Origin: Pseudozobellia thermophila | GTDB lineage: Bacteria > Bacteroidota > Bacteroidia > Flavobacteriales > Flavobacteriaceae | Length of the DNA stretch: 64,000 nucleotides | NCBI RefSeq assembly: GCF_900141855.1 | Contig: NZ_FQYU01000007.1 | Location: forward strand, 62,001-126,000 | Reading direction: 5' to 3' | Part shown: piece by piece, positions 1-64,000 of the stretch | Numbering within the stretch: position 1 is the first letter of the stretch | Layout of the letters: every line of letters begins with the position of its first letter | Notes under the pieces: model-generated | Databases searched by the model: none | What the model was told of the DNA's origin: nothing | Seen by the model: only the letters and a program-made list of their open reading frames with translations | Made by a program: the position numbers and the translations under genes

Positions 1-336
1 AGGGTAAGCCTCTTGGGTTTTAGCCAAGGTACCATCTTGGGTTATGCGGTAGCCTTGTCGTATCCCGACAAAATTAAGAACCTAATCGCCCTGAGCGGCT
101 ATATCAACGAGTCGATTTTAAGTGAAAACTATAAAGATAGGGACCACGGGCACCTAAAGATCTACGCCTCACATGGGCAGGTCGACCAGGTCATACCCCC
201 CGAATGGGCCCAGCGGGCACCCGAATTACTTAAACAATTGGGCATCGAACATGTATACGAAGAATTTCCTGTCGGACACGGCGTATCGCCCCAAAACTTT
301 CATTCGTTCAACAAATGGCTGAACGACAGGTTTTAA
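1..336 (+). CDS. alpha/beta hydrolase, C-terminal part (cut by window edge)
   Basis: The reading frame is already open at base 1, so the N-terminus lies outside the window and the internal ATG at 13 is not taken as the start. The visible 111 residues carry all three expected catalytic positions of a carboxylesterase/phospholipase-type hydrolase (Abhydrolase_2 family): the nucleophile elbow G-F-S-Q-G at visible residues 6-10, an acid in the segment GQVDQVIP, and the histidine in VGHGV near the end. The family hydrolyses short acyl or phospholipid esters in the cytoplasm; the substrate here cannot be read from the sequence. It is convergent with the next gene. Confidence 0.8.
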   Translation, partial: RVSLLGFSQGTILGYAVALSYPDKIKNLIALSGYINESILSENYKDRDHGHLKIYASHGQVDQVIPPEWAQRAPELLKQLGIEHVYEEFPVGHGVSPQNFHSFNKWLNDRF

Positions 337-346
337 ACTTGAGGCC

Positions 347-370
347 AGGTAGGTAGGTTGGTAGGTAGGT
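347..370. repeat. tetranucleotide tract, six AGGT units
   Basis: Six consecutive 4-base units, five AGGT and one TGGT (fourth unit), lie between the two convergent genes ending at 336 and 396. It is a short simple-sequence repeat outside any coding frame. Confidence 0.8.
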
Positions 371-395
371 TTGCCCTCCACCGAAATCAAAGTAC

Positions 396-890
396 CTAAT
401 TGCTGCGAGTGTACAACAAATGGTCGATAGTGGTAAAGTCTACCCCCAAATCGTCCTTAAGTTCGTATTTTATGAGTAACTCTCCCCAATACTTTCCATC
501 CGAAAAGTCGGTCAATATCCATTTGTGGTTGAGTACCTTGATCTTGTTGATCTTAAAATCGCTTTCCATCCCCTCATAAGGTATAAGGGGGTTATCGCCC
601 TTGCTTTCGTTGGTCTCGAGCAACTTGTCGGCTATGTACCTTGAAGGGTCGTCGAGCTTCAAATGGTCGTAATAGGCCAAGGCATCATCATTGTTCTCCA
701 AGGAGAAGTACTGCATTTCAAGAACTTTCAACTGGGCGTCCTGCACCGAATCCTGCAATGCTTCCACCTCATTCTCGAGCTGGGCGATCCTGGCGTCCTT
801 TGACTTGGCCATTTTTCCATTACTAACGAACAAATAAAGGCATATCATCGACATAAAAATGAACAGGTAAAGAACAATCTTACTTTTCAT
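396..890 (-). CDS. membrane-anchored coiled-coil protein, function unknown
   Basis: 164 residues from the ATG at 890; the longer frame would need a TTG at 896. The N-terminus is one hydrophobic segment (about residues 4-24), followed by a heptad-like charged stretch (about 27-60) that should form a coiled coil, then a soluble alpha/beta-looking domain with several aromatic residues. I do not recognise the C-terminal domain with certainty. It begins 18 bases after the metallo-hydrolase gene on the same strand, so the two are probably cotranscribed. A single-pass inner-membrane protein with the domain in the periplasm is the simplest topology, but orientation is inferred. Confidence 0.7.
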   Translation of the reverse strand: MKSKIVLYLFIFMSMICLYLFVSNGKMAKSKDARIAQLENEVEALQDSVQDAQLKVLEMQYFSLENNDDALAYYDHLKLDDPSRYIADKLLETNESKGDNPLIPYEGMESDFKINKIKVLNHKWILTDFSDGKYWGELLIKYELKDDLGVDFTTIDHLLYTRSN

Positions 891-908
891 AAACAAGTAG
901 GGTATTGA

Positions 909-1685
909 TTATACTTCTATAACGAGATTATCGTAGGCTAAATGTACACCGTCGGGCAATTTTTTTTCGACCTCTTCGTGAAACCCCAAAAGATGGCTGA
1001 TATGGGTCAAATAAGCACGCTCGGGCTTGATGTCATCGATAAACCCCAGGGCTTCCTCCAAATTGAAATGCGAATGGTGGGGCTCTTCGCGAAGTGCATT
1101 GACCACCAATACCTTTGTTCCGTAGATTTTTTCCTTTTCCGCCTCGTCGATGGTCTTGACATCGGTCAGATAGGTAAAATCGAGAAGGCGAAAACCGAAT
1201 ACCTGTATGCGGTTGTGGTTGGCCTCAATAGGAATGGCCGCGATATCACCAATTTTAAAAGGGCGGTCTTTTTTGACGATGTTGACCTCTACGGCCGGTG
1301 CACCCGGATAACGATTGGCTTCGGCAAAAATATAATCGAAACGCTTGCGAAGGGAATCGGCCACGCGTTGGTGCGCGAAAATGGGAATGTCGCCCTGCCT
1401 GAAGAAAAAAGGCCTGATATCGTCCAGACCCGCGGTATGGTCGGCATGTTCATGGGTAAAAAGGATACCGTCCAATCGAGTAACCCGATGCCTCAGCATT
1501 TGTTGCCTAAAATCGGGGCCGCAATCCACCACGTAATTGTAGCCCTCCCAAGAAATCATAATAGAGACCCGAAGCCTGTTGTCCCTTGGGTCCTTGCTCA
1601 AGCATACCGGATGGTTACTGCCTATTACAGGGACTCCTTGGGAAGTGCCCGTACCCAAAAAAGTGATTTTTAATGGCTCTTTCAT
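909..1685 (-). CDS. MBL-fold metallo-hydrolase, PhnP-like
   Basis: 258 residues. The metal-binding signature T-H-E-H-A-D-H lies at residues 77-83, with further candidate ligands in EANHNR, HSHF and the C-terminal LTHISH. The start GTGTSQGVPV and the segment DNRLRVS match the PhnP/phosphodiesterase branch of the metallo-beta-lactamase fold, which cleaves cyclic or diester phosphates with two metal ions. No phosphonate genes are nearby, so the physiological substrate is unknown. It is the first gene of a probable two-gene transcript with the coiled-coil protein downstream, and is divergent from the gene starting at 1763. Confidence 0.85.
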   Translation of the reverse strand: MKEPLKITFLGTGTSQGVPVIGSNHPVCLSKDPRDNRLRVSIMISWEGYNYVVDCGPDFRQQMLRHRVTRLDGILFTHEHADHTAGLDDIRPFFFRQGDIPIFAHQRVADSLRKRFDYIFAEANRYPGAPAVEVNIVKKDRPFKIGDIAAIPIEANHNRIQVFGFRLLDFTYLTDVKTIDEAEKEKIYGTKVLVVNALREEPHHSHFNLEEALGFIDDIKPERAYLTHISHLLGFHEEVEKKLPDGVHLAYDNLVIEV

Positions 1686-1734
1686 GCGCGCTCAAATTTA
1701 TAACTAAATAATTTAATAGATTACCCGAACTTGT

Positions 1735-1742
1735 TAACTTTG
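1735..1742 (+). promoter_or_regulatory. Bacteroidota -7 promoter element
   Basis: TAACTTTG matches the TAnnTTTG element of Bacteroidota housekeeping promoters and ends 20 bases before the ATG at 1763. A -33 TTTG box is not clear. Confidence 0.6.
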
Positions 1743-1762
1743 CTCTCATCAAATTTGTTAAA

Positions 1763-3223
1763 ATGGCTTCAGTTCTAAAAAGGGACACCTCCTTTGAAAA
1801 CATTCCCTCAATCAAGGCTAAAACTTTAAGGATCAACCTGAACCCTGATATTTACGGTACCTTTGCCGAGATAGGCGCGGGCCAGGAAACTGCAAGGCAT
1901 TTTTTTCGGTCCGGTGGCGCCTCGGGAACCATTGCAAAGGCAATGAGCGCCTACGATAAAGACTTTAGCGATGCCGTATATGGCATCGAGACCGACGGAC
2001 GGTACGTCACCCAATCGCGCCTAAAGAAAATGCTCTCCCACGAAATGCAGCTCATGGAAGAACGCATCAGCAGGGAAAGACACCCCGACCGGCTGTTCTT
2101 TGCCTATGCCAATACGGTAGCGACCATAGACTTTTCAAAGCGCTACAAGGGCCATGGATGGGTAGGTATCCGGTTTCAACTGGATCCGCACCAAAAGGAA
2201 TTTGACGAGATCGTACTGCACATTCGATTCAAGCAGAACGAAGCACGCCTTCAACAGGAAACCTTGGGCATTTTGGGGGTAAACCTCATCTATGGGGCCT
2301 TTTACAAGTACCACAAGCCCCGAAAAATGCTCAAATACCTATACGACCATATCGATAAGGATACCTTGGAGATCGACATGATCAACTTTTCGGGCCCTAA
2401 TTTTAAGGAGGTCGACAATAGGTTGATGAGCCTTCAATTAATCCGTAACGACATGACCGATGCGGTTATGTTCGGCCCCGATGGCAATAACTTGTTGCCC
2501 GCGGCCATACTTTACAAAAAGAACATCTTGGCGCTGAGGGGAAGCTTTCGTCCCGTGACCAAGGTTAATATGGATATGTTCCATAAATCGTACGACATCT
2601 TTATAAGGGACCAGGCCGTTGATCAAGACAATACCATCGTAATTTTTGAAATTACCCTCTCGAACCTCAAGGCCTCGGGCGAAATCGACGAACAGGATTT
2701 TATGGATCGGGCCGAATTACTCTGTGCCCTGGGCCATACGGTAATGATATCCAAGTTTCAGGAGTACTACAAACTGGTCGAGTACCTGAACAACTATACG
2801 AAGGCCAAGATAGGCCTGACCATGGGCGTGAACAATTTGGTGGATATTTTTGACGAAAAATATTACCGACACCTTAGCGGGGGTATCTTGGAGGCCTTCG
2901 GTAAATTGTTCTTCAAGGAACTACAGGTATACCTTTACCCGATGAAAAATCCGGAAACGGGCCAGATTATGACGAGCAACAACGTAAAGGTACACCCGAG
3001 AATGAAGGAACTTTACAAGTTCTTCAAATACAATGGCAAGGTTATGGACATTATCGACTACGACCCCGAGATCATGCACATTTTTTCGCGGGACGTACTC
3101 AAAAAAATCATCAACAACGAAAAGGGATGGGAAAATATGTTGCCCAAGGGTATTGCCGATACGATCAAGGAAAAGAACCTTTTTACACGTAAATTGCTCA
3201 AAAACGAGGATAGCAAGACCTAA
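1763..3223 (+). CDS. conserved protein of unknown function (486 aa)
   Basis: 486 residues, soluble, no signal peptide and no obvious membrane segment. I recognise it as a broadly conserved bacterial family whose members carry inconsistent names in databases (for example TonB receptor or adenylyltransferase labels), none of which the sequence supports: there is no beta barrel and no nucleotidyltransferase HxGH motif. Conserved-looking blocks are the N-terminal GAGQETARHFF and GASGTIAKAMSAYDKDFSDA (about residues 39-70), HGWVGIRFQ (about 133) and EALGILGVNL-type text at about 170-180 (here ETLGILGVNL). It has its own TAnnTTTG element and ends at a strong hairpin terminator, so it is monocistronic. 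Confidence 0.8.
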   Translation: MASVLKRDTSFENIPSIKAKTLRINLNPDIYGTFAEIGAGQETARHFFRSGGASGTIAKAMSAYDKDFSDAVYGIETDGRYVTQSRLKKMLSHEMQLMEERISRERHPDRLFFAYANTVATIDFSKRYKGHGWVGIRFQLDPHQKEFDEIVLHIRFKQNEARLQQETLGILGVNLIYGAFYKYHKPRKMLKYLYDHIDKDTLEIDMINFSGPNFKEVDNRLMSLQLIRNDMTDAVMFGPDGNNLLPAAILYKKNILALRGSFRPVTKVNMDMFHKSYDIFIRDQAVDQDNTIVIFEITLSNLKASGEIDEQDFMDRAELLCALGHTVMISKFQEYYKLVEYLNNYTKAKIGLTMGVNNLVDIFDEKYYRHLSGGILEAFGKLFFKELQVYLYPMKNPETGQIMTSNNVKVHPRMKELYKFFKYNGKVMDIIDYDPEIMHIFSRDVLKKIINNEKGWENMLPKGIADTIKEKNLFTRKLLKNEDSKT

Positions 3224-3242
3224 GGGCCCATGCCGAAAGACA

Positions 3243-3272
3243 AAAAATCCCGGACCTGCGTCCGGGATTTTT
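3243..3272. terminator. Rho-independent terminator, bidirectional
   Basis: A perfect 13-bp stem, AAAAATCCCGGAC with GTCCGGGATTTTT, around the loop CTGC. The flanking A and T runs let it serve both the 486-aa gene and the convergent bcp. Confidence 0.9.
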
Positions 3273-3293
3273 ATGTTTTGGGCCCCTCCCCGA

Positions 3294-3740
3294 TTAATCC
3301 AATATCTGGGCGGCGTGGTCTTTGGTCTTCACCTTATCGATTACCCGTTCCACTACACCTTCCTCGTCGATAATAAAAGTAGTCCTGATAATACCTTCGT
3401 ACTCCTTTCCCATAAATTTTTTAGGGCCCCAAACACCAAAGGCATTGATGACCGTGTGGTCTTCATCGGCCAAGAGCGGAAAAGGCAAATCGTACTTGTC
3501 CTTAAAGTTCGATTGCTTTTTTCCCGAATCCGCGCTTACGCCCAAAAGCTCGTAGCCAGCTGCTTTCAGGGCGTTAAAGTTATCGCGCAGGTTACATGCC
3601 TCGGCCGTACACCCCGGCGTATTCGCCTTTGGATAGAAAAAGACGATCAGTTTCTGCCCCTTGTAATCTGATAGTTTAATAATTGTTCCGTCTTGGTCTT
3701 TTGACAAAAACTCAGGAACCCGATCTCCTACTTTCAACAT
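3294..3740 (-). CDS. bcp: thioredoxin-dependent peroxiredoxin, Bcp/PrxQ type
   Basis: 148 residues from the ATG at 3740, close to the 156 of E. coli Bcp. A longer in-frame start at 3836 would add 32 residues with no family match and run into the divergent nth gene, so it is rejected. The peroxidatic cysteine is C44 in NTPGC and the resolving cysteine C49, the CX4C spacing of atypical 2-Cys PrxQ enzymes. It reduces hydroperoxides in the cytoplasm using thioredoxin. It is divergent from nth, an oxidative DNA-damage repair gene, with only about 64 bases between the starts, so a shared regulatory region is possible. Confidence 0.95.
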   Translation of the reverse strand: MLKVGDRVPEFLSKDQDGTIIKLSDYKGQKLIVFFYPKANTPGCTAEACNLRDNFNALKAAGYELLGVSADSGKKQSNFKDKYDLPFPLLADEDHTVINAFGVWGPKKFMGKEYEGIIRTTFIIDEEGVVERVIDKVKTKDHAAQILD

Positions 3741-3804
3741 ATCGCTAATTATTTTTAAATTAAATTCGTACTCTTCATAATTCCAAAACGAAACTAAGTA
3801 AAAA

Positions 3805-4467
3805 ATGACTAAAGCCGAAAAGGTTGACTTTACCATAAAGACATTACAGGAGCTTTATCCTGAAATTCCCGTCCCATTGGACCACAAAGATCCCTATACC
3901 CTGTTGATCGCCGTACTTATGTCGGCCCAAAGTACCGATGTCAGGGTCAATCAAATAACCCCCTTGCTCTTTGCCCGGGCCGACAACCCTTACGATATGG
4001 TAAAATTATCGGTCGAGGAAATCCGCGAAATCATAAAGCCCGTTGGGCTATCGCCGATGAAATCGAAGGGTATTCACGGACTTTCAAAAATATTGATCGA
4101 AAAATACGATGGTCAGGTTCCTGCCGACCTCAAATCATTGGAAGAACTTCCTGCCGTAGGCCATAAAACGGCCAGTGTTGTCGTATCGCAGGCATTCGGT
4201 ATTCCCGCATTTCCAGTAGATACGCATATTCATCGTTTGATGTACCGATGGGGATTTTCGAACGGAAAAAATGTGGTACAGACCGAAAAGGATGCCAAAA
4301 GACTGTTCCCTAAAAACCTGTGGAACGACCTGCACCTTCAAATTATTTGGTACGGTCGGGAATATTCGCCGGCTAGGGGGTGGGACTTAGATCGAGATAT
4401 AATTACCAAGACCATAGGAAGAAAAAAAGTGATAGAAGAGTACCTTAAAGCAAAAAAGTCCCGTTAA
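3805..4467 (+). CDS. nth: endonuclease III homologue lacking the Fe-S cluster
   Basis: 220 residues. The helix-hairpin-helix region (LPAVGHKTA) holds the catalytic lysine K121 and the segment FPVDTHIHR holds the catalytic aspartate D139, matching K120 and D138 of E. coli Nth, a DNA glycosylase/AP lyase for oxidised pyrimidines. The usual C-terminal C-X6-C-X2-C-X5-C ligands of the [4Fe-4S] cluster are absent: after GREYSPARGW the chain has no cysteine, and the whole protein has none. The gene is divergent from bcp. Its stop codon lies inside the loop of the terminator hairpin shared with the convergent small gene. Confidence 0.93.
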   Translation: MTKAEKVDFTIKTLQELYPEIPVPLDHKDPYTLLIAVLMSAQSTDVRVNQITPLLFARADNPYDMVKLSVEEIREIIKPVGLSPMKSKGIHGLSKILIEKYDGQVPADLKSLEELPAVGHKTASVVVSQAFGIPAFPVDTHIHRLMYRWGFSNGKNVVQTEKDAKRLFPKNLWNDLHLQIIWYGREYSPARGWDLDRDIITKTIGRKKVIEEYLKAKKSR

Positions 4468-4480
4468 ACAAGGACTTTTT
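4453..4480. terminator. bidirectional terminator overlapping the nth stop codon
   Basis: AAAAAGTCC (4453-4461) pairs with GGACTTTTT (4472-4480); the nth stop codon (4465-4467) is in the loop. It serves nth on the plus strand and the 47-aa gene on the minus strand. Confidence 0.8.
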
Positions 4481-4485
4481 GCTTT

Positions 4486-4629
4486 TTAATTTAAACTGTT
4501 CTCGAATTGAAGCTTTTTATATTCAACCACATGTAACTGCTTGGAGAACCCCAATAAAAATTGGATCGTTTCAGAACTGATTTTTACGATTTCACCTCTT
4601 TCTAGGTTGTCAGAGTAGATTTTTTCCAT
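4486..4629 (-). CDS. 47-aa protein, copy A, downstream of sigma factor A
   Basis: A 48-codon frame starting MEKIYSDNLERG and ending FENSLN, 72 bases behind the sigma-factor gene on the same strand. A second 47-aa protein sits in the same position behind the second sigma gene (5652-5795). The two align end to end without gaps with 20 identical residues, including the starts M-x-K-I-Y-S, the core F-L-L-x-x-S-K and the ends F-E-x-x-L-N. This conservation and equal length support a real gene. No membrane segment or cysteine. Function unknown; a regulator or partner of the sigma factor is a guess from position only. Confidence 0.75.
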   Translation of the reverse strand: MEKIYSDNLERGEIVKISSETIQFLLGFSKQLHVVEYKKLQFENSLN

Positions 4630-4701
4630 AATAGTAGCATAGTTATACTAGGATAACGCAACTACATATGAAATATTGTTATAGGGGTTAAACCCGCCTG
4701 T

Positions 4702-5283
4702 CTAGTTCGTCAAGACGATATTGTTCTTTTCGATGATCTTGCGAAGGTTAATGAGCGCATAGCGCATTCTTCCTAGAGCCGTATTGATGCTAACTCCCGT
4801 ATTTTCAGAGATTTCCTTAAAACTCATATCCCTATAGATCCGCATCACCAAAACTTCTTTTTGGTCATCGGGAAGTTCTTCTACCAAGTGCCTAAGGTCT
4901 GAATTGATCTGATCTTTGATCAATTGCTTTTCCGCATTTAACTTATCGTCGCCGATTACCGAAAAAATATTGAAATCGTCGTTGCCTTCGAACATCGGCA
5001 TCCTTTTGTTCTTTCTAAAATGATCGATGATCAGGTTATGCGCAATACGCATCACCCAAGGTAAAAATTTACCCTCTTCACTATAGGTACCTTTTTTCAA
5101 GGTTCTGATGACCTTGATAAAGGTGTCTTGAAAAATGTCTTCGGTAATGTCCTTATCCAATACCTTTGAATAAATAAAACTCGTAATCCTTTGGTTATGG
5201 CGGTTGATCAGTATCTCCAAGGCTTTTTCATCTCCGGCGATGTAATCTCTTACTAATATTGAGTCTTCGGTCTGTAGGTTCAT
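4702..5283 (-). CDS. sigma-70 family (ECF-type) RNA polymerase sigma factor, copy A
   Basis: 193 residues from the ATG at 5283 (MNLQTEDS...), chosen because homology with copy B begins there; an upstream ATG at 5316 is possible. Region 2 is recognisable by DITEDIFQDTFIKVIRTL and FLPWVMRIAHNLIIDHFRK, and region 4 by LPDDQKEVLVMRIYRDMSF and the helix-turn-helix GVSINTALGRMRYALINL. It should direct RNA polymerase to a specific promoter set. There is no adjacent membrane anti-sigma factor; instead a 47-aa gene follows 72 bases downstream. Copy B at 5870 has the same length and a near-identical C-terminus, so this is a tandem duplication. Confidence 0.92.
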   Translation of the reverse strand: MNLQTEDSILVRDYIAGDEKALEILINRHNQRITSFIYSKVLDKDITEDIFQDTFIKVIRTLKKGTYSEEGKFLPWVMRIAHNLIIDHFRKNKRMPMFEGNDDFNIFSVIGDDKLNAEKQLIKDQINSDLRHLVEELPDDQKEVLVMRIYRDMSFKEISENTGVSINTALGRMRYALINLRKIIEKNNIVLTN

Positions 5284-5651
5284 ACGTGTAGATTTTTTGT
5301 TAAGATTTGAGGTCATTTAGTTAATGTTTCGGATCGTCTTACAAGAGTACCTTTTTAATTCTGACATAAAACTAGAAAGATTGGGTCTCGCAGAAAAAAC
5401 ATTGTTGTCAAACTGCCAGTTTATGATGTGAAAACCTACTTTTTCTGTTTTCAACAAAATAAAACCAGAACATATGCGTTGAAATCGGAAAACCGTTTGA
5501 ATACAAGGCTTTACGCCATAAGCCAGTAGGTAGAAAAGGGACTTATCCATTTTTTTGGCCGCCTATGACGGCCAAGCCCGGCACCATACCCCCAAAAAAA
5601 AGCCCCGGTGTATACACCAGGGCCTTACCTTATTAAAGTTTCTAAACGTAC
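5284..5651. other. gene-free stretch between the two sigma units
   Basis: 368 bases. It holds the terminator of the upstream unit (5594-5623) and presumably the promoter of sigma copy A. A 77-codon minus-strand frame (5317-5550) shows no family resemblance and is not called. Confidence 0.6.
5594..5623 (-). terminator. terminator of sigma B / 47-aa copy B unit
   Basis: On the minus strand GCCCTGGTG pairs with CACCGGGGC (one mismatch) around TATA, followed by eight T. It isolates the second unit from the first. Confidence 0.8.
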
Positions 5652-5795
5652 TTAATTCAAGTTCGATTCAAATTTTATTCCTTCGGCCTCCATAACATCC
5701 AAGGCCTTGGAATAATCCAACAAAAACTTTACCGTTGAATCACTTACCTTATAATTATAGTTCTTACTTTGTTCCGCAGAGTAGATTTTTCCCAT
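5652..5795 (-). CDS. 47-aa protein, copy B, downstream of sigma factor B
   Basis: A 48-codon frame starting MGKIYSAEQSKN and ending FESNLN, 74 bases behind sigma factor B and directly in front of a terminator. It is a gap-free paralogue of the 47-aa protein at 4486-4629 (20 of 47 residues identical). It is predicted soluble, with a mixed charged/hydrophobic second half (VKFLLDYSKALDVMEAEGIK) that could be helical. No known function; its pairing with the sigma gene is the only clue. Confidence 0.75.
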   Translation of the reverse strand: MGKIYSAEQSKNYNYKVSDSTVKFLLDYSKALDVMEAEGIKFESNLN

Positions 5796-5869
5796 ATTTA
5801 TATCAGTATTGTTTCACGATAATAACGCTACCGATATAAATATAATGAATAAGCTCGACCTACCGCCTA

Positions 5870-6451
5870 TTAATTCGTTAAAACAATATTGTTCCGCTCT
5901 ATGATCTTACGAAGGTTGATCAAGGCGTAGCGCATACGTCCCAAGGCCGTGTTTATACTTACCCCGGTATTTTCCGATATTTCCTTAAAACTCATATCCC
6001 TGTAAATACGCATTATCAGTACTTCCTTCTGGTCGGCAGGCAGTTCATTGACCAAGACCCCAAGGTCGGAATCAATTTGGTCTTTTATGATCTGGCGTTC
6101 GACGTTCAACTTGTCATCCCCCATAAGGGAAAAGATATCAAAACTGTCCGCCCCGTTGAACATGGGCATTCGGCTACTTTTTCGATAATGGTCTATAATA
6201 AGGTTATGGGCTATACGCATGACCCAGGGCAAGAACTTGCCTTCTTCGTTGTAAGACCCCTTTCTTAGGGTCTTTATTACCTTAATAAAGGTATCCTGAA
6301 AAATATCTTCGGTAATGTCCCGGCTGTTGACCTTTGAGTAAATAAAACTGCTCAGTCTTTGATTGTGCTTGTCGATCAGTATTTCCAGTGCCTTTTCGTC
6401 ACCGGCAATATATCTTTTTACCAGAAGGGAATCTTCGAGTTGTACATCCAT
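5870..6451 (-). CDS. sigma-70 family (ECF-type) RNA polymerase sigma factor, copy B
   Basis: 193 residues from the ATG at 6451 (MDVQLEDS...); an in-frame ATG at 6490 would add 13 residues not shared with copy A. Region 2 carries DITEDIFQDTFIKVIKTL and FLPWVMRIAHNLIIDHYRK; region 4 carries LPADQKEVLIMRIYRDMSF and GVSINTALGRMRYALINL. From the region-4 helix-turn-helix to the C-terminus it is almost identical to copy A, so both probably recognise the same -35 sequence. The differences cluster in the N-terminal third and the linker. It heads a short transcript with the 47-aa gene. Confidence 0.92.
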   Translation of the reverse strand: MDVQLEDSLLVKRYIAGDEKALEILIDKHNQRLSSFIYSKVNSRDITEDIFQDTFIKVIKTLRKGSYNEEGKFLPWVMRIAHNLIIDHYRKSSRMPMFNGADSFDIFSLMGDDKLNVERQIIKDQIDSDLGVLVNELPADQKEVLIMRIYRDMSFKEISENTGVSINTALGRMRYALINLRKIIERNNIVLTN

Positions 6452-6672
6452 AGCTATTACTTTTTTTTTAAAACCATGCATCCCATCCATGGGAAAGGAG
6501 CCGTAGTCGATCGTTCTAAATTTTAAAAAGTAATTTTTTATGCTATAGGCGTATTAACATTTAGTTAGTATCAAATATAGAAAAAATTAAATGGTTCATA
6601 AAATAATCTTCTATGAGCCATTTTAACCCTTACATACCTAGTATACGATATTATTTTTAATATGGTTCATCG

Positions 6673-6680
6673 TATCTTTG
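6673..6680 (+). promoter_or_regulatory. Bacteroidota -7 promoter element of uvrA
   Basis: TATCTTTG matches TAnnTTTG and ends 16 bases before the uvrA ATG at 6697. Confidence 0.6.
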
Positions 6681-6696
6681 CAAAAGATATTTGAAA

Positions 6697-9474
6697 ATGG
6701 CAGTAGAACTAGAGGTCAATCCAAAGGAGAACATCATTATAAAGGGTGCAAAGTTGCACAATCTCAAGAATATCGATGTTATCATCCCCCGCAATAAACT
6801 CGTGGTAATCACCGGATTATCCGGATCGGGCAAGTCCACCTTGGCCTTCGACACCCTCTACGCCGAGGGGCAGCGCCGGTATGTCGAAAGCCTTTCTTCC
6901 TATGCCCGACAATTTTTGGGAAAACTCGACAAACCCAAGGTCGATTACATAAAGGGCATAGCCCCGGCCATAGCCATCGAACAGAAGGTAAACTCGACCA
7001 ACCCCCGCTCGACGGTCGGGACCACCACCGAGATATACGATTATCTTAAATTGCTTTTTGCCCGTATCGGCAAGACCTATTCCCCTATTTCGGGGAAGGA
7101 GGTAAAAAAAGACTCGGTGACCGATGTGGTTCGCCATGTCAAAACCTATGGTGAGGGCACAAAGCTCTTGTTACTGGCCCCTATAAAAATCGATGAAAAC
7201 CGGGACCCCCTTAAATCGTTGCAGCTACTATCGAAACAAGGCTATGCCCGTATAAAGTACAACGGTGCGGTTTTGCGTATCGATGCCGCGCCGGAAGATA
7301 TCTCCAGGGAATTCGACCTGGTGGTAGACCGTGTTGTCGTAAAAGACGACGAGGATTTCTACCACCGCTTGGCCAATGCCATAGACACGGCGTTCTTTGA
7401 AGGAAAAGGGGCGTGTATCATCGAAGAACTCGAAACAGGTAAACAAACCCGTTTTAGCAACAAATTTGAACTTGATGGCCTATCGTTCTTAGAACCCAAT
7501 GTGCATCTTTTCAGCTTTAACAACCCCTACGGTGCCTGCCCCAATTGTGAGGGATACGGCGATGTAATAGGTATCGATGAAGATTTGGTCGTGCCCAATA
7601 CGGCCCTCTCGGTATACGAGAACGCCATATCGCCCTGGCGGGGCGAAAGTATGGGCTGGTATCGCGACCAGTTGATCAATTCGGCCTATAAATTCGATTT
7701 CCCCATCCATAAACCCTGGTTTGAGCTTTCCGAGGCGCAGCGCCAATTGGTCTGGGAAGGCAACGCGCATTTTATAGGCCTGCACAAGTTCTTTGCCATG
7801 CTCGAGGAAAAAAGCTATAAGATCCAGAACCGGGTAATGCTCTCCCGGTATCGGGGCAAAACCAAATGTAGCCTTTGCAAGGGCAGGCGTCTTCGAAAGG
7901 AAACCGATTATGTAAAGATCGCTGGTAAAAGCATTTCCGATTTGGTGGAATTGCCCATTCAACGGCTTATACCTTTTTTCAAGGACCTCTCGCTCGACCC
8001 GCACGATGAGCAAATAGCTTCCCGTCTTCTTAAGGAAATCAATACCCGACTCGGTTTTTTGTTCAAGGTCGGATTGAGTTATCTGACCCTCAACCGTAAA
8101 TCGAACTCGCTTTCAGGCGGTGAAAGCCAACGCATCAACTTGGCCACTTCATTGGGCAGTAGTTTGGTGGGTAGCATGTATATTCTCGATGAGCCCAGTA
8201 TAGGACTGCATCCGAAAGACACCGAAAACCTCGTCGAGGTCCTAAAATCCCTACGCGACCTTGGCAATACGGTAATTGTGGTAGAACACGATGAGGATAT
8301 TATGAAAGCCGCCGACCAGGTAATCGACATCGGCCCCGAGGCGGGTACCCATGGCGGTGAGGTAGTGGCATGCGGGCCCCTGCCCCAAGTCCTAAAATCC
8401 AAATCCCTGACCGCCAGCTATCTCAATGGCTCCAAGGAAATAGCCGTTCCCAAAAAAAGACGGACATCGCCCAACTATATTGAAATTATCGGTGCAAGGG
8501 AGAACAACCTTAAGAATATTGACGTCAGGTTTCCCTTGAACATGCTTACCGTGGTTACGGGAGTTTCCGGAAGCGGCAAAAGCACCTTGGTCAAAAAACT
8601 GCTCTACCCCATTATCTTAAAGGAAGTAGGAGGTTATGGCGAAAAGGCCGGACAGTTTACCAAGGTCGAGGGCAAGTACAAGTCGATCAAACACGTCGAA
8701 TTCGTCGACCAAAACCCCATTGGCAGGTCGTCGCGTTCCAATCCCGTCACCTACATCAAGGCCTACGACGATATACGAAACCTCTACGCCACACAAAAAT
8801 TGAGCAAGATCAGGGCCTATCAACCCAAGCATTTCTCTTTTAACGTAGATGGGGGGCGATGTGAAAAATGTAAGGGAGAGGGCGAAATTACCGTAGAGAT
8901 GCAGTTTATGGCCGATGTCCATCTGGAATGCGACGCCTGCGGGGGCAAACGGTTTAAAAAGGAAGTATTGGAAGTAAAGTTCAACGATGCCAATATTGAC
9001 GATGTTCTGAACATGACCATCGATGATGCCATAGCCTTTTTCGAAACCCACAAAGAGACCAAGATTACCAACAAGCTAAAACCCTTGCAAGATGTCGGCC
9101 TGGGCTATGTAACCTTGGGGCAATCGTCTTCGACCCTCTCGGGGGGCGAGGCACAGCGCATAAAGCTCGCTTCGTTTCTGGTAAAGGGCGCCACGAAGGA
9201 CAAGGCCCTGTTTATTTTTGACGAGCCTACGACCGGCCTGCATTTTCACGATATAAAAAAGCTCTTAAAGTCTTTTGACGCCCTTATTTCAAAGGGGCAT
9301 TCCGTAGTGGTCATCGAGCACAATATCGAATTGATCAAATGTGCCGATTACATTATCGATCTCGGCCCCGAAGGAGGTGAAAACGGAGGTAATGTATTGG
9401 CTTCGGGCACTCCCGAGGAAATCATAAAATCAGAAGGTTCCTTTACCGCCAAATACCTGGCCGAAAAACTCTGA
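6697..9474 (+). CDS. uvrA: excinuclease ABC subunit A
   Basis: 925 residues from the ATG at 6697 (a TTG two codons upstream is less likely). This is the damage-recognition ATPase of nucleotide excision repair. Walker A of the first ABC half is GLSGSGKST (40-48), with signature LSGGESQR; the second half has GVSGSGKST and LSGGEAQRIKLA. The UvrB-binding region between the first Walker A and the zinc module is present, so it is a UvrA1-type protein. The C-terminal zinc module is complete (CEKCKGEGE ... CDACGGKRF). The N-terminal zinc module keeps CPNCEGYG, but the first CxxC pair normally found upstream of FSFNNP is replaced by SNKFELDGLSF. Single-gene transcript. Confidence 0.96.
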   Translation: MAVELEVNPKENIIIKGAKLHNLKNIDVIIPRNKLVVITGLSGSGKSTLAFDTLYAEGQRRYVESLSSYARQFLGKLDKPKVDYIKGIAPAIAIEQKVNSTNPRSTVGTTTEIYDYLKLLFARIGKTYSPISGKEVKKDSVTDVVRHVKTYGEGTKLLLLAPIKIDENRDPLKSLQLLSKQGYARIKYNGAVLRIDAAPEDISREFDLVVDRVVVKDDEDFYHRLANAIDTAFFEGKGACIIEELETGKQTRFSNKFELDGLSFLEPNVHLFSFNNPYGACPNCEGYGDVIGIDEDLVVPNTALSVYENAISPWRGESMGWYRDQLINSAYKFDFPIHKPWFELSEAQRQLVWEGNAHFIGLHKFFAMLEEKSYKIQNRVMLSRYRGKTKCSLCKGRRLRKETDYVKIAGKSISDLVELPIQRLIPFFKDLSLDPHDEQIASRLLKEINTRLGFLFKVGLSYLTLNRKSNSLSGGESQRINLATSLGSSLVGSMYILDEPSIGLHPKDTENLVEVLKSLRDLGNTVIVVEHDEDIMKAADQVIDIGPEAGTHGGEVVACGPLPQVLKSKSLTASYLNGSKEIAVPKKRRTSPNYIEIIGARENNLKNIDVRFPLNMLTVVTGVSGSGKSTLVKKLLYPIILKEVGGYGEKAGQFTKVEGKYKSIKHVEFVDQNPIGRSSRSNPVTYIKAYDDIRNLYATQKLSKIRAYQPKHFSFNVDGGRCEKCKGEGEITVEMQFMADVHLECDACGGKRFKKEVLEVKFNDANIDDVLNMTIDDAIAFFETHKETKITNKLKPLQDVGLGYVTLGQSSSTLSGGEAQRIKLASFLVKGATKDKALFIFDEPTTGLHFHDIKKLLKSFDALISKGHSVVVIEHNIELIKCADYIIDLGPEGGENGGNVLASGTPEEIIKSEGSFTAKYLAEKL

Positions 9475-9549
9475 ACAAGGTTACGGTATTTTTCCTTTCG
9501 CCCCTTCGCCTGCATTTCGAAGACGGGCCTTAATTTCTTTTGTCCAGGT

Positions 9550-9583
9550 CTAAAAACGAGGCGCCTGCCCGAACCGTTTTTAG
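9550..9583. repeat. inverted repeat downstream of uvrA
   Basis: Perfect 9-base arms CTAAAAACG (9550-9558) and CGTTTTTAG (9575-9583) flank a 16-base GC-rich spacer that starts with the palindrome AGGCGCCT. It could be a weak terminator or a protein-binding site; there is no T-run directly after it. Confidence 0.5.
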
Positions 9584-9661
9584 CGTTTCAACGTCTCCCC
9601 GCAAAACAACCTTCAATTTAAAATGTTGATTTACAGTAAATTAAACCTTGCTTCCTTTTTT

Positions 9662-9677
9662 TGGCACGTTGTTTGTT
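9662..9677 (+). promoter_or_regulatory. possible sigma-54 promoter (-24/-12)
   Basis: TGGCACG-N4-TTG at the spacing of the sigma-54 consensus (TGGCACG-N4-TTGCW). Every fixed base matches except the -12 C, which is T. It lies 52 bases before the ATG at 9729. Confidence 0.4.
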
Positions 9678-9728
9678 TATTTCCCAATGAATGTAAATAG
9701 TTGCATTCGGGAATTTAAACCTTATATC

Positions 9729-10892
9729 ATGAAAAAATTAGTACTCCTTTTTTCGGCCTTGGTTATGGGCACCTCGGGTGCATGGGCCACAAGTACGGAA
9801 GATAAGGTTGCAGAACGCAATGCTTATAGATACAACGACGCTTTTATTTTTGTCGAGAATGGCATTACGTTCTCGGTATATCCCGATGGCGAATTCGACT
9901 TTTATATCGACTCTTATGTTAGCGGACGAAGAAACGGAATAACCTTTAACTCGGGCTTTGATTATAGTCCGTATGCGCAATACGACGATTATGGTGCCGT
10001 AATCCAAGTAGAGAACGTTCCGATATTCTACGATTATTATGGCCGTGTCACCCAAATTGGCAGTGTAGACATCAGGTATAACAATGGTAGGGTATACCGC
10101 TTAGGGGGTATGACCGTTTTCTATAACCGAAGGGGCTTCTACGATTACCATACCGGCTATATCAATATTTATAACAGACATTATGTGTTCAGGCCCTTCC
10201 ATTCACTGTTCGTCAGGCCGGCATTGGGCTTCCGCCTTGTATTCCACAAACCTTATAGAAGGTACTATCGACCTATTCGATATACCTATCATAGACCCTA
10301 TAGGTACAATAAAAGAAGGGCTTATGCCCAAATAGGCAAGCCCCATAAATACAACCAGGTTCGAAGGGAGCGCGCCAAAATTTACAGAAACGACAAGCGG
10401 GTAGCCGTTCGCAAAAGTCCGGTTAGAAACAATCGGTCGGTAGCTTCGAGAAGCAATACCCCTATTCGAAACAGCAATATAAGGGCAGACCGCACCAAAA
10501 ACAATATTGCCCGTTCGAATGCCTCACGTAGAACCGATGTCAGTAGAAGTTCCGGCAATGCCAAACGCGGCGTGGCCCAAAGAAGCAGTACGCGAAACAG
10601 CACCATAAAGGCCAACAGCTCTCGTACCGTTACCCGAAAGTCTACGACCGTTGCATCTCCACGCGGCAATACCGTAACCAAAAGAACGGTGACGCGAACA
10701 ACGAAGAACTATAATACACCAAGAAAGCGAACGGCGGGAAATTCGTCGGTACGACAAAGTAGTTCAAGGAGCAAAAGCGGAAGCGTTGCCACGAGAAGTT
10801 CGTCTACCCAAAGAAAGGTACGGAAGGCTCCAAACCAAAGAAGCAGTTCCGCTAACAGGTCCTCTTCTTCAAGAAGTACACGAAGATATTAA
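9729..10892 (+). CDS. exported Arg/Ser/Tyr-rich protein, function unknown
   Basis: 387 residues from the ATG at 9729, the one that gives a proper signal peptide (MKKLVLLFSALVMGTSGAWA); the frame is open further upstream but that part looks non-coding. After the signal peptide come about 120 residues with repeating short beta-hairpin-like units (VENVPIFYDYYGRV, SVDIRYNNGRVYRLGG, MTVFYNRRGF), then a Tyr/Arg/Pro-rich linker, and finally about 180 residues made mostly of R, S, N, T and K, ending SSRSTRRY. The tail is strongly basic and low in complexity, hence probably disordered and able to bind polyanions. A sigma-54-like promoter precedes it and a strong terminator follows. I do not know its function. 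Confidence 0.75.
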   Translation: MKKLVLLFSALVMGTSGAWATSTEDKVAERNAYRYNDAFIFVENGITFSVYPDGEFDFYIDSYVSGRRNGITFNSGFDYSPYAQYDDYGAVIQVENVPIFYDYYGRVTQIGSVDIRYNNGRVYRLGGMTVFYNRRGFYDYHTGYINIYNRHYVFRPFHSLFVRPALGFRLVFHKPYRRYYRPIRYTYHRPYRYNKRRAYAQIGKPHKYNQVRRERAKIYRNDKRVAVRKSPVRNNRSVASRSNTPIRNSNIRADRTKNNIARSNASRRTDVSRSSGNAKRGVAQRSSTRNSTIKANSSRTVTRKSTTVASPRGNTVTKRTVTRTTKNYNTPRKRTAGNSSVRQSSSRSKSGSVATRSSSTQRKVRKAPNQRSSSANRSSSSRSTRRY

Positions 10893-10923
10893 AAAACAGT
10901 TTTTAGGTTGGTTAGTTGTTTTA

Positions 10924-10958
10924 CCCCCGTAGTGGATGGATGCACTACGGGGGTTTTT
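10924..10958. terminator. strong Rho-independent terminator
   Basis: CCCCCGTAGTG (10924-10934) and CACTACGGGGG (10943-10953) form a perfect 11-bp stem with an 8-base loop, followed by TTTTT on the plus strand. It lies between convergent genes. Confidence 0.92.
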
Positions 10959-10970
10959 CGTGCCGTTCCC

Positions 10971-13274
10971 CTATTGGTCCTTCTCCACGGTGACCCGTAC
11001 CGATTTGCTTATTGGCGTCTTGCTTCTATCGGCATAGTGGTTATAGGGAACCAGCATATTCGTCTCAGGGAAATAGGCCGCCAAATTCCCTTGGGGAATG
11101 TTGTACGGAACCACTAAAAATCTGCGGGCCGTTCTTTTTATACCGTCGTAATGGCTGTGGATGTTTACCACATCGAGTCGTTGAAGTGTCAGCGCTTTCA
11201 TGTCCTCGGGATTCATGAAGAGTACCCGCCTTTCGTTATAAACCCCGCGGTAGCGATCATCGAGGCCATAGATGGTGGTATTGAACTGGTCGTGCGACCT
11301 GATGGTCATCAACAAAAACTCATCCTCTCCGAGGTTGTCTTCGGGCAGGCCGTTTATCGTCAACTGTGCCTTTCCCTTGGGAAGCATGCTAAAATCGAGC
11401 TCCCTTACATTATTGGGCAGGTAGTACCCAATACCTTTTGAACGTTCGCTTGTGTTGTCGAATCCCTTCACCACCTTGTCGATGCTTTCGCGGATCAAAT
11501 CATAATCTTCGCCCATGGCCTTCCAATCGACGGCATGTTGACCGTTAAAATAAGTGTGCGCCAATTCGGCGATCAGTTCGGGTTCGCTCTTTATGGTATC
11601 GGATGCGGGTTTCAACAATCCCCTCGATTGCCTGACCCTTCCCATACTGTCCTCCATGGTGAGGTAACGCAACTTACCGTTCTTCAAGTCCTTTTCAGAA
11701 CGACCAAAGGTAGGCAACAACAGGGCGGTCGTGCCGGTTACCAAATGGGACCGGTTCAGTTTCGTGCTTATTTGTACCGTCAAGGAGCAATTTTGCAAGG
11801 CCTGGGCCGTATACGCCGTATCGTTGGCGGCCATCAAAAAATTACCGCCAAGACAGACAAAGACCTTTCCCCTGCCCTCGTACATGGCCTTAATGGCCCC
11901 TACGGTATCTACCCCCTCGTTCGACGGGGGCACAAACCCGAGGTGCTTTTCAATTCGCCGGTTCAGTTTTTCGTCAACGTAGTGCATAATGCCCACACTG
12001 CGATCTCCTTGTACATTGCTATGCCCGCGTACAGGGCATGTACCGGCATTCGGTTTGCCTACGGCCCCCTTGAGCAACAAAAGGTTTACATACTCCCTAA
12101 TGTTCTCCACACCATTCTTATGTTGGGTAAGGCCCATGGCCCAGCAAACCACGATGTTGCTTTTGGCGGCCAACAAGTCGACCGTTTTATCGATCAATCC
12201 TTCGGGCACCCCACATCTTGAAAGGAGGTCTTCTTCCCTGTATTTCTCCAAATCGGCAAGCAAGCCTTCGTACCCATCGACGTATTGGGCTATAAATTCA
12301 TGGTCGAATACGTTTTTACCCTGTTTGTCAAGTTGGGCCAATCTTTTGAGAATCAATTTGACCAGGGGAACATCTTGGTTGATTCTTACGGGAAGATGCA
12401 GATCGGCCATGTTTTCACCCGGACCCAACCAACCGCTTAGATGTTGTGGATTTTTGAAGTTTACAAGACCGGCCTCCTCCAAAGGATTCACGCTGATTAC
12501 CTTTCCGCCGTTTTTTTTGCATTTTTCCAAGGCCGAGAGCATTCTAGGGTGGTTGGTCCCCGGGTTTTGACCGGCGACGATAACCACTTCGGCATGGTAC
12601 AGGTCTTCTAGCTTGACCGACCCTTTGCCGATACCCAGGGTTTCCGAAAGGGCCACTCCGCTCGATTCGTGGCACATATTGGAACAATCGGGCATGTTGT
12701 TGGTACCAAAGGCCCTGGCGAACATTCCATATAGATAGGCGGCCTCGTTACTTGATCGCCCGGAAGTGTAGAAAATAGCCTCATCGGGGTGGTCCAATTG
12801 GCGCAGTTCCCCCGAAATCAGTTCATAGGCTTCCGGCCAAGAAATCGGCTCGTAATGTACCTTTCCCGGACGAAGGACCATGGGCTCGGTCAGACGGCCA
12901 AATTTGTTCAATTGATAATCGGTCAGTTGGGACAGTTCTTCTACAGAATGTTTCTTAAAGAAATGCCTATCGATTTTATGGTTGGTCGCCTCATCGGCCA
13001 GGGCCTTGGCCCCGTTTTCGCAATATTCGGCAACGGTTGAAGGGGACTCGGGGTTGGGCCATGCACAACTGGGGCAATCAAAACCGTCTTCCTGGTTCAT
13101 TTCCAACAGGGCCCGCATAGAGCGAACAATGCCCATTTCCTTAAAACCGTGTTTAAGGGCTTCCTTTACTCCTAATTTTCCCGCGGCATAACGCATGGGT
13201 TCGCCCAATCGAATATTCGTAAACGCTTCCGACCCGGTTAAGGATATATTCCTTTTTATACTATTTTCTGGCAT
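10971..13274 (-). CDS. FdhF/YdeP-family molybdopterin oxidoreductase
   Basis: 767 residues from the ATG at 13274, matching the length of E. coli YdeP (759); the longer frame starts with TTG. The N-terminal iron-sulfur site is C67-x2-C70 with C85 downstream (FDCPSCAWPNPES ... EYCENG), typical of this subfamily. The central and C-terminal parts carry the bis-molybdopterin-guanine-dinucleotide binding blocks, e.g. FYTSGRSSNEAAYLYG, NMCHESSG, GQNPGTNHPRM, TCPVRGHSNVQGD and LLMTIRSHDQFNTTIYG. Relatives are called formate dehydrogenase-like, but YdeP has been tied to acid resistance, not formate oxidation. No fdhD or partner subunit is adjacent. It follows the two-domain beta protein on the same strand after 105 bases. 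Confidence 0.9.
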   Translation of the reverse strand: MPENSIKRNISLTGSEAFTNIRLGEPMRYAAGKLGVKEALKHGFKEMGIVRSMRALLEMNQEDGFDCPSCAWPNPESPSTVAEYCENGAKALADEATNHKIDRHFFKKHSVEELSQLTDYQLNKFGRLTEPMVLRPGKVHYEPISWPEAYELISGELRQLDHPDEAIFYTSGRSSNEAAYLYGMFARAFGTNNMPDCSNMCHESSGVALSETLGIGKGSVKLEDLYHAEVVIVAGQNPGTNHPRMLSALEKCKKNGGKVISVNPLEEAGLVNFKNPQHLSGWLGPGENMADLHLPVRINQDVPLVKLILKRLAQLDKQGKNVFDHEFIAQYVDGYEGLLADLEKYREEDLLSRCGVPEGLIDKTVDLLAAKSNIVVCWAMGLTQHKNGVENIREYVNLLLLKGAVGKPNAGTCPVRGHSNVQGDRSVGIMHYVDEKLNRRIEKHLGFVPPSNEGVDTVGAIKAMYEGRGKVFVCLGGNFLMAANDTAYTAQALQNCSLTVQISTKLNRSHLVTGTTALLLPTFGRSEKDLKNGKLRYLTMEDSMGRVRQSRGLLKPASDTIKSEPELIAELAHTYFNGQHAVDWKAMGEDYDLIRESIDKVVKGFDNTSERSKGIGYYLPNNVRELDFSMLPKGKAQLTINGLPEDNLGEDEFLLMTIRSHDQFNTTIYGLDDRYRGVYNERRVLFMNPEDMKALTLQRLDVVNIHSHYDGIKRTARRFLVVPYNIPQGNLAAYFPETNMLVPYNHYADRSKTPISKSVRVTVEKDQ

Positions 13275-13379
13275 AGGTTTCACTTGAAGATACTTAAACG
13301 ACACTAGACGATGACCAAAATACAATTTCCCGGAAAGAAGATAATCGTTATTGGTCAAAAAGTACAGATTATTTGAAAT

Positions 13380-14195
13380 CTATGGCTCAACAACTTTATG
13401 GGAAGCGTACTGGAGACTTAGTTCAACAAAAAAACAGTGGGCTACGTTTTTTCTGCCACTTGTATGTCCGATAGACCGATCCTCTTCATAAAGAACGGTG
13501 CCGTCTGCCGATTCTACCCTAAAATACAGTCCCGGTCCGGGAATGGCGGTAATGGGTGTCTCTATATTCACCAAGGGCGACAGAAAGGTTTTTTTAAAGT
13601 CGGAACTGTCGTAATCGACCCTAAAACATCCCCTATCGTCGGTGGTCCCCCGTCCGATAAGATCATCCTGTACCCAATCGACGTCCATGGCCGTTACGAC
13701 AAGTCCGGAAAGTCCGGCTTCTTCCCTTCCCTTATATTTTACTACCCCACAAATCGTCCATGCATCGAAGACCCTTCGTATGCGGTACCAGTTTTCGAAG
13801 GAAAAATTGTAACTGTAACTGTAGGTATAATCATGGCCACGCCGATGCCAAATAGGCTTCAAACAAGCAAGATTGAATTGAAGGGGCTTGTGCCTGGTTG
13901 TTTTTTGGCATGGTACTTTCGACAGTCTTACGTCAATAGTTATCGGCTCGTCTTGGTAAAGCGCATTAAGTTCTACCTCGTAATTGCCTTTTGCATCGGT
14001 CTGGGCCTTGCCGATAACAAGATTTTCCCTTTTGGCAATTTCCTTTCGCGACAATGGGCGCAATTTGGATTTTAATTTGCCTTTCGACCTATTTTGCCCA
14101 TTTTTTAAATAGATCAAGACCTCTACATTACTGACCGACTCCCGAATGTCCGGGAAAAGTGATGCGCTCAAATTACCCCTGATTATATAGCCCAT
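13380..14195 (-). CDS. two-domain beta-sandwich protein, transthyretin-like; function unknown
   Basis: 271 residues from the ATG at 14195 (a TTG lies two codons upstream). No signal peptide. Two similar halves each look like a transthyretin/carboxypeptidase-regulatory beta sandwich: the first has VLIYLKNG ... GKAQTDAKGNYEVEL (about residues 25-85), the second ICGVVKYKGREEAGLSGLVVTAMDVDW cut as VVTAMDVDW ... GRGTTDDRGCFRVDY (about 145-205). The pattern 'property, then T-D-x-x-G-x-(Y/F)-x-V' is characteristic of such folds. A Tyr/Ser-rich linker (DYTYSYSYNFSF) joins the halves. It precedes the oxidoreductase gene by 105 bases, so cotranscription is possible but a functional link is unknown. Confidence 0.65.
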   Translation of the reverse strand: MGYIIRGNLSASLFPDIRESVSNVEVLIYLKNGQNRSKGKLKSKLRPLSRKEIAKRENLVIGKAQTDAKGNYEVELNALYQDEPITIDVRLSKVPCQKTTRHKPLQFNLACLKPIWHRRGHDYTYSYSYNFSFENWYRIRRVFDAWTICGVVKYKGREEAGLSGLVVTAMDVDWVQDDLIGRGTTDDRGCFRVDYDSSDFKKTFLSPLVNIETPITAIPGPGLYFRVESADGTVLYEEDRSIGHTSGRKNVAHCFFVELSLQYASHKVVEP

Positions 14196-14323
14196 GTCCA
14201 AAATTTGCGTAGTAAAGCTACTACAAAAATCATATTATATGGACAGTTGATCTACGAAGACCCCTTTTTCTTAGGCAAACGGATGATGCCGGTAGGATGG
14301 ATTGCCCCATTGCCATCAAAGCC

Positions 14324-15784
14324 CTACCTCAGTTTTTTCATGTATTTGCCAATCAAGGCATAGACATCCTCGGAAATTCGAAATCGATATACCACACCTA
14401 AATAGAAAACGGTGATCAGCAGACTTTTCAAGGCGATGTTCACAATTGGGTGAAAAGGAAAGGATAACATGTAGAAAAGCAGACCGGTCCCGATCATAAG
14501 GAGGGCCGACAGGCCCGTTTTTTTTGTGAAGGGCACAATGGAAAACTTCAACTTCACATAAACGATTTTTAAGGTATTGTAAACAAACAAGGCCGAAAAA
14601 CTGGCTATGGCGGCACCGTTCAACCCGTAACGGGGAATCAGCCATAAATTCAGAACGACCGTCATGGCGGCCAGTACAACCCCCAAGACCAAAATAGCCC
14701 TGTAATAGTCCGAATTATAGAGTATGGAATTGTTGTTTCCCATAAGGGCATCGTACACTTTGGCCAAGCCCAACCATACAAATATGACATATCCGTTTCC
14801 ATAAGCTTCGGGCATCATGGCATACATATCGTTCAGGTTCAAGAAAATCAACAAAAACAAAAGTCCAGAAATAAGAAACAAGGTCAGGGAACTCTTTTGG
14901 TATAACCGCTTAAGGGCCTGTTTGTCTTTTCTGTTCAATAGTTCAGCCGTCATCGGATAGGTAATTTGGTGCATAGACCGCGAGGGTACGGCAATGACCA
15001 TGGCAATAAACCCGGCTACGCTGTAATAGGCCACATTTTCCAACTCGATAAACTGGTTGATCATCACTTTGTCGACCTCAAGAAGAACGACGGCTATGGA
15101 CCCCCCTAAGATGATCAGCGTACTATAAACCAGTATATTCCTGGTATTATCAGGAAATTGAAATTCCAATTTCGGAGGGCGTAGTCGATAGGCATAGATC
15201 TTCATAACCAAGGTCCGAAGCAAATAGACCCCCACCATGATATGTATATACGACTCTACGGTGATTATATCGAAATACAGGAGAAACAGCATGGTCGAGA
15301 CCATCACCCGAGAGAAAACCTCCTTCATAAAATTTCCGAATACCGATTTCATCTGCACCCTGGCCCACCCGTAAAAAACCTCAAAATAGGCCATGGCCAT
15401 GCCGATAAAAAAAATGTGCCACACATACTCCTTTACAATGGCATTTTCCCTTGAAAGAAAGTTTCCTATAGCCTCATATCCGAAGTACGTAATTATCCCT
15501 ACCGGAACAATAAGGGCCAAGGGCAGGAGCAACATCAGGGTCAAAAACCCATCGGTGGTCTTCGCATCCTTAAAACTACTGTAAAACTTGACCAAGGTAT
15601 TGGGCACGCCAAAGGCCAAAATCGGGTTAAGTACCAAGGAAGCGGACAAGATGACCTGAATAAGGCCATAGTACGTGGGCGACATAAAGTTCAGGTAAAG
15701 CACCAAGGTATTAAGCGCGCCGATGGCAAAGCCCAAATAGGTAACAATGGAGTTGTTCAATGATTGCTTTAATACAATACCCAT
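14324..15784 (-). CDS. polysaccharide flippase-like membrane protein (Wzx/MATE-related)
   Basis: 486 residues with about 12-14 hydrophobic segments over the whole length, and the opening KQSLNNSIVTYLGFAIGALNTL typical in its layout of oligosaccharide flippases of the MOP superfamily (text cut: KQSLNNSIVTYLGF). It would move lipid-linked saccharide across the inner membrane. It is the last of three closely spaced genes on this strand (YfhO-type protein, glycosyltransferase, flippase; gaps 45 and 31 bases), which supports a joint role in making a surface glycan. The transported molecule is unknown. Confidence 0.88.
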   Translation of the reverse strand: MGIVLKQSLNNSIVTYLGFAIGALNTLVLYLNFMSPTYYGLIQVILSASLVLNPILAFGVPNTLVKFYSSFKDAKTTDGFLTLMLLLPLALIVPVGIITYFGYEAIGNFLSRENAIVKEYVWHIFFIGMAMAYFEVFYGWARVQMKSVFGNFMKEVFSRVMVSTMLFLLYFDIITVESYIHIMVGVYLLRTLVMKIYAYRLRPPKLEFQFPDNTRNILVYSTLIILGGSIAVVLLEVDKVMINQFIELENVAYYSVAGFIAMVIAVPSRSMHQITYPMTAELLNRKDKQALKRLYQKSSLTLFLISGLLFLLIFLNLNDMYAMMPEAYGNGYVIFVWLGLAKVYDALMGNNNSILYNSDYYRAILVLGVVLAAMTVVLNLWLIPRYGLNGAAIASFSALFVYNTLKIVYVKLKFSIVPFTKKTGLSALLMIGTGLLFYMLSFPFHPIVNIALKSLLITVFYLGVVYRFRISEDVYALIGKYMKKLR

Positions 15785-15815
15785 TACACACTTAATGTTA
15801 ACCGGTTAAATATCA

Positions 15816-17096
15816 TTAATTTTGATTGATCAAATGGGCCAGCCGTTCGGTCAATGCCCTTCGGCTATAGACTTCGATATCGACCGAAGTCGAAACCAAT
15901 TCGTTCTTTTTGTAGGCGTCGTACCACGCTAAGATAGCCGAGGTCAATTCTGAATCGGAGTTGTAATCAAAGGTTTTTCCGGACTTCGTTTTTGCTATAA
16001 TGCTTCCCGCCTCCCACTCTTTTGGGCCCATCGCCAAAATAGGCCGCTTTGCCTGTATGTATTCGAACAACTTGCCCGGTAGGATGCCCTTGGTTTCCTC
16101 CGAATCTATTTCAACGAGCAACAAGAGTTGCGATTGGCGTTGTTTCCGCTGGGCCTCGGCATGCGAAACATAGCCCCTCATCTTGATGTAGGGCCCCAGC
16201 TCGTAGCGATAAAGGCTGTCCATCACATCTTGGCTTACCACTCCCATAAACTCCAATTGCAGGTCGGCCCGGAACACGGCATTTTCCGAAGCGATCCGAG
16301 AAAGGGCCTTCCATAGGTTCTTAGGGTTTCTTCCCGTCAACAAAGAGCCTATATGCGATATGGTAAAGTTCTTGTCTAGATCGACCTCGGCGGCATACCC
16401 CGTGTCATAGCCATTGGTAATGACCGAAATAGGCCGATCGGTCAGCCCCCTAAATTCCCGCTTTGTGGTTTCGCTGGTCGTAATGATATGGTCGGCCTCG
16501 GTAAGTACGGCCTTTTCCAAGGCCTTATGCTTTTCTTGCGCTGCTTTCGAAAGTTTCAACTTTTTGTGGTAACCGATCGATGTCCACGGGTCCCTGAAAT
16601 CGGCAAACCAGGTAAGGTTCAACTCCTTTTTTAAGCTGCGGCCTATCAAATGTACGCTATGCGGCGGCCCCGTCGTGACCAAGGTGGTTATGTTTTCGGT
16701 CTTCAACAGCTCCGACAAATAGGCCACGGAAGGCTTTACCCAAAACTTTCTGGCGTCGGGGATAAAATAGTTTCCCCGTACCCACAACATGGCCTTTTCG
16801 ACCAAGGACTGGTTCTTGTTTTGTATGATGCCCGAGCTGATGCGCCTTGTTTTTTTCGAAGACAACAGTTTTGCGAAGCCATAGGGCTCGAACACAGGCC
16901 GGCTATGGACGCTTATGTTTTTGGGCACCTCTTTTACCAATGATGGATCTTCGATCGGGTAGTGGGGGTTTTCGGGAATATAAACAATGGGCTCTATATC
17001 GAAATCGCGAAGGTACTTGACGAACTTCAACCATCGCTGTACCCCGGGACCACCGGCAGGAGGCCAATAATATGTAACTATGAGCACCTTTTTCAT
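15816..17096 (-). CDS. glycosyltransferase family 4
   Basis: 426 residues with the two-Rossmann GT-B layout. The N-terminus LIVTYYWPPAGGPGVQR is the donor/acceptor loop of flavobacterial GT4 enzymes. TTGPPHSVHLIG and WFADFRDPWT lie in the N-terminal domain, and VITNGYD (about residue 220) opens the nucleotide-sugar-binding domain. It should transfer a sugar from a nucleotide donor at the cytoplasmic face of the membrane. The gene sits between the YfhO-type gene and the flippase, so its product probably belongs to the same glycan pathway. The typical C-terminal E-x7-E motif is only approximate (KGILPGKLFEYIQAKRPILA). Confidence 0.88.
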   Translation of the reverse strand: MKKVLIVTYYWPPAGGPGVQRWLKFVKYLRDFDIEPIVYIPENPHYPIEDPSLVKEVPKNISVHSRPVFEPYGFAKLLSSKKTRRISSGIIQNKNQSLVEKAMLWVRGNYFIPDARKFWVKPSVAYLSELLKTENITTLVTTGPPHSVHLIGRSLKKELNLTWFADFRDPWTSIGYHKKLKLSKAAQEKHKALEKAVLTEADHIITTSETTKREFRGLTDRPISVITNGYDTGYAAEVDLDKNFTISHIGSLLTGRNPKNLWKALSRIASENAVFRADLQLEFMGVVSQDVMDSLYRYELGPYIKMRGYVSHAEAQRKQRQSQLLLLVEIDSEETKGILPGKLFEYIQAKRPILAMGPKEWEAGSIIAKTKSGKTFDYNSDSELTSAILAWYDAYKKNELVSTSVDIEVYSRRALTERLAHLINQN

Positions 17097-17141
17097 AAGT
17101 CAAACACTTGGTTAAGTTCGGGGCATGGTCGTCGCCCATTT

Positions 17142-19589
17142 TTAAGCCCCATCCCCTTCTTTGTCTTGTTTTCCCTTTTGGTAAAAGGAAAACCCTATTC
17201 CGAAGAAAACGACCAATCCCAGGAGTATGGACGAAGCCAAGGTAATTTGGCTTCCCCTTTTTACGACTTCGGGCTCGAACTTGAACTCAATGGTATGTTG
17301 CCCAGGGGGCACCCGCATGGCGCGAAGACTGTAGTCTACCCTAAAGTGGCTTGTCAATTCTCCGTCCAAATAAACATTCCAACCCTGGGGATAGTACATT
17401 TCAGAAAAAACGGCAAGTCCCTCGTTCGCATTGTTCGACGTATAGGTAAGGTGGTTGGGCGCATAATCGGTCAAACTTATGGATGCCGTGGAGTCGACCT
17501 CGAACTCGAAACGGTCCAAGGAAGCGATATCCGAGGAATTGACCACCGCCTCGTTTTTGGTATCGAGGTTTTCAAGGGCCTTTATGGCCTCGTCGGCACT
17601 GTTCACCCGGTTCAATTTACGAACGAACCACGCATTGCCGTTGGCTTCGGGGTTGACCGCAGGATAGCGCCTGCCCTCTTCGTCTTGCTGTATCACGTAT
17701 TTAACGTTCAACATATTCAACACATTCATATTGCCCTTGTAAATGTGAAACAGGAACAAGTCTTCCAAGGCGGCCGGTTTGGCGGCGTGATAGCCCCCAA
17801 TGGACTGATGGTAATAGGAAGTACGGGCACCGTTTATACCCTCGGCCGGATCGTATACCCTAAAAATACCGCTATCCTTTTTGATCTGCTTGTCCAATGC
17901 CATTTCAGGAAAGGGCTGTGCCATTCTGCGCTTGGCCACAAAGTCATCGCCGTCGACATAGCGCAGCCCCACGCCGACCAAGTCGAGGACGATCAGGAGG
18001 CCAATGGCAACAAGGGTGAAGTTTTCCTTAAGCCTTCCTTTCAGGTACAAGCCTATGGTCGCGGCGGTTAGCAAAACGAATATGAGGGAACGGATCAAAT
18101 CGCTGTTGTAGACCGCCCTACGGTCGGCCTGGATCAGGGAAACCAGCTCATCTCCATAATTCTGGATCAGAAAATCGTCGCTCGGCCCCACAAAATCGAA
18201 GGCTCCTTTAAAAACGAAGAGAAGAACCCCCAAGCCCAAGACACCGAAAAAGGATATTTTTAGGGCCTTGGTCTTTTCAGATACCCCAAGTTTACTATTA
18301 AACAATTGGCGCAACGCCAATACGGCCATTACCGGGGCACATAGCTCCAATACCACCTGAATCGACGATACGGCCCTGAACTTATCGTACAGGGGAAAAT
18401 AGTCGATCATAAAATCGGTCAGCAACGAAAAGTTCTTGCCCCACGAAAGCATCAGGGACATCAAGGTTCCGCCCAAAAGCCACCATTTGGCCTTGCCTTT
18501 GACCAAAAACAGCCCCAAGACAAACAGAAAAAAGACGATTGCCCCGATATAGGCCGGCCCGGCAACTATGGGCTGATCGCCCCAATAAAGAGGCAAGCCA
18601 CTGGAAAAACTAAGGGCCTGGCTTCTAGAAACCCCTTGATCGATCAAAAAGTTAAAACTCTTGGACTTTTCGCCCAAGTCCTCCCCATTCGACCCTCCGA
18701 ACAAGCGGGGCACGAAGAGGTTCAACGACTCCGCGATGCCATAACTGTACTGGGTGATGTATTCCTTATCGAGTCCATCCGTCTTTTCCTTTGCCGAACC
18801 ATCGGGGTTGATGGTCAGCTCCGATTTGCCACGTGTACTCCAATCGGCGTATTCCTTGGTGGCCATGAGCCCTGTGGCATTGGCCGCAATTCCCAGAATG
18901 ACGGCACCCAGCAAGATGCCTACAGAAAGAAAATAGTGCCTTAGTTCTTTCTTTTTTACGGCATCGACCAGGTATACGACCCCGAGAACCAGTACCAACA
19001 ACATAAAATAATAGGTCATTTGATAATGGTTGGCCCCAATTTCAAGGGCCATGGCGATAGCGGCAAGGATGAACCCCCAGAGGTATTTCTTTCTAAAGAC
19101 GAGGACGATGCCCCCCAAGAGCATGGGAATATAGCCAAGGGCATGGGCCTTTGCGTTATGGCCGACCCCCAATATAATTATCAAGTAAGTCGAAAAGCCA
19201 AAGGCCAGCGCCCCCAAAACCGACAATCGATAATCGACCTTTAGGCAGCACAAAAGAATATAAAATCCGATAAAATAGAGGAATAGATAGTCTGCGGGCC
19301 GGGGCAAAAACCGAATCAACCGATCCAGTTTTTTCACATAATCGTGGGGGTAATAGGCCCCAAGCTGATAGGTAGGCATTCCGCCAAAGGCACTATTCGT
19401 CCAATAGGGCTCTTCCCCGGTTCGCTTGCGAAAGTCGTTCTGCTCTTTGGCCATTCCGGTAAACTGGACGATATCGGACTGTTCGATGACCTTGCCCTGT
19501 AGAACGGGGTGGAAATAAGCCAAGGCGACGATAACAAAGAACACGGTTACAAAAAAGTGGACGAAGAAGGCTTTTAATCCTTTTTGCAT
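17142..19589 (-). CDS. YfhO-family integral membrane protein
   Basis: 815 residues from the ATG at 19589; an upstream TTG would add five. About a dozen hydrophobic segments span the first 520 residues, and a soluble C-terminal domain (about 560-780) precedes a final membrane segment. The motifs DIVQFTGMAKEQNDFR and TNSAFGGMPTYQLG near the N-terminus and the C-terminal FSEMYYPQGWNVYLDGE and RVPPGQHTIEFKF are hallmarks of the family (PF09586). In Firmicutes YfhO decorates lipoteichoic acid; in Bacteroidota, which lack that polymer, the acceptor is unknown. It probably uses a polyprenyl-phosphate sugar. First gene of the glycan operon. Confidence 0.88.
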   Translation of the reverse strand: MQKGLKAFFVHFFVTVFFVIVALAYFHPVLQGKVIEQSDIVQFTGMAKEQNDFRKRTGEEPYWTNSAFGGMPTYQLGAYYPHDYVKKLDRLIRFLPRPADYLFLYFIGFYILLCCLKVDYRLSVLGALAFGFSTYLIIILGVGHNAKAHALGYIPMLLGGIVLVFRKKYLWGFILAAIAMALEIGANHYQMTYYFMLLVLVLGVVYLVDAVKKKELRHYFLSVGILLGAVILGIAANATGLMATKEYADWSTRGKSELTINPDGSAKEKTDGLDKEYITQYSYGIAESLNLFVPRLFGGSNGEDLGEKSKSFNFLIDQGVSRSQALSFSSGLPLYWGDQPIVAGPAYIGAIVFFLFVLGLFLVKGKAKWWLLGGTLMSLMLSWGKNFSLLTDFMIDYFPLYDKFRAVSSIQVVLELCAPVMAVLALRQLFNSKLGVSEKTKALKISFFGVLGLGVLLFVFKGAFDFVGPSDDFLIQNYGDELVSLIQADRRAVYNSDLIRSLIFVLLTAATIGLYLKGRLKENFTLVAIGLLIVLDLVGVGLRYVDGDDFVAKRRMAQPFPEMALDKQIKKDSGIFRVYDPAEGINGARTSYYHQSIGGYHAAKPAALEDLFLFHIYKGNMNVLNMLNVKYVIQQDEEGRRYPAVNPEANGNAWFVRKLNRVNSADEAIKALENLDTKNEAVVNSSDIASLDRFEFEVDSTASISLTDYAPNHLTYTSNNANEGLAVFSEMYYPQGWNVYLDGELTSHFRVDYSLRAMRVPPGQHTIEFKFEPEVVKRGSQITLASSILLGLVVFFGIGFSFYQKGKQDKEGDGA

Positions 19590-19742
19590 AACTGGAAATA
19601 TCAATTAACAGGGCTAAAATAACGAACTTATCCCGACTTTTGCGAGGATGCATGGGAATTCGGGGTGCGTAAATTGGCGCACGAAGTAAAAAAGGGGTAT
19701 CAAGAAGGCCTGTCTTGGGGCGGCAAGCCCTCTTTCATTGAC

Positions 19743-20006
19743 CTAATCGATTTCCTCGAAATCGATATAATCGCCCACTTTCTTTGACGGCTTGCTGTTC
19801 TTTACCGATTTCTTTTCTATGATAACCTCCCCAACACGTTCTTCTTGGCGCTGCGCTTGCTGGGCAAATTCGCCGAAACGTTCCTTAAAGTGTTCCTCGG
19901 TCTTGCGTGCCGCGTAACCAAAAATTTTGGGGGCAAACATCCGGACCAAAATCTTAAAAAGATAATAGACCAGTAGTATTATTAATATTGTCTTTAAAAA
20001 TGCCAT
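19743..20006 (-). CDS. DUF4834 family small membrane protein
   Basis: 87 residues with one N-terminal membrane segment (about 4-20) followed by a charged, probably helical cytoplasmic tail ending DYIDFEEID. The sequence APKIFGYAARKTEEHF matches the flavobacterial DUF4834 family. No function is known. It lies 153 bases upstream of the glycan operon on the same strand and may be transcribed separately. Confidence 0.8.
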   Translation of the reverse strand: MAFLKTILIILLVYYLFKILVRMFAPKIFGYAARKTEEHFKERFGEFAQQAQRQEERVGEVIIEKKSVKNSKPSKKVGDYIDFEEID

Positions 20007-20194
20007 TTTTCTACGTATGATTATATCAAAAATACGATTCTGACGTTGTAATATGGGGTCAAAACTGCTAAAATTAAGCTAAAGTAGCCCTAAGCGCTTG
20101 ACAGGGGCGGCGCGAACCACCCGATTAAAAGCGTACAAATCGTAACATTTGGACAGGTGACAACCTTATCGAGCCTTTTGCAAACCGTAGAAAA

Positions 20195-21262
20195 ATGAAA
20201 AATTTTTTTAACAGCCTAATCTTTATGCTGCCCCTTATCGGGCTAGCCCAATATACCGATGTAATCAACTCAAACCGCCCCGGTCAATCGGTCAGCGCCT
20301 ATGCCGTGGGCCGAAATGTCATCCAGGTCGAAGGCGGGGTCTTTTACGAGCAGAGCGACCACTCCCTATTGAACACCGAAAGCAACATATGGGGGGGAGA
20401 ATTTGCCCTGAGGTACGGCCTACTTTTTGAAGAGCTCGAAATCATTTACGAGGGCACTTACCAAAACCAAAACATCACCTATACCGATTTTGGCACCTCA
20501 TACAATCTGACCGATTTTTCAAGAAACCGAGTCGGACTCAAATTTTTGATATACGATCGGTACAAGTCGGAAGAGCGCAACAAGCCCAATCTTTACAGTT
20601 GGCGGGCCAACAACGTCTTTCAGCTGAAAAACCTGATTCCCTCGGTGTCCGTTTACGGGGGCGCCACCTTTAACCTGGGCGACAATCCGTTTTATGTCGG
20701 AGACCCCACAGTGTCTTACCGCGCCATGGTAGCCACCCAAAGTAGGCTTTCGCCCCGCTTTGTACTTATTGGCAACTTTGCCTACGACCGTATAAGCACC
20801 GATTTTCCGGAACTGAGCTACATCGTCTCCCTTACCCACGCCTTCAGAAACCCCAAATGGAGCGCTTTTGTCGAAAACCAAGGAATCGACAGCGATCGGT
20901 ATTCGGACGTTCTCCTGCGCGGAGGCATAGCCCATCTTTTGAGCGAGGATCTTCAAGTGGACTTTAACCTTGGGGCCAGTTTCAAAAACACCCCTTCCCG
21001 AATCTTTGTGACCATGGGCGCCTCATATCGCCTTGACCTCCACAAAGACAAGCTCAAGGCCATAGACGAGCAAAATGCGGGAGAAAACGGGGGAGCCATC
21101 AAAAAGAACAGCATGAAGAAAAAGGAAAAGAAAAAGAAAAAGAAAACCGGAAGTGGCGCCGAGGACATCGATCTTGGCCCTACGAAGAAACAGTTGAGAA
21201 AACTGAAAAAGGAGGAAAAAAAGAAGAAAAAAAATAGTGATAACGGGGCCATTGACTTTTAA
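20195..21262 (+). CDS. outer-membrane transporter-like protein with Lys-rich tail
   Basis: 355 residues with an N-terminal signal peptide (MKNFFNSLIFMLPLIGLAQ). About residues 20-285 alternate hydrophobic and polar residues with many aromatics (NRPGQSVSAYAVGRNVIQVEGG, cut to NRPGQSVSAYAVG; GGATFNLGDNPFYVGDP; FVLIGNFAYDR), the pattern of the MetA-pathway/transporter beta-barrel family (PF13557). The last 60 residues are different: two lysine runs (KKKEKKKKKK and EEKKKKKN) separated by an acidic-hydrophobic segment. Such a tail after a beta barrel is unusual, since barrels normally end with the last strand. Monocistronic and divergent from the DUF4834 gene. Confidence 0.75.
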   Translation: MKNFFNSLIFMLPLIGLAQYTDVINSNRPGQSVSAYAVGRNVIQVEGGVFYEQSDHSLLNTESNIWGGEFALRYGLLFEELEIIYEGTYQNQNITYTDFGTSYNLTDFSRNRVGLKFLIYDRYKSEERNKPNLYSWRANNVFQLKNLIPSVSVYGGATFNLGDNPFYVGDPTVSYRAMVATQSRLSPRFVLIGNFAYDRISTDFPELSYIVSLTHAFRNPKWSAFVENQGIDSDRYSDVLLRGGIAHLLSEDLQVDFNLGASFKNTPSRIFVTMGASYRLDLHKDKLKAIDEQNAGENGGAIKKNSMKKKEKKKKKKTGSGAEDIDLGPTKKQLRKLKKEEKKKKKNSDNGAIDF

Positions 21263-21354
21263 CCACCTGAACTTAAACCCATGACCATAAATTAGGGCCA
21301 TTATTTTATTCTCATCCTAATTATGCCTAATATTGACCCTATAAAATCAATTGT

Positions 21355-22473
21355 ATGGTCACCTTAAAGGAAGCGGTATCCAAGAGCGATATGAAGGCGT
21401 TCGTCATGTTTCCCTTCTCGCTTTATAAGGGCTCTCCATATTGGGTCCCCCCCATCATCGCCGACGAGATGGCAACCTTCGACAAAAACAAAAACCCTGC
21501 CTTTAAAAATGCGGATGCCCGCTTTTTTCTAGCCTATAGGGACAACACCGTCGTAGGCCGAATCGTCGCCATCGTGAACCATCTTGAGGTAAACCAACAG
21601 AAGGTCAGAAAAATGCGTTTTGGGTGGTTTGATTTTATAGACGATTTGGAGGTTTCCAAAGTCTTGTTGGAAAAGGTAGCGGAAATAGGAAAAGAACACG
21701 GATTGGATTTTATGGAAGGTCCGGTCGGGTTTTCGAACCTTGACAAGGTGGGGGTCTTGACCGACGGCTACGACCATATCGGAAGCATGGTCACCTGGTA
21801 CAACTATCCCTACTACGTAAACCACTACGAACAACTCGGTTTTAAGGAGGAGAAACGATATGTGGAAAACAAGTTTCCTACCAGCAATGCCGACCCGGCC
21901 CTGTTCACCAAACTCAACGAGCTGGTAAAGGCCCGGTACGGCCTAAGGGAAATCAATTTTACAAAAACGAAGGAGGTTTTGCCCATGGCCGACCAAATGT
22001 TCGACCTTTTTAACGAAACCTATTCAAAGCTCTCTTCACACGTACCCATTACCGAAGAGCAAAAAGCGTATTTCAAGAAAAAGTACATCTCCTTTATCAA
22101 TCCCGAGTACATCAAGTTCATCGTCGACAAAAACGATAAACTGATGGCCTTCGCCATCGTAATGCCATCCTTTTCCAAAGCCTTGCAAAAAGCCAACGGA
22201 AAATTGTTCCCCTGGGGCATTTTTCACCTTCTCAGGGCCAAGAAATACAACAAGGACGCTTTTTTCTACCTTATCGGCATCCATCCCGATTACCAGAACA
22301 AGGGCGTGACGGCAATCATCTTTAACGAATACTACAAGACCTTTAAGAAAAAAGGCATCGAAATGTGCTACCGCACCCCTGAGTTGGAAGACAATATCGC
22401 CATCAGGCAAATGTGGAAACACTTCGATCCCAAAATATACAAACGTCGATCTACGTATAAAAAGGACCTCTGA
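21355..22473 (+). CDS. GNAT-like acetyltransferase-fold protein
   Basis: 372 residues, soluble. The N-terminal half has FFLAYRDNTVVGRIVAIVN and GPVGFSNLD, and the C-terminal half has YLIGIHPDYQNKGVTAII, whose spacing resembles the acetyl-CoA-binding motif A (Q/R-x-x-G-x-G/A) of GNAT enzymes, suggesting a tandem GNAT fold. Proteins of this family in Bacteroidota are often labelled N-acetyltransferase or, wrongly, GTP cyclohydrolase. The substrate is unknown. It follows the porin-like gene by 92 bases on the same strand. Confidence 0.7.
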   Translation: MVTLKEAVSKSDMKAFVMFPFSLYKGSPYWVPPIIADEMATFDKNKNPAFKNADARFFLAYRDNTVVGRIVAIVNHLEVNQQKVRKMRFGWFDFIDDLEVSKVLLEKVAEIGKEHGLDFMEGPVGFSNLDKVGVLTDGYDHIGSMVTWYNYPYYVNHYEQLGFKEEKRYVENKFPTSNADPALFTKLNELVKARYGLREINFTKTKEVLPMADQMFDLFNETYSKLSSHVPITEEQKAYFKKKYISFINPEYIKFIVDKNDKLMAFAIVMPSFSKALQKANGKLFPWGIFHLLRAKKYNKDAFFYLIGIHPDYQNKGVTAIIFNEYYKTFKKKGIEMCYRTPELEDNIAIRQMWKHFDPKIYKRRSTYKKDL

Positions 22474-22803
22474 CGGATGACTACCAGCATTAGCCTCTTT
22501 TCACCTCCCCGCGCGATGCACCCGTTTTCCATGGCTCCCTATTCCTGCCCGGGCATTCACAAAAAGCCTCGGCAACGAATATTAAAAGTGCAAAAGACCC
22601 GTGTTTGTGGTATTTTTGTGCACACACCTAGGAGGTAAGATTGACCGTGCCGTGCATTCGGGGCAAATATGTCAAAAAAAACACCCACGGGTATTGACCA
22701 AAAAGCAAAAAATAATTATTCTTTGTGACGTTACCAGGGGTTTTAGGACGTAAAATTCGACGGGCCCCAACATCATCACAAATTAAATTTTATCAGTCCC
22801 TAT
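22474..22803. other. 330-base intergenic stretch before the antiporter gene
   Basis: It holds a TATTTTTG promoter-like element at 22611-22618, about 185 bases before the antiporter ATG, which would give a long leader. An in-frame 53-codon frame at its start lacks gene character. I see no recognisable riboswitch. Confidence 0.4.
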
Positions 22804-24267
22804 ATGAACCTGACCATTGAGAATATAGTTTTAGTAGGATCGGTATTATTGTTTGTCAGTATCATCGCCGGAAAGACCTCCTACCGGTTCGGCGTTCCGG
22901 TACTACTGTTGTTTTTGGCCATCGGAATGTTGGCCGGATCGGAGGGCATAGGGGGCATCAATTTCAACGATCCCCAGATAGCCCAGTTCATAGGTTTGGT
23001 ATCACTGAACTTTATTTTGTTTTCCGGGGGGCTCGATACGAACTGGAACGCCATTAAACCTGTATTGCGCGAAGGACTGGCACTGTCTACCTTGGGCGTA
23101 CTTTTAACGGCCCTGTCACTAGGAACCTTCGTTTATTTTGTCACCGACTTTACCATTTACGAAAGCATGCTTTTGGGCTCCATCGTGTCCTCTACGGATG
23201 CCGCGGCCGTATTTTCGATATTAAGGTCTAAAAGTCTTGCCCTTAAAACCAATCTAAGACCTACTTTGGAATTGGAAAGCGGAAGTAACGACCCCATGGC
23301 CTATGTACTGACCATAGCCAGTTTAACCTTGGTGATGAACCAAGACCAGAACGTCCTTTCGGTCATTCCCCTGCTCTTGCAGCAAATGATTTTGGGCGGC
23401 ATAGCCGGCTTTCTCTTCGGCAAGCTCAGCAAACTTATTATCAACCGAATAAAATTGGATTTCGAGGGCCTTTATCCCGTCCTGGTCATTTCCCTAATGT
23501 TCATCACCTTTTCGGCGACCAACACCATAGGCGGGAACGGCTTTCTGGCCATTTATATCTGTGCCGTTTATCTGGGCAACCAAGACCTCATCCACAAAAA
23601 GACCATACTAAAGATCTACGACGGTCTGGCCTGGCTCATGCAGATCGTGCTCTTCTTGACCCTGGGCCTGCTCGTGTTTCCTTCGCAGGTGGTACCCTAT
23701 ATCGGCATTGGCCTCCTGATATCGATTTTTTTGATCCTTGTTGCCCGTCCTATCGGGGTCTTTCTCAGTTTAATGTTCTTTAAGATGAAAATGCGAAGGC
23801 GCTTTTACATCTCTTGGGTAGGGCTGCGTGGGGCCGTTCCCATCGTATTCGCTACCTATCCCCTTTTGGCCGGTATTGAAAAGGCCGATGTAATATTCAA
23901 TATTGTCTTTTTTATTTCGGTCACCTCGGTCTTGATCCAAGGAACCACCTTGTCAATTGTCGCCAAATGGCTGCATGTGGCCCTGCCCGAAAAAGCAAAA
24001 AAACTTACGGCCACCGATTTGCTGATGACCGAAAACCCCAAGGCCGAAATGCGGGAGATACTGGTCACCAAAGACTGCTATGCCGTCGACAAGAAAATTG
24101 TGGACCTCGGTTTTCCCAAAAACGCGATCATAGCCATGATCATAAGGGACAACAACTATATCACGCCCAATGGAAGCACTCAAATCGAGGCCGACGATAC
24201 CTTGGTAGTACTTGCCGATAAGGCGCAGGCCTTTGAAGAAGTTAATAAGACGCTACAGATTACCTAA
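22804..24267 (+). CDS. K+/H+ antiporter, NhaP2/CvrA type with TrkA-C domain
   Basis: 487 residues. About 12 membrane segments of the CPA1 cation/proton antiporter fold fill residues 1-390; the ion-binding region shows [12 protein letters not shown] and [12 protein letters not shown], with the Asp pair typical of the family. The C-terminal 90 residues form a TrkA-C (RCK_C) domain ([17 protein letters not shown] ... [10 protein letters not shown]), which identifies the NhaP2-type subgroup that exports K+ and can be gated by a cytoplasmic ligand. It would act in the inner membrane in pH and K+ homeostasis. Confidence 0.92.
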
Positions 24268-24280
24268 ACAAAAAAGTACT

Positions 24281-24288
24281 TAACTTTG
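24281..24288 (+). promoter_or_regulatory. Bacteroidota -7 promoter element
   Basis: TAACTTTG, 24 bases before the ATG at 24313, so the small exported protein has its own promoter just behind the antiporter stop codon. Confidence 0.6.
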
Positions 24289-24312
24289 CCCCTTTGATTG
24301 CTTAAAGTCTAT

Positions 24313-24699
24313 ATGTTCGACCATTTTCGCAAAATGAATACGCTTTTTAGGACGATCGGGGTGTTCGTACTGACCTCCGTGCTCTTCGTTTCCTTGGGCA
24401 TGGGCAGTCGTCCTTCGCCTGAACCCCCGCTCCTTGATGGTTCGGCCAACGACGAAGGCAAGGCGTATTCGGCATCTACCAAACTCCCTTGCCAGTTCAT
24501 AGACTTCGACGATTCGCTACAGGGCCTTGAATCCTTGCCCGAAAGCTATCACCAAGTCCCTCCCGGCTTTACAGCCCTTCATAAATTCATTGAAACATAC
24601 CTAGCGGCCGAATATAGGTCGTACAAAATCTATTCGCACAACCTGCTCACGCGGTTTCGAAAGTGCGATATTATATTCCCTTTTCATTACTTCTGGTAA
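24313..24699 (+). CDS. small exported protein, function unknown
   Basis: 128 residues from the ATG at 24313. The frame extends to a TTG at 24298, which would lie almost on the predicted transcription start; an ATG at 24334 is also possible. One hydrophobic segment (TIGVFVLTSVLFVSLGMG) acts as signal or anchor. The mature part is Pro/Ser/Glu-rich at first and ends in a hydrophobic/aromatic stretch, KCDIIFPFHYFW. Ending on such an aromatic stretch suggests a conserved C-terminus, but I do not recognise the family. Confidence 0.6.
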   Translation: MFDHFRKMNTLFRTIGVFVLTSVLFVSLGMGSRPSPEPPLLDGSANDEGKAYSASTKLPCQFIDFDDSLQGLESLPESYHQVPPGFTALHKFIETYLAAEYRSYKIYSHNLLTRFRKCDIIFPFHYFW

Positions 24700-24801
24700 A
24701 CTAGCGTCTTAAAGGCAGTCTTTACACTGCATTGACCGAATATACCTGCCCGGCCTTTGGGGCAGTACCTATCTATTATCAAAACCTAAAAAAGTATAGT
24801 A

Positions 24802-25308
24802 ATGAAAACGGACTTAGGCAGCACCATCGTGTTTGCCATTATTATAGTTATCTGTATTTTGCCCTTTATATTTCTCTATATCGGCAAAAACAAAAGGAAA
24901 AATAAATTACGCAACACGCTTGCATCAATGGCCCGGGAGAGAAACCGTAAGCTACACAAATATGAAATTTTCACCAATTTTGCCATTGGAACGGATGAAA
25001 ACCGGGAATTTTTGTTTTTTATCAAGCAACGACAAGACCGTATCAAAGAATACCAAATTGCGTTGAAGGAGGTCAAGGATTGCAAAATTCGGCAAACCGA
25101 CAGAACCTTAAGACAGAACAAGAAACAGAACCTGGTTATCGAAAAACTGGAATTACGACTTATTCCCTACTCGAACAAGCAGGACGAAATAAACCTTGAG
25201 TTTTTCAATACGGACGACAACCTCCCTTTATACGGCGAATTGGGCGCCATTAAATCGTGGCAGGAATTCGTTCGGGACTGCTTGCCAAAGAACAAAAAAG
25301 CGGCGTAA
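24802..25308 (+). CDS. single-pass membrane protein, function unknown
   Basis: 168 residues. One N-terminal membrane segment (about 8-28: TIVFAIIIVICILPFIFLYI) is followed by a very basic, probably cytoplasmic domain with the segments HKYEIFTNFAIGTDENREFLFF and IALKEVKDCKI. The layout resembles small flavobacterial proteins of unknown role. It follows the previous small gene by about 100 bases and is closed by a strong terminator. Confidence 0.7.
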   Translation: MKTDLGSTIVFAIIIVICILPFIFLYIGKNKRKNKLRNTLASMARERNRKLHKYEIFTNFAIGTDENREFLFFIKQRQDRIKEYQIALKEVKDCKIRQTDRTLRQNKKQNLVIEKLELRLIPYSNKQDEINLEFFNTDDNLPLYGELGAIKSWQEFVRDCLPKNKKAA

Positions 25309-25311
25309 ACG

Positions 25312-25345
25312 AAAAAAGCCCCGCAGCAAGCTGCGGGGCTTTTTT
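25312..25345. terminator. strong bidirectional terminator
   Basis: A perfect 15-bp stem, AAAAAAGCCCCGCAG (25312-25326) with CTGCGGGGCTTTTTT (25331-25345), loop CAAG, between convergent genes. Confidence 0.95.
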
Positions 25346-25363
25346 ATACAACAAACTTTTTAA

Positions 25364-26623
25364 CTATTCTCCCATAGCGGCCGCTACGGCGGCGGACAAT
25401 TTTTTATAGGTACCGTTTTCCAATCGGTCCCTAATGGCAGAAAAAGCGTCCAATGTTTCTTCTATATCCTGCATGGTATGGGTGGCCGTCGGAATCATAC
25501 GAAGAAGGATCAATCCTTTAGGTATTACCGGGTAAACCACTATAGAACAGAATATTCCATAATTTTCACGCAGATCCTTTACCAAGGCCATGGCCTCGGG
25601 AATGCTTCCGTTCAAATAGACCGGGGTAACACAGGTATTGGTATTTCCTATATCGAAGCCCCTGCTCTTGAGTCCGTTTTGCAAGGCATTCACATTCTCC
25701 CACAACTTCGCCTTGAGTTCGGGCATGGTCCGCAACATATCAAGCCTTTTCAAGGCCCCCTTTACATAAATCATGGGCAAGGACTTGGCGAACATTTGTG
25801 AGCGCAAATTGTATTTTAGGTATTCTATAATTTCCTTGTCGGCGGCCAAAAACGCACCGATACCCGCCATAGACTTGGCAAAGGTGGCAAAATACACATC
25901 GATATCGTCCTGTACGCCCTGTTCCTGGCCCGTACCCGCACCGGTCTCGCCCAAGGTTCCAAAGCCGTGTGCATCGTCGACGAACAACCTAAATTTGTAT
26001 TTCTTCTTAAGGGCTACGATTTCCTTTAACCTGCCCTGCTCCCCACGCATACCGAAAACCCCTTCGGAAATTACCAAAATACCCCCTCCGGTATGTTCGG
26101 CCATCTTCGTTGCGCGTTCAAGATTTTTCTCAAGACTGTCGATGTCGTTATGCTTAAAGGTAAAACGCTTGCCCATATGCAAACGTACCCCATCGATAAT
26201 ACAGGCATGGGAGTCTACGTCATAAACGATAATGTCGTCTTTTGACACCAAGGCATCAATGGCCGAAACCATTCCCTGATAGCCAAAGTTCAACAGGTAT
26301 GCAGATTCCTTTTGTACAAAATCGGCAAGTTCTTGCTGCAATTGCTCATGATAATCGGTGTGTCCGCTCATCATTCTGGCCCCCATCGGGTAGGCGGCGC
26401 CGTATTCGGCTGCGGCCTCGCCATCGACTTTTTTTACTTCGGGCAAATTGGCCAATCCCAAATAATCGTTGATACTCCAAGTAACGACCTCTTTTCCCTG
26501 AAATTTCATTCGGTTGGAAATCGGTCCTTCCAGTTTAGGAAAAACGAAATAACCCTCAGCCTGTGAGGCCCATTTTCCCAAGGGCCCCTTGTTTTCTAAA
26601 ATTCTATCAAATAAATCTCGCAT
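25364..26623 (-). CDS. alpha-oxoamine synthase family enzyme (serine palmitoyltransferase-like), candidate cysteate acyltransferase
   Basis: 419 residues. PLP-dependent fold I enzyme of the family that condenses an amino acid with an acyl-CoA or acyl-ACP. Visible sites: D-S-H at 137-139, D-D-A-H-G at 216-220 and the Schiff-base lysine K250 in FATFAKSMAGIGAF. True serine palmitoyltransferases usually have T-F-S-K-S-x-(A/G)-S/T-x-G-G at this place; the A-K-S-M-A-G-I-G-A variant is the form I associate with bacteroidetal enzymes that may use cysteate. Upstream on the same strand is a CysK-like gene that could make cysteate, so sulfonolipid (capnine) synthesis is the favoured role; sphingolipid synthesis is the alternative. 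It has its own TAnnTTTG element. Confidence 0.85.
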   Translation of the reverse strand: MRDLFDRILENKGPLGKWASQAEGYFVFPKLEGPISNRMKFQGKEVVTWSINDYLGLANLPEVKKVDGEAAAEYGAAYPMGARMMSGHTDYHEQLQQELADFVQKESAYLLNFGYQGMVSAIDALVSKDDIIVYDVDSHACIIDGVRLHMGKRFTFKHNDIDSLEKNLERATKMAEHTGGGILVISEGVFGMRGEQGRLKEIVALKKKYKFRLFVDDAHGFGTLGETGAGTGQEQGVQDDIDVYFATFAKSMAGIGAFLAADKEIIEYLKYNLRSQMFAKSLPMIYVKGALKRLDMLRTMPELKAKLWENVNALQNGLKSRGFDIGNTNTCVTPVYLNGSIPEAMALVKDLRENYGIFCSIVVYPVIPKGLILLRMIPTATHTMQDIEETLDAFSAIRDRLENGTYKKLSAAVAAAMGE

Positions 26624-26646
26624 TCGTTTGGATTAAGTTCTGCCTG

Positions 26647-26654
26647 CAAAAGTA
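26647..26654 (-). promoter_or_regulatory. Bacteroidota -7 promoter element of the acyltransferase gene
   Basis: On the minus strand TACTTTTG (TAnnTTTG), 23 bases before the ATG at 26623. Confidence 0.6.
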
Positions 26655-26692
26655 TGGTTTTCAGCACGGAATTCATAACATATTATGTCCAC

Positions 26693-26726
26693 AAAAAAAG
26701 CAACGATCATTTATGATTGCTGCTTT
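26693..26726 (-). terminator. terminator of the CysK-like gene
   Basis: On the minus strand AAAGCAGCAATCAT can pair with ATGATCGTTGCTTT (one true mismatch), followed by TTTT. It separates the CysK-like gene from the acyltransferase gene. Confidence 0.65.
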
Positions 26727-26747
26727 GGCATACCTTACAGGAAGCTA

Positions 26748-27791
26748 TTATTCTTTAACATACTGAATCTTCTGGGTCTCTTCGACCGTCTCGGTATCAA
26801 AGAAGCCTTGGTCTTCCATCCACTGGTCGCTATACACCTTGCTCATGTAGCGGGAACCGTGGTCGGGAAAAATAACGACTACATTATCGCCCGGTTTGAA
26901 TTCCCCCGTTTCGTTCAATTGTTTTAAGGCCTGCATGACCGCACCACTGGTGTAACCCGCGAAAATACCTTCCGTTCGGGCTATTTCACGTGCCGTATGG
27001 GCGCTTTCGGAGTCGGTTACCTTTATGAATTCGTCGATTACCGTAAAATCCGTGGCCGCGGGAATCAGGTTTTTGCCCAATCCCTCGATCCGGTAGGGGT
27101 AAATCTCCTTACTGTCGAACTCCCCGGTTTCGTGGTATTTTTTCAATACGGAACCGTAGGCATCGACACCTATGACCTTTATTTTTGGATTTTGCTCCTT
27201 TAGGTACCTGGCCGTCCCGGAAATTGTGCCCCCGGTACCGCTACATGCCACCAAGTGGGTAATCTGCCCACCGGTCTGTTCCCAAATTTCAGGCCCTGTG
27301 GACGCATAGTGCGCCTCAATGTTCAGTTCGTTGAAATACTGGTTGATATATATGGAGCCCTTGGTCTCTTGATGTAGGCGTTTGGCCACTTCGTAATACG
27401 ACCTGGGATCGTCCGCACTAACATGTGCGGGACAGACGTATACGGTAGCGCCCATAGAGCGCAGCATATCGATCTTGTCCCTTGACGACTTCGAACTGAC
27501 TGCCAAAATACACTTATAACCTTTGATAATGCTGACCATGGCAATGCTGAAGCCCGTATTACCGGAAGTGGTCTCGATGATGGTGCTTCCCGGGCTCAGG
27601 ATGCCCTTTTGCTCGGCCTCCTCTATAATATGCATGGCTATTCGGTCTTTCGAGGAGTGACCTGGATTGAAAGATTCGACCTTGGCAAAGAAATTGCCTG
27701 TAAAACCTTTGGTAATTCTGTTTAATCTAACGAGAGGGGTATTGCCTACTAATTCTAGAATATTATCGTAAGCTTTAATCTTTTGTTCCAT
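26748..27791 (-). CDS. PLP-dependent cysteine synthase family enzyme, candidate cysteate synthase
   Basis: 347 residues, fold II PLP enzyme. The Schiff-base lysine is K48 in NPGHSSKDR, the substrate loop is TSGNTG (75-80) and the phosphate cradle is GTGGT (in [15 protein letters not shown]). Canonical O-acetylserine sulfhydrylases read NPGGSVKDR at the lysine, so H45 and S47 (H-S-S-K) mark a different branch. The C-terminus, [18 protein letters not shown], resembles cystathionine beta-synthase-like proteins. The likely reaction is beta-replacement on an activated serine; with sulfite it would give cysteate for the downstream acyltransferase. Plain cysteine or cystathionine synthesis cannot be excluded. 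Confidence 0.85.
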
Positions 27792-27850
27792 AAAGGATGT
27801 CTAGTTTGTGGGAAAACGAAAGTCTTGAACTTTTCGCATACTCCTTGGTA

Positions 27851-27858
27851 CAAAATTA
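27851..27858 (-). promoter_or_regulatory. Bacteroidota -7 promoter element of the CysK-like gene
   Basis: On the minus strand TAATTTTG (TAnnTTTG), 59 bases before the ATG at 27791. Confidence 0.55.
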
Positions 27859-27872
27859 CTATTTTTTTTCAA

Positions 27873-30011
27873 TTAGGCGATCAAACCTTCCAAATCCAAC
27901 AAAAATGCATATTCCTTGGCTACTTCCCTAAGAGCCTCAAACCTACCTGAAGCTCCACCGTGGCCCGCATCCATATTGATGTCGAAGAGCAAAAGATTAC
28001 TGTCCGTTTTCATTTCGCGCAATTTCGCTACCCATTTGGCAGGTTCGAAATACTGTACCTGTGAATCGTGAAAACCGGTTGTTACCAACATGTTCGGATA
28101 GGCTTGTTCCCTAACCTGATCATAGGGCGAATACGATTTCATGTACTCGTAATATTGCTTGTCATTGGGGTTGCCCCATTCGTCGTACTCTCCCGTGGTC
28201 AAAGGAATCGAATCGTCGAGCATCGTGGTAACCACATCCACGAAAGGTACGGCGGCAATAACACCCTTGTACAGTTCAGGGGCCATATTGACGACGGCAC
28301 CCATCAGCAGGCCACCTGCCGAGCCCCCCATGGCATAAAGGTGATCCGCACTGGTATAGCCTTGGGCGATCAAAAACTTGGAACAATCGATAAAATCGGT
28401 AAATGTGTTCTTTTTCTTCAGCAACTTACCCTCTTCATACCATTTTCTGCCCAAATATTCGCCTCCGCGTATATGGGCTATGACATAAACGAAGCCACGG
28501 TCCAAAAGACTTAGGCGTACCGTCGAGAAATAAGGATCTACCGTATACCCGTACGAGCCGTAGGCATATTGCAGTACAGGTGTGTCCGTCGTAAGGCGGG
28601 TATCTTTATGGTAAACCAGCGACATGGGAATTTTGGCGCCGTCCCGGGCCGTCGCCCAAATTCTCTTTTCGATGTAATTGTTCTTGTCGAACGTGCCGCC
28701 CAATACCTCTTGTTCCTTTTTTACCTCTTTTTTACGGGTGCGCATATTAAAATCGATTACGGAATTCGGCGTGGCCATCGAATTGTACGAAAACCTCAGT
28801 ATTTCGGTATCAAAATCGGGATTACGGCTTACGTTGGCGGTGTAGGTCTCACTTTCAAAGGGAAGGTAGTAGCTCTCACTGCCGTCCCACCTGTGGATCT
28901 TGATTTTATTGAGCCCGTTTTCACGTTCCGACACCACATAAAAGTCCTTGAAGATATCGATATCCTCCAAAAGCACATTTTCCCTATGCGGTATAAATTC
29001 TTTCCAATTGTCATACGAGGTGTTCCCCTCTTCGGCCCGCATCAACTTAAAATTGGTCGCACCGTCCCTGTTGGTCAAAACGTACCAATGGTCGCCATAA
29101 TGCGAGATATTGTACTCTACCCCCCTTTTTCTGGGGGAAAACATTTTCAGGTTCCCGTCGGGCTGGTCGGAAAGCAAGGTCTGATACTCCGAAGTAAGGG
29201 TACTGTACGACCCTATAATGATGTACTTTTTCGATTTTGACTTGTATACAAAGGTTCCGAAGGTCTCGTCCTTTTCATGAAAAACCAGTTCGTCATCCTT
29301 GGCATCCGTACCCAGTTTGTGCTTGTATATTTTATCGGAACGCAAGGTGACCGGGTCTTTTTGGGTATAGAAGAGGGTCTTGTTGTCATTGGCCCAAACG
29401 GATCCCCCGGTTGTGTTCTCGATTTTTTCGGGATAGATTTCCCCGGTTTCCAGATTCTTTATCCGTATGGTGTATTGACGGCGCGATACCGTATCGACCC
29501 CGAACGCCGCCAATTTGTTATCCGGACTAATGGCGATGCCCCCAATATTAAAGTAATCGTGCCCTTGGGCCATTTCATTGCCATCGAACATGATTTCCTC
29601 CTCGGCATCAAGGGTTTCCTTCTTTCGGGAATAAATCGGGTACTCCTTCCCCTTCTCGTAGCGGGTAATATACCAATAACCGTTCTCTTTGTAAGGTACC
29701 GATTCGTCATCCTCCTTTATACGCCCCTTCATTTCGGCAAAAAGGCGTTCCTGAAAGTCTTTGGTATGTTCCGAACACTTGGAGTAGTAGTCGTTCTCCG
29801 CTTCCAAATAGGTTATAACCTCCTTATTTTCGCGGTCTTTCATCCAATAATAGGGATCGATTCGAATATCGCCGTGTTTTTCGAGTTTATGCTCAACCTT
29901 TTTGGCAACGGGCGCATTAATTTTGGTCATAGGCTTATCTTGGCATTGTAATGAGAATGCAAAGGTAAGACTTAACAAAACAATCGAATTACTTTTGGAC
30001 CGAAGGAACAT
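27873..30011 (-). CDS. S9A prolyl oligopeptidase family peptidase (oligopeptidase B-like)
   Basis: 712 residues from the ATG at 30011; an ATG at 30029 would add six. The N-terminus has a hydrophobic signal-like segment ending near a cysteine (FAFSLQC), so the enzyme is probably exported or a lipoprotein. A seven-bladed propeller domain (IDPYYWMKDRENKEV opens it) precedes the alpha/beta-hydrolase domain. The triad is visible as Ser in MGGSAGGLLMG, Asp in TTGFHDSQVQYFEP and His in DAGHGGASGR. It should cleave short peptides after basic or proline residues. Divergent from ybaB. Confidence 0.93.
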   Translation of the reverse strand: MFLRSKSNSIVLLSLTFAFSLQCQDKPMTKINAPVAKKVEHKLEKHGDIRIDPYYWMKDRENKEVITYLEAENDYYSKCSEHTKDFQERLFAEMKGRIKEDDESVPYKENGYWYITRYEKGKEYPIYSRKKETLDAEEEIMFDGNEMAQGHDYFNIGGIAISPDNKLAAFGVDTVSRRQYTIRIKNLETGEIYPEKIENTTGGSVWANDNKTLFYTQKDPVTLRSDKIYKHKLGTDAKDDELVFHEKDETFGTFVYKSKSKKYIIIGSYSTLTSEYQTLLSDQPDGNLKMFSPRKRGVEYNISHYGDHWYVLTNRDGATNFKLMRAEEGNTSYDNWKEFIPHRENVLLEDIDIFKDFYVVSERENGLNKIKIHRWDGSESYYLPFESETYTANVSRNPDFDTEILRFSYNSMATPNSVIDFNMRTRKKEVKKEQEVLGGTFDKNNYIEKRIWATARDGAKIPMSLVYHKDTRLTTDTPVLQYAYGSYGYTVDPYFSTVRLSLLDRGFVYVIAHIRGGEYLGRKWYEEGKLLKKKNTFTDFIDCSKFLIAQGYTSADHLYAMGGSAGGLLMGAVVNMAPELYKGVIAAVPFVDVVTTMLDDSIPLTTGEYDEWGNPNDKQYYEYMKSYSPYDQVREQAYPNMLVTTGFHDSQVQYFEPAKWVAKLREMKTDSNLLLFDINMDAGHGGASGRFEALREVAKEYAFLLDLEGLIA

Positions 30012-30038
30012 AATAACCGGGTTTACCATTCAATTTAG

Positions 30039-30046
30039 TAATTTTG
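30039..30046 (+). promoter_or_regulatory. Bacteroidota -7 promoter element of ybaB
   Basis: TAATTTTG, 30 bases before the ATG at 30077. Confidence 0.55.
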
Positions 30047-30076
30047 GCACCGTGAACCATAAAAAGATCAAAATTT

Positions 30077-30403
30077 ATGTTTGGAGATATGATGGGTATG
30101 ATGGGCAAGCTAAAGGAGGCCCAACAAAAGGTCGAAGCAACCAAAAAACGGTTGGATACGGTAACACTGGAGGAAACTTCGCCCGAAGGTTTGGTACAGG
30201 TGAACATTACCGCCAACCGAGAGGTCAAGGAAATCAAGATCGACGATAGTCTTTTACAGGACAAGGAACAACTCGAAGACTACCTGGTATTGACCGTGAA
30301 CAAGGCCATAGAAAAGGCCACCCGGGTCAACGAGACCGAACTGGCCGCAGTCGCCAAGGAGGGCATGCCCAATATTCCGGGGATGGATTCGTTATTCAAA
30401 TAA
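30077..30403 (+). CDS. YbaB/EbfC family nucleoid-associated protein
   Basis: 108 residues, the usual family length. The glycine/methionine-rich start [20 protein letters not shown] followed by an amphipathic helix, and the central [19 protein letters not shown], are diagnostic. It forms a dimeric DNA-binding protein in the cytoplasm. The common partners dnaX and recR are not adjacent here. The next gene, a thioredoxin-like protein, follows after 43 bases on the same strand and may be cotranscribed. Confidence 0.93.
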
Positions 30404-30446
30404 GGGCGGTACGAATTACCCGGCCTAGAACATTGAACGACACCTG

Positions 30447-30890
30447 ATGAAACCACTGCTTTTTTTTATCCTGCCCTTTTTTATGCTTGGCCAATCTGAA
30501 AGCAGTACGGCCCTACCATGGTTAACGAGCTATGACGAAGCGATAACGCTATCAAAAAAGGAAAACAAAAATGTTCTGGTCTATTTTACCGGAAGTGACT
30601 GGTGCCCCCCGTGTAAAATGCTGAAACGCGACCTATTTGATACGCCCGAATTTGCCGAACTGGCACAAGATTATGTTCTCCTGTATGTCGACATCCCCCG
30701 AAACAGGGATTTACTGGACGCCGAACAGTGGAGACACAACCAGAAACTGTTGATCGGCCTGAACAAAAAAAAGGTTTTTCCCCTGCTCACCGTTCTCAAC
30801 GCCAAAGGCAAGGTGCTGGACAACTATTCAGGGTACGGGATGACCGGGGAAATCGGCTATCACTTGAAGTTTTTGGAAAAGAACAAATAA
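30447..30890 (+). CDS. exported thioredoxin-fold protein
   Basis: 147 residues with an N-terminal signal peptide (MKPLLFFILPFFMLGQ). The active-site motif WCPPCK gives C53 and C56, preceded by the strand NVLVYFTGSD, and a cis-proline region reads FPLLTVLNAKGK. This is a periplasmic member of the thioredoxin/DsbD-gamma-like group, likely a disulfide reductase or chaperone. It follows ybaB closely and ends at a terminator shared with the convergent OmpA gene. Confidence 0.9.
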   Translation: MKPLLFFILPFFMLGQSESSTALPWLTSYDEAITLSKKENKNVLVYFTGSDWCPPCKMLKRDLFDTPEFAELAQDYVLLYVDIPRNRDLLDAEQWRHNQKLLIGLNKKKVFPLLTVLNAKGKVLDNYSGYGMTGEIGYHLKFLEKNK

Positions 30891-30895
30891 ACAAA

Positions 30896-30926
30896 CAAAG
30901 GGCCCCGAAAGGCCCTTTGCTTTTTT
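30896..30926. terminator. terminator between thioredoxin-like and OmpA genes
   Basis: CAAAGGGCC (30896-30904) pairs with GGCCCTTTG (30911-30919), loop CCGAAA, followed by CTTTTTT. Confidence 0.9.
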
Positions 30927-30940
30927 CTTTTGGCAAGGCA

Positions 30941-32041
30941 TCAGTTGTTTATGAGCCTGAACTCCGTCCTTCTATTGACGGCGTGCTCCCGCGACGTACA
31001 GGAAACTCCGTCCTTACATCGGTTCTTTAGCTTTGTTTCCCCATAGCCATTGGCCACCAACAGGCTCGAATTGATCCCTTTTGAAATCAGGTATTGCGCT
31101 ACCGCCTTTGCCCTGCGTTCGGATAGCTCTTGATTGGACGAGGCGCCTCCTTGGGAATCGGTATGCGACGCCAGCTCCACCTTGACTCCGGGGTTTTGGG
31201 CCAATACGGGCAACAACCGAGTATCGATTATACCCTTGGCCTGCGGGGTCAGGGTGGCACTGCCTAGGTTCCAGTTAATGGGAAGTGCCTGATAGGTCAC
31301 CAAGGAACATTCCACTTCCTTCCAAGTGGTAAGCCCTCCCTTTTCCTTTAGAACTTCCTTGGTGTAGGTTTTTGTTACCGGTGGAACGGCCTCCTCAACG
31401 GTATACGCATCCTTGTCCAGTACGGTTCTGGTTATTTCTTCGTATACGGCCGGAACCACTTCTTCGACCACTTTGGCGGGAGAGACCAAGACCCTTTTGG
31501 TATAAGTTGCCGTTTTCTCGGGAACCGGCGTCTTTGAAGTGCGCGCCGCACTCTCCAAGGTTGCCGTTTCTATGGTCTGGAATTCGGCGGGGTAGCCCTT
31601 ATAGCACCAGTACCGGCAGTCATCGGGGTTACCCGAATCACAATCCGGGGCCGCGGCACCCAGCTCCCATTGGGCATAGGCCGGTTTCACCTCGATGGTT
31701 TCCGAGCCCCTACCGAAACTTGCCGGGACAACACCCAAGGTATGGGCACCCTCCTTTGACACATAGGCTACCTTTTCGGTACCCCACTCCTCGGGAACGA
31801 TACGCAACTTCTTACTTTCCTCCTTGACCAAAACCCGTTCCGTAACGGTTTTGTAGGTCGCGGGAATAATTTTCAATACACTATACCCTGGCTTGATGGT
31901 CACCGTAACACTTTCGTTTACATAAACATCGGGGGTAGTACATCGAACATAACATTTTCCCGGTTCGGGATTGCTCGGTAAATCTTGGGCATAGCCCCAT
32001 GTGGCCGATAATACGGCCAGTGAAAAAAGAAACTTTCTCAT
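30941..32041 (-). CDS. OmpA-family outer-membrane protein with 23-residue repeats
   Basis: 366 residues with a signal peptide (MRKFLFSLAVLSATWGYAQ). The C-terminal 115 residues are an OmpA-like peptidoglycan-binding domain (ELASHTDSQGGASSNQELS ... RRAKAVAQYL ... NRRTEFRL). In front, instead of a beta barrel, are two blocks of three repeats of exactly 23 residues, each centred on a (V/I)-P: prolines at 60, 83, 106 and at 174, 197, 220, with a hydrophobic residue ten positions after each. A Cys-rich insert (CDSGNPDDCRYWCYKG) separates the blocks. It likely links the outer membrane or a surface complex to peptidoglycan. Single-gene unit. Confidence 0.88.
   Translation of the reverse strand: MRKFLFSLAVLSATWGYAQDLPSNPEPGKCYVRCTTPDVYVNESVTVTIKPGYSVLKIIPATYKTVTERVLVKEESKKLRIVPEEWGTEKVAYVSKEGAHTLGVVPASFGRGSETIEVKPAYAQWELGAAAPDCDSGNPDDCRYWCYKGYPAEFQTIETATLESAARTSKTPVPEKTATYTKRVLVSPAKVVEEVVPAVYEEITRTVLDKDAYTVEEAVPPVTKTYTKEVLKEKGGLTTWKEVECSLVTYQALPINWNLGSATLTPQAKGIIDTRLLPVLAQNPGVKVELASHTDSQGGASSNQELSERRAKAVAQYLISKGINSSLLVANGYGETKLKNRCKDGVSCTSREHAVNRRTEFRLINN
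31322..31870 (-). repeat. six 23-residue coding repeats in the OmpA-family gene
   Basis: Residues 58-126 and 172-240 of the OmpA protein, each three units of 23 residues with the pattern hydrophobic-V-P-x9-(V/I/Y). Phase is exact within each block (P60/P83/P106 and P174/P197/P220). Confidence 0.75.
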
Positions 32042-32258
32042 AATGTGGTTAATGTTTAAAATTTATAGTTGTCAACAAAATAATATTTTAATAATTTTTA
32101 ACAAGATTATTCTTGTTAACTACTATAAAATCCGATAAACGGCCTTATTTTATCCAGAAAATACCACCATAAGCCCATACCGACATGGCACACCCTGGTG
32201 CTCTACCTAAAAATGTTGTTTGAAAAAGCCCTAAATTTAGTAGCAAAGAAAAACACCC

Positions 32259-32576
32259 ATGGTAAAAACTTATTTCGACGATAACGGCTACCACTTTTCA
32301 ATTACCGCCCCCAACGGGACCACCATACTCAAAAGCGTAACTTTTACGGATAAAAGCACCATGCAACAGGCCATAGCGCGATTGCGCTCCATGCCCTTGG
32401 CAAATAGCAGTATCGAACGGACCACCAACCACGACGGGCGATTTCTTTTTGGGGTAAAGGACCACAACGGACGGGTAATGGCCCACAGTCTATCGTACGG
32501 TTCGGAGGCCGGTATGGAAAACGGCATCAAGAACCTTGCAAAGGTCCTGGGCGCCCTTGAAGCCGAAGGCGACTAG
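32259..32576 (+). CDS. YegP/DUF1508 family protein
   Basis: 105 residues, small and soluble. The C-terminal unit FLFGVKDHNGRVMAHSLSYGSEAGMENGIKNL (key residues F-x-F-x-V-K-D-x-N-G-R-V and S-E-A-G-M-E-N-G-I) is the DUF1508 repeat; the N-terminal half (YFDDNGYHFSITAPNGT) is a diverged first copy in which the second motif is lost. The molecular role of the family is unknown. It is convergent with the aldolase gene, only 4 bases apart. Confidence 0.85.
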   Translation: MVKTYFDDNGYHFSITAPNGTTILKSVTFTDKSTMQQAIARLRSMPLANSSIERTTNHDGRFLFGVKDHNGRVMAHSLSYGSEAGMENGIKNLAKVLGALEAEGD

Positions 32577-32580
32577 ATCG

Positions 32581-33603
32581 TCAAAGCGCTTTTAGAATCT
32601 GTAGAAACCTTTCGTGCATGGCATCGGTATAATCCAAATGGGTAACGATCCTAAGTTTTCCCTGTCCCATACCGATCAGGTGCACGTTTTTCTCCTTCAG
32701 CTTTTCGACAAAGCGGCCACCCGCCATCTTTTTTTCGTCGATTTCAAAAATGATGATGTTCGTCTCAATGGGCTCGATATGCTCGATGTAGGCCAACCCT
32801 TGCAGCACCTCCCCTATTTCGCGTGCCTTTTGGTGATCTTCGGCCAAACGCCCCACATGATGGTCCAAGGCATAAATACCCGCCGCGGCCAGAAAGCCTG
32901 CCTGGCGCATACCACCGCCAAGGACCTTGCGTATACGAAGGGCTTGGTCCATAAGTTCCCTGCTTCCTACCAAGACCGACCCTACAGGACAGCCCAAACC
33001 CTTGCTCAAACAAACACTGATTGTATCGAAAAGGGCTCCGTAGGCCAAGGGATCTTCCTTCTTTGCGACCAAGGCGTTCCACAAACGGGCGCCATCCAGG
33101 TGATAGGCCAAACCGTGTTTTTCACAAACCGCTTTGATCCGCTTCAATTCGCCGATATCCCAGCAGGCCCCTCCCCCTTTGTTCGTTGTGTTCTCGATAC
33201 AGACCAAGGAGGTCAACGGACTGTGGTAAAAATCGGGCGGATTAATGGCCTCCTCTACCTGATCGGCCGTGACCATCCCCCTTGTTCCGTCGACCAGCCT
33301 ACACGATACGCCACTGTTAAAACTTACCCCTCCCCCTTCGTAGTTATAAACATGTGCATATTTGTCGCATATCAACTGCTCCCCGGGGCGGGTGTGCAAT
33401 TTAATTCCCGTTTGGTTGGCCATCGTTCCCGACGGAAAAAACAATGCGCCTTCTTTTCCGAACATTTGGGCCACTTTTTCCTCGAGAGCATTTACGGTCG
33501 GGTCTTCCTTAAACACATCGTCGCCCACCTGGGCGTCGACCATGGCTTTTAACATGGCCGGAGTAGGTTGGGTGACCGTATCGCTTATAAGGTTGATCTT
33601 CAT
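32581..33603 (-). CDS. low-specificity L-threonine aldolase family protein
   Basis: 340 residues, the usual length. PLP fold I enzyme: the Schiff-base lysine is K201 in VCLSKGLGCPVGS, and the PLP-contact segment is HLDGARLWNA (169-178). The N-terminal NLISDTVTQPTPAM, GDDVFKEDPTVNALE and FFPSGTMANQ are family signatures. It cleaves threonine or allo-threonine to glycine and acetaldehyde in the cytoplasm. It ends 4 bases from the convergent YegP-like gene. Confidence 0.95.
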   Translation of the reverse strand: MKINLISDTVTQPTPAMLKAMVDAQVGDDVFKEDPTVNALEEKVAQMFGKEGALFFPSGTMANQTGIKLHTRPGEQLICDKYAHVYNYEGGGVSFNSGVSCRLVDGTRGMVTADQVEEAINPPDFYHSPLTSLVCIENTTNKGGGACWDIGELKRIKAVCEKHGLAYHLDGARLWNALVAKKEDPLAYGALFDTISVCLSKGLGCPVGSVLVGSRELMDQALRIRKVLGGGMRQAGFLAAAGIYALDHHVGRLAEDHQKAREIGEVLQGLAYIEHIEPIETNIIIFEIDEKKMAGGRFVEKLKEKNVHLIGMGQGKLRIVTHLDYTDAMHERFLQILKAL

Positions 33604-33849
33604 GCTATTATATTAAGTATTGTTCACTAATTCCCTACACTTTACCGCCAGTCGTACGGCATGAAACACGAAGGTTCAAAAGTAGATAAATATGATAAAA
33701 ACAAGATACTTTATGCATTTTTCGTACAGCATTTGACAAATAAAACCCGCCCTTTTTATCGAAAAGACAATTTTTCTTTCGGATTATTACATTATTTCCC
33801 CTTGAAAACACCTTAAAAACCAGTACCTTAAGTACAAAGAAACAGACGT

Positions 33850-35316
33850 ATGGAAAACCTCAAGAACCAGATTTTTTCTTCCTACAAGAGAAACCCCGTT
33901 CTCTATGACGAAATCTATGACAAAAAAGGACAGGTAAAGGAAGTGTATTCCAAGCTTTTCAATCTTTACGGGGAACATTCGATCAGCGATTTTGTCAATT
34001 TGAACGAAAAGGCCAAGGCATCATTTTTTAACCAGGGGATTACCTTTCAGGTATACGATAAAAAGAAAACCAAGGAAAAAATATTTCCGTTCGACCTCTT
34101 TCCGCGCATTATACCTCCTGAAGAGTGGGCCATCATCGAATCGGGGGCCATACAACGCAGCCGGGCGCTCAACCTGTTCTTATGGGACATCTATCACGAC
34201 AAAAAGATAATAAGGCAAAAGGTCGTTCCCATGGAACTCATCAGCTCGTCGACCAATTACTTGGACCAAATGACAAACATCGACCCCCCGGGCGGAATTT
34301 ACAACCACATCTCCGGAACGGATGTCATCAAGCACAACGACGGCCAATATTACGTTTTGGAAGACAATATTAGATGCCCGAGCGGGGTCAGTTATGTAAT
34401 CTGCAACCGCACGGCCTTAAAAAGGGCACTTTTTGGTGTTTTCAACCATTATAAGACCTATTCGGTAACCAATTATGCCGAAAACCTCCTCGACTTACTC
34501 GAAACGGTAAAACCCAATGGTGTCGACGCCCCCAATGTCGTCGTGATTACCCCGGGCATGTACAATTCGGCCTTTTACGAACACTCGTATCTGGCCAAGA
34601 CCATGGGTGTCGAACTTGTAGAGGGGCGCGACCTCTTTGTCGAAAACGACTTCGTTTATATGAAAACCATTCAAGGCCCCCAAAAGGTGGATATCATTTA
34701 CCGAAGGATCGACGATGCCTTTATCGACCCCCTGGAATTTAGACCTGATTCCACATTGGGCGTGCCCGGACTCTTCGCCGCTTACAAAAAGGGCAACGTA
34801 ACCTTGGCCAACGCACCCGGCACGGGGGTTGCCGACGACAAGGCCATTTATACCTATATGCCCGAGATCATTCGATATTACCTCAATGAAGAGCCCATTC
34901 TCAACAACGTTCACACCTACCACTGCAGTAGGCCCAAAGAACTAAAGTACGTTCTGGAACATATAAGGGAACTGGTCATCAAACCGGTAGACGAAGCCGG
35001 TGGGTATGGCATTTCCATCGGAAACCGATTGAGCTCGAAGGAGGTTGAAAGGGTAAAGGCAGAGGTTCAATCCAATCCCCGGAAATACGTGGCCCAACCC
35101 ATTTTATCGCTTTCGGTACACCCGACCTATATCGACAAAAACGAATCTTTCGAACAGCGCCATGTCGACCTAAGGACCTTTACGGTACTGGGAAAGGACA
35201 AAGAGTTTGTACTTAAAGGGGGCTTGACCCGGGTGGCCCTTAAAAAGGGCAATTTGATCGTCAATTCATCCCAAGGTGGGGGATCAAAGGATACTTGGGT
35301 CTTAAAACCCCAATAA
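33850..35316 (+). CDS. circularly permuted ATP-grasp protein (COG2308 type)
   Basis: 488 residues, soluble. Recognised by the order PRIIPPEEWAIIESGAIQRSRALN (cut: PRIIPPEEWAIIESG, about 98-112), VLEDNIRCPSGVSYVICNR (about 173-191), VDIIYRRIDDAFIDPLEF (about 281) and the nucleotide-binding VIKPVDEAGGYGISIG (about 379-394). The ATP-grasp elements occur in permuted order. Such proteins are predicted amide/peptide ligases that couple ATP hydrolysis to bond formation; no product has been established for this group. It is the first gene of a three-gene unit with an alpha-E protein and a transglutaminase-like protein (gaps 67 and 74 bases). Confidence 0.93.
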   Translation: MENLKNQIFSSYKRNPVLYDEIYDKKGQVKEVYSKLFNLYGEHSISDFVNLNEKAKASFFNQGITFQVYDKKKTKEKIFPFDLFPRIIPPEEWAIIESGAIQRSRALNLFLWDIYHDKKIIRQKVVPMELISSSTNYLDQMTNIDPPGGIYNHISGTDVIKHNDGQYYVLEDNIRCPSGVSYVICNRTALKRALFGVFNHYKTYSVTNYAENLLDLLETVKPNGVDAPNVVVITPGMYNSAFYEHSYLAKTMGVELVEGRDLFVENDFVYMKTIQGPQKVDIIYRRIDDAFIDPLEFRPDSTLGVPGLFAAYKKGNVTLANAPGTGVADDKAIYTYMPEIIRYYLNEEPILNNVHTYHCSRPKELKYVLEHIRELVIKPVDEAGGYGISIGNRLSSKEVERVKAEVQSNPRKYVAQPILSLSVHPTYIDKNESFEQRHVDLRTFTVLGKDKEFVLKGGLTRVALKKGNLIVNSSQGGGSKDTWVLKPQ

Positions 35317-35383
35317 GGTATTGGACATCCTCCAATCGATTGTTCGACCCAATTAAACAAAAACCAACACATAAAAGATATCT

Positions 35384-36331
35384 ATGCTTGCACGCGTCGC
35401 CAATAACCTGTTCTGGATGGGCCGATATATAGAACGTTCAGAACACATTGCCCGATACCTCAGGGTCAACTATTTTTCATCCCTCGATGCCCCCAACCAA
35501 CTATCCCAATCCAGGCAATTCGTTTTGCGCTCCATGTTGACCATGGTGGGGTCCCCCATAGACGATGAATCCGTTCTCCTCAATGAAGAAGAGGTCCTTT
35601 ACAAGATTGGCCTCGACCCCAATTACCCCTCATCGATCATCAACAACGTTAGAAATTCGCGCGAGAACGCCAATAGTGCCAGGGACTTGATCTCTACGGA
35701 ACTCTACGAATCGATCAACAAATTCTTCCATTTTATATCGAACTACGACGCCCAGGTATATACAAAGAACGGACTTCACGACTTTACCCTGAACGTCACC
35801 GAAATGTCGTCCATTCTCAGGGGCAAGGTGCGCAGCACCCTGATGCACGATGAAATTTATGCCATAATAATGATGGGGGGCAACATCGAACGGGCCACCC
35901 AGATCATCCGTATAATAAACGCCAAATTTATCGACGCCCAAAAGGCCCAGGGCAGTTATGGCGACAAATTCAAGAACAGTTTTGAATGGACCACCCTTTT
36001 AAAATGTACGGAGTCGTACGACATGATGCGCAGATTTTATAAAAAAACCCCGAATAGTATCACTACCTTGGAGTTTTTGATCCTAAACCCCGATTGCCCG
36101 CGATCCATAATGAACAGTTTGAACCAAGTGTACAAGCACATAAAGATCCTAGATCACGGCAAAAGGCCCGATAAGGACTCTACGGCTTTTTTGGTGGGCA
36201 AGGTGCGGGCCGATTACGAATTCAAAAGCATAGCCGAAATAGAAAACGACATACAATCCATAATCAACAAGACCTTGGACCGCCTTTATGAGATCAGCCA
36301 GAAAATGGAAAAGGAATTTTTCAGCTATTAA
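35384..36331 (+). CDS. alpha-E domain protein (DUF403, COG2307)
   Basis: 315 residues, almost entirely helical by composition. The start MLARVANNLFWMGRYIERSE is the diagnostic N-terminus of alpha-E proteins; the segment NSARDLISTELYESINKF and the C-terminal SIINKTLDRLYEIS fit the same family. The biochemical role is unknown; it always tends to occur beside COG2308 ATP-grasp and transglutaminase genes, as here, and is presumed to work with them. No signal peptide or membrane segment. Confidence 0.92.
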   Translation: MLARVANNLFWMGRYIERSEHIARYLRVNYFSSLDAPNQLSQSRQFVLRSMLTMVGSPIDDESVLLNEEEVLYKIGLDPNYPSSIINNVRNSRENANSARDLISTELYESINKFFHFISNYDAQVYTKNGLHDFTLNVTEMSSILRGKVRSTLMHDEIYAIIMMGGNIERATQIIRIINAKFIDAQKAQGSYGDKFKNSFEWTTLLKCTESYDMMRRFYKKTPNSITTLEFLILNPDCPRSIMNSLNQVYKHIKILDHGKRPDKDSTAFLVGKVRADYEFKSIAEIENDIQSIINKTLDRLYEISQKMEKEFFSY

Positions 36332-36405
36332 GCCCTTTCCCCTATGCCAACCACCAATGGCTCCCGGGCGCCAAAAATTGACCGTAACCCCTTGATAAAC
36401 AAACT

Positions 36406-37263
36406 ATGTCATTAGAATATTTCATTACCTATAAGGCCGAAAATACATACGAGGAATGGGTACACGAGGCATATTGGCAATTTCTGGTCGTTCCCGAAGA
36501 GAACGACTCCCAACAATTTATAGGTGTCGATTTTAACAACTCCATAAACGCCAGGCACGAGTTCTCCATCAACGGATACGGTTTTAAGACCATTCGGGTA
36601 CACCCAAAGGACAGGTTTAAGGAGATTACCTTTGAGGCCAATTTCAAGTTGATAAAGAAAAAGATCAATCCCTTCGATTTTAAACCCGAAGTCGACAGGG
36701 TAAAGTCATACGCCAAAATTCAGGAACTCGATTTTAAGGTCGATTTCGATGCCCATTTAAAAACGACGGTCTTCACCTCGGTTCCGAACGAAAAAAAGGG
36801 CTTGTTCGAATTCGATAAGGACAAGTCGATCTTCGACAACCTCTTGGCCCTTAACCAATTCACTTACAAGCACATTCAGTTCGATGCCCACGCCACCGAT
36901 GTGCATACCACATTGAAAGAGGTACTCGAAATACGCAAAGGGGTTTGCCAAGACTTCACCCATTTGTTTTGCGCCCTGGCCCGGGCCAACGGAATTCCCG
37001 CCCGTTATGTATCGGGGTATTTACACCAGGGCAACGGCTATTTTGGCGATTCGCAGATGCACGCCTGGGCAGAAGCCTATGTGCCCTACGTAGGCTGGAT
37101 AGGTTTTGACCCGACCAACGATATCTTGGCCGATACCAACCACATAAAGGTAGCACACGGCAAGGACTATGTCGATTGCTCCCCTTTAAAAGGAATTGTC
37201 TACACGGCCGGCAAGAACAAGACCGTCCACTCGGTGCAGGTGAACGGGCAAAACCAACAATGA
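36406..37263 (+). CDS. transglutaminase-like cysteine peptidase family protein
   Basis: 285 residues. A conserved N-terminal beta domain (about 1-120) precedes the transglutaminase core. The triad is C181 in RKGVCQDFTHLF, H219 in QMHAWAEAYVP and D235 in WIGFDPTND. Members cleave or form amide bonds; in this gene context a role in trimming or cross-linking the ATP-grasp product is plausible. There is no signal peptide, so it should be cytoplasmic together with its two partners. Last gene of the operon. Confidence 0.92.
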   Translation: MSLEYFITYKAENTYEEWVHEAYWQFLVVPEENDSQQFIGVDFNNSINARHEFSINGYGFKTIRVHPKDRFKEITFEANFKLIKKKINPFDFKPEVDRVKSYAKIQELDFKVDFDAHLKTTVFTSVPNEKKGLFEFDKDKSIFDNLLALNQFTYKHIQFDAHATDVHTTLKEVLEIRKGVCQDFTHLFCALARANGIPARYVSGYLHQGNGYFGDSQMHAWAEAYVPYVGWIGFDPTNDILADTNHIKVAHGKDYVDCSPLKGIVYTAGKNKTVHSVQVNGQNQQ

Positions 37264-37363
37264 CATCCAAGGGGCCCCAGCCCTAAAGGCCTAATGCCGA
37301 TCGCGGTACATATGCCCGTGCCAACATTCGACCATTTACTGCATAAGAGACAAAAAAGAGTAT

Positions 37364-37371
37364 TATTTTTG
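37364..37371 (+). promoter_or_regulatory. Bacteroidota -7 promoter element of prfB
   Basis: TATTTTTG (TAnnTTTG), 18 bases before the prfB ATG at 37390. Confidence 0.6.
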
Positions 37372-37389
37372 CATGAAAAACAAAATACG

Positions 37390-38491
37390 ATGATAATAAC
37401 CACTGACCTGTTCAAAGGTCTTCAGGATCGCCTTGGTGCGTTAAGGAGGTATCTTTGACGTCGATGCGAAACTTATTGAAATAGAGAACGAACAAGAAAA
37501 GACCTTGGCTCCCGATTTTTGGGACAATCCCCAGGAAGCCCAGGCCCATATGAAGTTCATTCAGTCAAAGAAACAGTGGGTAGACGACTACAATGCCGCC
37601 CAAACCTTGGTAGGAGACCTCGAAGTGCTGCTTGAATTTTTGCAGGAAGGGGATGTTACCGAGGAAGAGGTACAAAGCCAGTACGAAAAGGCTCTCGACC
37701 AAATCGAGAAGCTGGAGTTCAAGAACATGCTCTCGGAAGAGGGCGACGAGCTGCCTGCCGTCTTACAGATAACCGCGGGCGCCGGTGGCACCGAAAGCTG
37801 CGATTGGGCCTCCATGCTTATGCGGATGTACATGATGTGGGCCGACAAAAACGGCTATAAGGTCAAGGAGCTGAACTATCAGGAAGGCGATGTTGCGGGC
37901 ATAAAGACCGTTACCCTCGAAATCGATGGCGACTACGCCTTTGGCTGGTTAAAGGGCGAGAACGGTGTGCACAGGTTGGTGCGAATATCGCCGTTCGACA
38001 GCAATGCGAAACGCCATACCTCGTTTGCATCGGTTTATGTCTACCCCCTAGTCGACGACAGTATTGAAATCGAAGTGAATCCGGCCGACATTACCATAAC
38101 CACGGCCCGTTCGAGTGGTGCCGGCGGACAGAACGTAAACAAAGTGGAGACCAAGGTACAATTGGTACACCATCCTACGGGCATACAGATTTCCTGTTCC
38201 GATTCGCGAAGTCAACACGACAACCGGGCCACAGCGATGAAAATGCTAAAATCGCAGCTGTACGAAATAGAGCTGCGAAAGAAAATGGAGGCCCGAAACG
38301 AGATCGAATCCTCTAAAATGAAGATCGAATGGGGATCGCAGATCAGAAACTATGTCATGCACCCCTACAAACTGGTAAAAGATGTACGTACCGGTGAAGA
38401 AACGGGCAATGTCGACTCCGTAATGGACGGCGATATCGATGCCTTTCTCAAGGCCTATTTGATGATGATGGGCCAAAAAGAAGAAGAATAA
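37390..38491 (+). CDS. prfB: peptide chain release factor 2, with programmed +1 frameshift
   Basis: The gene starts at ATG 37390, reads 22 codons to an in-frame TGA (37456-37458), and continues in the +1 frame from GAC at 37457. The shift site is AGGAGG-TAT-CTT-TGA-C, with an internal Shine-Dalgarno-like AGGAGG three bases before the CTT slippery codon, as in E. coli. The resulting 366-residue protein carries the stop-codon-recognition motif SPF ([12 protein letters not shown]) and the catalytic GGQ ([14 protein letters not shown]). It releases peptides at UGA and UAA on the ribosome and controls its own level, because low RF2 favours the shift. Starting instead at a later Met would remove domain 1. 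Confidence 0.97.
37444..37459 (+). promoter_or_regulatory. programmed +1 frameshift signal in prfB
   Basis: AGGAGGTATCTTTGAC: SD-like AGGAGG, slippery CTT, in-frame TGA followed by C (weak termination context). Confidence 0.95.
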
Positions 38492-38529
38492 GCCAATTAA
38501 GGATTTCAGAATTACTTAACAAAAACACG

Positions 38530-38877
38530 ATGATTAAAATATATCACAATCCCCGCTGTAGAAAATCGAGGGAAGGTTTGGGACTGGTCGAAAAATCAGG
38601 ACAAGATTACGAGGTGGTCAAATATTTGGAAGAGGTGCCCACAAAGGAAGACTTACGCCAAATCATAAGTTGTTTGGGCATCACCCCCGAAATGTTGGTA
38701 AGAAAGAACGAGGCCGTTTGGAAAGAAAAGTACAGGGGCCGGTTGCTCTCCGACGAAGACATACTCGATGCCATGGTCGAGCACCCCAAATTGATCGAGC
38801 GCCCTATTGTCGTAAAGGGCAACAAGGCCGTGATCGGCAGGCCCCCGGAACGCATCACGGAAATTCTTTCCGAATAA
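38530..38877 (+). CDS. arsC: ArsC/Spx-family arsenate reductase (glutaredoxin type)
   Basis: 115 residues, thioredoxin fold. The catalytic cysteine is C10 in YHNPRCRKSREGL, and the C-terminal family block IERPIVVKGNKAVIGRPPE is intact. The protein is shorter than plasmid ArsC (141) and about the size of YffB-type members, so arsenate reduction is the family name rather than proven. No ars operon genes are adjacent. It follows prfB by 38 bases on the same strand. Confidence 0.88.
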   Translation: MIKIYHNPRCRKSREGLGLVEKSGQDYEVVKYLEEVPTKEDLRQIISCLGITPEMLVRKNEAVWKEKYRGRLLSDEDILDAMVEHPKLIERPIVVKGNKAVIGRPPERITEILSE

Positions 38878-38963
38878 CCAGGCTTCCACACCCATAGCCG
38901 TGTATTTCGTTTGCACTTAATTAGGCAAGTAACAAAATAATAAGGTTCGCCCTAAATATTTGG

Positions 38964-38971
38964 TACATTTG
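38964..38971 (+). promoter_or_regulatory. Bacteroidota -7 promoter element
   Basis: TACATTTG (TAnnTTTG), 82 bases before the ATG at 39054, heading the Lys-rich protein/receptor pair. Confidence 0.5.
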
Positions 38972-39053
38972 TTGTTCATTTAATTTAACAAAGCTTTAAC
39001 CTTGACCGGTTAAACCTTCAAACAATATTTTAATCTAATAAACCGATATCGTC

Positions 39054-39551
39054 ATGAACAACTATATCAACTATACGCTCTTATTTTTTGCAATGGTCCT
39101 TGGCGGGGCCGAATTACAGGCCCAATACGGCTACGGTTACGGAAGCGGTTATGGCTATGGCTATGGAAGGCAACGAAATGCCATTCCACAGGTAGAGCAA
39201 ACGCCCAAGGAGCCCGAGCCCAAAACGGCCGAGCAGATCGTCGATGCCGAGATGCCCAAGATTTCGGAAACATTGGAACTCAATGAATTCGAGAGCGCCG
39301 TACTGAGCTCCATTCTAAAAAAATACGTTCAGAAGCGCATCGAGATGCAAATCCTGGAGTTGAGTCCGGAACAGATGCGCGAGGGCATGGAAAAGATTAC
39401 GAAGGCCCAAGACGAGGAGCTTAAGGCGGGATTGCCCTTGGAGAAATACGAGGCTTTCGTCGAAATGCAAAAAAAGGGCATTCAAAAAGCCCAAAAGGAG
39501 AAGAAAAAAGAGAAAAAACGTAAAAAGAAGAAAAACAAAGACCAAACATGA
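39054..39551 (+). CDS. exported Tyr-Gly-repeat protein with Lys-rich tail, function unknown
   Basis: 165 residues with a signal peptide ending near ELQAQ. The mature protein begins with a Tyr-Gly repeat (YGYGYGSGYGYGYG), continues with a helical segment (about 60-135; LNEFESAVLSSILKKY, LSPEQMREGMEKI) and ends in about 25 residues that are mostly lysine. The helical part recalls Spy/CpxP-like or DUF4890-like periplasmic proteins but is not a clear match. Its stop codon overlaps the ATG of the beta-barrel receptor gene by 4 bases, so the two are translationally coupled and probably work together at the outer membrane. Confidence 0.7.
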   Translation: MNNYINYTLLFFAMVLGGAELQAQYGYGYGSGYGYGYGRQRNAIPQVEQTPKEPEPKTAEQIVDAEMPKISETLELNEFESAVLSSILKKYVQKRIEMQILELSPEQMREGMEKITKAQDEELKAGLPLEKYEAFVEMQKKGIQKAQKEKKKEKKRKKKKNKDQT

Positions 39552-42037
39552 AAAAACTGTTCCTACTAGCCCTTACCATTATTACCACCAACACGTTCTC
39601 CCAAAGACCGCAAGGAAAGGCAAAAGAATCCATTAAAATTTCAGGAACAGTCATAGACAAGGAAACAGGTACCCCCTTGGAATACGCCACACTGGTGTTG
39701 CAAAGTATACAAGACCCGTCGAAGATCAGCGGGGGCATTACCGATATCGACGGTAAATTCAACGTAGAAGTGCCCGGTGGCCAATACAACGCCTCTATAG
39801 AATACATCGGCTATAAGACCTATAAACTTCCCCAAACCTCATTCGACCGATCTACCGATATAGGTACCGTCTATCTCGAAATAGCGGCGGCCGAACTCGA
39901 AGGGGTTGAAGTGGTCGGCGAAAAGACCACGGTCGAGGTCCGACTCGACAAACGAATTTACAACATAGGCAAAGACATTACCACGAGCGGCGCCACCATT
40001 AGCGATGCCCTCAACAACGTACCCTCGGTAGATGTCGATGTGGAGGGCGCCATCAGTTTAAGGGGTAACGAAAACGTTAGAATATTGATCAACGGGAAAC
40101 CTTCGGCCTTGGCCGGGTTTGGCTCTACGGATGCCTTGCAGCAATTGCCCGCCGACGCCATTGAAAAGGTAGAGGTCATTACCAGTCCTTCCGCCAGGTA
40201 CGATGCGGAGGGAACGGCAGGCATCTTGAACATTGTGCTCAAAAGGGAAAAAACCTTGGGCCTCAACGGTTCGGTGAACACATATATCGGATATCCGGCC
40301 AACAGCGGCCTTACGGCCAACATCAACATGAGAACCGATAAGTTCAACATCTTCAACACCACGGGTGTCCGTTATCGCGATTCCCCGGGAAGCGCCTATT
40401 TTGACAACACCTACTCCTCCGGAAGTTACGACAGGATCATCGAGGACAGGATTTATAACAGGCTCGACAAATCCCTGAATACCAATTTGGGCATCCAATA
40501 TTTTATCAATGACCAGTCATCGATTACGGCAAGCGCCTTCTACCGCCTATCAAAGGATGAGGATTTGACCGAAAATACAAATGAGCGCTACAATTTGAAC
40601 CAATTGGCCGACAACACCTTTCGCGAAGAGAGCGAGGTCGAGGACGACAACGACTACCAAGTGGCGTTAAACTATGAAAACAACCTGGACGACGACGGCC
40701 AAAAACTGACGGTAGATTTTCAATACTCCAAGTCAGACGAAACAAAACCGTCGATCATTGAAGAGCGCCAAACCCTGCCCAGCGACCAGTTGATCGCCTT
40801 GGAGAACATCTACGAGAACGAAGTGGAAAACGAGTACCTGATTCAGGCCGATTACGTATTGCCCATGGGCGAATCGCAGTTTGAAATTGGCTATCGTGGC
40901 AATCTCGAGGAAAACATCACCGACTATAGACTCGATTCGCTCGACCAAAGTACCGGGCTGTTCAATACAAACAAGGACCTCACCAACAAGTTTACGTACG
41001 ACGAAAACGTGCATGCGCTTTACTCCCAGTACGGTAATAAGTTCGGGAATTTCTCCTTTTTATTGGGCCTACGCCTCGAGAACACGCAACTAAAGGGGCA
41101 ACTGGAATCGGAATACGATGCCAGTGAACTGGAGGAAGACCTCGGTGTCGCCGTAGACGCCAATTTTGACAAGAATTATCTAGGACTCTTCCCTACCGTA
41201 AATTTGATCTATGAGCTGGATGAAGAAGGTATGCAAAGCATTTCCCTGGGCTATAACCGCCGAATAAACAGGCCTCGTGGTTTCTATATCAATCCCTTCC
41301 CCTCGCGTTCGAGCAGAACGAACATATTTCAAGGAAACCCCGACCTGAACCCTGCCTTCTCCAATACCTTTGACCTCGGCTATCTCAAACGATGGGACAA
41401 GTTGACCCTGACGTCGTCTATATACTATCAAAGGGAAACGGACTCTTTTGAACGGGTCCAGCAGTCCACAGGGCAAACGACCACCGATGGAATCGATATT
41501 ATCCGGACCCTCCCCATCAACCTATCTACCGAAAACAGGTACGGGGCCGAGGCCGGTATTCTTTACAATCCGGCCAAATGGTTGCGCTTGAACAGCAGTG
41601 TTAACGTCTTCAAGTTTGACAAGGAAGGGGTTTACGACGGCGTGGATTACGGGGCCGACAACACCAGTTGGTTTGGTCGGTTTAGCTCCAAGGTTTCCTT
41701 GCCGAAGAAGATCGAATGGCAGACCAACGCCTTTTACCGAGGGCCTAGCCAAAACTCACAAACGGAAAGCGATGGACTCTTCCGTATCGACTTGGCCTTT
41801 AGCAAGGATATCATGAAGGATAACGGCACCGTTTCGCTGAACGTCAGCGATTTGTTGAATTCATTTAAACGCGAATCCTATACCGAAACCGATTTTTTCA
41901 CTTCGCGTAGCGAGTTCCAGTGGAGAAAACGATCGTTCAGGCTATCCTTTGTCTACCGCTTCAATCAACCCAAGGAACGCAATGGAAACGGCCGCGGCGG
42001 CAATGACGACGGTGGGGACGAAGATATGGAAGGCTAG
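39548..42037 (+). CDS. TonB-receptor-like outer-membrane beta-barrel protein
   Basis: 829 residues with a signal peptide (LFLLALTIITTNTFSQ). Order of parts: a carboxypeptidase-regulatory-like domain (about 30-110; ISGTVIDKETGTPLEYATL, IDGKFNVEVPGG), a plug-like domain (about 125-230; GATISDALNNVPSVDVD, IRILINGKPSAL-type text, YDAEGTAGILNIVLK) and a long beta barrel ending in aromatic FRLSFVYRF plus a short Gly/Asp-rich tail. It belongs to the outer-membrane beta-barrel protein group (OMP_b-brl_3) rather than SusC. No SusD partner follows; the coupled upstream gene encodes the Lys-rich protein. Ligand unknown. Confidence 0.9.
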   Translation: MKKLFLLALTIITTNTFSQRPQGKAKESIKISGTVIDKETGTPLEYATLVLQSIQDPSKISGGITDIDGKFNVEVPGGQYNASIEYIGYKTYKLPQTSFDRSTDIGTVYLEIAAAELEGVEVVGEKTTVEVRLDKRIYNIGKDITTSGATISDALNNVPSVDVDVEGAISLRGNENVRILINGKPSALAGFGSTDALQQLPADAIEKVEVITSPSARYDAEGTAGILNIVLKREKTLGLNGSVNTYIGYPANSGLTANINMRTDKFNIFNTTGVRYRDSPGSAYFDNTYSSGSYDRIIEDRIYNRLDKSLNTNLGIQYFINDQSSITASAFYRLSKDEDLTENTNERYNLNQLADNTFREESEVEDDNDYQVALNYENNLDDDGQKLTVDFQYSKSDETKPSIIEERQTLPSDQLIALENIYENEVENEYLIQADYVLPMGESQFEIGYRGNLEENITDYRLDSLDQSTGLFNTNKDLTNKFTYDENVHALYSQYGNKFGNFSFLLGLRLENTQLKGQLESEYDASELEEDLGVAVDANFDKNYLGLFPTVNLIYELDEEGMQSISLGYNRRINRPRGFYINPFPSRSSRTNIFQGNPDLNPAFSNTFDLGYLKRWDKLTLTSSIYYQRETDSFERVQQSTGQTTTDGIDIIRTLPINLSTENRYGAEAGILYNPAKWLRLNSSVNVFKFDKEGVYDGVDYGADNTSWFGRFSSKVSLPKKIEWQTNAFYRGPSQNSQTESDGLFRIDLAFSKDIMKDNGTVSLNVSDLLNSFKRESYTETDFFTSRSEFQWRKRSFRLSFVYRFNQPKERNGNGRGGNDDGGDEDMEG

Positions 42038-42047
42038 AAGCCCCTCC

Positions 42048-42072
42048 CCCCTAAGAACGTAGGTTCTTGGGG
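42048..42072 (+). terminator. first hairpin behind the receptor gene
   Basis: CCCCTAAGAAC and GTTCTTGGGG pair with one bulged T. No T-run follows, so it is an auxiliary hairpin in front of the stronger terminator at 42082. Confidence 0.4.
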
Positions 42073-42081
42073 CTAACACAC

Positions 42082-42120
42082 AAAAAAAAAGGAACGCCAA
42101 AATGCGTTCCTTTTTTTTTT
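42082..42120. terminator. bidirectional terminator with A9/T10 flanks
   Basis: GGAACGC (42091-42097) pairs with GCGTTCC (42104-42110), loop CAAAAT; nine A before and ten or more T after extend the stem. It closes the receptor gene and the convergent small membrane-protein gene. Confidence 0.9.
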
Positions 42121-42150
42121 TTTTATATGATTTATATCGTGGATAAAAAC

Positions 42151-42321
42151 CTAGGCGCTACGACTTGCCTTTTTCTTTTCCCTCCACTCCTTGTAAAGTT
42201 CGATAAGGTTTCCGCCCAACCAATAGGGTACAACGAAAGTCAATAAAAAAATCATCAACCAAAATCCTATGGTCAAGATGGTCAAAAATGCTAAAAATCC
42301 GAGGTATTGATCAAATTCCAT
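42151..42321 (-). CDS. 56-aa membrane protein
   Basis: 57 codons from ATG 42321, reading MEFDQYLGFLAFLTILTIGF, a long hydrophobic stretch to about residue 36 that could hold one or two membrane segments, then a charged cytoplasmic tail (LIELYKEWREKKKASRSA). Codon use and the hydrophobic/basic layout support a real gene, and it ends right at the bidirectional terminator. Function unknown. Confidence 0.6.
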   Translation of the reverse strand: MEFDQYLGFLAFLTILTIGFWLMIFLLTFVVPYWLGGNLIELYKEWREKKKASRSA

Positions 42322-42451
42322 TTATAAAATTTTGCTGTACAAAGATACTTGAGAAAGCATGAGAATTGCAAGTGATAACCTAAAAAAAATCCAATCCGTC
42401 CTAAAATTTAAATTTTCATATACCACGGATGGAAATAAATACGCTATGTCC

Positions 42452-42459
42452 TACCTTTG
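42452..42459 (+). promoter_or_regulatory. Bacteroidota -7 promoter element of fumC
   Basis: TACCTTTG (TAnnTTTG), 33 bases before the ATG at 42493. Confidence 0.6.
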
Positions 42460-42492
42460 TTTGTGCGATTTCAATAACGAAATATTATCAAA

Positions 42493-43890
42493 ATGAAATT
42501 CAGAATAGAAAAAGACACCATGGGGCAGGTAGAGGTGCCCGCCGACAAATATTGGGGGGCCCAGACCGAACGCTCCCGAAACAACTTCAAAATAGGTCCA
42601 TCGGCCTCCATGCCCTTGGATATAGTGTATGGTTTTGCCTACCTCAAAAAGGCCGCGGCCTATGCAAATTGCGAGCTCGGTGTCCTATCCAAGGAAAAAA
42701 GGGATTTGATCGCCCAAGTATGCGATGAAATTCTGGAAGGAAAGCACGACGATCAATTTCCCCTGGTCATTTGGCAAACCGGTTCGGGTACCCAAAGCAA
42801 TATGAACGTCAACGAGGTGATCGCCAACCGGGCCCACGAAATTGCCGGCAATAAGATCGGGGAGGGCGAAAAGACCATTCAGCCCAATGACGACGTAAAC
42901 AAATCGCAATCGTCTAACGATACCTTTCCTACAGGCATGCACATTGCCGCCTATAAAAAGATCGTAGGAACCACCATTCCCGGAATCGAACAGTTACGTG
43001 ACACCCTTGCGCAAAAATCGAAGGAGTTTGCCGATGTGGTCAAAATAGGCAGAACCCATCTAATGGATGCCACTCCCCTGACCTTGGGCCAAGAGTTTTC
43101 GGGCTATGTGTCCCAGTTGGACCACGGTCTAAAGGCTCTTAAAAATACACTGGACCACCTAAGTGAACTGGCCCTTGGAGGTACCGCCGTTGGCACCGGG
43201 CTGAACACCCCTGCAGGCTATGACGTGTTGGTCGCCAAGTATATTTCCGAGTTTACCGGTCTTCCCTTCAAAACGGCCGAAAACAAATTTGAGGCACTTG
43301 CCGCCCACGATGCCATCGTAGAAAGCCATGGGGCCTTAAAGCAACTCGCCGTTTCTTTGAATAAAATTGCGAACGACATCCGAATGATGGCCTCGGGCCC
43401 CCGCTCGGGTATCGGCGAGATAATCATTCCCGCCAACGAGCCCGGCAGCTCCATCATGCCCGGTAAGGTGAACCCGACACAGTGCGAGGCCCTTACCATG
43501 GTATGTGCGCAGGTAATGGGCAACGATGTGGCCATTTCGGTTGGCGGCACCCAAGGCCATTACGAACTAAACGTGTTCAAACCCATGATGGCGGCCAACA
43601 TTTTGCAATCTGCCGAACTTTTGGGACATGCTTGCGTGAGTTTCGACATCAATTGCGCTTCGGGCATAACACCCAACCACGAGGTAATCAAGCAATTGCT
43701 CAACAACTCGTTGATGCTGGTAACGGCCCTAAACACCAAAATCGGTTACTACAAGGCCGCGGAAATAGCCAATACGGCCCATAAAAACGGCACCACCTTA
43801 AAAGAAGAGGCCATTAACCTGGGCTATGTAACGGCAGAGGAATACGACGAATGGGTTAAACCCGAGGATATGGTCGGCAGCCTGAAATAA
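42493..43890 (+). CDS. fumC: class II fumarate hydratase
   Basis: 465 residues, the usual length. The family signature [11 protein letters not shown] (about 317-327) is present, together with [19 protein letters not shown] (about 98-116), the active-site region [12 protein letters not shown] and [20 protein letters not shown] (cut: [15 protein letters not shown]). It interconverts fumarate and malate in the TCA cycle as a cytoplasmic homotetramer and needs no iron-sulfur cluster. Monocistronic, with its own promoter element and terminator. Confidence 0.97.
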
Positions 43891-43917
43891 AGCAGGAAAG
43901 GGACCAGGAACAAATAA

Positions 43918-43947
43918 AAAAGGGACAATCAGAAGATTGTCCCTTTT
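43918..43947. terminator. bidirectional terminator behind fumC
   Basis: AAAAGGGACAATC (43918-43930) pairs perfectly with GATTGTCCCTTTT (43935-43947), loop AGAA. Confidence 0.93.
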
Positions 43948-43978
43948 CGGTTTTAATGGATAGTGTTTATAAACTTAT

Positions 43979-44866
43979 TTATTTTAGGGCAAACTTGGAA
44001 GTACCCAACAACTTCAATCGGTCGTCGTATACATTTACCATGTAGTTGCCTTCCTGGAAATCGCCCGCAGGTTTGCTGATATAGTCACAAACATCAAGCG
44101 ACTTGTTCTCGTAATAAAAACTAGTACCCTTGCTGTAGGTAATGGAAGCTCCCGAATCGTTTGATTTGGAGTAGCTCTCGCCAAGAATGTTTCCTTGTGG
44201 ATCAAGCACTTCGATAAAGAACTCCCTGTCGCCGGCCTCGGCAATCAAGTTGTCGGCCACGGTGAAACAAATCTTGAATTTATCGGTTCTTTTGGCCCTC
44301 GATGTAGAGACCAATTTACCACTTGAACGTTCCTTGACGGCATCTACGCTAAATTTGGACAAGTTCAAGGCCGAACCTTTTTCGACGACATCGGCCAATT
44401 GGGTATTCTGTACGACCAATGAATCGTTGAACATGGTCTGCTTCTCGAGCTCGGTGTAGGTACTATCGCGCTGCATGGCGATAAAAGCATTGCTCTTGGT
44501 AAGGGAATCGACCTGTTTCAACAATTGCTCCCGCTCCTTTTTCAAAACGCTTACCTGTCTTCTGTAACGCGACAATGTGGAAATATCGGCCTTCATGCTC
44601 TTTACCGAATCAATATACTTTGCAATGTTATCGCGAGCGGTAACCAATTCCTCATTGGTAGCGTTGCTCTCCAAAATTGCCTTGTCATATTCAGACTTCA
44701 AACTGTTCAAATCTTCAACAACCAACTGCTTCTCCTCCATCAAAACGGCCTCATTCTTCTTCTTCTCTTGGTAAAGACTAACCGTATAGATAATGGTACC
44801 CAATAGCACCACCCCTAGCAGGCCGGCAAGTACCTTTAACCCGTTATTACTTTTTGTTTCAGTCAT
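43979..44866 (-). CDS. membrane-anchored coiled-coil protein, function unknown
   Basis: 295 residues. One membrane segment (about 10-28, VLAGLLGVVLLGTIIYTVS), then a long coiled coil (about 35-170), then a compact C-terminal beta-type domain (TDKFKICFTVADN, EFFIEVLDPQGNILGES, EGNYMVNVYDDRLKLLG). Flavobacterial relatives are sometimes named 'chromosome partitioning protein', which nothing in the sequence supports. The coiled coil and C-terminal domain are probably periplasmic. Single-gene unit, convergent with fumC. Confidence 0.75.
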   Translation of the reverse strand: MTETKSNNGLKVLAGLLGVVLLGTIIYTVSLYQEKKKNEAVLMEEKQLVVEDLNSLKSEYDKAILESNATNEELVTARDNIAKYIDSVKSMKADISTLSRYRRQVSVLKKEREQLLKQVDSLTKSNAFIAMQRDSTYTELEKQTMFNDSLVVQNTQLADVVEKGSALNLSKFSVDAVKERSSGKLVSTSRAKRTDKFKICFTVADNLIAEAGDREFFIEVLDPQGNILGESYSKSNDSGASITYSKGTSFYYENKSLDVCDYISKPAGDFQEGNYMVNVYDDRLKLLGTSKFALK

Positions 44867-45024
44867 AATGTTTAAATTAATTTCTTAAAAGATGTTTGTT
44901 TGTATCAACCTATATACGTTAAGATTTTATTTTTAGATTTTTTGGTAAAAAAAAATGAAAGATTATCCTTATAAAGAGCCATCAATATTCTAACTTTAAG
45001 AACACGTAAATCCGTATTGTGCAG

Positions 45025-45549
45025 ATGAGCCTCGACATTATCCCTTTCAACCCAACGCTAAGCCCTGTTTTTAAAGACCTTACCTTGGAATGGATCAACA
45101 CCTATTTCGAGGTGGAAGCGAAGGACATGGAAGTTATAGAAAACAGCAAGGAAGCCATTATTGACAAAGGAGGCTTTATTTTTTTTGCCCGATACGGCGG
45201 GACGATCGTTGGATGTTTTGCCCTGCTTGCCCTTGAAAACAACAATTACGAGCTTGGCAAGATGGCCGTGACCCGGGCCTTTCAGGGAAGGAAAATCGGG
45301 CAGGAGATGTTGTCCTTTGCCATCGACTTTGCCAAAAAACAGGGGAGTAACAAAGTAATTCTCTATTCGAACAGGACGCTGGACAAGGCCCTACATATTT
45401 ATAGGAAGTACGGGTTCAAGGAAGTCGAAATGGAAAAACATTCCGATTACAAACGGAGCAACATCAAAATGGAACTGAACCTGAACCCCAAGGTATCGAA
45501 ATCGGACAGGAAATCAATCAATAACATAGAAACATGGGAAAATCGATAA
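45025..45549 (+). CDS. GNAT family N-acetyltransferase
   Basis: 174 residues from the ATG at 45025 (a GTG two codons upstream is less likely). The acetyl-CoA motif A is KMAVTRAFQGRKIGQEM, with Q87-G-R-K-I-G92, followed by the motif B region ALHIYRKYGFKEVEM. It should transfer an acetyl group from acetyl-CoA to a small amine. Its last 16 bases overlap the start of the following metallo-hydrolase gene, so the two are translationally coupled. Confidence 0.92.
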   Translation: MSLDIIPFNPTLSPVFKDLTLEWINTYFEVEAKDMEVIENSKEAIIDKGGFIFFARYGGTIVGCFALLALENNNYELGKMAVTRAFQGRKIGQEMLSFAIDFAKKQGSNKVILYSNRTLDKALHIYRKYGFKEVEMEKHSDYKRSNIKMELNLNPKVSKSDRKSINNIETWENR

Positions 45550-46349
45550 TTTACGCCCTTAGCTGCACGGTCATGCTACTGGCATGCAAGGAAGCCAAGA
45601 AGGAAGGGGCTTCGGTAGCAAATTCCGAAGCAAGCAGTGTTTTGCACCAAAGCGATGAGCAGAACACCCCCCGGGAAACCCAGGTAAAGATCATTCCGAT
45701 CGAACACGCCTCGGCCGTACTGGAATGGAAAAACATTACCGTCTATATAGACCCTGTGGGGGGTGCGGAAGCCTTTGGGGGCCAAAAAGACCCCGACCTC
45801 ATCCTAATTACCGATATTCACGGCGACCACCTGAGTCTTGAAACCTTGGAAGCCCTGAACACGAAGAAGGCAAAGCTGATGATGCCCCAGGCCGTGGCCG
45901 ATAGGATGCCCAAAGAGTTCACCCCCCAAATCGATGTGCTCGACAACGGGGACACAAAAGAGCGTTTCGGCATACGGGTCGAGGCCGTTCCGATGTACAA
46001 CCTGAGGGAAGAGGCCAAGCAATTTCACGAAAAAGGAAGGGGCAACGGCTATGTATTGGACATGGGCGGCGAACGCATCTATTTTTCAGGGGATACGGAA
46101 GACATCCCCGAAATGCGCAGCCTCGAAAACATTGACAAGGCATTCGTTTGTATGAACCTGCCCTATACGATGACCCCGGAAAGTGCCGCCGACGCCGTTC
46201 TCGCCTTCCAACCCAAGCAAGTATACCCATATCATTACCGGGGAAAACCCGATGTCAGCGATGTGGCCAAGTTCAAGGAATTGGTGAACGCCGGCAATCC
46301 CGATATCGAGGTCGTTCAACTGGACTGGTATCCCAAGGAGGATTACTAG
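45534..46349 (+). CDS. lipoprotein MBL-fold hydrolase (UlaG-like)
   Basis: 271 residues. A lipoprotein signal ends at LLAC with C18. The reduced metal motif T-D-I-H-G-D-H (H96, D98, H99) and YFSGDTEDIPEM place it in the UlaG-like/L-ascorbate-lactonase group of the metallo-beta-lactamase fold, which often binds metal through fewer histidines. It is attached to a membrane facing the periplasm. It overlaps the acetyltransferase gene, and the M16 peptidase pair follows after 82 bases on the same strand. Substrate unknown. Confidence 0.88.
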   Translation: MGKSIIYALSCTVMLLACKEAKKEGASVANSEASSVLHQSDEQNTPRETQVKIIPIEHASAVLEWKNITVYIDPVGGAEAFGGQKDPDLILITDIHGDHLSLETLEALNTKKAKLMMPQAVADRMPKEFTPQIDVLDNGDTKERFGIRVEAVPMYNLREEAKQFHEKGRGNGYVLDMGGERIYFSGDTEDIPEMRSLENIDKAFVCMNLPYTMTPESAADAVLAFQPKQVYPYHYRGKPDVSDVAKFKELVNAGNPDIEVVQLDWYPKEDY

Positions 46350-46431
46350 GCCAGGAAACACCCTACGGACTTACGCACTTTTTCAAAAAAAAGCAATCCG
46401 GAACAATCAACAAAAACTAAAAAACAACCTT

Positions 46432-47832
46432 ATGAAAATTAGAGCAAAACTGCTTCCCATCCTTCTTTGCGCCAGCTTATTCATCGGTTGCAAGCAGGAA
46501 AAAAAAGAAAAGCCGAACGAGACCTCACAGTTTAAGGTTCCGGTAGAATATTACAAGTTGGACAATGGTTTAAAGGTTATCCTGTCACAAGACCACACCT
46601 CCCCTACGGCCATTGTTGCCGTGTATTACAACATCGGTTTTCGGATCGAACCGAAAGACCGCACGGGTTTTGCCCACCTCTTTGAGCATATGATGTTCCA
46701 AGGTTCGAAGAACCTGGGCAAAATGGAATTTGTAAAACTCGTCCAACAAAACGGTGGCGTCCTCAACGGTTCGACCCGTTTTGATTTTACGAACTACTTT
46801 GAAATCGTGCCCTCGCACAAACTCGAAACCATGCTCTGGGCCGAAGCCGATAGGATGAGGGGGTTGGACATCACACAAGACAACCTCACCAATCAACAAG
46901 GAGTTGTAAAGAACGAGGTGAAAGTCAATGTGCTGAACCAACCCTATGGGGGCTTTCCTTGGTTGGATATGCCGCAGTACGCCAATACGAACTGGTACAA
47001 TGCGCATAACTTTTATGGCGACCTAAAAGATTTGGATGCCGCCAATCTCGAAGATGTAGCAAGTTTTTTCAAGACCTATTACGCCCCCAATAATGCCGCC
47101 CTATCGGTAGTGGGCGATTTTGATATGGAAGAGGCCAAGACCTGGATAGCCAAGTATTTTTCAAACATTCCCGCAGCCGAACTTCCCGAACAACCCGATA
47201 TATCGGAACCCAGACAAACGGAACAGAAAGAGTTTGTAAAAAACGACTCTTTGGCCAACAAGCCCGCCATGGCCCTGGCCTATCACATGCCCGAACGAAA
47301 TACCCCCGAATACTATGCCATGGGGCTTTTAGATCAGATTTTGGTCCAAGGGGACAATAGTTTGCTCGCCCAAAAACTCGAAAAAGAGAAAGGATATACC
47401 TCAAACGTAAGTGGCGGAATCAATTATTTGGGCAATATGTTCAATTACAAAGGGCCCATGCTTTGGATGTACGACCTTACCTATGACCCCCAAACCTCGC
47501 GCGAAGAGGTCTTACAGGCCATCGACGAAGTGATGGGGCAATTAAAAAATGAGATTACGCAGGAGGCCGTAGACCGGGCCATTGTAAAACTTCGCTCACA
47601 GCTCTACGATGATATTGGGGGGACCTTTGGATTGGGGAGGGCCGACCTGCTCTGTAGCTTTGCCCTCTTTGACGACGACCCCCATCGCATCAATACATTG
47701 GAGGACGAATTTAAGAAGGTAACACCCGAACTTCTCAAAGAGACGATAGACACCTATTTGGTCGATACCAATAGAACGATCCTCACCGTAAACCCACTTT
47801 TAGCAGATAACGAAAAAACACCTTCACTATGA
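46432..47832 (+). CDS. M16 family zinc metallopeptidase, lipoprotein, catalytic partner
   Basis: 466 residues. A lipoprotein signal ends at LFIGC (C20). The inverted zinc motif HLFEH (H82, E85, H86; HxxEH) is intact, and the C-terminal half shows the pitrilysin second-domain fold (e.g. LAYHMPERNTPEYYAM). It should degrade short peptides in the periplasm as one half of a clam-shell with the next gene product, whose ATG overlaps this stop codon (ATGA). Confidence 0.94.
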   Translation: MKIRAKLLPILLCASLFIGCKQEKKEKPNETSQFKVPVEYYKLDNGLKVILSQDHTSPTAIVAVYYNIGFRIEPKDRTGFAHLFEHMMFQGSKNLGKMEFVKLVQQNGGVLNGSTRFDFTNYFEIVPSHKLETMLWAEADRMRGLDITQDNLTNQQGVVKNEVKVNVLNQPYGGFPWLDMPQYANTNWYNAHNFYGDLKDLDAANLEDVASFFKTYYAPNNAALSVVGDFDMEEAKTWIAKYFSNIPAAELPEQPDISEPRQTEQKEFVKNDSLANKPAMALAYHMPERNTPEYYAMGLLDQILVQGDNSLLAQKLEKEKGYTSNVSGGINYLGNMFNYKGPMLWMYDLTYDPQTSREEVLQAIDEVMGQLKNEITQEAVDRAIVKLRSQLYDDIGGTFGLGRADLLCSFALFDDDPHRINTLEDEFKKVTPELLKETIDTYLVDTNRTILTVNPLLADNEKTPSL

Positions 47833-49214
47833 GAATCTCAATCGCCTACCTACTTATATTCCTCCTTTCATTTTCACTGCAGGCCCAAGAAAAGGAACAA
47901 CCTCCCAAGGGTGGGGAACCCAAAGACTTTTCCTTGCCCAAAAAAGAGGTCGTTCGCCTCGACAATGGACTGACCTTGGTGATGGTGCCCTACGGTTCCA
48001 TACCCAAGGCCACGATCCGATTTAGTGTAAAAACCGGGAATATCGACGAAAAAGAAGACCAAATCTGGTTAAGCGACCTGCTCGCCGATCTATTGGAGGA
48101 AGGGAGTACGGGCAAGACCGCAAAGCAAATTGCGGATGAAATGGCCAGCATGGGAGGCAACCTGAACATTGGTGTGGGGCTGCACACCTCTTCGATCAGC
48201 AGCTCGGTATTATACGAGTTTACGCCACAGGCCATTGCCCTCATGGCCGACGTTCTAAAAAACCCCAAGTTCCCCGCCGAAGAATTGGATAGGTTAAAGG
48301 CCGATATGAAACGCGACCTGTCGGTTCGCTTATCGAGGCCCAGGGCCCAGGCCCAAAGGGCCTTCTATGCCGAACTATACCCCGATCACCCCTATGGCAG
48401 GATATATCCTACCGACGAAATGATCGACTCCTATACGCTCGAGGACATCAAACAGTTTTACGACACGCATTTCGGAGCCCTGCGGACCACCGTTTACGTA
48501 GCGGGCAATTTTGACAAAAAGGCCGTAAAAGAGGCCGTAGAAAAGGCTTTCTCCGACTGGCGCAAGGGAACACCCGCCAACTACAATGTGGCCCGGCCCG
48601 TAACATCGAACCAAGTAAAGATCATCGATCGTCCGGGAGCGCCGCAATCCACCATTTATTACGGATTGCCGGTAATCGGACCCTCGCACGAGGATTACAT
48701 CGCCCTAGACGTTACCAATTCGATATTGGGAGGTTCCTTTGCCTCCAGAATTACAAGTAACATTAGGGAAGACAAGGGCTACACCTATTCCCCGTACAGC
48801 AGTTTGACCTCCAATTACAAAAGTGGCATTTGGTACGAGTCGGCCGATGTAACCACGGAACATACGGGAGCTTCATTGATAGAAATACAAAAGGAAATCG
48901 AAAGGCTTCAAAACGAGCCGCCCTCCCAAGAGGAAATGGATGGGATCATCAATTATGAATCGGGAATCTATGTCCTCCAAAACTCGACCCCCGAAGGCAT
49001 TATCGGGCAAATGATATTTTTGGACACGCACGACCTCGACGAGTCTTTTCTCACCAATAAGGTGGCGAACATGCACGCGGTGACCCCTGAAAAGGTGCAA
49101 GAAATGACCCAAAAATACATCAAACCCGAACATATGACCTTGATCGTGGTCGGCGACAGGGAAAAGATAGAGGGACAGATACCCCAACCCGTTCAAAATT
49201 CGCTGAAACAGTAA
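47829..49214 (+). CDS. M16 family peptidase homologue, non-catalytic partner
   Basis: 461 residues with a signal peptide (IAYLLIFLLSFSLQAQ). The fold is the same as its neighbour's, but the HxxEH position reads DLLADLLEEG, so it cannot bind zinc. The R/Y pair that contacts substrate in M16B partner subunits is visible in SRITSNIREDKGYTYSPYS. This is the usual heterodimer arrangement, in which one subunit cuts and the other closes the chamber. The 4-base overlap with the first gene gives equal translation. Confidence 0.92.
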   Translation: MRISIAYLLIFLLSFSLQAQEKEQPPKGGEPKDFSLPKKEVVRLDNGLTLVMVPYGSIPKATIRFSVKTGNIDEKEDQIWLSDLLADLLEEGSTGKTAKQIADEMASMGGNLNIGVGLHTSSISSSVLYEFTPQAIALMADVLKNPKFPAEELDRLKADMKRDLSVRLSRPRAQAQRAFYAELYPDHPYGRIYPTDEMIDSYTLEDIKQFYDTHFGALRTTVYVAGNFDKKAVKEAVEKAFSDWRKGTPANYNVARPVTSNQVKIIDRPGAPQSTIYYGLPVIGPSHEDYIALDVTNSILGGSFASRITSNIREDKGYTYSPYSSLTSNYKSGIWYESADVTTEHTGASLIEIQKEIERLQNEPPSQEEMDGIINYESGIYVLQNSTPEGIIGQMIFLDTHDLDESFLTNKVANMHAVTPEKVQEMTQKYIKPEHMTLIVVGDREKIEGQIPQPVQNSLKQ

Positions 49215-49231
49215 TGACCGGCCGATATCCG

Positions 49232-49268
49232 AAAAAAAACTCCCGTCACGGTGACGGGAGTTTTTTTT
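49232..49268. terminator. bidirectional terminator between M16 pair and ettA
   Basis: A 17-bp stem: eight A plus CTCCCGTCA pairs with TGACGGGAG plus eight T, loop CGG. Confidence 0.94.
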
Positions 49269-50958
49269 ATCGGATCAGTTTCTTGTATTTAATGCGTTTT
49301 GGCATGATATCGCCGCCCAGGCGTTTCTTTTTATTCTCCTCGTAATCGGAGAACGAGCCCTCAAAGAAGTACACTTGCGAATCGCCTTCAAAGGCCAGTA
49401 TATGGGTACAGATACGGTCTAGGAACCACCTGTCGTGGGAAATGACGACCGCACAGCCCGCAAAGTTCTCCAAGCCTTCCTCCAAGGCGCGTAAGGTATT
49501 CACGTCCAAATCGTTGGTAGGCTCGTCCAAAAGCAATACGTTACCCTCTTCCTTTAAGGTCATGGCCAAGTGCAACCTGTTTCGTTCCCCACCCGACAAC
49601 ATGCTCACCTTTTTGTTCTGCTCGCTTCCCGAAAAATTAAAGCGGCTCAAGTAGGCCCGCGAATTCACCTGCCTGCCTCCCATCATGATAAGCTCTTGCC
49701 CATCACTGAAATTTTGCCAAATGGTCTTTTCCGGGTCGATGTTGCTATGGCTTTGGTCTACATAGGCGATTTTGGCGGTATCCCCGACGACAAACTCCCC
49801 CTTATCGGGAGTTTCCTCGCCCATGATCATCTTAAAGATGGTAGTCTTACCGGCACCGTTCGGCCCGATAATGCCCACTATACCAGCTTGGGGCAGTTTA
49901 AAATTAAGGTCTTCGTATAGCAATTTATCGCCAAAGGCCTTGCTCACCCCCTTGGCCTCGATGACATTGGTTCCCAAACGGGGACCGTTGGGGATATAGA
50001 TTTCCAACTTTTCGTCCAGTTGTTTCTGGTCTTGGCTCATCAATTTATCGTAGTTCTTCAGCCTTGCCTTTTGTTTGGTTTGGCGTCCTTTTGGTCCCTG
50101 ACGGACCCATTCCAGCTCGCGCTCCAGGGTCTTTTGCCTTTTCGAGGCGGTTTTGCTCTCCTGCTCCAAACGTTTGGCCTTTTGGTCCAACCAACTCGAA
50201 TAGTTGCCTTTCCAGGGGATACCCTCGCCACGGTCGAGCTCCAAGATCCAACCGGCCACGTTGTCCAAGAAGTACCTATCGTGGGTAACCGCGATGACCG
50301 TGCCCTTGTATTGGGCCAAGTGGTGTTCCAACCAATGTACCGATTCGGCATCCAAGTGGTTGGTAGGCTCGTCGAGCAATAAGATTTCAGGTTCTTGCAA
50401 CAACAAGCGACAAAGGGCCACCCTTCTTCGCTCCCCCCCGGAGAGCACCCCGATTTTTTTATCCGCCTCAGGTGTCCTAAGGGCATCCATGGCAATATCC
50501 AATTTGGTATCGAGCTCCCATGCGTTGGAGGCATCGATTTGATCCTGAAGCTGGGCCTGCTTGTCCATCAGCTTCTGCATTTTATCGGCATCCTCATAAA
50601 CCTCGGGCAGACCGAACATGTCGTTTATCTTGTTGTACTCGTCAAGGATGGCCACGGTTTCGGCAACCCCTTCCTTGACGACCTCAAGCACCGTTTTGTT
50701 CTCGTCGAGCTCCGGTTCCTGCTCCAGGTAGCCCACACGGTAACCGGGAGAAAAGACCACGTCGCCTTGGTAATTTTTGTCGACCCCGGCTATGATCTTC
50801 AAAAGGGTCGATTTACCCGAACCGTTAAGCCCCAGGATACCGATTTTGGCACCGTAGAAAAAACTTAGATATATATTTTTCAATACCGGGGTGTTGGCAT
50901 TTTTATACGTTTTGGTCACCCCGGACATAGAGAAGATTACTTTCTTATCGTCGGACAT
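49267..50958 (-). CDS. ettA: energy-dependent translational throttle protein EttA (ABC-F)
   Basis: 563 residues, the length of E. coli EttA (555). Two ABC domains without membrane parts: Walker A GLNGSGKST with signature LSGGERRRVALC, and GPNGAGKTT with LSGGERNRLHLA. The linker between them (WVRQGPKGRQTKQKAR) is the tRNA-contacting region. It binds the ribosomal E site and gates elongation according to ATP/ADP ratio. Single-gene unit with a terminator shared with the M16 pair. Confidence 0.95.
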   Translation of the reverse strand: MSDDKKVIFSMSGVTKTYKNANTPVLKNIYLSFFYGAKIGILGLNGSGKSTLLKIIAGVDKNYQGDVVFSPGYRVGYLEQEPELDENKTVLEVVKEGVAETVAILDEYNKINDMFGLPEVYEDADKMQKLMDKQAQLQDQIDASNAWELDTKLDIAMDALRTPEADKKIGVLSGGERRRVALCRLLLQEPEILLLDEPTNHLDAESVHWLEHHLAQYKGTVIAVTHDRYFLDNVAGWILELDRGEGIPWKGNYSSWLDQKAKRLEQESKTASKRQKTLERELEWVRQGPKGRQTKQKARLKNYDKLMSQDQKQLDEKLEIYIPNGPRLGTNVIEAKGVSKAFGDKLLYEDLNFKLPQAGIVGIIGPNGAGKTTIFKMIMGEETPDKGEFVVGDTAKIAYVDQSHSNIDPEKTIWQNFSDGQELIMMGGRQVNSRAYLSRFNFSGSEQNKKVSMLSGGERNRLHLAMTLKEEGNVLLLDEPTNDLDVNTLRALEEGLENFAGCAVVISHDRWFLDRICTHILAFEGDSQVYFFEGSFSDYEENKKKRLGGDIMPKRIKYKKLIR

Positions 50959-51029
50959 AATAGTTTAAGGATTAAGTGTTTTAGTATAAAGAAAACGTAC
51001 AACAAGGGCTTCTGGAGACCAGGGAGGTA

Positions 51030-51212
51030 CTAGACCCTCCCCTTCAGCGCATTAAATACCCAAGCAATGGCGAAAAAGCCTATTCCAACCGAGGCGAAGC
51101 CCCATCCAGCCACATCATCATAGCGAAACGCCCCTAAGGCTATTAATCCCAATCCTACCAAAATCATAATAAACGTGGCCCATGCCAGTACGGTATTTTT
51201 ATTCATTCCCAT
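51030..51212 (-). CDS. CAL67264-type small membrane protein
   Basis: 60 residues from the ATG at 51212; an earlier in-frame ATG at 51245 would add 11 residues and break the family pattern. Two membrane segments (about 6-25 and 33-52) with GLGLIALGAFRYDDVAGWGF between them match a small flavobacterial membrane family of unknown function. Confidence 0.7.
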   Translation of the reverse strand: MGMNKNTVLAWATFIMILVGLGLIALGAFRYDDVAGWGFASVGIGFFAIAWVFNALKGRV

Positions 51213-51300
51213 AGTTTTCTTGGTAACAATTAAAGATAGCTGCAAATATCGTAATTTTAAAGGAAATCCTTAACCGAATCCGGTTATTAAAGATGCCGCT

Positions 51301-52281
51301 TTACTCGAAAGGAAAGGTTACGCCCGTAATGCGGCGTACCTCGTCCAACAGGGTCGCTAAGTCGACACTGTTCCGCCAACTCCATCTTTCGCTCTGTAAG
51401 CGCCCCTTGTTCAGACAGTCGTGAACCTCCTCGATTTCATGCGAGTACCCCCTTCCCTTAGTGGGCAGGTCAAAGGCCTCTTCGTCCCCGTTCAACTCCA
51501 GCATATAGCCTTGGGTTTCGTGCCATCTTTCCTTCAAGTAGAGCGACCCCTTGCTTCCGGCTATCTCGGCCTTCATGCTTATCTTAGATCGCAAACCACT
51601 GCTCAATACGGCCTGGGCATAGGGGTAATCGAAAATCATGGCCGTCTGTGCCTCGACCCCCGTGGCATGGAACTTCGATATGGCCTCTATTCTTTGCGGT
51701 TTGCCCAATAACAGATAGGCCAGAAAAATGGGGTAAATGCCTATATCGAGCAGGGACCCACCAGCGAGTCGGGGATTAAGCAACCTTCCCTCTTTGTCCC
51801 TGTCCAAGGCATAAAATCCAAAATTGGCATTCACGTACGACACATCGCCCAGCACCCCCTCATCGACCAGTTGCTTTGCTTTGACTATTGACGGGTTGAA
51901 ACGGCTCCAAAGGGCTTCCATCAGAAAAACCTGGTTTTCTTGGGCGGCCGCCACCATTTTTTCAACCTCCGGCAAATTGACGCCCATCGGTTTCTCGCAC
52001 AGTACATGTTTCCCGTGGTTCATCGCCTGAACGGAAAGTTCGCAATGCGATGTATGGGGCGTAGCGATGTATAAGGCATCGACGGCATCCGATTCAAAAA
52101 TTTCCCGATAAGAACCATAGCTCGACTCCGCCCCGTATTCCTTCGCAAAATCCTTGGCCCTTCCCAGGTCCCTCGAAGCGACGGCGGTAAGCCTCCCTCC
52201 CCCGACCAGGCGTAAATCGTCGGCAAAACTGTGGGCTATTCGTCCGGGCCCCACAATGCCCCATCGTATTTCATTTGACAT
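51301..52281 (-). CDS. Gfo/Idh/MocA family oxidoreductase
   Basis: 326 residues. The Rossmann fingerprint GIVGPGRIAHSFA is at about 8-20, and the conserved EKPMG (in HVLCEKPMGVNLPE, about 95) contains the catalytic lysine. The segment LDIGIYPIFLAYLLLG holds the second conserved region. Members oxidise or reduce sugars or cyclic polyols with NAD(P). The substrate is unknown. Its promoter is divergent from the carboxylase gene's. Confidence 0.93.
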   Translation of the reverse strand: MSNEIRWGIVGPGRIAHSFADDLRLVGGGRLTAVASRDLGRAKDFAKEYGAESSYGSYREIFESDAVDALYIATPHTSHCELSVQAMNHGKHVLCEKPMGVNLPEVEKMVAAAQENQVFLMEALWSRFNPSIVKAKQLVDEGVLGDVSYVNANFGFYALDRDKEGRLLNPRLAGGSLLDIGIYPIFLAYLLLGKPQRIEAISKFHATGVEAQTAMIFDYPYAQAVLSSGLRSKISMKAEIAGSKGSLYLKERWHETQGYMLELNGDEEAFDLPTKGRGYSHEIEEVHDCLNKGRLQSERWSWRNSVDLATLLDEVRRITGVTFPFE

Positions 52282-52300
52282 AACAGATCCTTGATTTTGC

Positions 52301-52308
52301 CAAATGTA
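52301..52308 (-). promoter_or_regulatory. Bacteroidota -7 promoter element of the oxidoreductase gene
   Basis: On the minus strand TACATTTG (TAnnTTTG), 19 bases before the ATG at 52281. Confidence 0.6.
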
Positions 52309-52354
52309 ATGAATTTTACTCCTTATCTTTAGGCTCTAAAACGAATGCACCCGT

Positions 52355-53983
52355 ATGGACCTTAAATTCAACAAGAACGAAGATCACAATAAACTTTTAC
52401 TGTCAGACCTTAAGAGAAAACTGGGCAAAGTGAAGCTAGGCGGCGGAAAAGCCCGTATCGAAAAACAGCATGCCCTGGGCAAGATGAGTGCCCGAGAACG
52501 CATCGATTACCTTCTTGACGAGGGTACGGACCGTATCGAGATCGGGGCCTTTGCCGGCGAAGGCATGTATGGGGAACACGGGGGATGCCCTTCAGGGGGA
52601 GTGGTCATTACCATCGGATACGTAAAGGGCAGGCAGTGCATTGTCGTGGCCAACGACGCAACGGTGAAGGCGGGAGCGTGGTTTCCCATTACCGGAAAGA
52701 AGAACCTACGGGCCCAGGAAATTGCCATTGAAAACCGTTTGCCCATTATCTATTTGGTCGATAGTGCCGGGGTTTACCTGCCTTTACAGGATGAGATTTT
52801 TCCCGACAAAGAACATTTTGGCCGAATTTTCAGGAACAACGCCGTGATGAGCAGCATGGGAATTACCCAAATAGCCGCAGTGATGGGAAGTTGTGTGGCA
52901 GGTGGCGCCTACCTGCCCATTATGAGCGACGAGGCCCTGATAGTGGACAAGACCGGAAGTATTTTTCTCGCCGGGAGTTACCTGGTCAAGGCCGCGATCG
53001 GAGAGAACGTCGACAACGAAACCTTGGGAGGTGCAACCACCCATTGCGAGATAAGCGGGGTAACCGATTATAAGGCCAAGGACGATGCCACGGCTTTGGA
53101 CACCATCAAGAACATACTTGACAAGATGGGCGATTTCGACAAAGCGGGCTTCAACCGCACCAAACCGGCCAAGCCCAAGGAAAATCCCGAGGATATTTAC
53201 GGTATTTTACCCGCCTCGCGCACCGACCAATACGACATGCTCGAAATTATCAAGCGCCTTGTAGACAACTCCGAGTTCGAAGAATACAAGGAAGGGTACG
53301 GAAAAACCATACTAACAGGCTATGCACGGATCGATGGCTGGGCGGTCGGTATCGTGGCCAACCAGCGCAAAGTGGTGAAGACAAAAAAGGGAGAGATGCA
53401 GTTCGGCGGGGTAATCTATTCCGATTCGGCCGATAAGGCCACGCGCTTTATCGCCAACTGCAACCAAAAGAAAATTCCCTTGGTCTTTTTACAGGATGTA
53501 ACAGGATTTATGGTAGGAAGCAAAAGCGAGCACGGAGGCATCATCAAAGACGGCGCCAAGATGGTAAACGCCGTGAGCAATTCGGTCGTTCCGAAGTTTA
53601 CCGTAGTTGTCGGAAACAGCTATGGCGCGGGCAACTATGCCATGTGCGGCAAGGCCTACGACCCTAGGCTGATCGTTGCGTGGCCCAGTGCAGAGCTTGC
53701 GGTTATGAGCGGAAACTCGGCGGCCAAGGTGCTATTGCAAATTGAAAAGGCATCGCTAAAGAAAAAGGGGGAAACGATTACCGAAAAAAAGGAGGCCGAA
53801 CTCTTTAACAAAATAAAGGACCGGTACGACAACCAGGTTTCGCCCTATTACGCGGCGGCACGTTTGTGGACCGATGCCATCATCGACCCCTTGGATACCC
53901 GAAAGTGGATCAGTATGGGCATCGAGGCGGCGAACCACGCCCCCATAACCAAGGATTTTAATATGGGGGTCATACAGGTTTGA
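52355..53983 (+). CDS. acyl-CoA carboxylase beta (carboxyltransferase) subunit, methylcrotonyl-CoA type
   Basis: 542 residues with two crotonase-like carboxyltransferase halves. The first has DSAGVYLPLQDEIFPDKEHFGRIF (cut: DSAGVYLPLQDEIFPDKEHF) and GSCVAGGAYLPIMSDEALIV, the second FLQDVTGFMVGSKSEHGGI and VVGNSYGAGNYAMCGKAYDP. The wording is closest to methylcrotonyl-CoA carboxylase beta (leucine breakdown). The biotin-carrying alpha subunit is not adjacent, so substrate assignment rests on similarity only. Confidence 0.9.
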   Translation: MDLKFNKNEDHNKLLLSDLKRKLGKVKLGGGKARIEKQHALGKMSARERIDYLLDEGTDRIEIGAFAGEGMYGEHGGCPSGGVVITIGYVKGRQCIVVANDATVKAGAWFPITGKKNLRAQEIAIENRLPIIYLVDSAGVYLPLQDEIFPDKEHFGRIFRNNAVMSSMGITQIAAVMGSCVAGGAYLPIMSDEALIVDKTGSIFLAGSYLVKAAIGENVDNETLGGATTHCEISGVTDYKAKDDATALDTIKNILDKMGDFDKAGFNRTKPAKPKENPEDIYGILPASRTDQYDMLEIIKRLVDNSEFEEYKEGYGKTILTGYARIDGWAVGIVANQRKVVKTKKGEMQFGGVIYSDSADKATRFIANCNQKKIPLVFLQDVTGFMVGSKSEHGGIIKDGAKMVNAVSNSVVPKFTVVVGNSYGAGNYAMCGKAYDPRLIVAWPSAELAVMSGNSAAKVLLQIEKASLKKKGETITEKKEAELFNKIKDRYDNQVSPYYAAARLWTDAIIDPLDTRKWISMGIEAANHAPITKDFNMGVIQV

Positions 53984-54003
53984 CCCCGAACCGGGAATGC
54001 GAA

Positions 54004-55089
54004 TTAACCGATAGACGCCAAGGTTTCGCTTCTTTGAACCTTTCCGCTTGCCGTTTCCTTAAACTGCGGTACGCAAAAAACGTGCTTGGGAACTTCAAAT
54101 TTATCGAGCAGGGGAAGTTGCCGTATTTTTTCAATAAGTCGGTCGGTATTCGGATTTCCCTCAACAACCAAAATCAATTTTTGGCCCAACCCGGCATCTT
54201 TCTTTCCCGCCACAAAAAAACGGGACTCGATTACCTTGCCCAGTTTCGCCTCAATTTGTTCGGGAAATAGTTTGACCCCGCCCGAATTGATTACGTTGTC
54301 GTAGCGCCCCAACCATTCGAATTCGAGGTCGGAGACGATCCGTACCATGTCATTGGTAACGACCGGCCCTTCGGCAATTTCAGGGGCATCAATGACCAGA
54401 CATCCCCTGGCATCGGTACTTATCTTGACCTTGGGCAGCACCGTAAAGGCAGTCTCTGGAAGTTGGGCGGTCGGATGTACTTGTTTTAGGGCTATATGGG
54501 TTATGGTCTCCGTCATCCCATAGGTCTCAAAAATCGTGGTAGACACCCCTTTTTTCCTGACCAGCCCCAACATTTCAGGGTTTACCGGTGCCCCACCGAC
54601 GATCAAAGTGCCTATGCAGGAAAGGTGTTCCAAGGAATTCTTGAGCTGCAGGGGCACCATGGCAGAAAAATCATAGAAAGGTGAATTGGTGCCAAGCGGA
54701 TTTGACGAGGGGCTCACATAATCTAGCCTTAGCCCCAAGACCATGGCCCTTACCAACATCATTTTTCCGGCGACATAAGTGGCGGGCAAACACAAGAGGG
54801 CCGTATCGCCGGGACGAAGGTGAAAGAAATCGCCCGTGGCACATGCCGAATTGACCATGTGCCGTTTTTGCAAGACGATGGATTTAGGTTTTCCGGTTGA
54901 CCCCGAGGTCTGTACGCTTATGGTCGGCCTGTCGTTCAACCAATCGATCAAAAAATCGCCGATGGCCCTTTCAAAGTCCTCCCCTTCCTTGACCAAGCTA
55001 TAGGCCACTTCCTTGAGTTCGTCCTTCGAATAAGGGTTGCCGTTCAGTCTGAATTGCCCATGAAGGGCATTATAGCTCGCGTTCACCAT
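54004..55089 (-). CDS. menE: o-succinylbenzoate--CoA ligase (AMP-binding)
   Basis: 361 residues, shorter than E. coli MenE (451), which is common in Bacteroidota. The ATP P-loop is QTSGSTGKPKSI (about 58-69). The adenylate-forming motif YGMTETITHIAL and the hinge region EWLGRYDNVINSGGVKLFPEQ (cut: WLGRYDNVINSGGVK) are present, and KVQRSETLA near the end carries the C-terminal lysine. It activates o-succinylbenzoate in menaquinone synthesis. Its start overlaps the end of the CPBP protease gene by 20 bases, and menC precedes that, which supports the substrate. Confidence 0.9.
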   Translation of the reverse strand: MVNASYNALHGQFRLNGNPYSKDELKEVAYSLVKEGEDFERAIGDFLIDWLNDRPTISVQTSGSTGKPKSIVLQKRHMVNSACATGDFFHLRPGDTALLCLPATYVAGKMMLVRAMVLGLRLDYVSPSSNPLGTNSPFYDFSAMVPLQLKNSLEHLSCIGTLIVGGAPVNPEMLGLVRKKGVSTTIFETYGMTETITHIALKQVHPTAQLPETAFTVLPKVKISTDARGCLVIDAPEIAEGPVVTNDMVRIVSDLEFEWLGRYDNVINSGGVKLFPEQIEAKLGKVIESRFFVAGKKDAGLGQKLILVVEGNPNTDRLIEKIRQLPLLDKFEVPKHVFCVPQFKETASGKVQRSETLASIG

Positions 55090-56032
55090 TGTTCTCCGCT
55101 AAAAAGGTCGCTTCGGATGCGACCGGCCCGGTCAGGCGGTCTTTCCAGTTCGACCATTTGTATTTTTTCGAAAAGATATAAAGCAAAAGGGGATACACAA
55201 CGAAGACCGGGACCAATACGTCCCACCCCAAGACCGGATCGGAGACATCCCGATATAACGAATCGGTCTGAAAAGCCGTCCAGTCGGCCGTTACCAATAA
55301 GGCTGCCGTAAGGTTGTTGGCCGCATGGAAACCCAGGGCCAATTCCAAGCCTTCGTCCATCAGCGTTAGTATTCCCAGAAAGAATCCGGTACCGATGTAG
55401 AAAATTAAGATTCCGTAGCCCATCTTGGCCACCTCGGGGTTAAAAACATGCATTATACCAAAAAGCAGGGAGGTTACCGTTAAGGGCACCCATCTGTTCT
55501 TTGCGACCATACCCAGACCTTGCATCATATAGCCCCTCATATAATATTCTTCCATACTGGTCTGCAAGGGAATCATCACTATGGAAATAATGGCCAGGAC
55601 CACAAAGGGCCCGAGTTTAAAATTAAATTCATAATCCTCTGGTGAAAGAACGATATCCACTACAATAAATGCCGTGGAAACCAGGGCCCAAACGGAAAAA
55701 GCGAACAGTATTCGTTTAAAATCGATTTTCTTTCTCGATGTCGTAAGCTCTACGATACGCTGTTTGTGCACCCACCTGACGTAAACGAAGAGACTGATCA
55801 AGCCTATGACAAAGCTCAACAGCATAAGGAAAAGCAGGGTGTTGGTTCCCAAAATATCGACCATCATACCCATATCGGCCGACCCCAGGACAGCCAGGGA
55901 GCCCGCCTTGGCCATAAGCGCCGCCAACAAGGGAAAGGCTCCCAATATCTGCCAGAAGAAAAACACTACCAAAAGTCCCACAAGATAGCGCCATGAATCA
56001 CTCAATCCTTTATAAGCCTGTTCTATATACAT
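55070..56032 (-). CDS. CPBP family intramembrane glutamic protease (CAAX-type)
   Basis: 320 residues with about eight membrane segments. The active-site motifs are E-E-Y-Y-M-R in SMEEYYMRGYMMQ (about 165), F-G-I-M-H in LLFGIMHVF (about 197) and H-A-A-N-N in GFHAANNL (about 240). Relatives cleave membrane peptides or act as CAAX-type proteases. The gene overlaps menC by 10 bases and menE by 20, so it is translationally coupled in the middle of a menaquinone operon. Its substrate is unknown. Confidence 0.9.
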   Translation of the reverse strand: MYIEQAYKGLSDSWRYLVGLLVVFFFWQILGAFPLLAALMAKAGSLAVLGSADMGMMVDILGTNTLLFLMLLSFVIGLISLFVYVRWVHKQRIVELTTSRKKIDFKRILFAFSVWALVSTAFIVVDIVLSPEDYEFNFKLGPFVVLAIISIVMIPLQTSMEEYYMRGYMMQGLGMVAKNRWVPLTVTSLLFGIMHVFNPEVAKMGYGILIFYIGTGFFLGILTLMDEGLELALGFHAANNLTAALLVTADWTAFQTDSLYRDVSDPVLGWDVLVPVFVVYPLLLYIFSKKYKWSNWKDRLTGPVASEATFLAENNGEREL

Positions 56033-57075
56033 ATCCTTTCTATTAGATCAATGTCCCAGCCCTTGTTGTTCCCATAGCTCAGTTGCCCGTTTTCCACTTT
56101 AAGCGGCGAATCGATATTGTTGGTATACAGGCTGCCGGTACCCAAACCCTGTGGCATTCGATTTTGCAGGGTGTAGGTCCACTGGGCGATGGCATTTAGC
56201 CCTATATTGCTTTCAAGGGCGCTGGTAACCCACCATCCTATGCCCAAGGCCTCGGCCCTATCGATCCATTCTTGGCTACCGCCGAAGCCCCCGACCAAAC
56301 TGGGCTTTAAAATCAGGTACTGCGGCCTAATGGTTTGTAGCAATTCTTCCTTTTCGGTTACATCAAAGACACCAATTAGTTCTTCATCAAGGGCGATGGG
56401 CAACGGGGTGGCCTCGCACAATCTTTTCATCTCGTCCCAGTGTCCCTGTTTTATGGGCTGTTCGATGGAGTGTAGCCCATACTGGGCCAATATGTGAAGT
56501 TTATCCATGGCATCGTCCAAACCGAAGGCCCCGTTGGCATCGACGCGCAGTTCGATTTGTGAGGTACTGTATTTTTTGCGGATGGATGCTATCAGCGCCA
56601 GTTCCCGATCAAAATCGATGGCCCCGATTTTCATTTTGATACAGCGGAACCCCTGCTCCAACTTTTGTGCGATTTGCTCGTGCATGAAGCCCTCATCGCC
56701 CATCCATATGAGGCCGTTGATCGGTATGGGACTTTCCCTTTTCGTAAAATTGGATTCAAAAAGAAGAAAAGGGTTGACGGACCGGAGCGATAGAAACGCC
56801 TGTTCCAAACCAAATTGTATGCTGGGAAACTCCTTTAGTTCGGCCAACAGGTCCTTCTCGTCCCAATGGATATGTTCGCATGCCCACCTTAACTTGTCCT
56901 CGTAGTGAGGCCGGTCATCGACACTTAGTCCCTTTAGGAGTCCGCACTCCCCTATTCCGTACCGGCCATTGGCCCGTATCGAAATGAACCAGGTTTCCTT
57001 TTGGGTCAGTACGCCGCGCGACGTTCCGCTGGGGCGTTTAAAATCCAGTATGTATTTTTTGTAGTGGGCCTTCAT
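56023..57075 (-). CDS. menC: o-succinylbenzoate synthase (enolase superfamily)
   Basis: 350 residues. The barrel-domain motifs of OSBS are all visible: the K-x-K base KMKIG (about 163-167), the metal ligands in RVDANGAF and ALDEELIG, and the second lysine region ILKPSLVGGFGG. It dehydrates SHCHC to o-succinylbenzoate in menaquinone synthesis. First gene of the menC-CPBP-menE unit, with a promoter element only ten bases upstream of the start codon. Confidence 0.93.
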   Translation of the reverse strand: MKAHYKKYILDFKRPSGTSRGVLTQKETWFISIRANGRYGIGECGLLKGLSVDDRPHYEDKLRWACEHIHWDEKDLLAELKEFPSIQFGLEQAFLSLRSVNPFLLFESNFTKRESPIPINGLIWMGDEGFMHEQIAQKLEQGFRCIKMKIGAIDFDRELALIASIRKKYSTSQIELRVDANGAFGLDDAMDKLHILAQYGLHSIEQPIKQGHWDEMKRLCEATPLPIALDEELIGVFDVTEKEELLQTIRPQYLILKPSLVGGFGGSQEWIDRAEALGIGWWVTSALESNIGLNAIAQWTYTLQNRMPQGLGTGSLYTNNIDSPLKVENGQLSYGNNKGWDIDLIERICI

Positions 57076-57085
57076 CGATTCAGGG

Positions 57086-57093
57086 CAAATTTA
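57086..57093 (-). promoter_or_regulatory. Bacteroidota -7 promoter element of menC
   Basis: On the minus strand TAAATTTG (TAnnTTTG), ten bases before the ATG at 57075, predicting a leader of only a few bases. Confidence 0.5.
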
Positions 57094-57120
57094 GCTATAT
57101 TTTAGGCATAAACCAGCCGA

Positions 57121-57915
57121 ATGGCACGTATTGGAAAAAAACGGATATGGATTACGGGAGCATCGTCGGGAATCGGCGAGGCATTGGCCTACGCCCTAAG
57201 CGAAAAAGAGTGCCGATTGGTTATTTCGGCCCGCAATGAAGATGCCCTGAACCGGGTAAAAGCACGGTGTAGCAACCCAAGCGATGTCCGTGTTCTTCCG
57301 CTGGACCTAGGCGATTTTGACAGTATGGCCGCCAAGGCACGGACGGCGGCCGGGTTTTTTGGCGGAATAGACCTTTTGATCAACAATGCCGGCATCAGCC
57401 AGCGTTCGCTCATCGTCGAAACGGATTTTGAGGTGTTCAGAAAGTTAATCGACATCAATTATTTGGGCACTTTGGTGCTGACGAAAGCCGTCTTGCCTTA
57501 TTTCATCCAACAACAAAAAGGCCATTTTGTAACGGTTACAAGCCTGATGGGCAAGTTTGGGTCGCCCTATCGGTCGGGGTATTGCGGGGCCAAACACGCC
57601 CTACACGGTTTTTTCGATGTGCTGCGCATGGAACACGAAAAGGACGGTATTGACGTAAGCCTCATCTGCCCCGGCTTTGTACGGACCGATGTAGCCAAAA
57701 ACGCCCTGGTCGGCGACGGTTCGGCCCAAGGAAGGGAAGACGAGGCCACCAAAAACGGAATGCCTGTGGCTACTATGGCCTCGAAGGCCATTCGCGCCAT
57801 TGAGAAAAGAAAATTCGAGGTATATATCGGGGGCAAGGAAACTTGGGGCGTTTATTTAAAGAGACTGATGCCCAGGTTACTCTATAAAGTCGTATTGAAA
57901 AGTCGGGTTACCTAG
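57121..57915 (+). CDS. SDR family oxidoreductase
   Basis: 264 residues. Classical short-chain dehydrogenase: cofactor motif TGASSGIG (about 12-19), structural NNAG (about 89-92), catalytic Ser in VTSLMGKFG and Y-x-x-x-K in SGYCGAKHALHG (about 155-159). The fold and the C-terminal segment with a hydrophobic stretch recall DHRS7-like enzymes. Substrate unknown. Divergent from menC, with only 45 bases between the starts. Confidence 0.92.
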   Translation: MARIGKKRIWITGASSGIGEALAYALSEKECRLVISARNEDALNRVKARCSNPSDVRVLPLDLGDFDSMAAKARTAAGFFGGIDLLINNAGISQRSLIVETDFEVFRKLIDINYLGTLVLTKAVLPYFIQQQKGHFVTVTSLMGKFGSPYRSGYCGAKHALHGFFDVLRMEHEKDGIDVSLICPGFVRTDVAKNALVGDGSAQGREDEATKNGMPVATMASKAIRAIEKRKFEVYIGGKETWGVYLKRLMPRLLYKVVLKSRVT

Positions 57916-57934
57916 GCCGGAACGGATGCGCCGC

Positions 57935-59911
57935 CTACTTGAAACTAAACCAATAACGCACCCCTTCATCGCCGTTCTTATCGATGTTCAAGGTCGTCTG
58001 AAGCTGATTGGCCAAACGGTTCATCAAACGGATACCCATGGAGGTATTGGCCCGTTCTTCGGTATCTTCGGGCAGGCCTACACCATTGTCGGAATACTCG
58101 AAATACCCTTCGTGTTCCCCATTTTTTCTTAGGTGTATGTATATTTTTCCGTTTTCATCGCCATGTGGAAAGGCATATTTGAACGAGTTCGAGACCAGTT
58201 CATTAAGTATCAAGCCAAACGGAATGGCTCGGTCAATGTCCAATTCGACCCCTTCCGCATCGACCGTAATATTAATATTGTGCCCTCCCTTTTTGTATAC
58301 CGACTGCACACTATTGATCAAACTCTCAATATAGCTCTGCATTTCTATAACCGACAAATCTTCGTTCTGGTACAACTTCTGGTGGATCAAGGCCATGGCC
58401 TTTACCCTGCTCTTGCCCTCTTCAAGGGCCTCGATTGCGGCCTTACTACGTGTATTCTTGGTCTGGAGGCTCAACAAACTCGAAACCATTTGGAGGTTGT
58501 TCTTTACCCGGTGGTGTATTTCCTTGAGCAAGGAGTCTTTTTCTACCAATGAGTTCTCAATTATATATTTCTGTTCGGCGATAAGCCTTTGGTTCTTGAT
58601 ACTCTTTAGATAGGCATATACGAGGCCTGCGAACCCCAATAGGGTGAACAATAGGGAAATAAGCACCAGACTGTTTCTTTTGTCCTTGGCCAAATTTTCG
58701 TTCCGTTGCTTCTCCAGCGCCAGTTTTTGCTCGGCCAACATGTCTTGGCTATACTTCAAGTTCTTCATCATCACCGTCGAGAGCTGCTGCTGACGAAGTT
58801 GGGACTCGTGTTCGCTTATCGAATCGCGTATTCTAATTTCCTTTCTCAGGTACGAAGCCGAGCTCTTATAGTCTTCGGTCATTTCGTAATACAGGGCCAA
58901 CAGGCGATTTTTCTTAAGTAGGTTTTCGGTGGTATTGGTCTGTAGGTTGTCACTGAGGTAATCGGTGGCCTTGGCATAATTCTTTAACAAGAGATAACAC
59001 TCCGATATGGCCAAACTGTTCTCGGTGATCTCGGAGGCGTACTCCCTGTTATTGTTACTGTTTTCCTTTATCCTGTTGATCGCCGCTTCCAAATAGGGAA
59101 TCGCCTGCTCATACTCCTTCAGGTCGACATGGCATTTTCCGATATTGCCTTCTATCACCCCTTTTAGAAGGAAGGCCTCCCGAAGCACGTTTTCCGACTT
59201 TTTACGGGTAACATTGTCCAAAAAAACATCGGCGAACCCCTTGGCCTTTTTATAATAGCTCAGGGCCGTAGGGGTCGAACCGTCGAGCCTGAGGTAATTT
59301 CCCAAGTTGTTATAATATTCCGCCTGGCCATAAAAATCGTTCTCCTCGATAGTCCTTTTTACATTGGCAATATAATCGTCCATGGCCTTACGATACATCC
59401 CCAGGTTCGAATAAATATCGTAGAAGGCAACACTTTCCATGATACCCATATCCCTTTTTTTCTCTCGGATATCGATTTGTTCCGGGTACATGGTCAACTG
59501 ACCATAATTGTCATCCATCAAATCCAACAATTTGGAAACCAAATAAATGTCAAGATCCTCTATCTCTTCGTAAAGGTCTTTGGTTATGGCAAGACTTTTG
59601 TCATAATCACCCAAATCGTAAAAGATTCGGGCCTGCATCAGCTGGAACTTCTTAATGTCTTCCTTGTCGTTGTTCTTTATGGCCGCATTTAGGTTGAGCG
59701 TTACCAATTCCAACCAATCGTAAGTCGAGTTTTCGCGGTATAGGTCTTCCGCATTAAAGAAAAAAGTCATTTTTTCATCAGCGGTCTTAAATTCCTGAAA
59801 CTGATGAAACAGGCTTTCCTCATTGGCATCCTCCTCGGTTTGCGCCAAGGAAGTAGCGGTAAACAACAGTGCCGTTACCGTCCATAAAATACTTTTGCCA
59901 AATCTTTTCAT
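57935..59911 (-). CDS. histidine kinase with N-terminal TPR sensor (HisKA_2 type)
   Basis: 658 residues from the ATG at 59911, chosen because it starts a signal peptide (MKRFGKSILWTVTALLFTA). Tetratricopeptide-like helices fill about residues 40-390, a coiled coil and a membrane segment (LVLISLLFTLLGFAGLVYAYL, cut: LVLISLLFTLLGFAGLVYAY) follow at about 425-445, then the kinase core. The phospho-acceptor is in LLKEIHHRVKNNLQMVSSLL, and the ATPase domain shows ILNELVSNSFKYAF and SDNGVGLPED. The sensor part is periplasmic. A likely partner is the LytTR response regulator 692 bases upstream on the same strand. Confidence 0.92.
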   Translation of the reverse strand: MKRFGKSILWTVTALLFTATSLAQTEEDANEESLFHQFQEFKTADEKMTFFFNAEDLYRENSTYDWLELVTLNLNAAIKNNDKEDIKKFQLMQARIFYDLGDYDKSLAITKDLYEEIEDLDIYLVSKLLDLMDDNYGQLTMYPEQIDIREKKRDMGIMESVAFYDIYSNLGMYRKAMDDYIANVKRTIEENDFYGQAEYYNNLGNYLRLDGSTPTALSYYKKAKGFADVFLDNVTRKKSENVLREAFLLKGVIEGNIGKCHVDLKEYEQAIPYLEAAINRIKENSNNNREYASEITENSLAISECYLLLKNYAKATDYLSDNLQTNTTENLLKKNRLLALYYEMTEDYKSSASYLRKEIRIRDSISEHESQLRQQQLSTVMMKNLKYSQDMLAEQKLALEKQRNENLAKDKRNSLVLISLLFTLLGFAGLVYAYLKSIKNQRLIAEQKYIIENSLVEKDSLLKEIHHRVKNNLQMVSSLLSLQTKNTRSKAAIEALEEGKSRVKAMALIHQKLYQNEDLSVIEMQSYIESLINSVQSVYKKGGHNINITVDAEGVELDIDRAIPFGLILNELVSNSFKYAFPHGDENGKIYIHLRKNGEHEGYFEYSDNGVGLPEDTEERANTSMGIRLMNRLANQLQTTLNIDKNGDEGVRYWFSFK

Positions 59912-60358
59912 ATCGAAGTTGGAAACTATAGCCAAATGGAACCTTGTTAACATAGTGAACTTATCTTCTTTGCACTGGGGGTACCGCTCATTTTGTCAGG
60001 CAAAAATATAAAGTTGACATACAATATTGATGGTTACCTTAAATTTCTTTTTTTTCTATAAGCAACTCTTGGCAACTTATAGTACAATAGACTTGTTCTT
60101 TGGAAAAACTACAAACTGGTTTTGATCGAACATCCATGTACCTTCCGGTACATTTTCCAGTAGAGTATAAAGATCCTTAAAAAAGGTAAAGCCCCTGAGA
60201 GATAAAAATATGATATGTTGGTATACTGATTACCAATATTGTTGTGTAATACTGGTTTTCTGTTGTAAAATGGAGTCGATCGTGGTTTATGATATTTCCT
60301 GCACTATCCAACATAGGCCTCCACCCCATATATAAGTAAAAGCTTTCGTATTAAACCT

Positions 60359-60392
60359 AAAAGAGCCTTATCGGCTTTGATAAGACTCTTTT
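60359..60392. terminator. hairpin, possible terminator, in the gene-free stretch
   Basis: AAAAGAGCCTTATC (60359-60372) pairs with GATAAGACTCTTTT (60379-60392) with one mismatch, loop GGCTTT. It looks like a Rho-independent terminator on either strand, though no gene ends directly beside it. Confidence 0.55.
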
Positions 60393-60547
60393 ATGAGAAC
60401 ACTATATGAAAATGAAAAAATTTATGGATTACCGACCGACCTTTTAACCGATCGATCGTAGGACGAATGTAATGCCTCTGTCCCATATTTGAAAAATTAT
60501 GTTGTGAACTACCCTTTTGTTGTGGTATAGTCGATTTTCCATACTAT

Positions 60548-60584
60548 AAAAAAAGGGGGGAACGCCTGCCACGCCCCCCCCTTT
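60548..60584 (-). terminator. terminator of the response regulator gene
   Basis: On the minus strand a G8 run pairs with C6 across a 13-base loop, followed by seven T. Confidence 0.75.
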
Positions 60585-60602
60585 GTTTCGACTAAATGTA
60601 CC

Positions 60603-61355
60603 TTAAGAGTTCATTGCGGAAATGATGAATTCTTTAAAGTCTTTTGAGATGGGGATCAAGGTATCCTTGATCATTATATCCTTTGAATTTATGGCATCGA
60701 TATGGTCTACATTGACGATATACGATTTATGCGCCCGATAAAACTTGTTCTTTGGCAGCTTTTCCAAATAATCTTTGAGGGGAGACCTTACCAGAAACTT
60801 CTTATCGACCGTGTTCACTTCCAGGTAAACATTATCGGCCTTGATAAACCTGATATCACTGAACTGGATTCTGTAATAAAGATGTTGTTTCTTGACGAAT
60901 ATCGAATCTTTCAGAACGGTGTTCGACATGGGCACATCTTCGTTGGTCTGGGCCGGTGGTGCGGCCGATTTGTCGGAACGGGTGAAATTGGACAAGGCGA
61001 TCTCTATCGAAGTATAAAGGTCTTGTTGCTCAAAAGGTTTTACCAGATAACCATTGGGTTTTACCGTTTTCGCATTCTCGACGGTGGCCCTATCGGAATT
61101 GGAGGTGACAAAAATGAAGGGAATGTCATAATTCTCACGAATGTGTTTCCCCAAGTCGATTCCTGTTTTGTCCGATGCCAGGATGATATCGATCAACACA
61201 AGGTCTACGTGTTGTGTCTTCAATACCTCTTCGGCCTGCTCGTAGACAATAACATTATCTACAATTTCATAGCCTATTTCCTCGAGCATCGATTGCATGT
61301 CATCGGCGATGATAACATTGTCTTCTACGATAAGAATTTTAATTGGTTGTTCCAA
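60603..61355 (-). CDS. LytTR-family response regulator
   Basis: 250 residues. The receiver domain (KILIVEDN from residue 6) has the phospho-acceptor D56 in LVLIDIIL, the switch residue region VTSNSD and K106 in LVKPFEQ. A flexible linker (about 125-150) leads to a LytTR DNA-binding domain (about 150-250; IRFIKADNVYLEVNT, FYRAHKSYIVNVDHI). The start codon is TTG at 61355: no ATG or GTG upstream is in frame and the receiver fold begins immediately. It lies 33 bases behind menA in the same transcript direction. Probable partner of the TPR histidine kinase. Confidence 0.93.
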   Translation of the reverse strand: MEQPIKILIVEDNVIIADDMQSMLEEIGYEIVDNVIVYEQAEEVLKTQHVDLVLIDIILASDKTGIDLGKHIRENYDIPFIFVTSNSDRATVENAKTVKPNGYLVKPFEQQDLYTSIEIALSNFTRSDKSAAPPAQTNEDVPMSNTVLKDSIFVKKQHLYYRIQFSDIRFIKADNVYLEVNTVDKKFLVRSPLKDYLEKLPKNKFYRAHKSYIVNVDHIDAINSKDIMIKDTLIPISKDFKEFIISAMNS

Positions 61356-61388
61356 AATGGGTAGTATTTAGTAGGTTCATTTATAAAT

Positions 61389-62297
61389 TTACAAAAAATT
61401 ATTACAACTTATGTAAAGCAATACCGCCAAAAAGAAGGTGCTTAATGCAAGTTTTTTCAATTCGGGGTCAAACTTTTCGACATCCTTTGTCTTATATACC
61501 TTAATCATATGTGCGCTTACCGGAACGAAGGCCAACACGGGCAGTAGGCCCGATCGGTGGCTAAAAGCGACCATACAAAACCACAGGGTAGCCACAAATG
61601 CGACAATCAACAGGGCAAAGTGGTATTTTTTGGCCTTCTCCATCCCTATGGCCACGACAAGGGTATTTTTATTTGCCTTTTTATCGGAACTATGGTCCCT
61701 CATATTGTTCAGGTTGAGCACCGCGGCACTCAGCGAGCCGATGGCGATGGCCGGTAGAACCGACAGGCCTGTTAGGTATTGGGTATACAAGAACATGGAA
61801 CCCATCACCGCCAACAAGCCAAAAAACACAAAAACAAAAATATCGCCCATACCTTTATAGCCATAAGCCGATTTTCCGACCGTGTATTTGATCGCCGCCC
61901 AAATACTGGCGCCGCCCAACATCACGAACACAAGTGGATATATCATATTGTCAAGGCCGAAAGCCCAATAAACCAACACCATCACCAGGGCAATATCGAT
62001 TGCAACGGCCACAATAATTCCTGTCTTTAGCTGTCCGCGGCTTAATAGCCCGCTTTGAAGGGCCCGCTTTGGTCCGATTCGATCATCATTGTCGGTTCCC
62101 TTCACGCCATCGCCATAATCATTGGCAAAATTAGAGGTTACCTGAAAGGCCACCGTCGTCAAAAGGGCCAGAACAAAGACAACCCCGTCAAACTCACTAT
62201 AATAATGCCCCAGTGCCGTACCTGCCAAGATACCTGAAACCGATAAGGGCAATGTTCGCAATCTGGCCGCGTTGACCCATGCCTTAATTTTTGTCAA
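61389..62297 (-). CDS. menA: 1,4-dihydroxy-2-naphthoate polyprenyltransferase
   Basis: 302 residues, UbiA-superfamily membrane prenyltransferase with about nine membrane segments. The prenyl-diphosphate binding motif is in NFANDYGDGVKGTDNDDR (about 61-78), with the second Asp-rich region at NNMRDHSSDKKANKN (cut: NNMRDHSSD). It attaches the polyprenyl tail in menaquinone synthesis. The predicted start is a TTG at 62297, since no ATG or GTG lies in frame near the expected N-terminus; the upstream SPOR-like gene ends two bases before it. Confidence 0.92.
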   Translation of the reverse strand: MTKIKAWVNAARLRTLPLSVSGILAGTALGHYYSEFDGVVFVLALLTTVAFQVTSNFANDYGDGVKGTDNDDRIGPKRALQSGLLSRGQLKTGIIVAVAIDIALVMVLVYWAFGLDNMIYPLVFVMLGGASIWAAIKYTVGKSAYGYKGMGDIFVFVFFGLLAVMGSMFLYTQYLTGLSVLPAIAIGSLSAAVLNLNNMRDHSSDKKANKNTLVVAIGMEKAKKYHFALLIVAFVATLWFCMVAFSHRSGLLPVLAFVPVSAHMIKVYKTKDVEKFDPELKKLALSTFFLAVLLYISCNNFL

Positions 62298-62299
62298 AA

Positions 62300-62899
62300 C
62301 TAAAAAGGATCTTCTATTTGAATTCTTTTTCCGTCTTTATAGGAGGCTACAAAAGCATCGGAAAAACCAAGGTCTACCAACTGCTTTCTAAAGGTCTGGG
62401 CCTCCTCCAAAGTCTCAAAATTGCCCAGAGAATAGGAATAAAAAGGGTTTGTCTTCACAAACATCGTATTCGTCAAGGCCTCTGAGGCAAGCGTCATGTT
62501 ATTATCTACAAACGACTTGACCTGCACGGAATATATCGTTTCCTTTTCCAAAAACTTTTTGGCCAGGTAAAATTCCCTGACAAGGCTTAGCTCTTCGTTC
62601 TGCTGCTTAAGGTTGTCGATACGTGATTTTATGGCATCCAAACTATCGATTGAAACCAGTAGGTTACTCGGACTGTCGTAATTGTTGGATACACTTCTGC
62701 CTGCGGTGAATGAAAAAACAATCAAAGTGCCTATTAGAAACAGTCCCGTAATTCCAGCAAGTACGTTCCGCTGGATCTTACTTTTCTTGATTTCTTTATT
62801 TTTGAATTTGATCTGGTCTAAAAGACGTTCGTTTATAATTTGGGCCTTATCGATGTCTTTATGCAATTCCAAAAGATCACTTTCTTCAATAAATGGCAT
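62300..62899 (-). CDS. membrane-anchored SPOR-like protein
   Basis: 199 residues. A helical N-terminus (about 1-45) precedes one membrane segment (about 46-68, VLAGITGLFLIGTLIVFSFTA in part), a coiled coil (about 85-110) and a C-terminal domain with YSVQVKSFVDNNMT, YSYSLGNFETLEEAQTFRK and GFSDAFVASYKDGKRI, which follows the SPOR peptidoglycan-binding pattern. It is probably a periplasmic cell-wall-associated protein anchored in the inner membrane. It is cotranscribed with menA (two bases apart). Confidence 0.75.
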   Translation of the reverse strand: MPFIEESDLLELHKDIDKAQIINERLLDQIKFKNKEIKKSKIQRNVLAGITGLFLIGTLIVFSFTAGRSVSNNYDSPSNLLVSIDSLDAIKSRIDNLKQQNEELSLVREFYLAKKFLEKETIYSVQVKSFVDNNMTLASEALTNTMFVKTNPFYSYSLGNFETLEEAQTFRKQLVDLGFSDAFVASYKDGKRIQIEDPF

Positions 62900-63086
62900 A
62901 TGTCAAATTGTTTTTACGGGGTTTCAACGTTAAAGTTAACCAAAATACCCAAAGATCGATGAAATACACACTTTGAATGTTGCAAAATTATATTTTTTTG
63001 TGGTCAAAAAATAGATTAGTGTTGCCAAACGTTTTCAAAACAGGGTCCAATCACATAATTTTGAGGATGTTAGCCCAAAAATTAAT

Positions 63087-63917
63087 TCAAATGGCCTGGA
63101 TTCCGTCAGGCTTGATTTCTATTTTGCGAGCCTTGTAAAGGGTTCCGACTCCTTTTTTGAACGTTTTCTTGCTCATCTGCAGTTCCCTTTTTATATCCTC
63201 GGGTGCCGATTTGTCGTGCAGGGCCAAAAATCCGCCGTTGGCCTGTACCTTTTCATAAATCAAATGGGCTGCGGGTTCCAATATGTTCTGACCTATCGGT
63301 TGTAGGGATATATCGATTTTATGGTCGGCCCGTATTTTCTTTACGTACCCTTCGCACTTGTCGCCTACGGCCACCCTTTTGTAGATTTCATTGGCATAGA
63401 CCAATCCCTTGTGTTTGTTGTTGACGATGACTTCCCACCCGAGATCGGTCAACCGGGTAAACAGAAGGTCTACCTTTTCCCTTTCGCGCACCGTAAGGCT
63501 GTCGTTGTCCAAGAATTTATCGAGTTTATTGGACGCCGTCAGTCGAAACGAAACATCGTCCATATAACAGTGGACCACGTACCACTGCCCTTCCTTCATT
63601 TTGTCCCGTTGTTCGCTGAAGGGCACCAAAAGATGTTTCTCGAGCCCCCAATCCATAAAGGCCCCGATTTTGTTTACCTCGACCACTTTTAAGAACCCGA
63701 ATTGATTTCTCAGCACCGTGGGCGTCAAAGTGGTGGCAATAGGCCTTTCTTCGTGATCCAAATAACAGAACACCGAAATTTTATCCCCAATCTTTATTTC
63801 TTTGGGGACGTATTTGTTGGGCAACAGAATCTCAACGCCGGTTTCGCTTCCCAAAAACAAACCTACGCTGGTATTTCTCAAGACTTCGAGTTCGTTATAA
63901 TTTCCTAGTTCGATCAT
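63087..63917 (-). CDS. cvfB: S1-like RNA-binding protein, CvfB family
   Basis: 276 residues, close to the 280-300 of the family. Tandem S1-like modules: IELGNYNELEVLRNTSVGLFL at the N-terminus (cut: GNYNELEVLRNTSVGLFL), FLKVVEVNKIGAFMDWGLEKH (cut: VNKIGAFMDWGLEKHLLVP) in the second, and VGDKCEGYVKKIRADHKIDIS near 190. The C-terminal winged-helix region KKTFKKGVGTLYKARKIEI is typical. It is an RNA-binding regulator in relatives. The promoter element lies five bases before the start codon, so the transcript may be leaderless. Confidence 0.93.
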   Translation of the reverse strand: MIELGNYNELEVLRNTSVGLFLGSETGVEILLPNKYVPKEIKIGDKISVFCYLDHEERPIATTLTPTVLRNQFGFLKVVEVNKIGAFMDWGLEKHLLVPFSEQRDKMKEGQWYVVHCYMDDVSFRLTASNKLDKFLDNDSLTVREREKVDLLFTRLTDLGWEVIVNNKHKGLVYANEIYKRVAVGDKCEGYVKKIRADHKIDISLQPIGQNILEPAAHLIYEKVQANGGFLALHDKSAPEDIKRELQMSKKTFKKGVGTLYKARKIEIKPDGIQAI

Positions 63918-63921
63918 GGCA

Positions 63922-63929
63922 CAAAAGTA
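63922..63929 (-). promoter_or_regulatory. Bacteroidota -7 promoter element of cvfB
   Basis: On the minus strand TACTTTTG (TAnnTTTG); its last base is only five bases from the ATG at 63917. Confidence 0.6.
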
Positions 63930-63947
63930 ATCTTAAAAATCGGGTAT

Positions 63948-63983
63948 AAAAAAACCGCCCGTTGAAGAACGGCCGGCTTTTTT
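63948..63983. terminator. hairpin upstream of cvfB, likely terminator of a gene beyond the window
   Basis: CCGTT (63959-63963) and AACGG (63968-63972) with an outer CCG/CGG pair form a stem, with A8 before and T6 after. On the minus strand it would end a gene to the right of the window. Confidence 0.6.
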
Positions 63984-64000
63984 AAATTCGTTAAGCATTT

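Follow-up and report, generated by a model that had tools for sequence, protein, structure and literature searches.

Two tandem ECF sigma factor genes of Pseudozobellia thermophila are each followed by a gene for a 47-residue protein, and this small gene is conserved behind the sigma factor gene across Flavobacteriaceae. The spacer between the two genes carries a predicted ECF-type promoter (CAATA-N15-CGTTA), and the same motif stands directly before sprA. The explanation that we favour, at slightly better than even confidence, is that the small product is a much reduced anti-sigma-like protein: the sigma factor, a SigP-like regulator, would drive its expression through a promoter of its own and in turn be held back by it, so that a negative feedback loop results. 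New here are the spacer promoter, the sprA motif and an 89-residue anti-sigma-like protein that is a probable orthologue of the 47-residue one. If the small protein is indeed the brake of this sigma factor, it offers a direct way to influence how type IX secretion and gliding are controlled. The window is the whole 64,000-nucleotide stretch that was analysed (contig NZ_FQYU01000007.1, positions 62,001 to 126,000).

Organization of the duplicated locus

On the minus strand the order is sigma A, small A, a terminator, sigma B and small B. The upstream sigma factor gene, copy A, occupies positions 5870..6451 (Pfam Sigma70_r2 4.2e-14, r4_2 4.8e-9), and the downstream copy B positions 4702..5283 (2.2e-14 and 1.3e-9). 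Both products have 193 residues with the start codon that homologues use; in-frame ATG codons further upstream would give 206 and 204 residues. The presence of regions 2 and 4 within these 193 residues places both copies among the ECF (group IV) sigma factors, and copy B matches 14 PDB entries, all of them named as sigma factors and mostly of the ECF type. The two sigma factors are 81% identical.

The small genes lie on the same strand at 5652..5795 (small A, profile match E 1.8e-19) and 4486..4629 (small B, E 2.4e-20), with 74 and 72 bases, respectively, between the sigma stop codon and the ATG of the small gene. Their products are 43% identical (20/47 residues). A profile search of the own genome found these two copies only, the third match having an E-value of 1.95. 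The sequence-only reading had described a tandem duplication of a sigma factor gene together with a 47-codon downstream gene, with nearly identical region 4 and 20 of 47 identical residues in the small proteins. Both units were located as described, and the last 56 residues of the two sigma factors were found to differ at three positions.

A separate terminator had also been assigned to each unit. For unit A this was borne out by the terminator scan, which reported a strong intrinsic terminator with a 12-bp stem 3' of small A (5626-5599, minus strand; annotated span 5594..5626). For unit B it is only plausible, because the likely terminator at 4453..4490, a short-stem, long-loop hairpin that small B would have in common with the convergent gene, was found by eye and was not reported by the scan. 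The neighbours, also read by eye, are a divergent uvrA upstream of sigma A, and the convergent nth and then bcp beyond small B. The genes uvrA, nth, bcp, recA and ruvA were named by eye from their translations, sprA by TIGR04189.

The 47-residue frame is a conserved gene

A search with a single 47-residue sequence gave matches in 221 of 299 Flavobacteriaceae genomes. With a profile built from 114 homologues the number rose to 268, including a few weak matches with E-values between 1e-5 and 4e-3. The small gene followed 223 of 225 sigma factor genes in the initial set of loci, which is redundant, and the two misses were at locus ends. After more loci had been added the count was 346/348, many of the added loci having been fetched because the small gene was present; this set contains 297 distinct pairs. 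Homologues in related genomes, which the sequence-only reading had named as a check, are thus present behind the sigma factor gene across the family.

The second check, a synonymous-site bias, gave a similar answer: dN/dS for the small gene had a median of 0.40 across 1672 pairs, which are not independent. Where both genes could be evaluated (158 pairs), the small gene gave 0.31 and the sigma factor gene 0.04. The length is exactly 47 residues in 203 of the 297 distinct small proteins, and the last residue is Asn in all 297, encoded by either of the two Asn codons. The small gene is real and under purifying selection.

No Pfam or NCBIfam family covers the 47-residue protein, and we found no description of it in searches of an open-access library; subscription papers may contain one. 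In three Arenibacter loci (L047, L054 and L086) the upstream small protein has an altered start and hairpin, is 47-50 residues long and ends in EHCLN, retaining the helix and the final Asn. A constraint at the nucleotide level is seen at the fifth codon (5781-5783 in small A and 4615-4617 in small B, minus strand), where Tyr is encoded by TAC in 270 small genes and by TAT in two. Other Tyr codons of the small genes are mostly TAT, and the Tyr codons of the sigma factor genes are TAT in 1188 cases vs TAC in 618.

A predicted promoter in the sigma-small spacer

The pentamer CGTTA occurs in 226 of 287 sigma-small spacers (28/285 expected from shuffling). In 171 spacers it is preceded, 12-18 nt upstream, by CAATA, and in 168 of these the gap is exactly 15 nt (0.5 expected). 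The count was made on 287 of the 297 pairs, long spacers being left out, and spacers of related genomes are not independent. The spacer thus carries a predicted ECF-type promoter, CAATA-N15-CGTTA. Small B has the full match (4654..4678, minus strand; weight-matrix score 26.3), and small A a copy one base off the consensus, CATTA-N15-CGTTA (5823..5847, minus strand; 18.9), the matrix having been trained on such spacers.

Scores of at least 9.4 were reached in 56/56 spacers behind B copies, in 34/41 behind single copies and in 19/54 behind A copies, in 0/151 regions upstream of sigma factor genes on the sense strand (12/151 on the other strand) and in 1/151 regions downstream of the small gene; these figures are partly circular, as the matrix was trained on the spacer sites. 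A search of the own genome with the CAATA-N15-CGTTA pattern gave 19 sites vs 11 for the reversed control. Besides the sites of small B and sprA, some of the matches lie 34-104 bases before envelope-like frames and are not separable from chance. A pattern with the spacing off by one base, which serves as a spacing control, showed no enrichment (125 matches vs 115 for its own control).

RNAalifold predicted a structure for the B spacers only, a 5-bp hairpin without clear covariation, and no consensus structure for the A or single-copy spacers. Pairing of the start codon of the small gene within the spacer was somewhat longer than in shuffled sequences, yet short and varied.

The motif before sprA

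In the own genome CAATA-N15-CGTTA is found at the end of ruvA, directly before sprA (locus L311, around 1500-1530). At a score of at least 9 the motif was also present, in about the same place, in 36 of 40 other genomes; on the reverse strand it was present in 0/41 regions, and among shuffled sequences in 2.8%. The -10 box of the motif overlaps an Ala codon of the ruvA frame. In 30 of the 31 frames that could be read this codon is GCG, compared with 53 of 342 other Ala codons there; nine regions were unreadable by the pattern. GCG was found in 29/29 frames with the motif and in one of two without it. The synonymous sites at the ruvA-end motif are frozen across genomes.

Among sigma-positive genomes 35 of 37 have the motif before sprA and two lack it. 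Three of the genomes compared are sigma-negative: two, of one genus, are without the motif, and the third (G276, 90% complete) keeps it. The secretion gene covered by this comparison is sprA, which has a candidate promoter of this kind before it.

Co-occurrence of the small gene and the sigma factor gene

The sigma factor gene was detected in 285 of the 299 Flavobacteriaceae genomes (threshold E 1e-30). The profile search found the small gene in none of the 14 sigma-less genomes of this family, and 17 of the 285 sigma-bearing genomes were without a detectable small gene. Six of the 14 sigma-less genomes are at least 95% complete; because the two genes are adjacent, an assembly gap could remove both. 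SprA (TIGR04189) is encoded in 294 of the 299 genomes; 11 of the 14 sigma-less genomes are among them. Since the small gene is absent from all 14, 11 of which have SprA, it tracks the sigma factor gene and not the secretion system. Possession of type IX secretion as a strict rule for the presence of the two genes was rejected on the same figures, and in the 299 genomes presence did not follow the secretion system. The pairing is also seen in single-copy genomes, so it is not special to the duplication.

The class-wide profile search found the small gene in 97 out of 296 genomes; 11 of these 97 are Flavobacteriaceae. Of 36 distinct places that were read, 25 have the sigma factor gene upstream of the small gene and 11 do not. 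A sigma factor of 49-63% identity was present in all 28 class-wide genomes checked, including the 11 unlinked cases. Five unlinked small genes (L165, L181, L182, L183 and L185) still adjoin a gene read by eye as nth, as in the window.

The small protein and anti-sigma factors

The AlphaFold2 model of the 47-residue protein consists of one helix (residues 19-31) and a beta hairpin (32-37/40-45), with a mean pLDDT of 79 and a pTM of 0.43. A structure search with this model returned 46 PDB matches with E-values of up to 10, all of them above 0.001. Sequence searches of Pfam, NCBIfam and PDB gave no anti-sigma match for the 47-residue protein.

In one related family we found, in eight of ten genomes, an 89-residue form (L194-L201), similar to the 47-residue protein at its start and end, and its C-terminus aligns to the 47-residue family (hhalign 97.2%, E 3e-11). 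The 89-residue form is probably an orthologue of the 47-residue protein. In the two loci of this form that were read (L183 and L185) the gene adjoins nth, away from the sigma factor gene, which is elsewhere in the genome. Six of the eight members match the NCBIfam model NF052375 ('anti-sigma factor'), with a best E-value of 2.1e-5 and scores far below the cut-off (20 bits for member 1, compared with a cut-off of 100 bits); the model matched 0/10 shuffled sequences. The best PDB match of the 89-residue form is the anti-sigma factor DdvA (E 0.07). Pfam returned no anti-sigma family for it, the best match being DUF2247 (0.0056).

The class I anti-sigma factors with an ASDI domain (RseA, RskA, ChrR, RsiW) are likewise encoded directly behind their ECF sigma factor genes, and the small gene, too, stands beside one. 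By eye the added N-terminal part of the 89-residue form resembles helices 1-3 of a class I anti-sigma domain. After it come a linker and one helix, and set against the ASDI layout as given in the available part of PMC7406223, this helix, shared with the 47-residue protein, sits where helix 4 would. The 47-residue form differs in the absence of helices 1-3, in its C-terminal beta hairpin and in matching no family; its model, one helix and a hairpin, does not contain the ASDI domain of helices 1-3 plus helix 4. Because the 89-residue form combines the shared C-terminal half with an anti-sigma-like N-terminal part, we read the 47-residue protein as a shrunken anti-sigma-like protein, or as a module carried by such proteins.

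A model of a sigma-small read-through fusion (39 rows) had a pTM of 0.48 and gave no usable docking. In a coevolution run on 279 of the 297 pairs the ten strongest couplings between the two proteins had a higher mean than in any of 12 permutations, but three of the 12 had a higher maximum. Among the top 60 couplings, nine joined the helix to sigma region 4 (4.5 expected) and one joined it to region 1.2/2.1 (5.1 expected), although helix 4 of an anti-sigma factor would be expected to contact region 2.

Comparison with known systems

Like the sigma factor studied here, SigP (PGN_0274) of Porphyromonas gingivalis, which works with PorX/PorY, is an ECF sigma factor tied to type IX secretion genes, and ours may be its counterpart. 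SigP drives secretion genes, and in the portion of PMC4800418 drawn on, rSigP bound upstream of ruvA and not of sov; the motif described above is at the end of ruvA, before sprA. The sigP gene is auto-regulated according to the excerpted text of PMC7712824, whereas none of the 151 sigma upstream regions has a sense-strand motif. The same excerpt gives putative downstream anti-sigma coding sequences for four of the six P. gingivalis ECF sigma factors, SigP not being among them.

In Flavobacterium psychrophilum the SM6 promoters are of ECF type and carry a CGT box in the -10 position, and several of them lie before type IX secretion genes; in the part of the paper seen, the authors leave the sigma factor of this class open (PMC9723704). 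The likeness to CAATA-N15-CGTTA comes from the CGT box at -10 and from the type IX secretion targets. EcfO-Reo of Bacteroides/Phocaeicola is likewise an ECF sigma factor with a paired regulator gene. As a counterpart it was set aside, since Reo is described as spanning all five cell compartments and thus the whole envelope (PMC13114119, in part). CsfB of Bacillus subtilis (64 residues) is a very small anti-sigma protein; it differs from the small protein in being a zinc-finger homodimer acting on sporulation sigma factors, as stated in the portion of PMC5890618 used.

Proposed regulatory role of the small protein

In the mechanism that we favour, active sigma factor would fire the CAATA-N15-CGTTA promoter directly behind its own gene, and the small protein, with its helix, beta hairpin and invariant final Asn, would then bind and damp the sigma factor. 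Promoters of the same kind before sprA, the gene of the type IX secretion translocon, would be fired by the same active sigma factor. That this sigma factor reads the motif, that the small protein contacts it and that it corresponds to SigP are steps that we infer; the negative sign of the regulation is proposed because the protein has an anti-sigma likeness and the arrangement suits feedback. The functional pair suggested by the sequence-only reading gains support from the co-occurrence, the old joint duplication, the dedicated promoter and the anti-sigma-like relative, and its proposed nature, a small sigma-binding regulator, would be compatible with these data.

The linkage, the co-occurrence and the promoter would also fit a small protein that acts positively, as a co-activator or adaptor, either by keeping the sigma factor stably bound to RNA polymerase or by connecting it with an activator upstream of it; the loop would then be feed-forward. 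The leaning of the couplings to sigma region 4 agrees with such a role, as does the finding in Porphyromonas that PorX binds SigP and that a porX mutant loses SigP protein (PMC4800418, same portion). The resemblance of the 89-residue form to anti-sigma factors points the other way, and we consider a positive partner unlikely. That relative, and the absence of the small gene from all the sigma-less genomes, most of which have SprA, also speak against a protein that makes no contact with the sigma factor and is no more than one of its conserved targets, with a function elsewhere (e.g. in the secretion machinery) and a nearby location due to the position of its promoter. A promoter of its own, of the kind found before sprA, would be expected of such a target, and at 11 of the 36 class-wide places the sigma factor gene is not beside it; we rate this reading as unlikely too, a shade below the positive partner.

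A transcript that acts mainly as a regulatory RNA, the frame being secondary or of dual use, appears very improbable. The conservation of the fifth codon would suit it, and a putative regulatory RNA of F. psychrophilum, Rfp11, has an ECF-type SM6 promoter (PMC9723704, part seen). The purifying selection on codons, the near-constant length and a C-terminal Asn that is invariant with both codons in use are properties of a protein-coding gene, and structure was predicted by RNAalifold for the B spacers alone. A known RNA family at 4400-6800 was rejected, as the five Rfam matches there were weak (E 0.2-0.99) and none reached the gathering score.

More tentatively, and with less than even confidence, we propose for the whole class that this mini-protein of one helix and a hairpin is the missing anti-sigma factor of an ECF family in command of type IX secretion, expressed from a promoter belonging to its sigma factor. 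Class I anti-sigma genes are found near 6% of Bacteroidetes ECF sigma factors vs 32% over all phyla (PMC7406223, available part). If the proposal is true, it helps to explain the scarcity of apparent anti-sigma genes for the ECF sigma factors of Bacteroidota, and other ECF sigma factors without such a gene may also have partners too small to notice.

Duplication history and upstream control

A tree was made of 87 sigma factors taken from the named loci and the window, leaving out duplicates and rows with too little flank to tell the copy number. In this tree most A copies (20 of 25) and most B copies (20 of 24) form two separate supported sets (all-A set of 20 rows, 98/94; all-B set of 20 rows, 97/84). 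Ten of the 13 single-copy members of the duplicated clade group with three B copies. Branches are longer for the A copies, the B copies evolving more slowly. The duplication is old and common to several genera. The tree suits one old duplication followed by losses of A; a single origin is short of proof because the tree requires three label changes each for A and B and four for single copies.

The A and single copies share an upstream box and leader, and the B copies have a different conserved upstream region. In sigma A the box, TATATTTG (6572..6579, minus strand), was recognised by its conservation upstream of A and single-copy sigma factor genes and is read as a housekeeping-type (Bacteroidota -7) promoter after the TAnnTTTG consensus given in the part of PMC9723704 used. 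The leader of sigma A contains an inverted repeat, with a 5' arm ATTACTTTTT (6525..6534, minus strand) and a 3' arm AAAAAGTAAT (6456..6465, minus strand) directly 5' of the start codon, which could hide the translation start. Leader inverted repeats of at least 9 nt occur in 46/54 A copies, 29/41 single copies and 4/56 B copies, compared with 2/54 shuffled A leaders. RNAalifold gave no consensus structure for the A or single-copy leaders.

Transcription of sigma A would start from the housekeeping-type promoter, and that of sigma B from its separate conserved upstream region at 5355..5433 (minus strand), which comprises TTTCACATCA, GTTTGACAACA and TAGTTTTATGTCAGAATTAA and is conserved over 56 B loci. 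After the duplication, divergence would have affected mainly the upstream control, leaving the promoter-reading regions nearly unchanged. Tandem copies with nearly identical promoter-reading regions but different upstream control amount to a natural experiment in rewiring. Within the copy-B region (5355-5433, minus strand) there are two similar boxes, TTTCACATCA and TTTGACAACA, which are absent from the consensus of the A and single copies.
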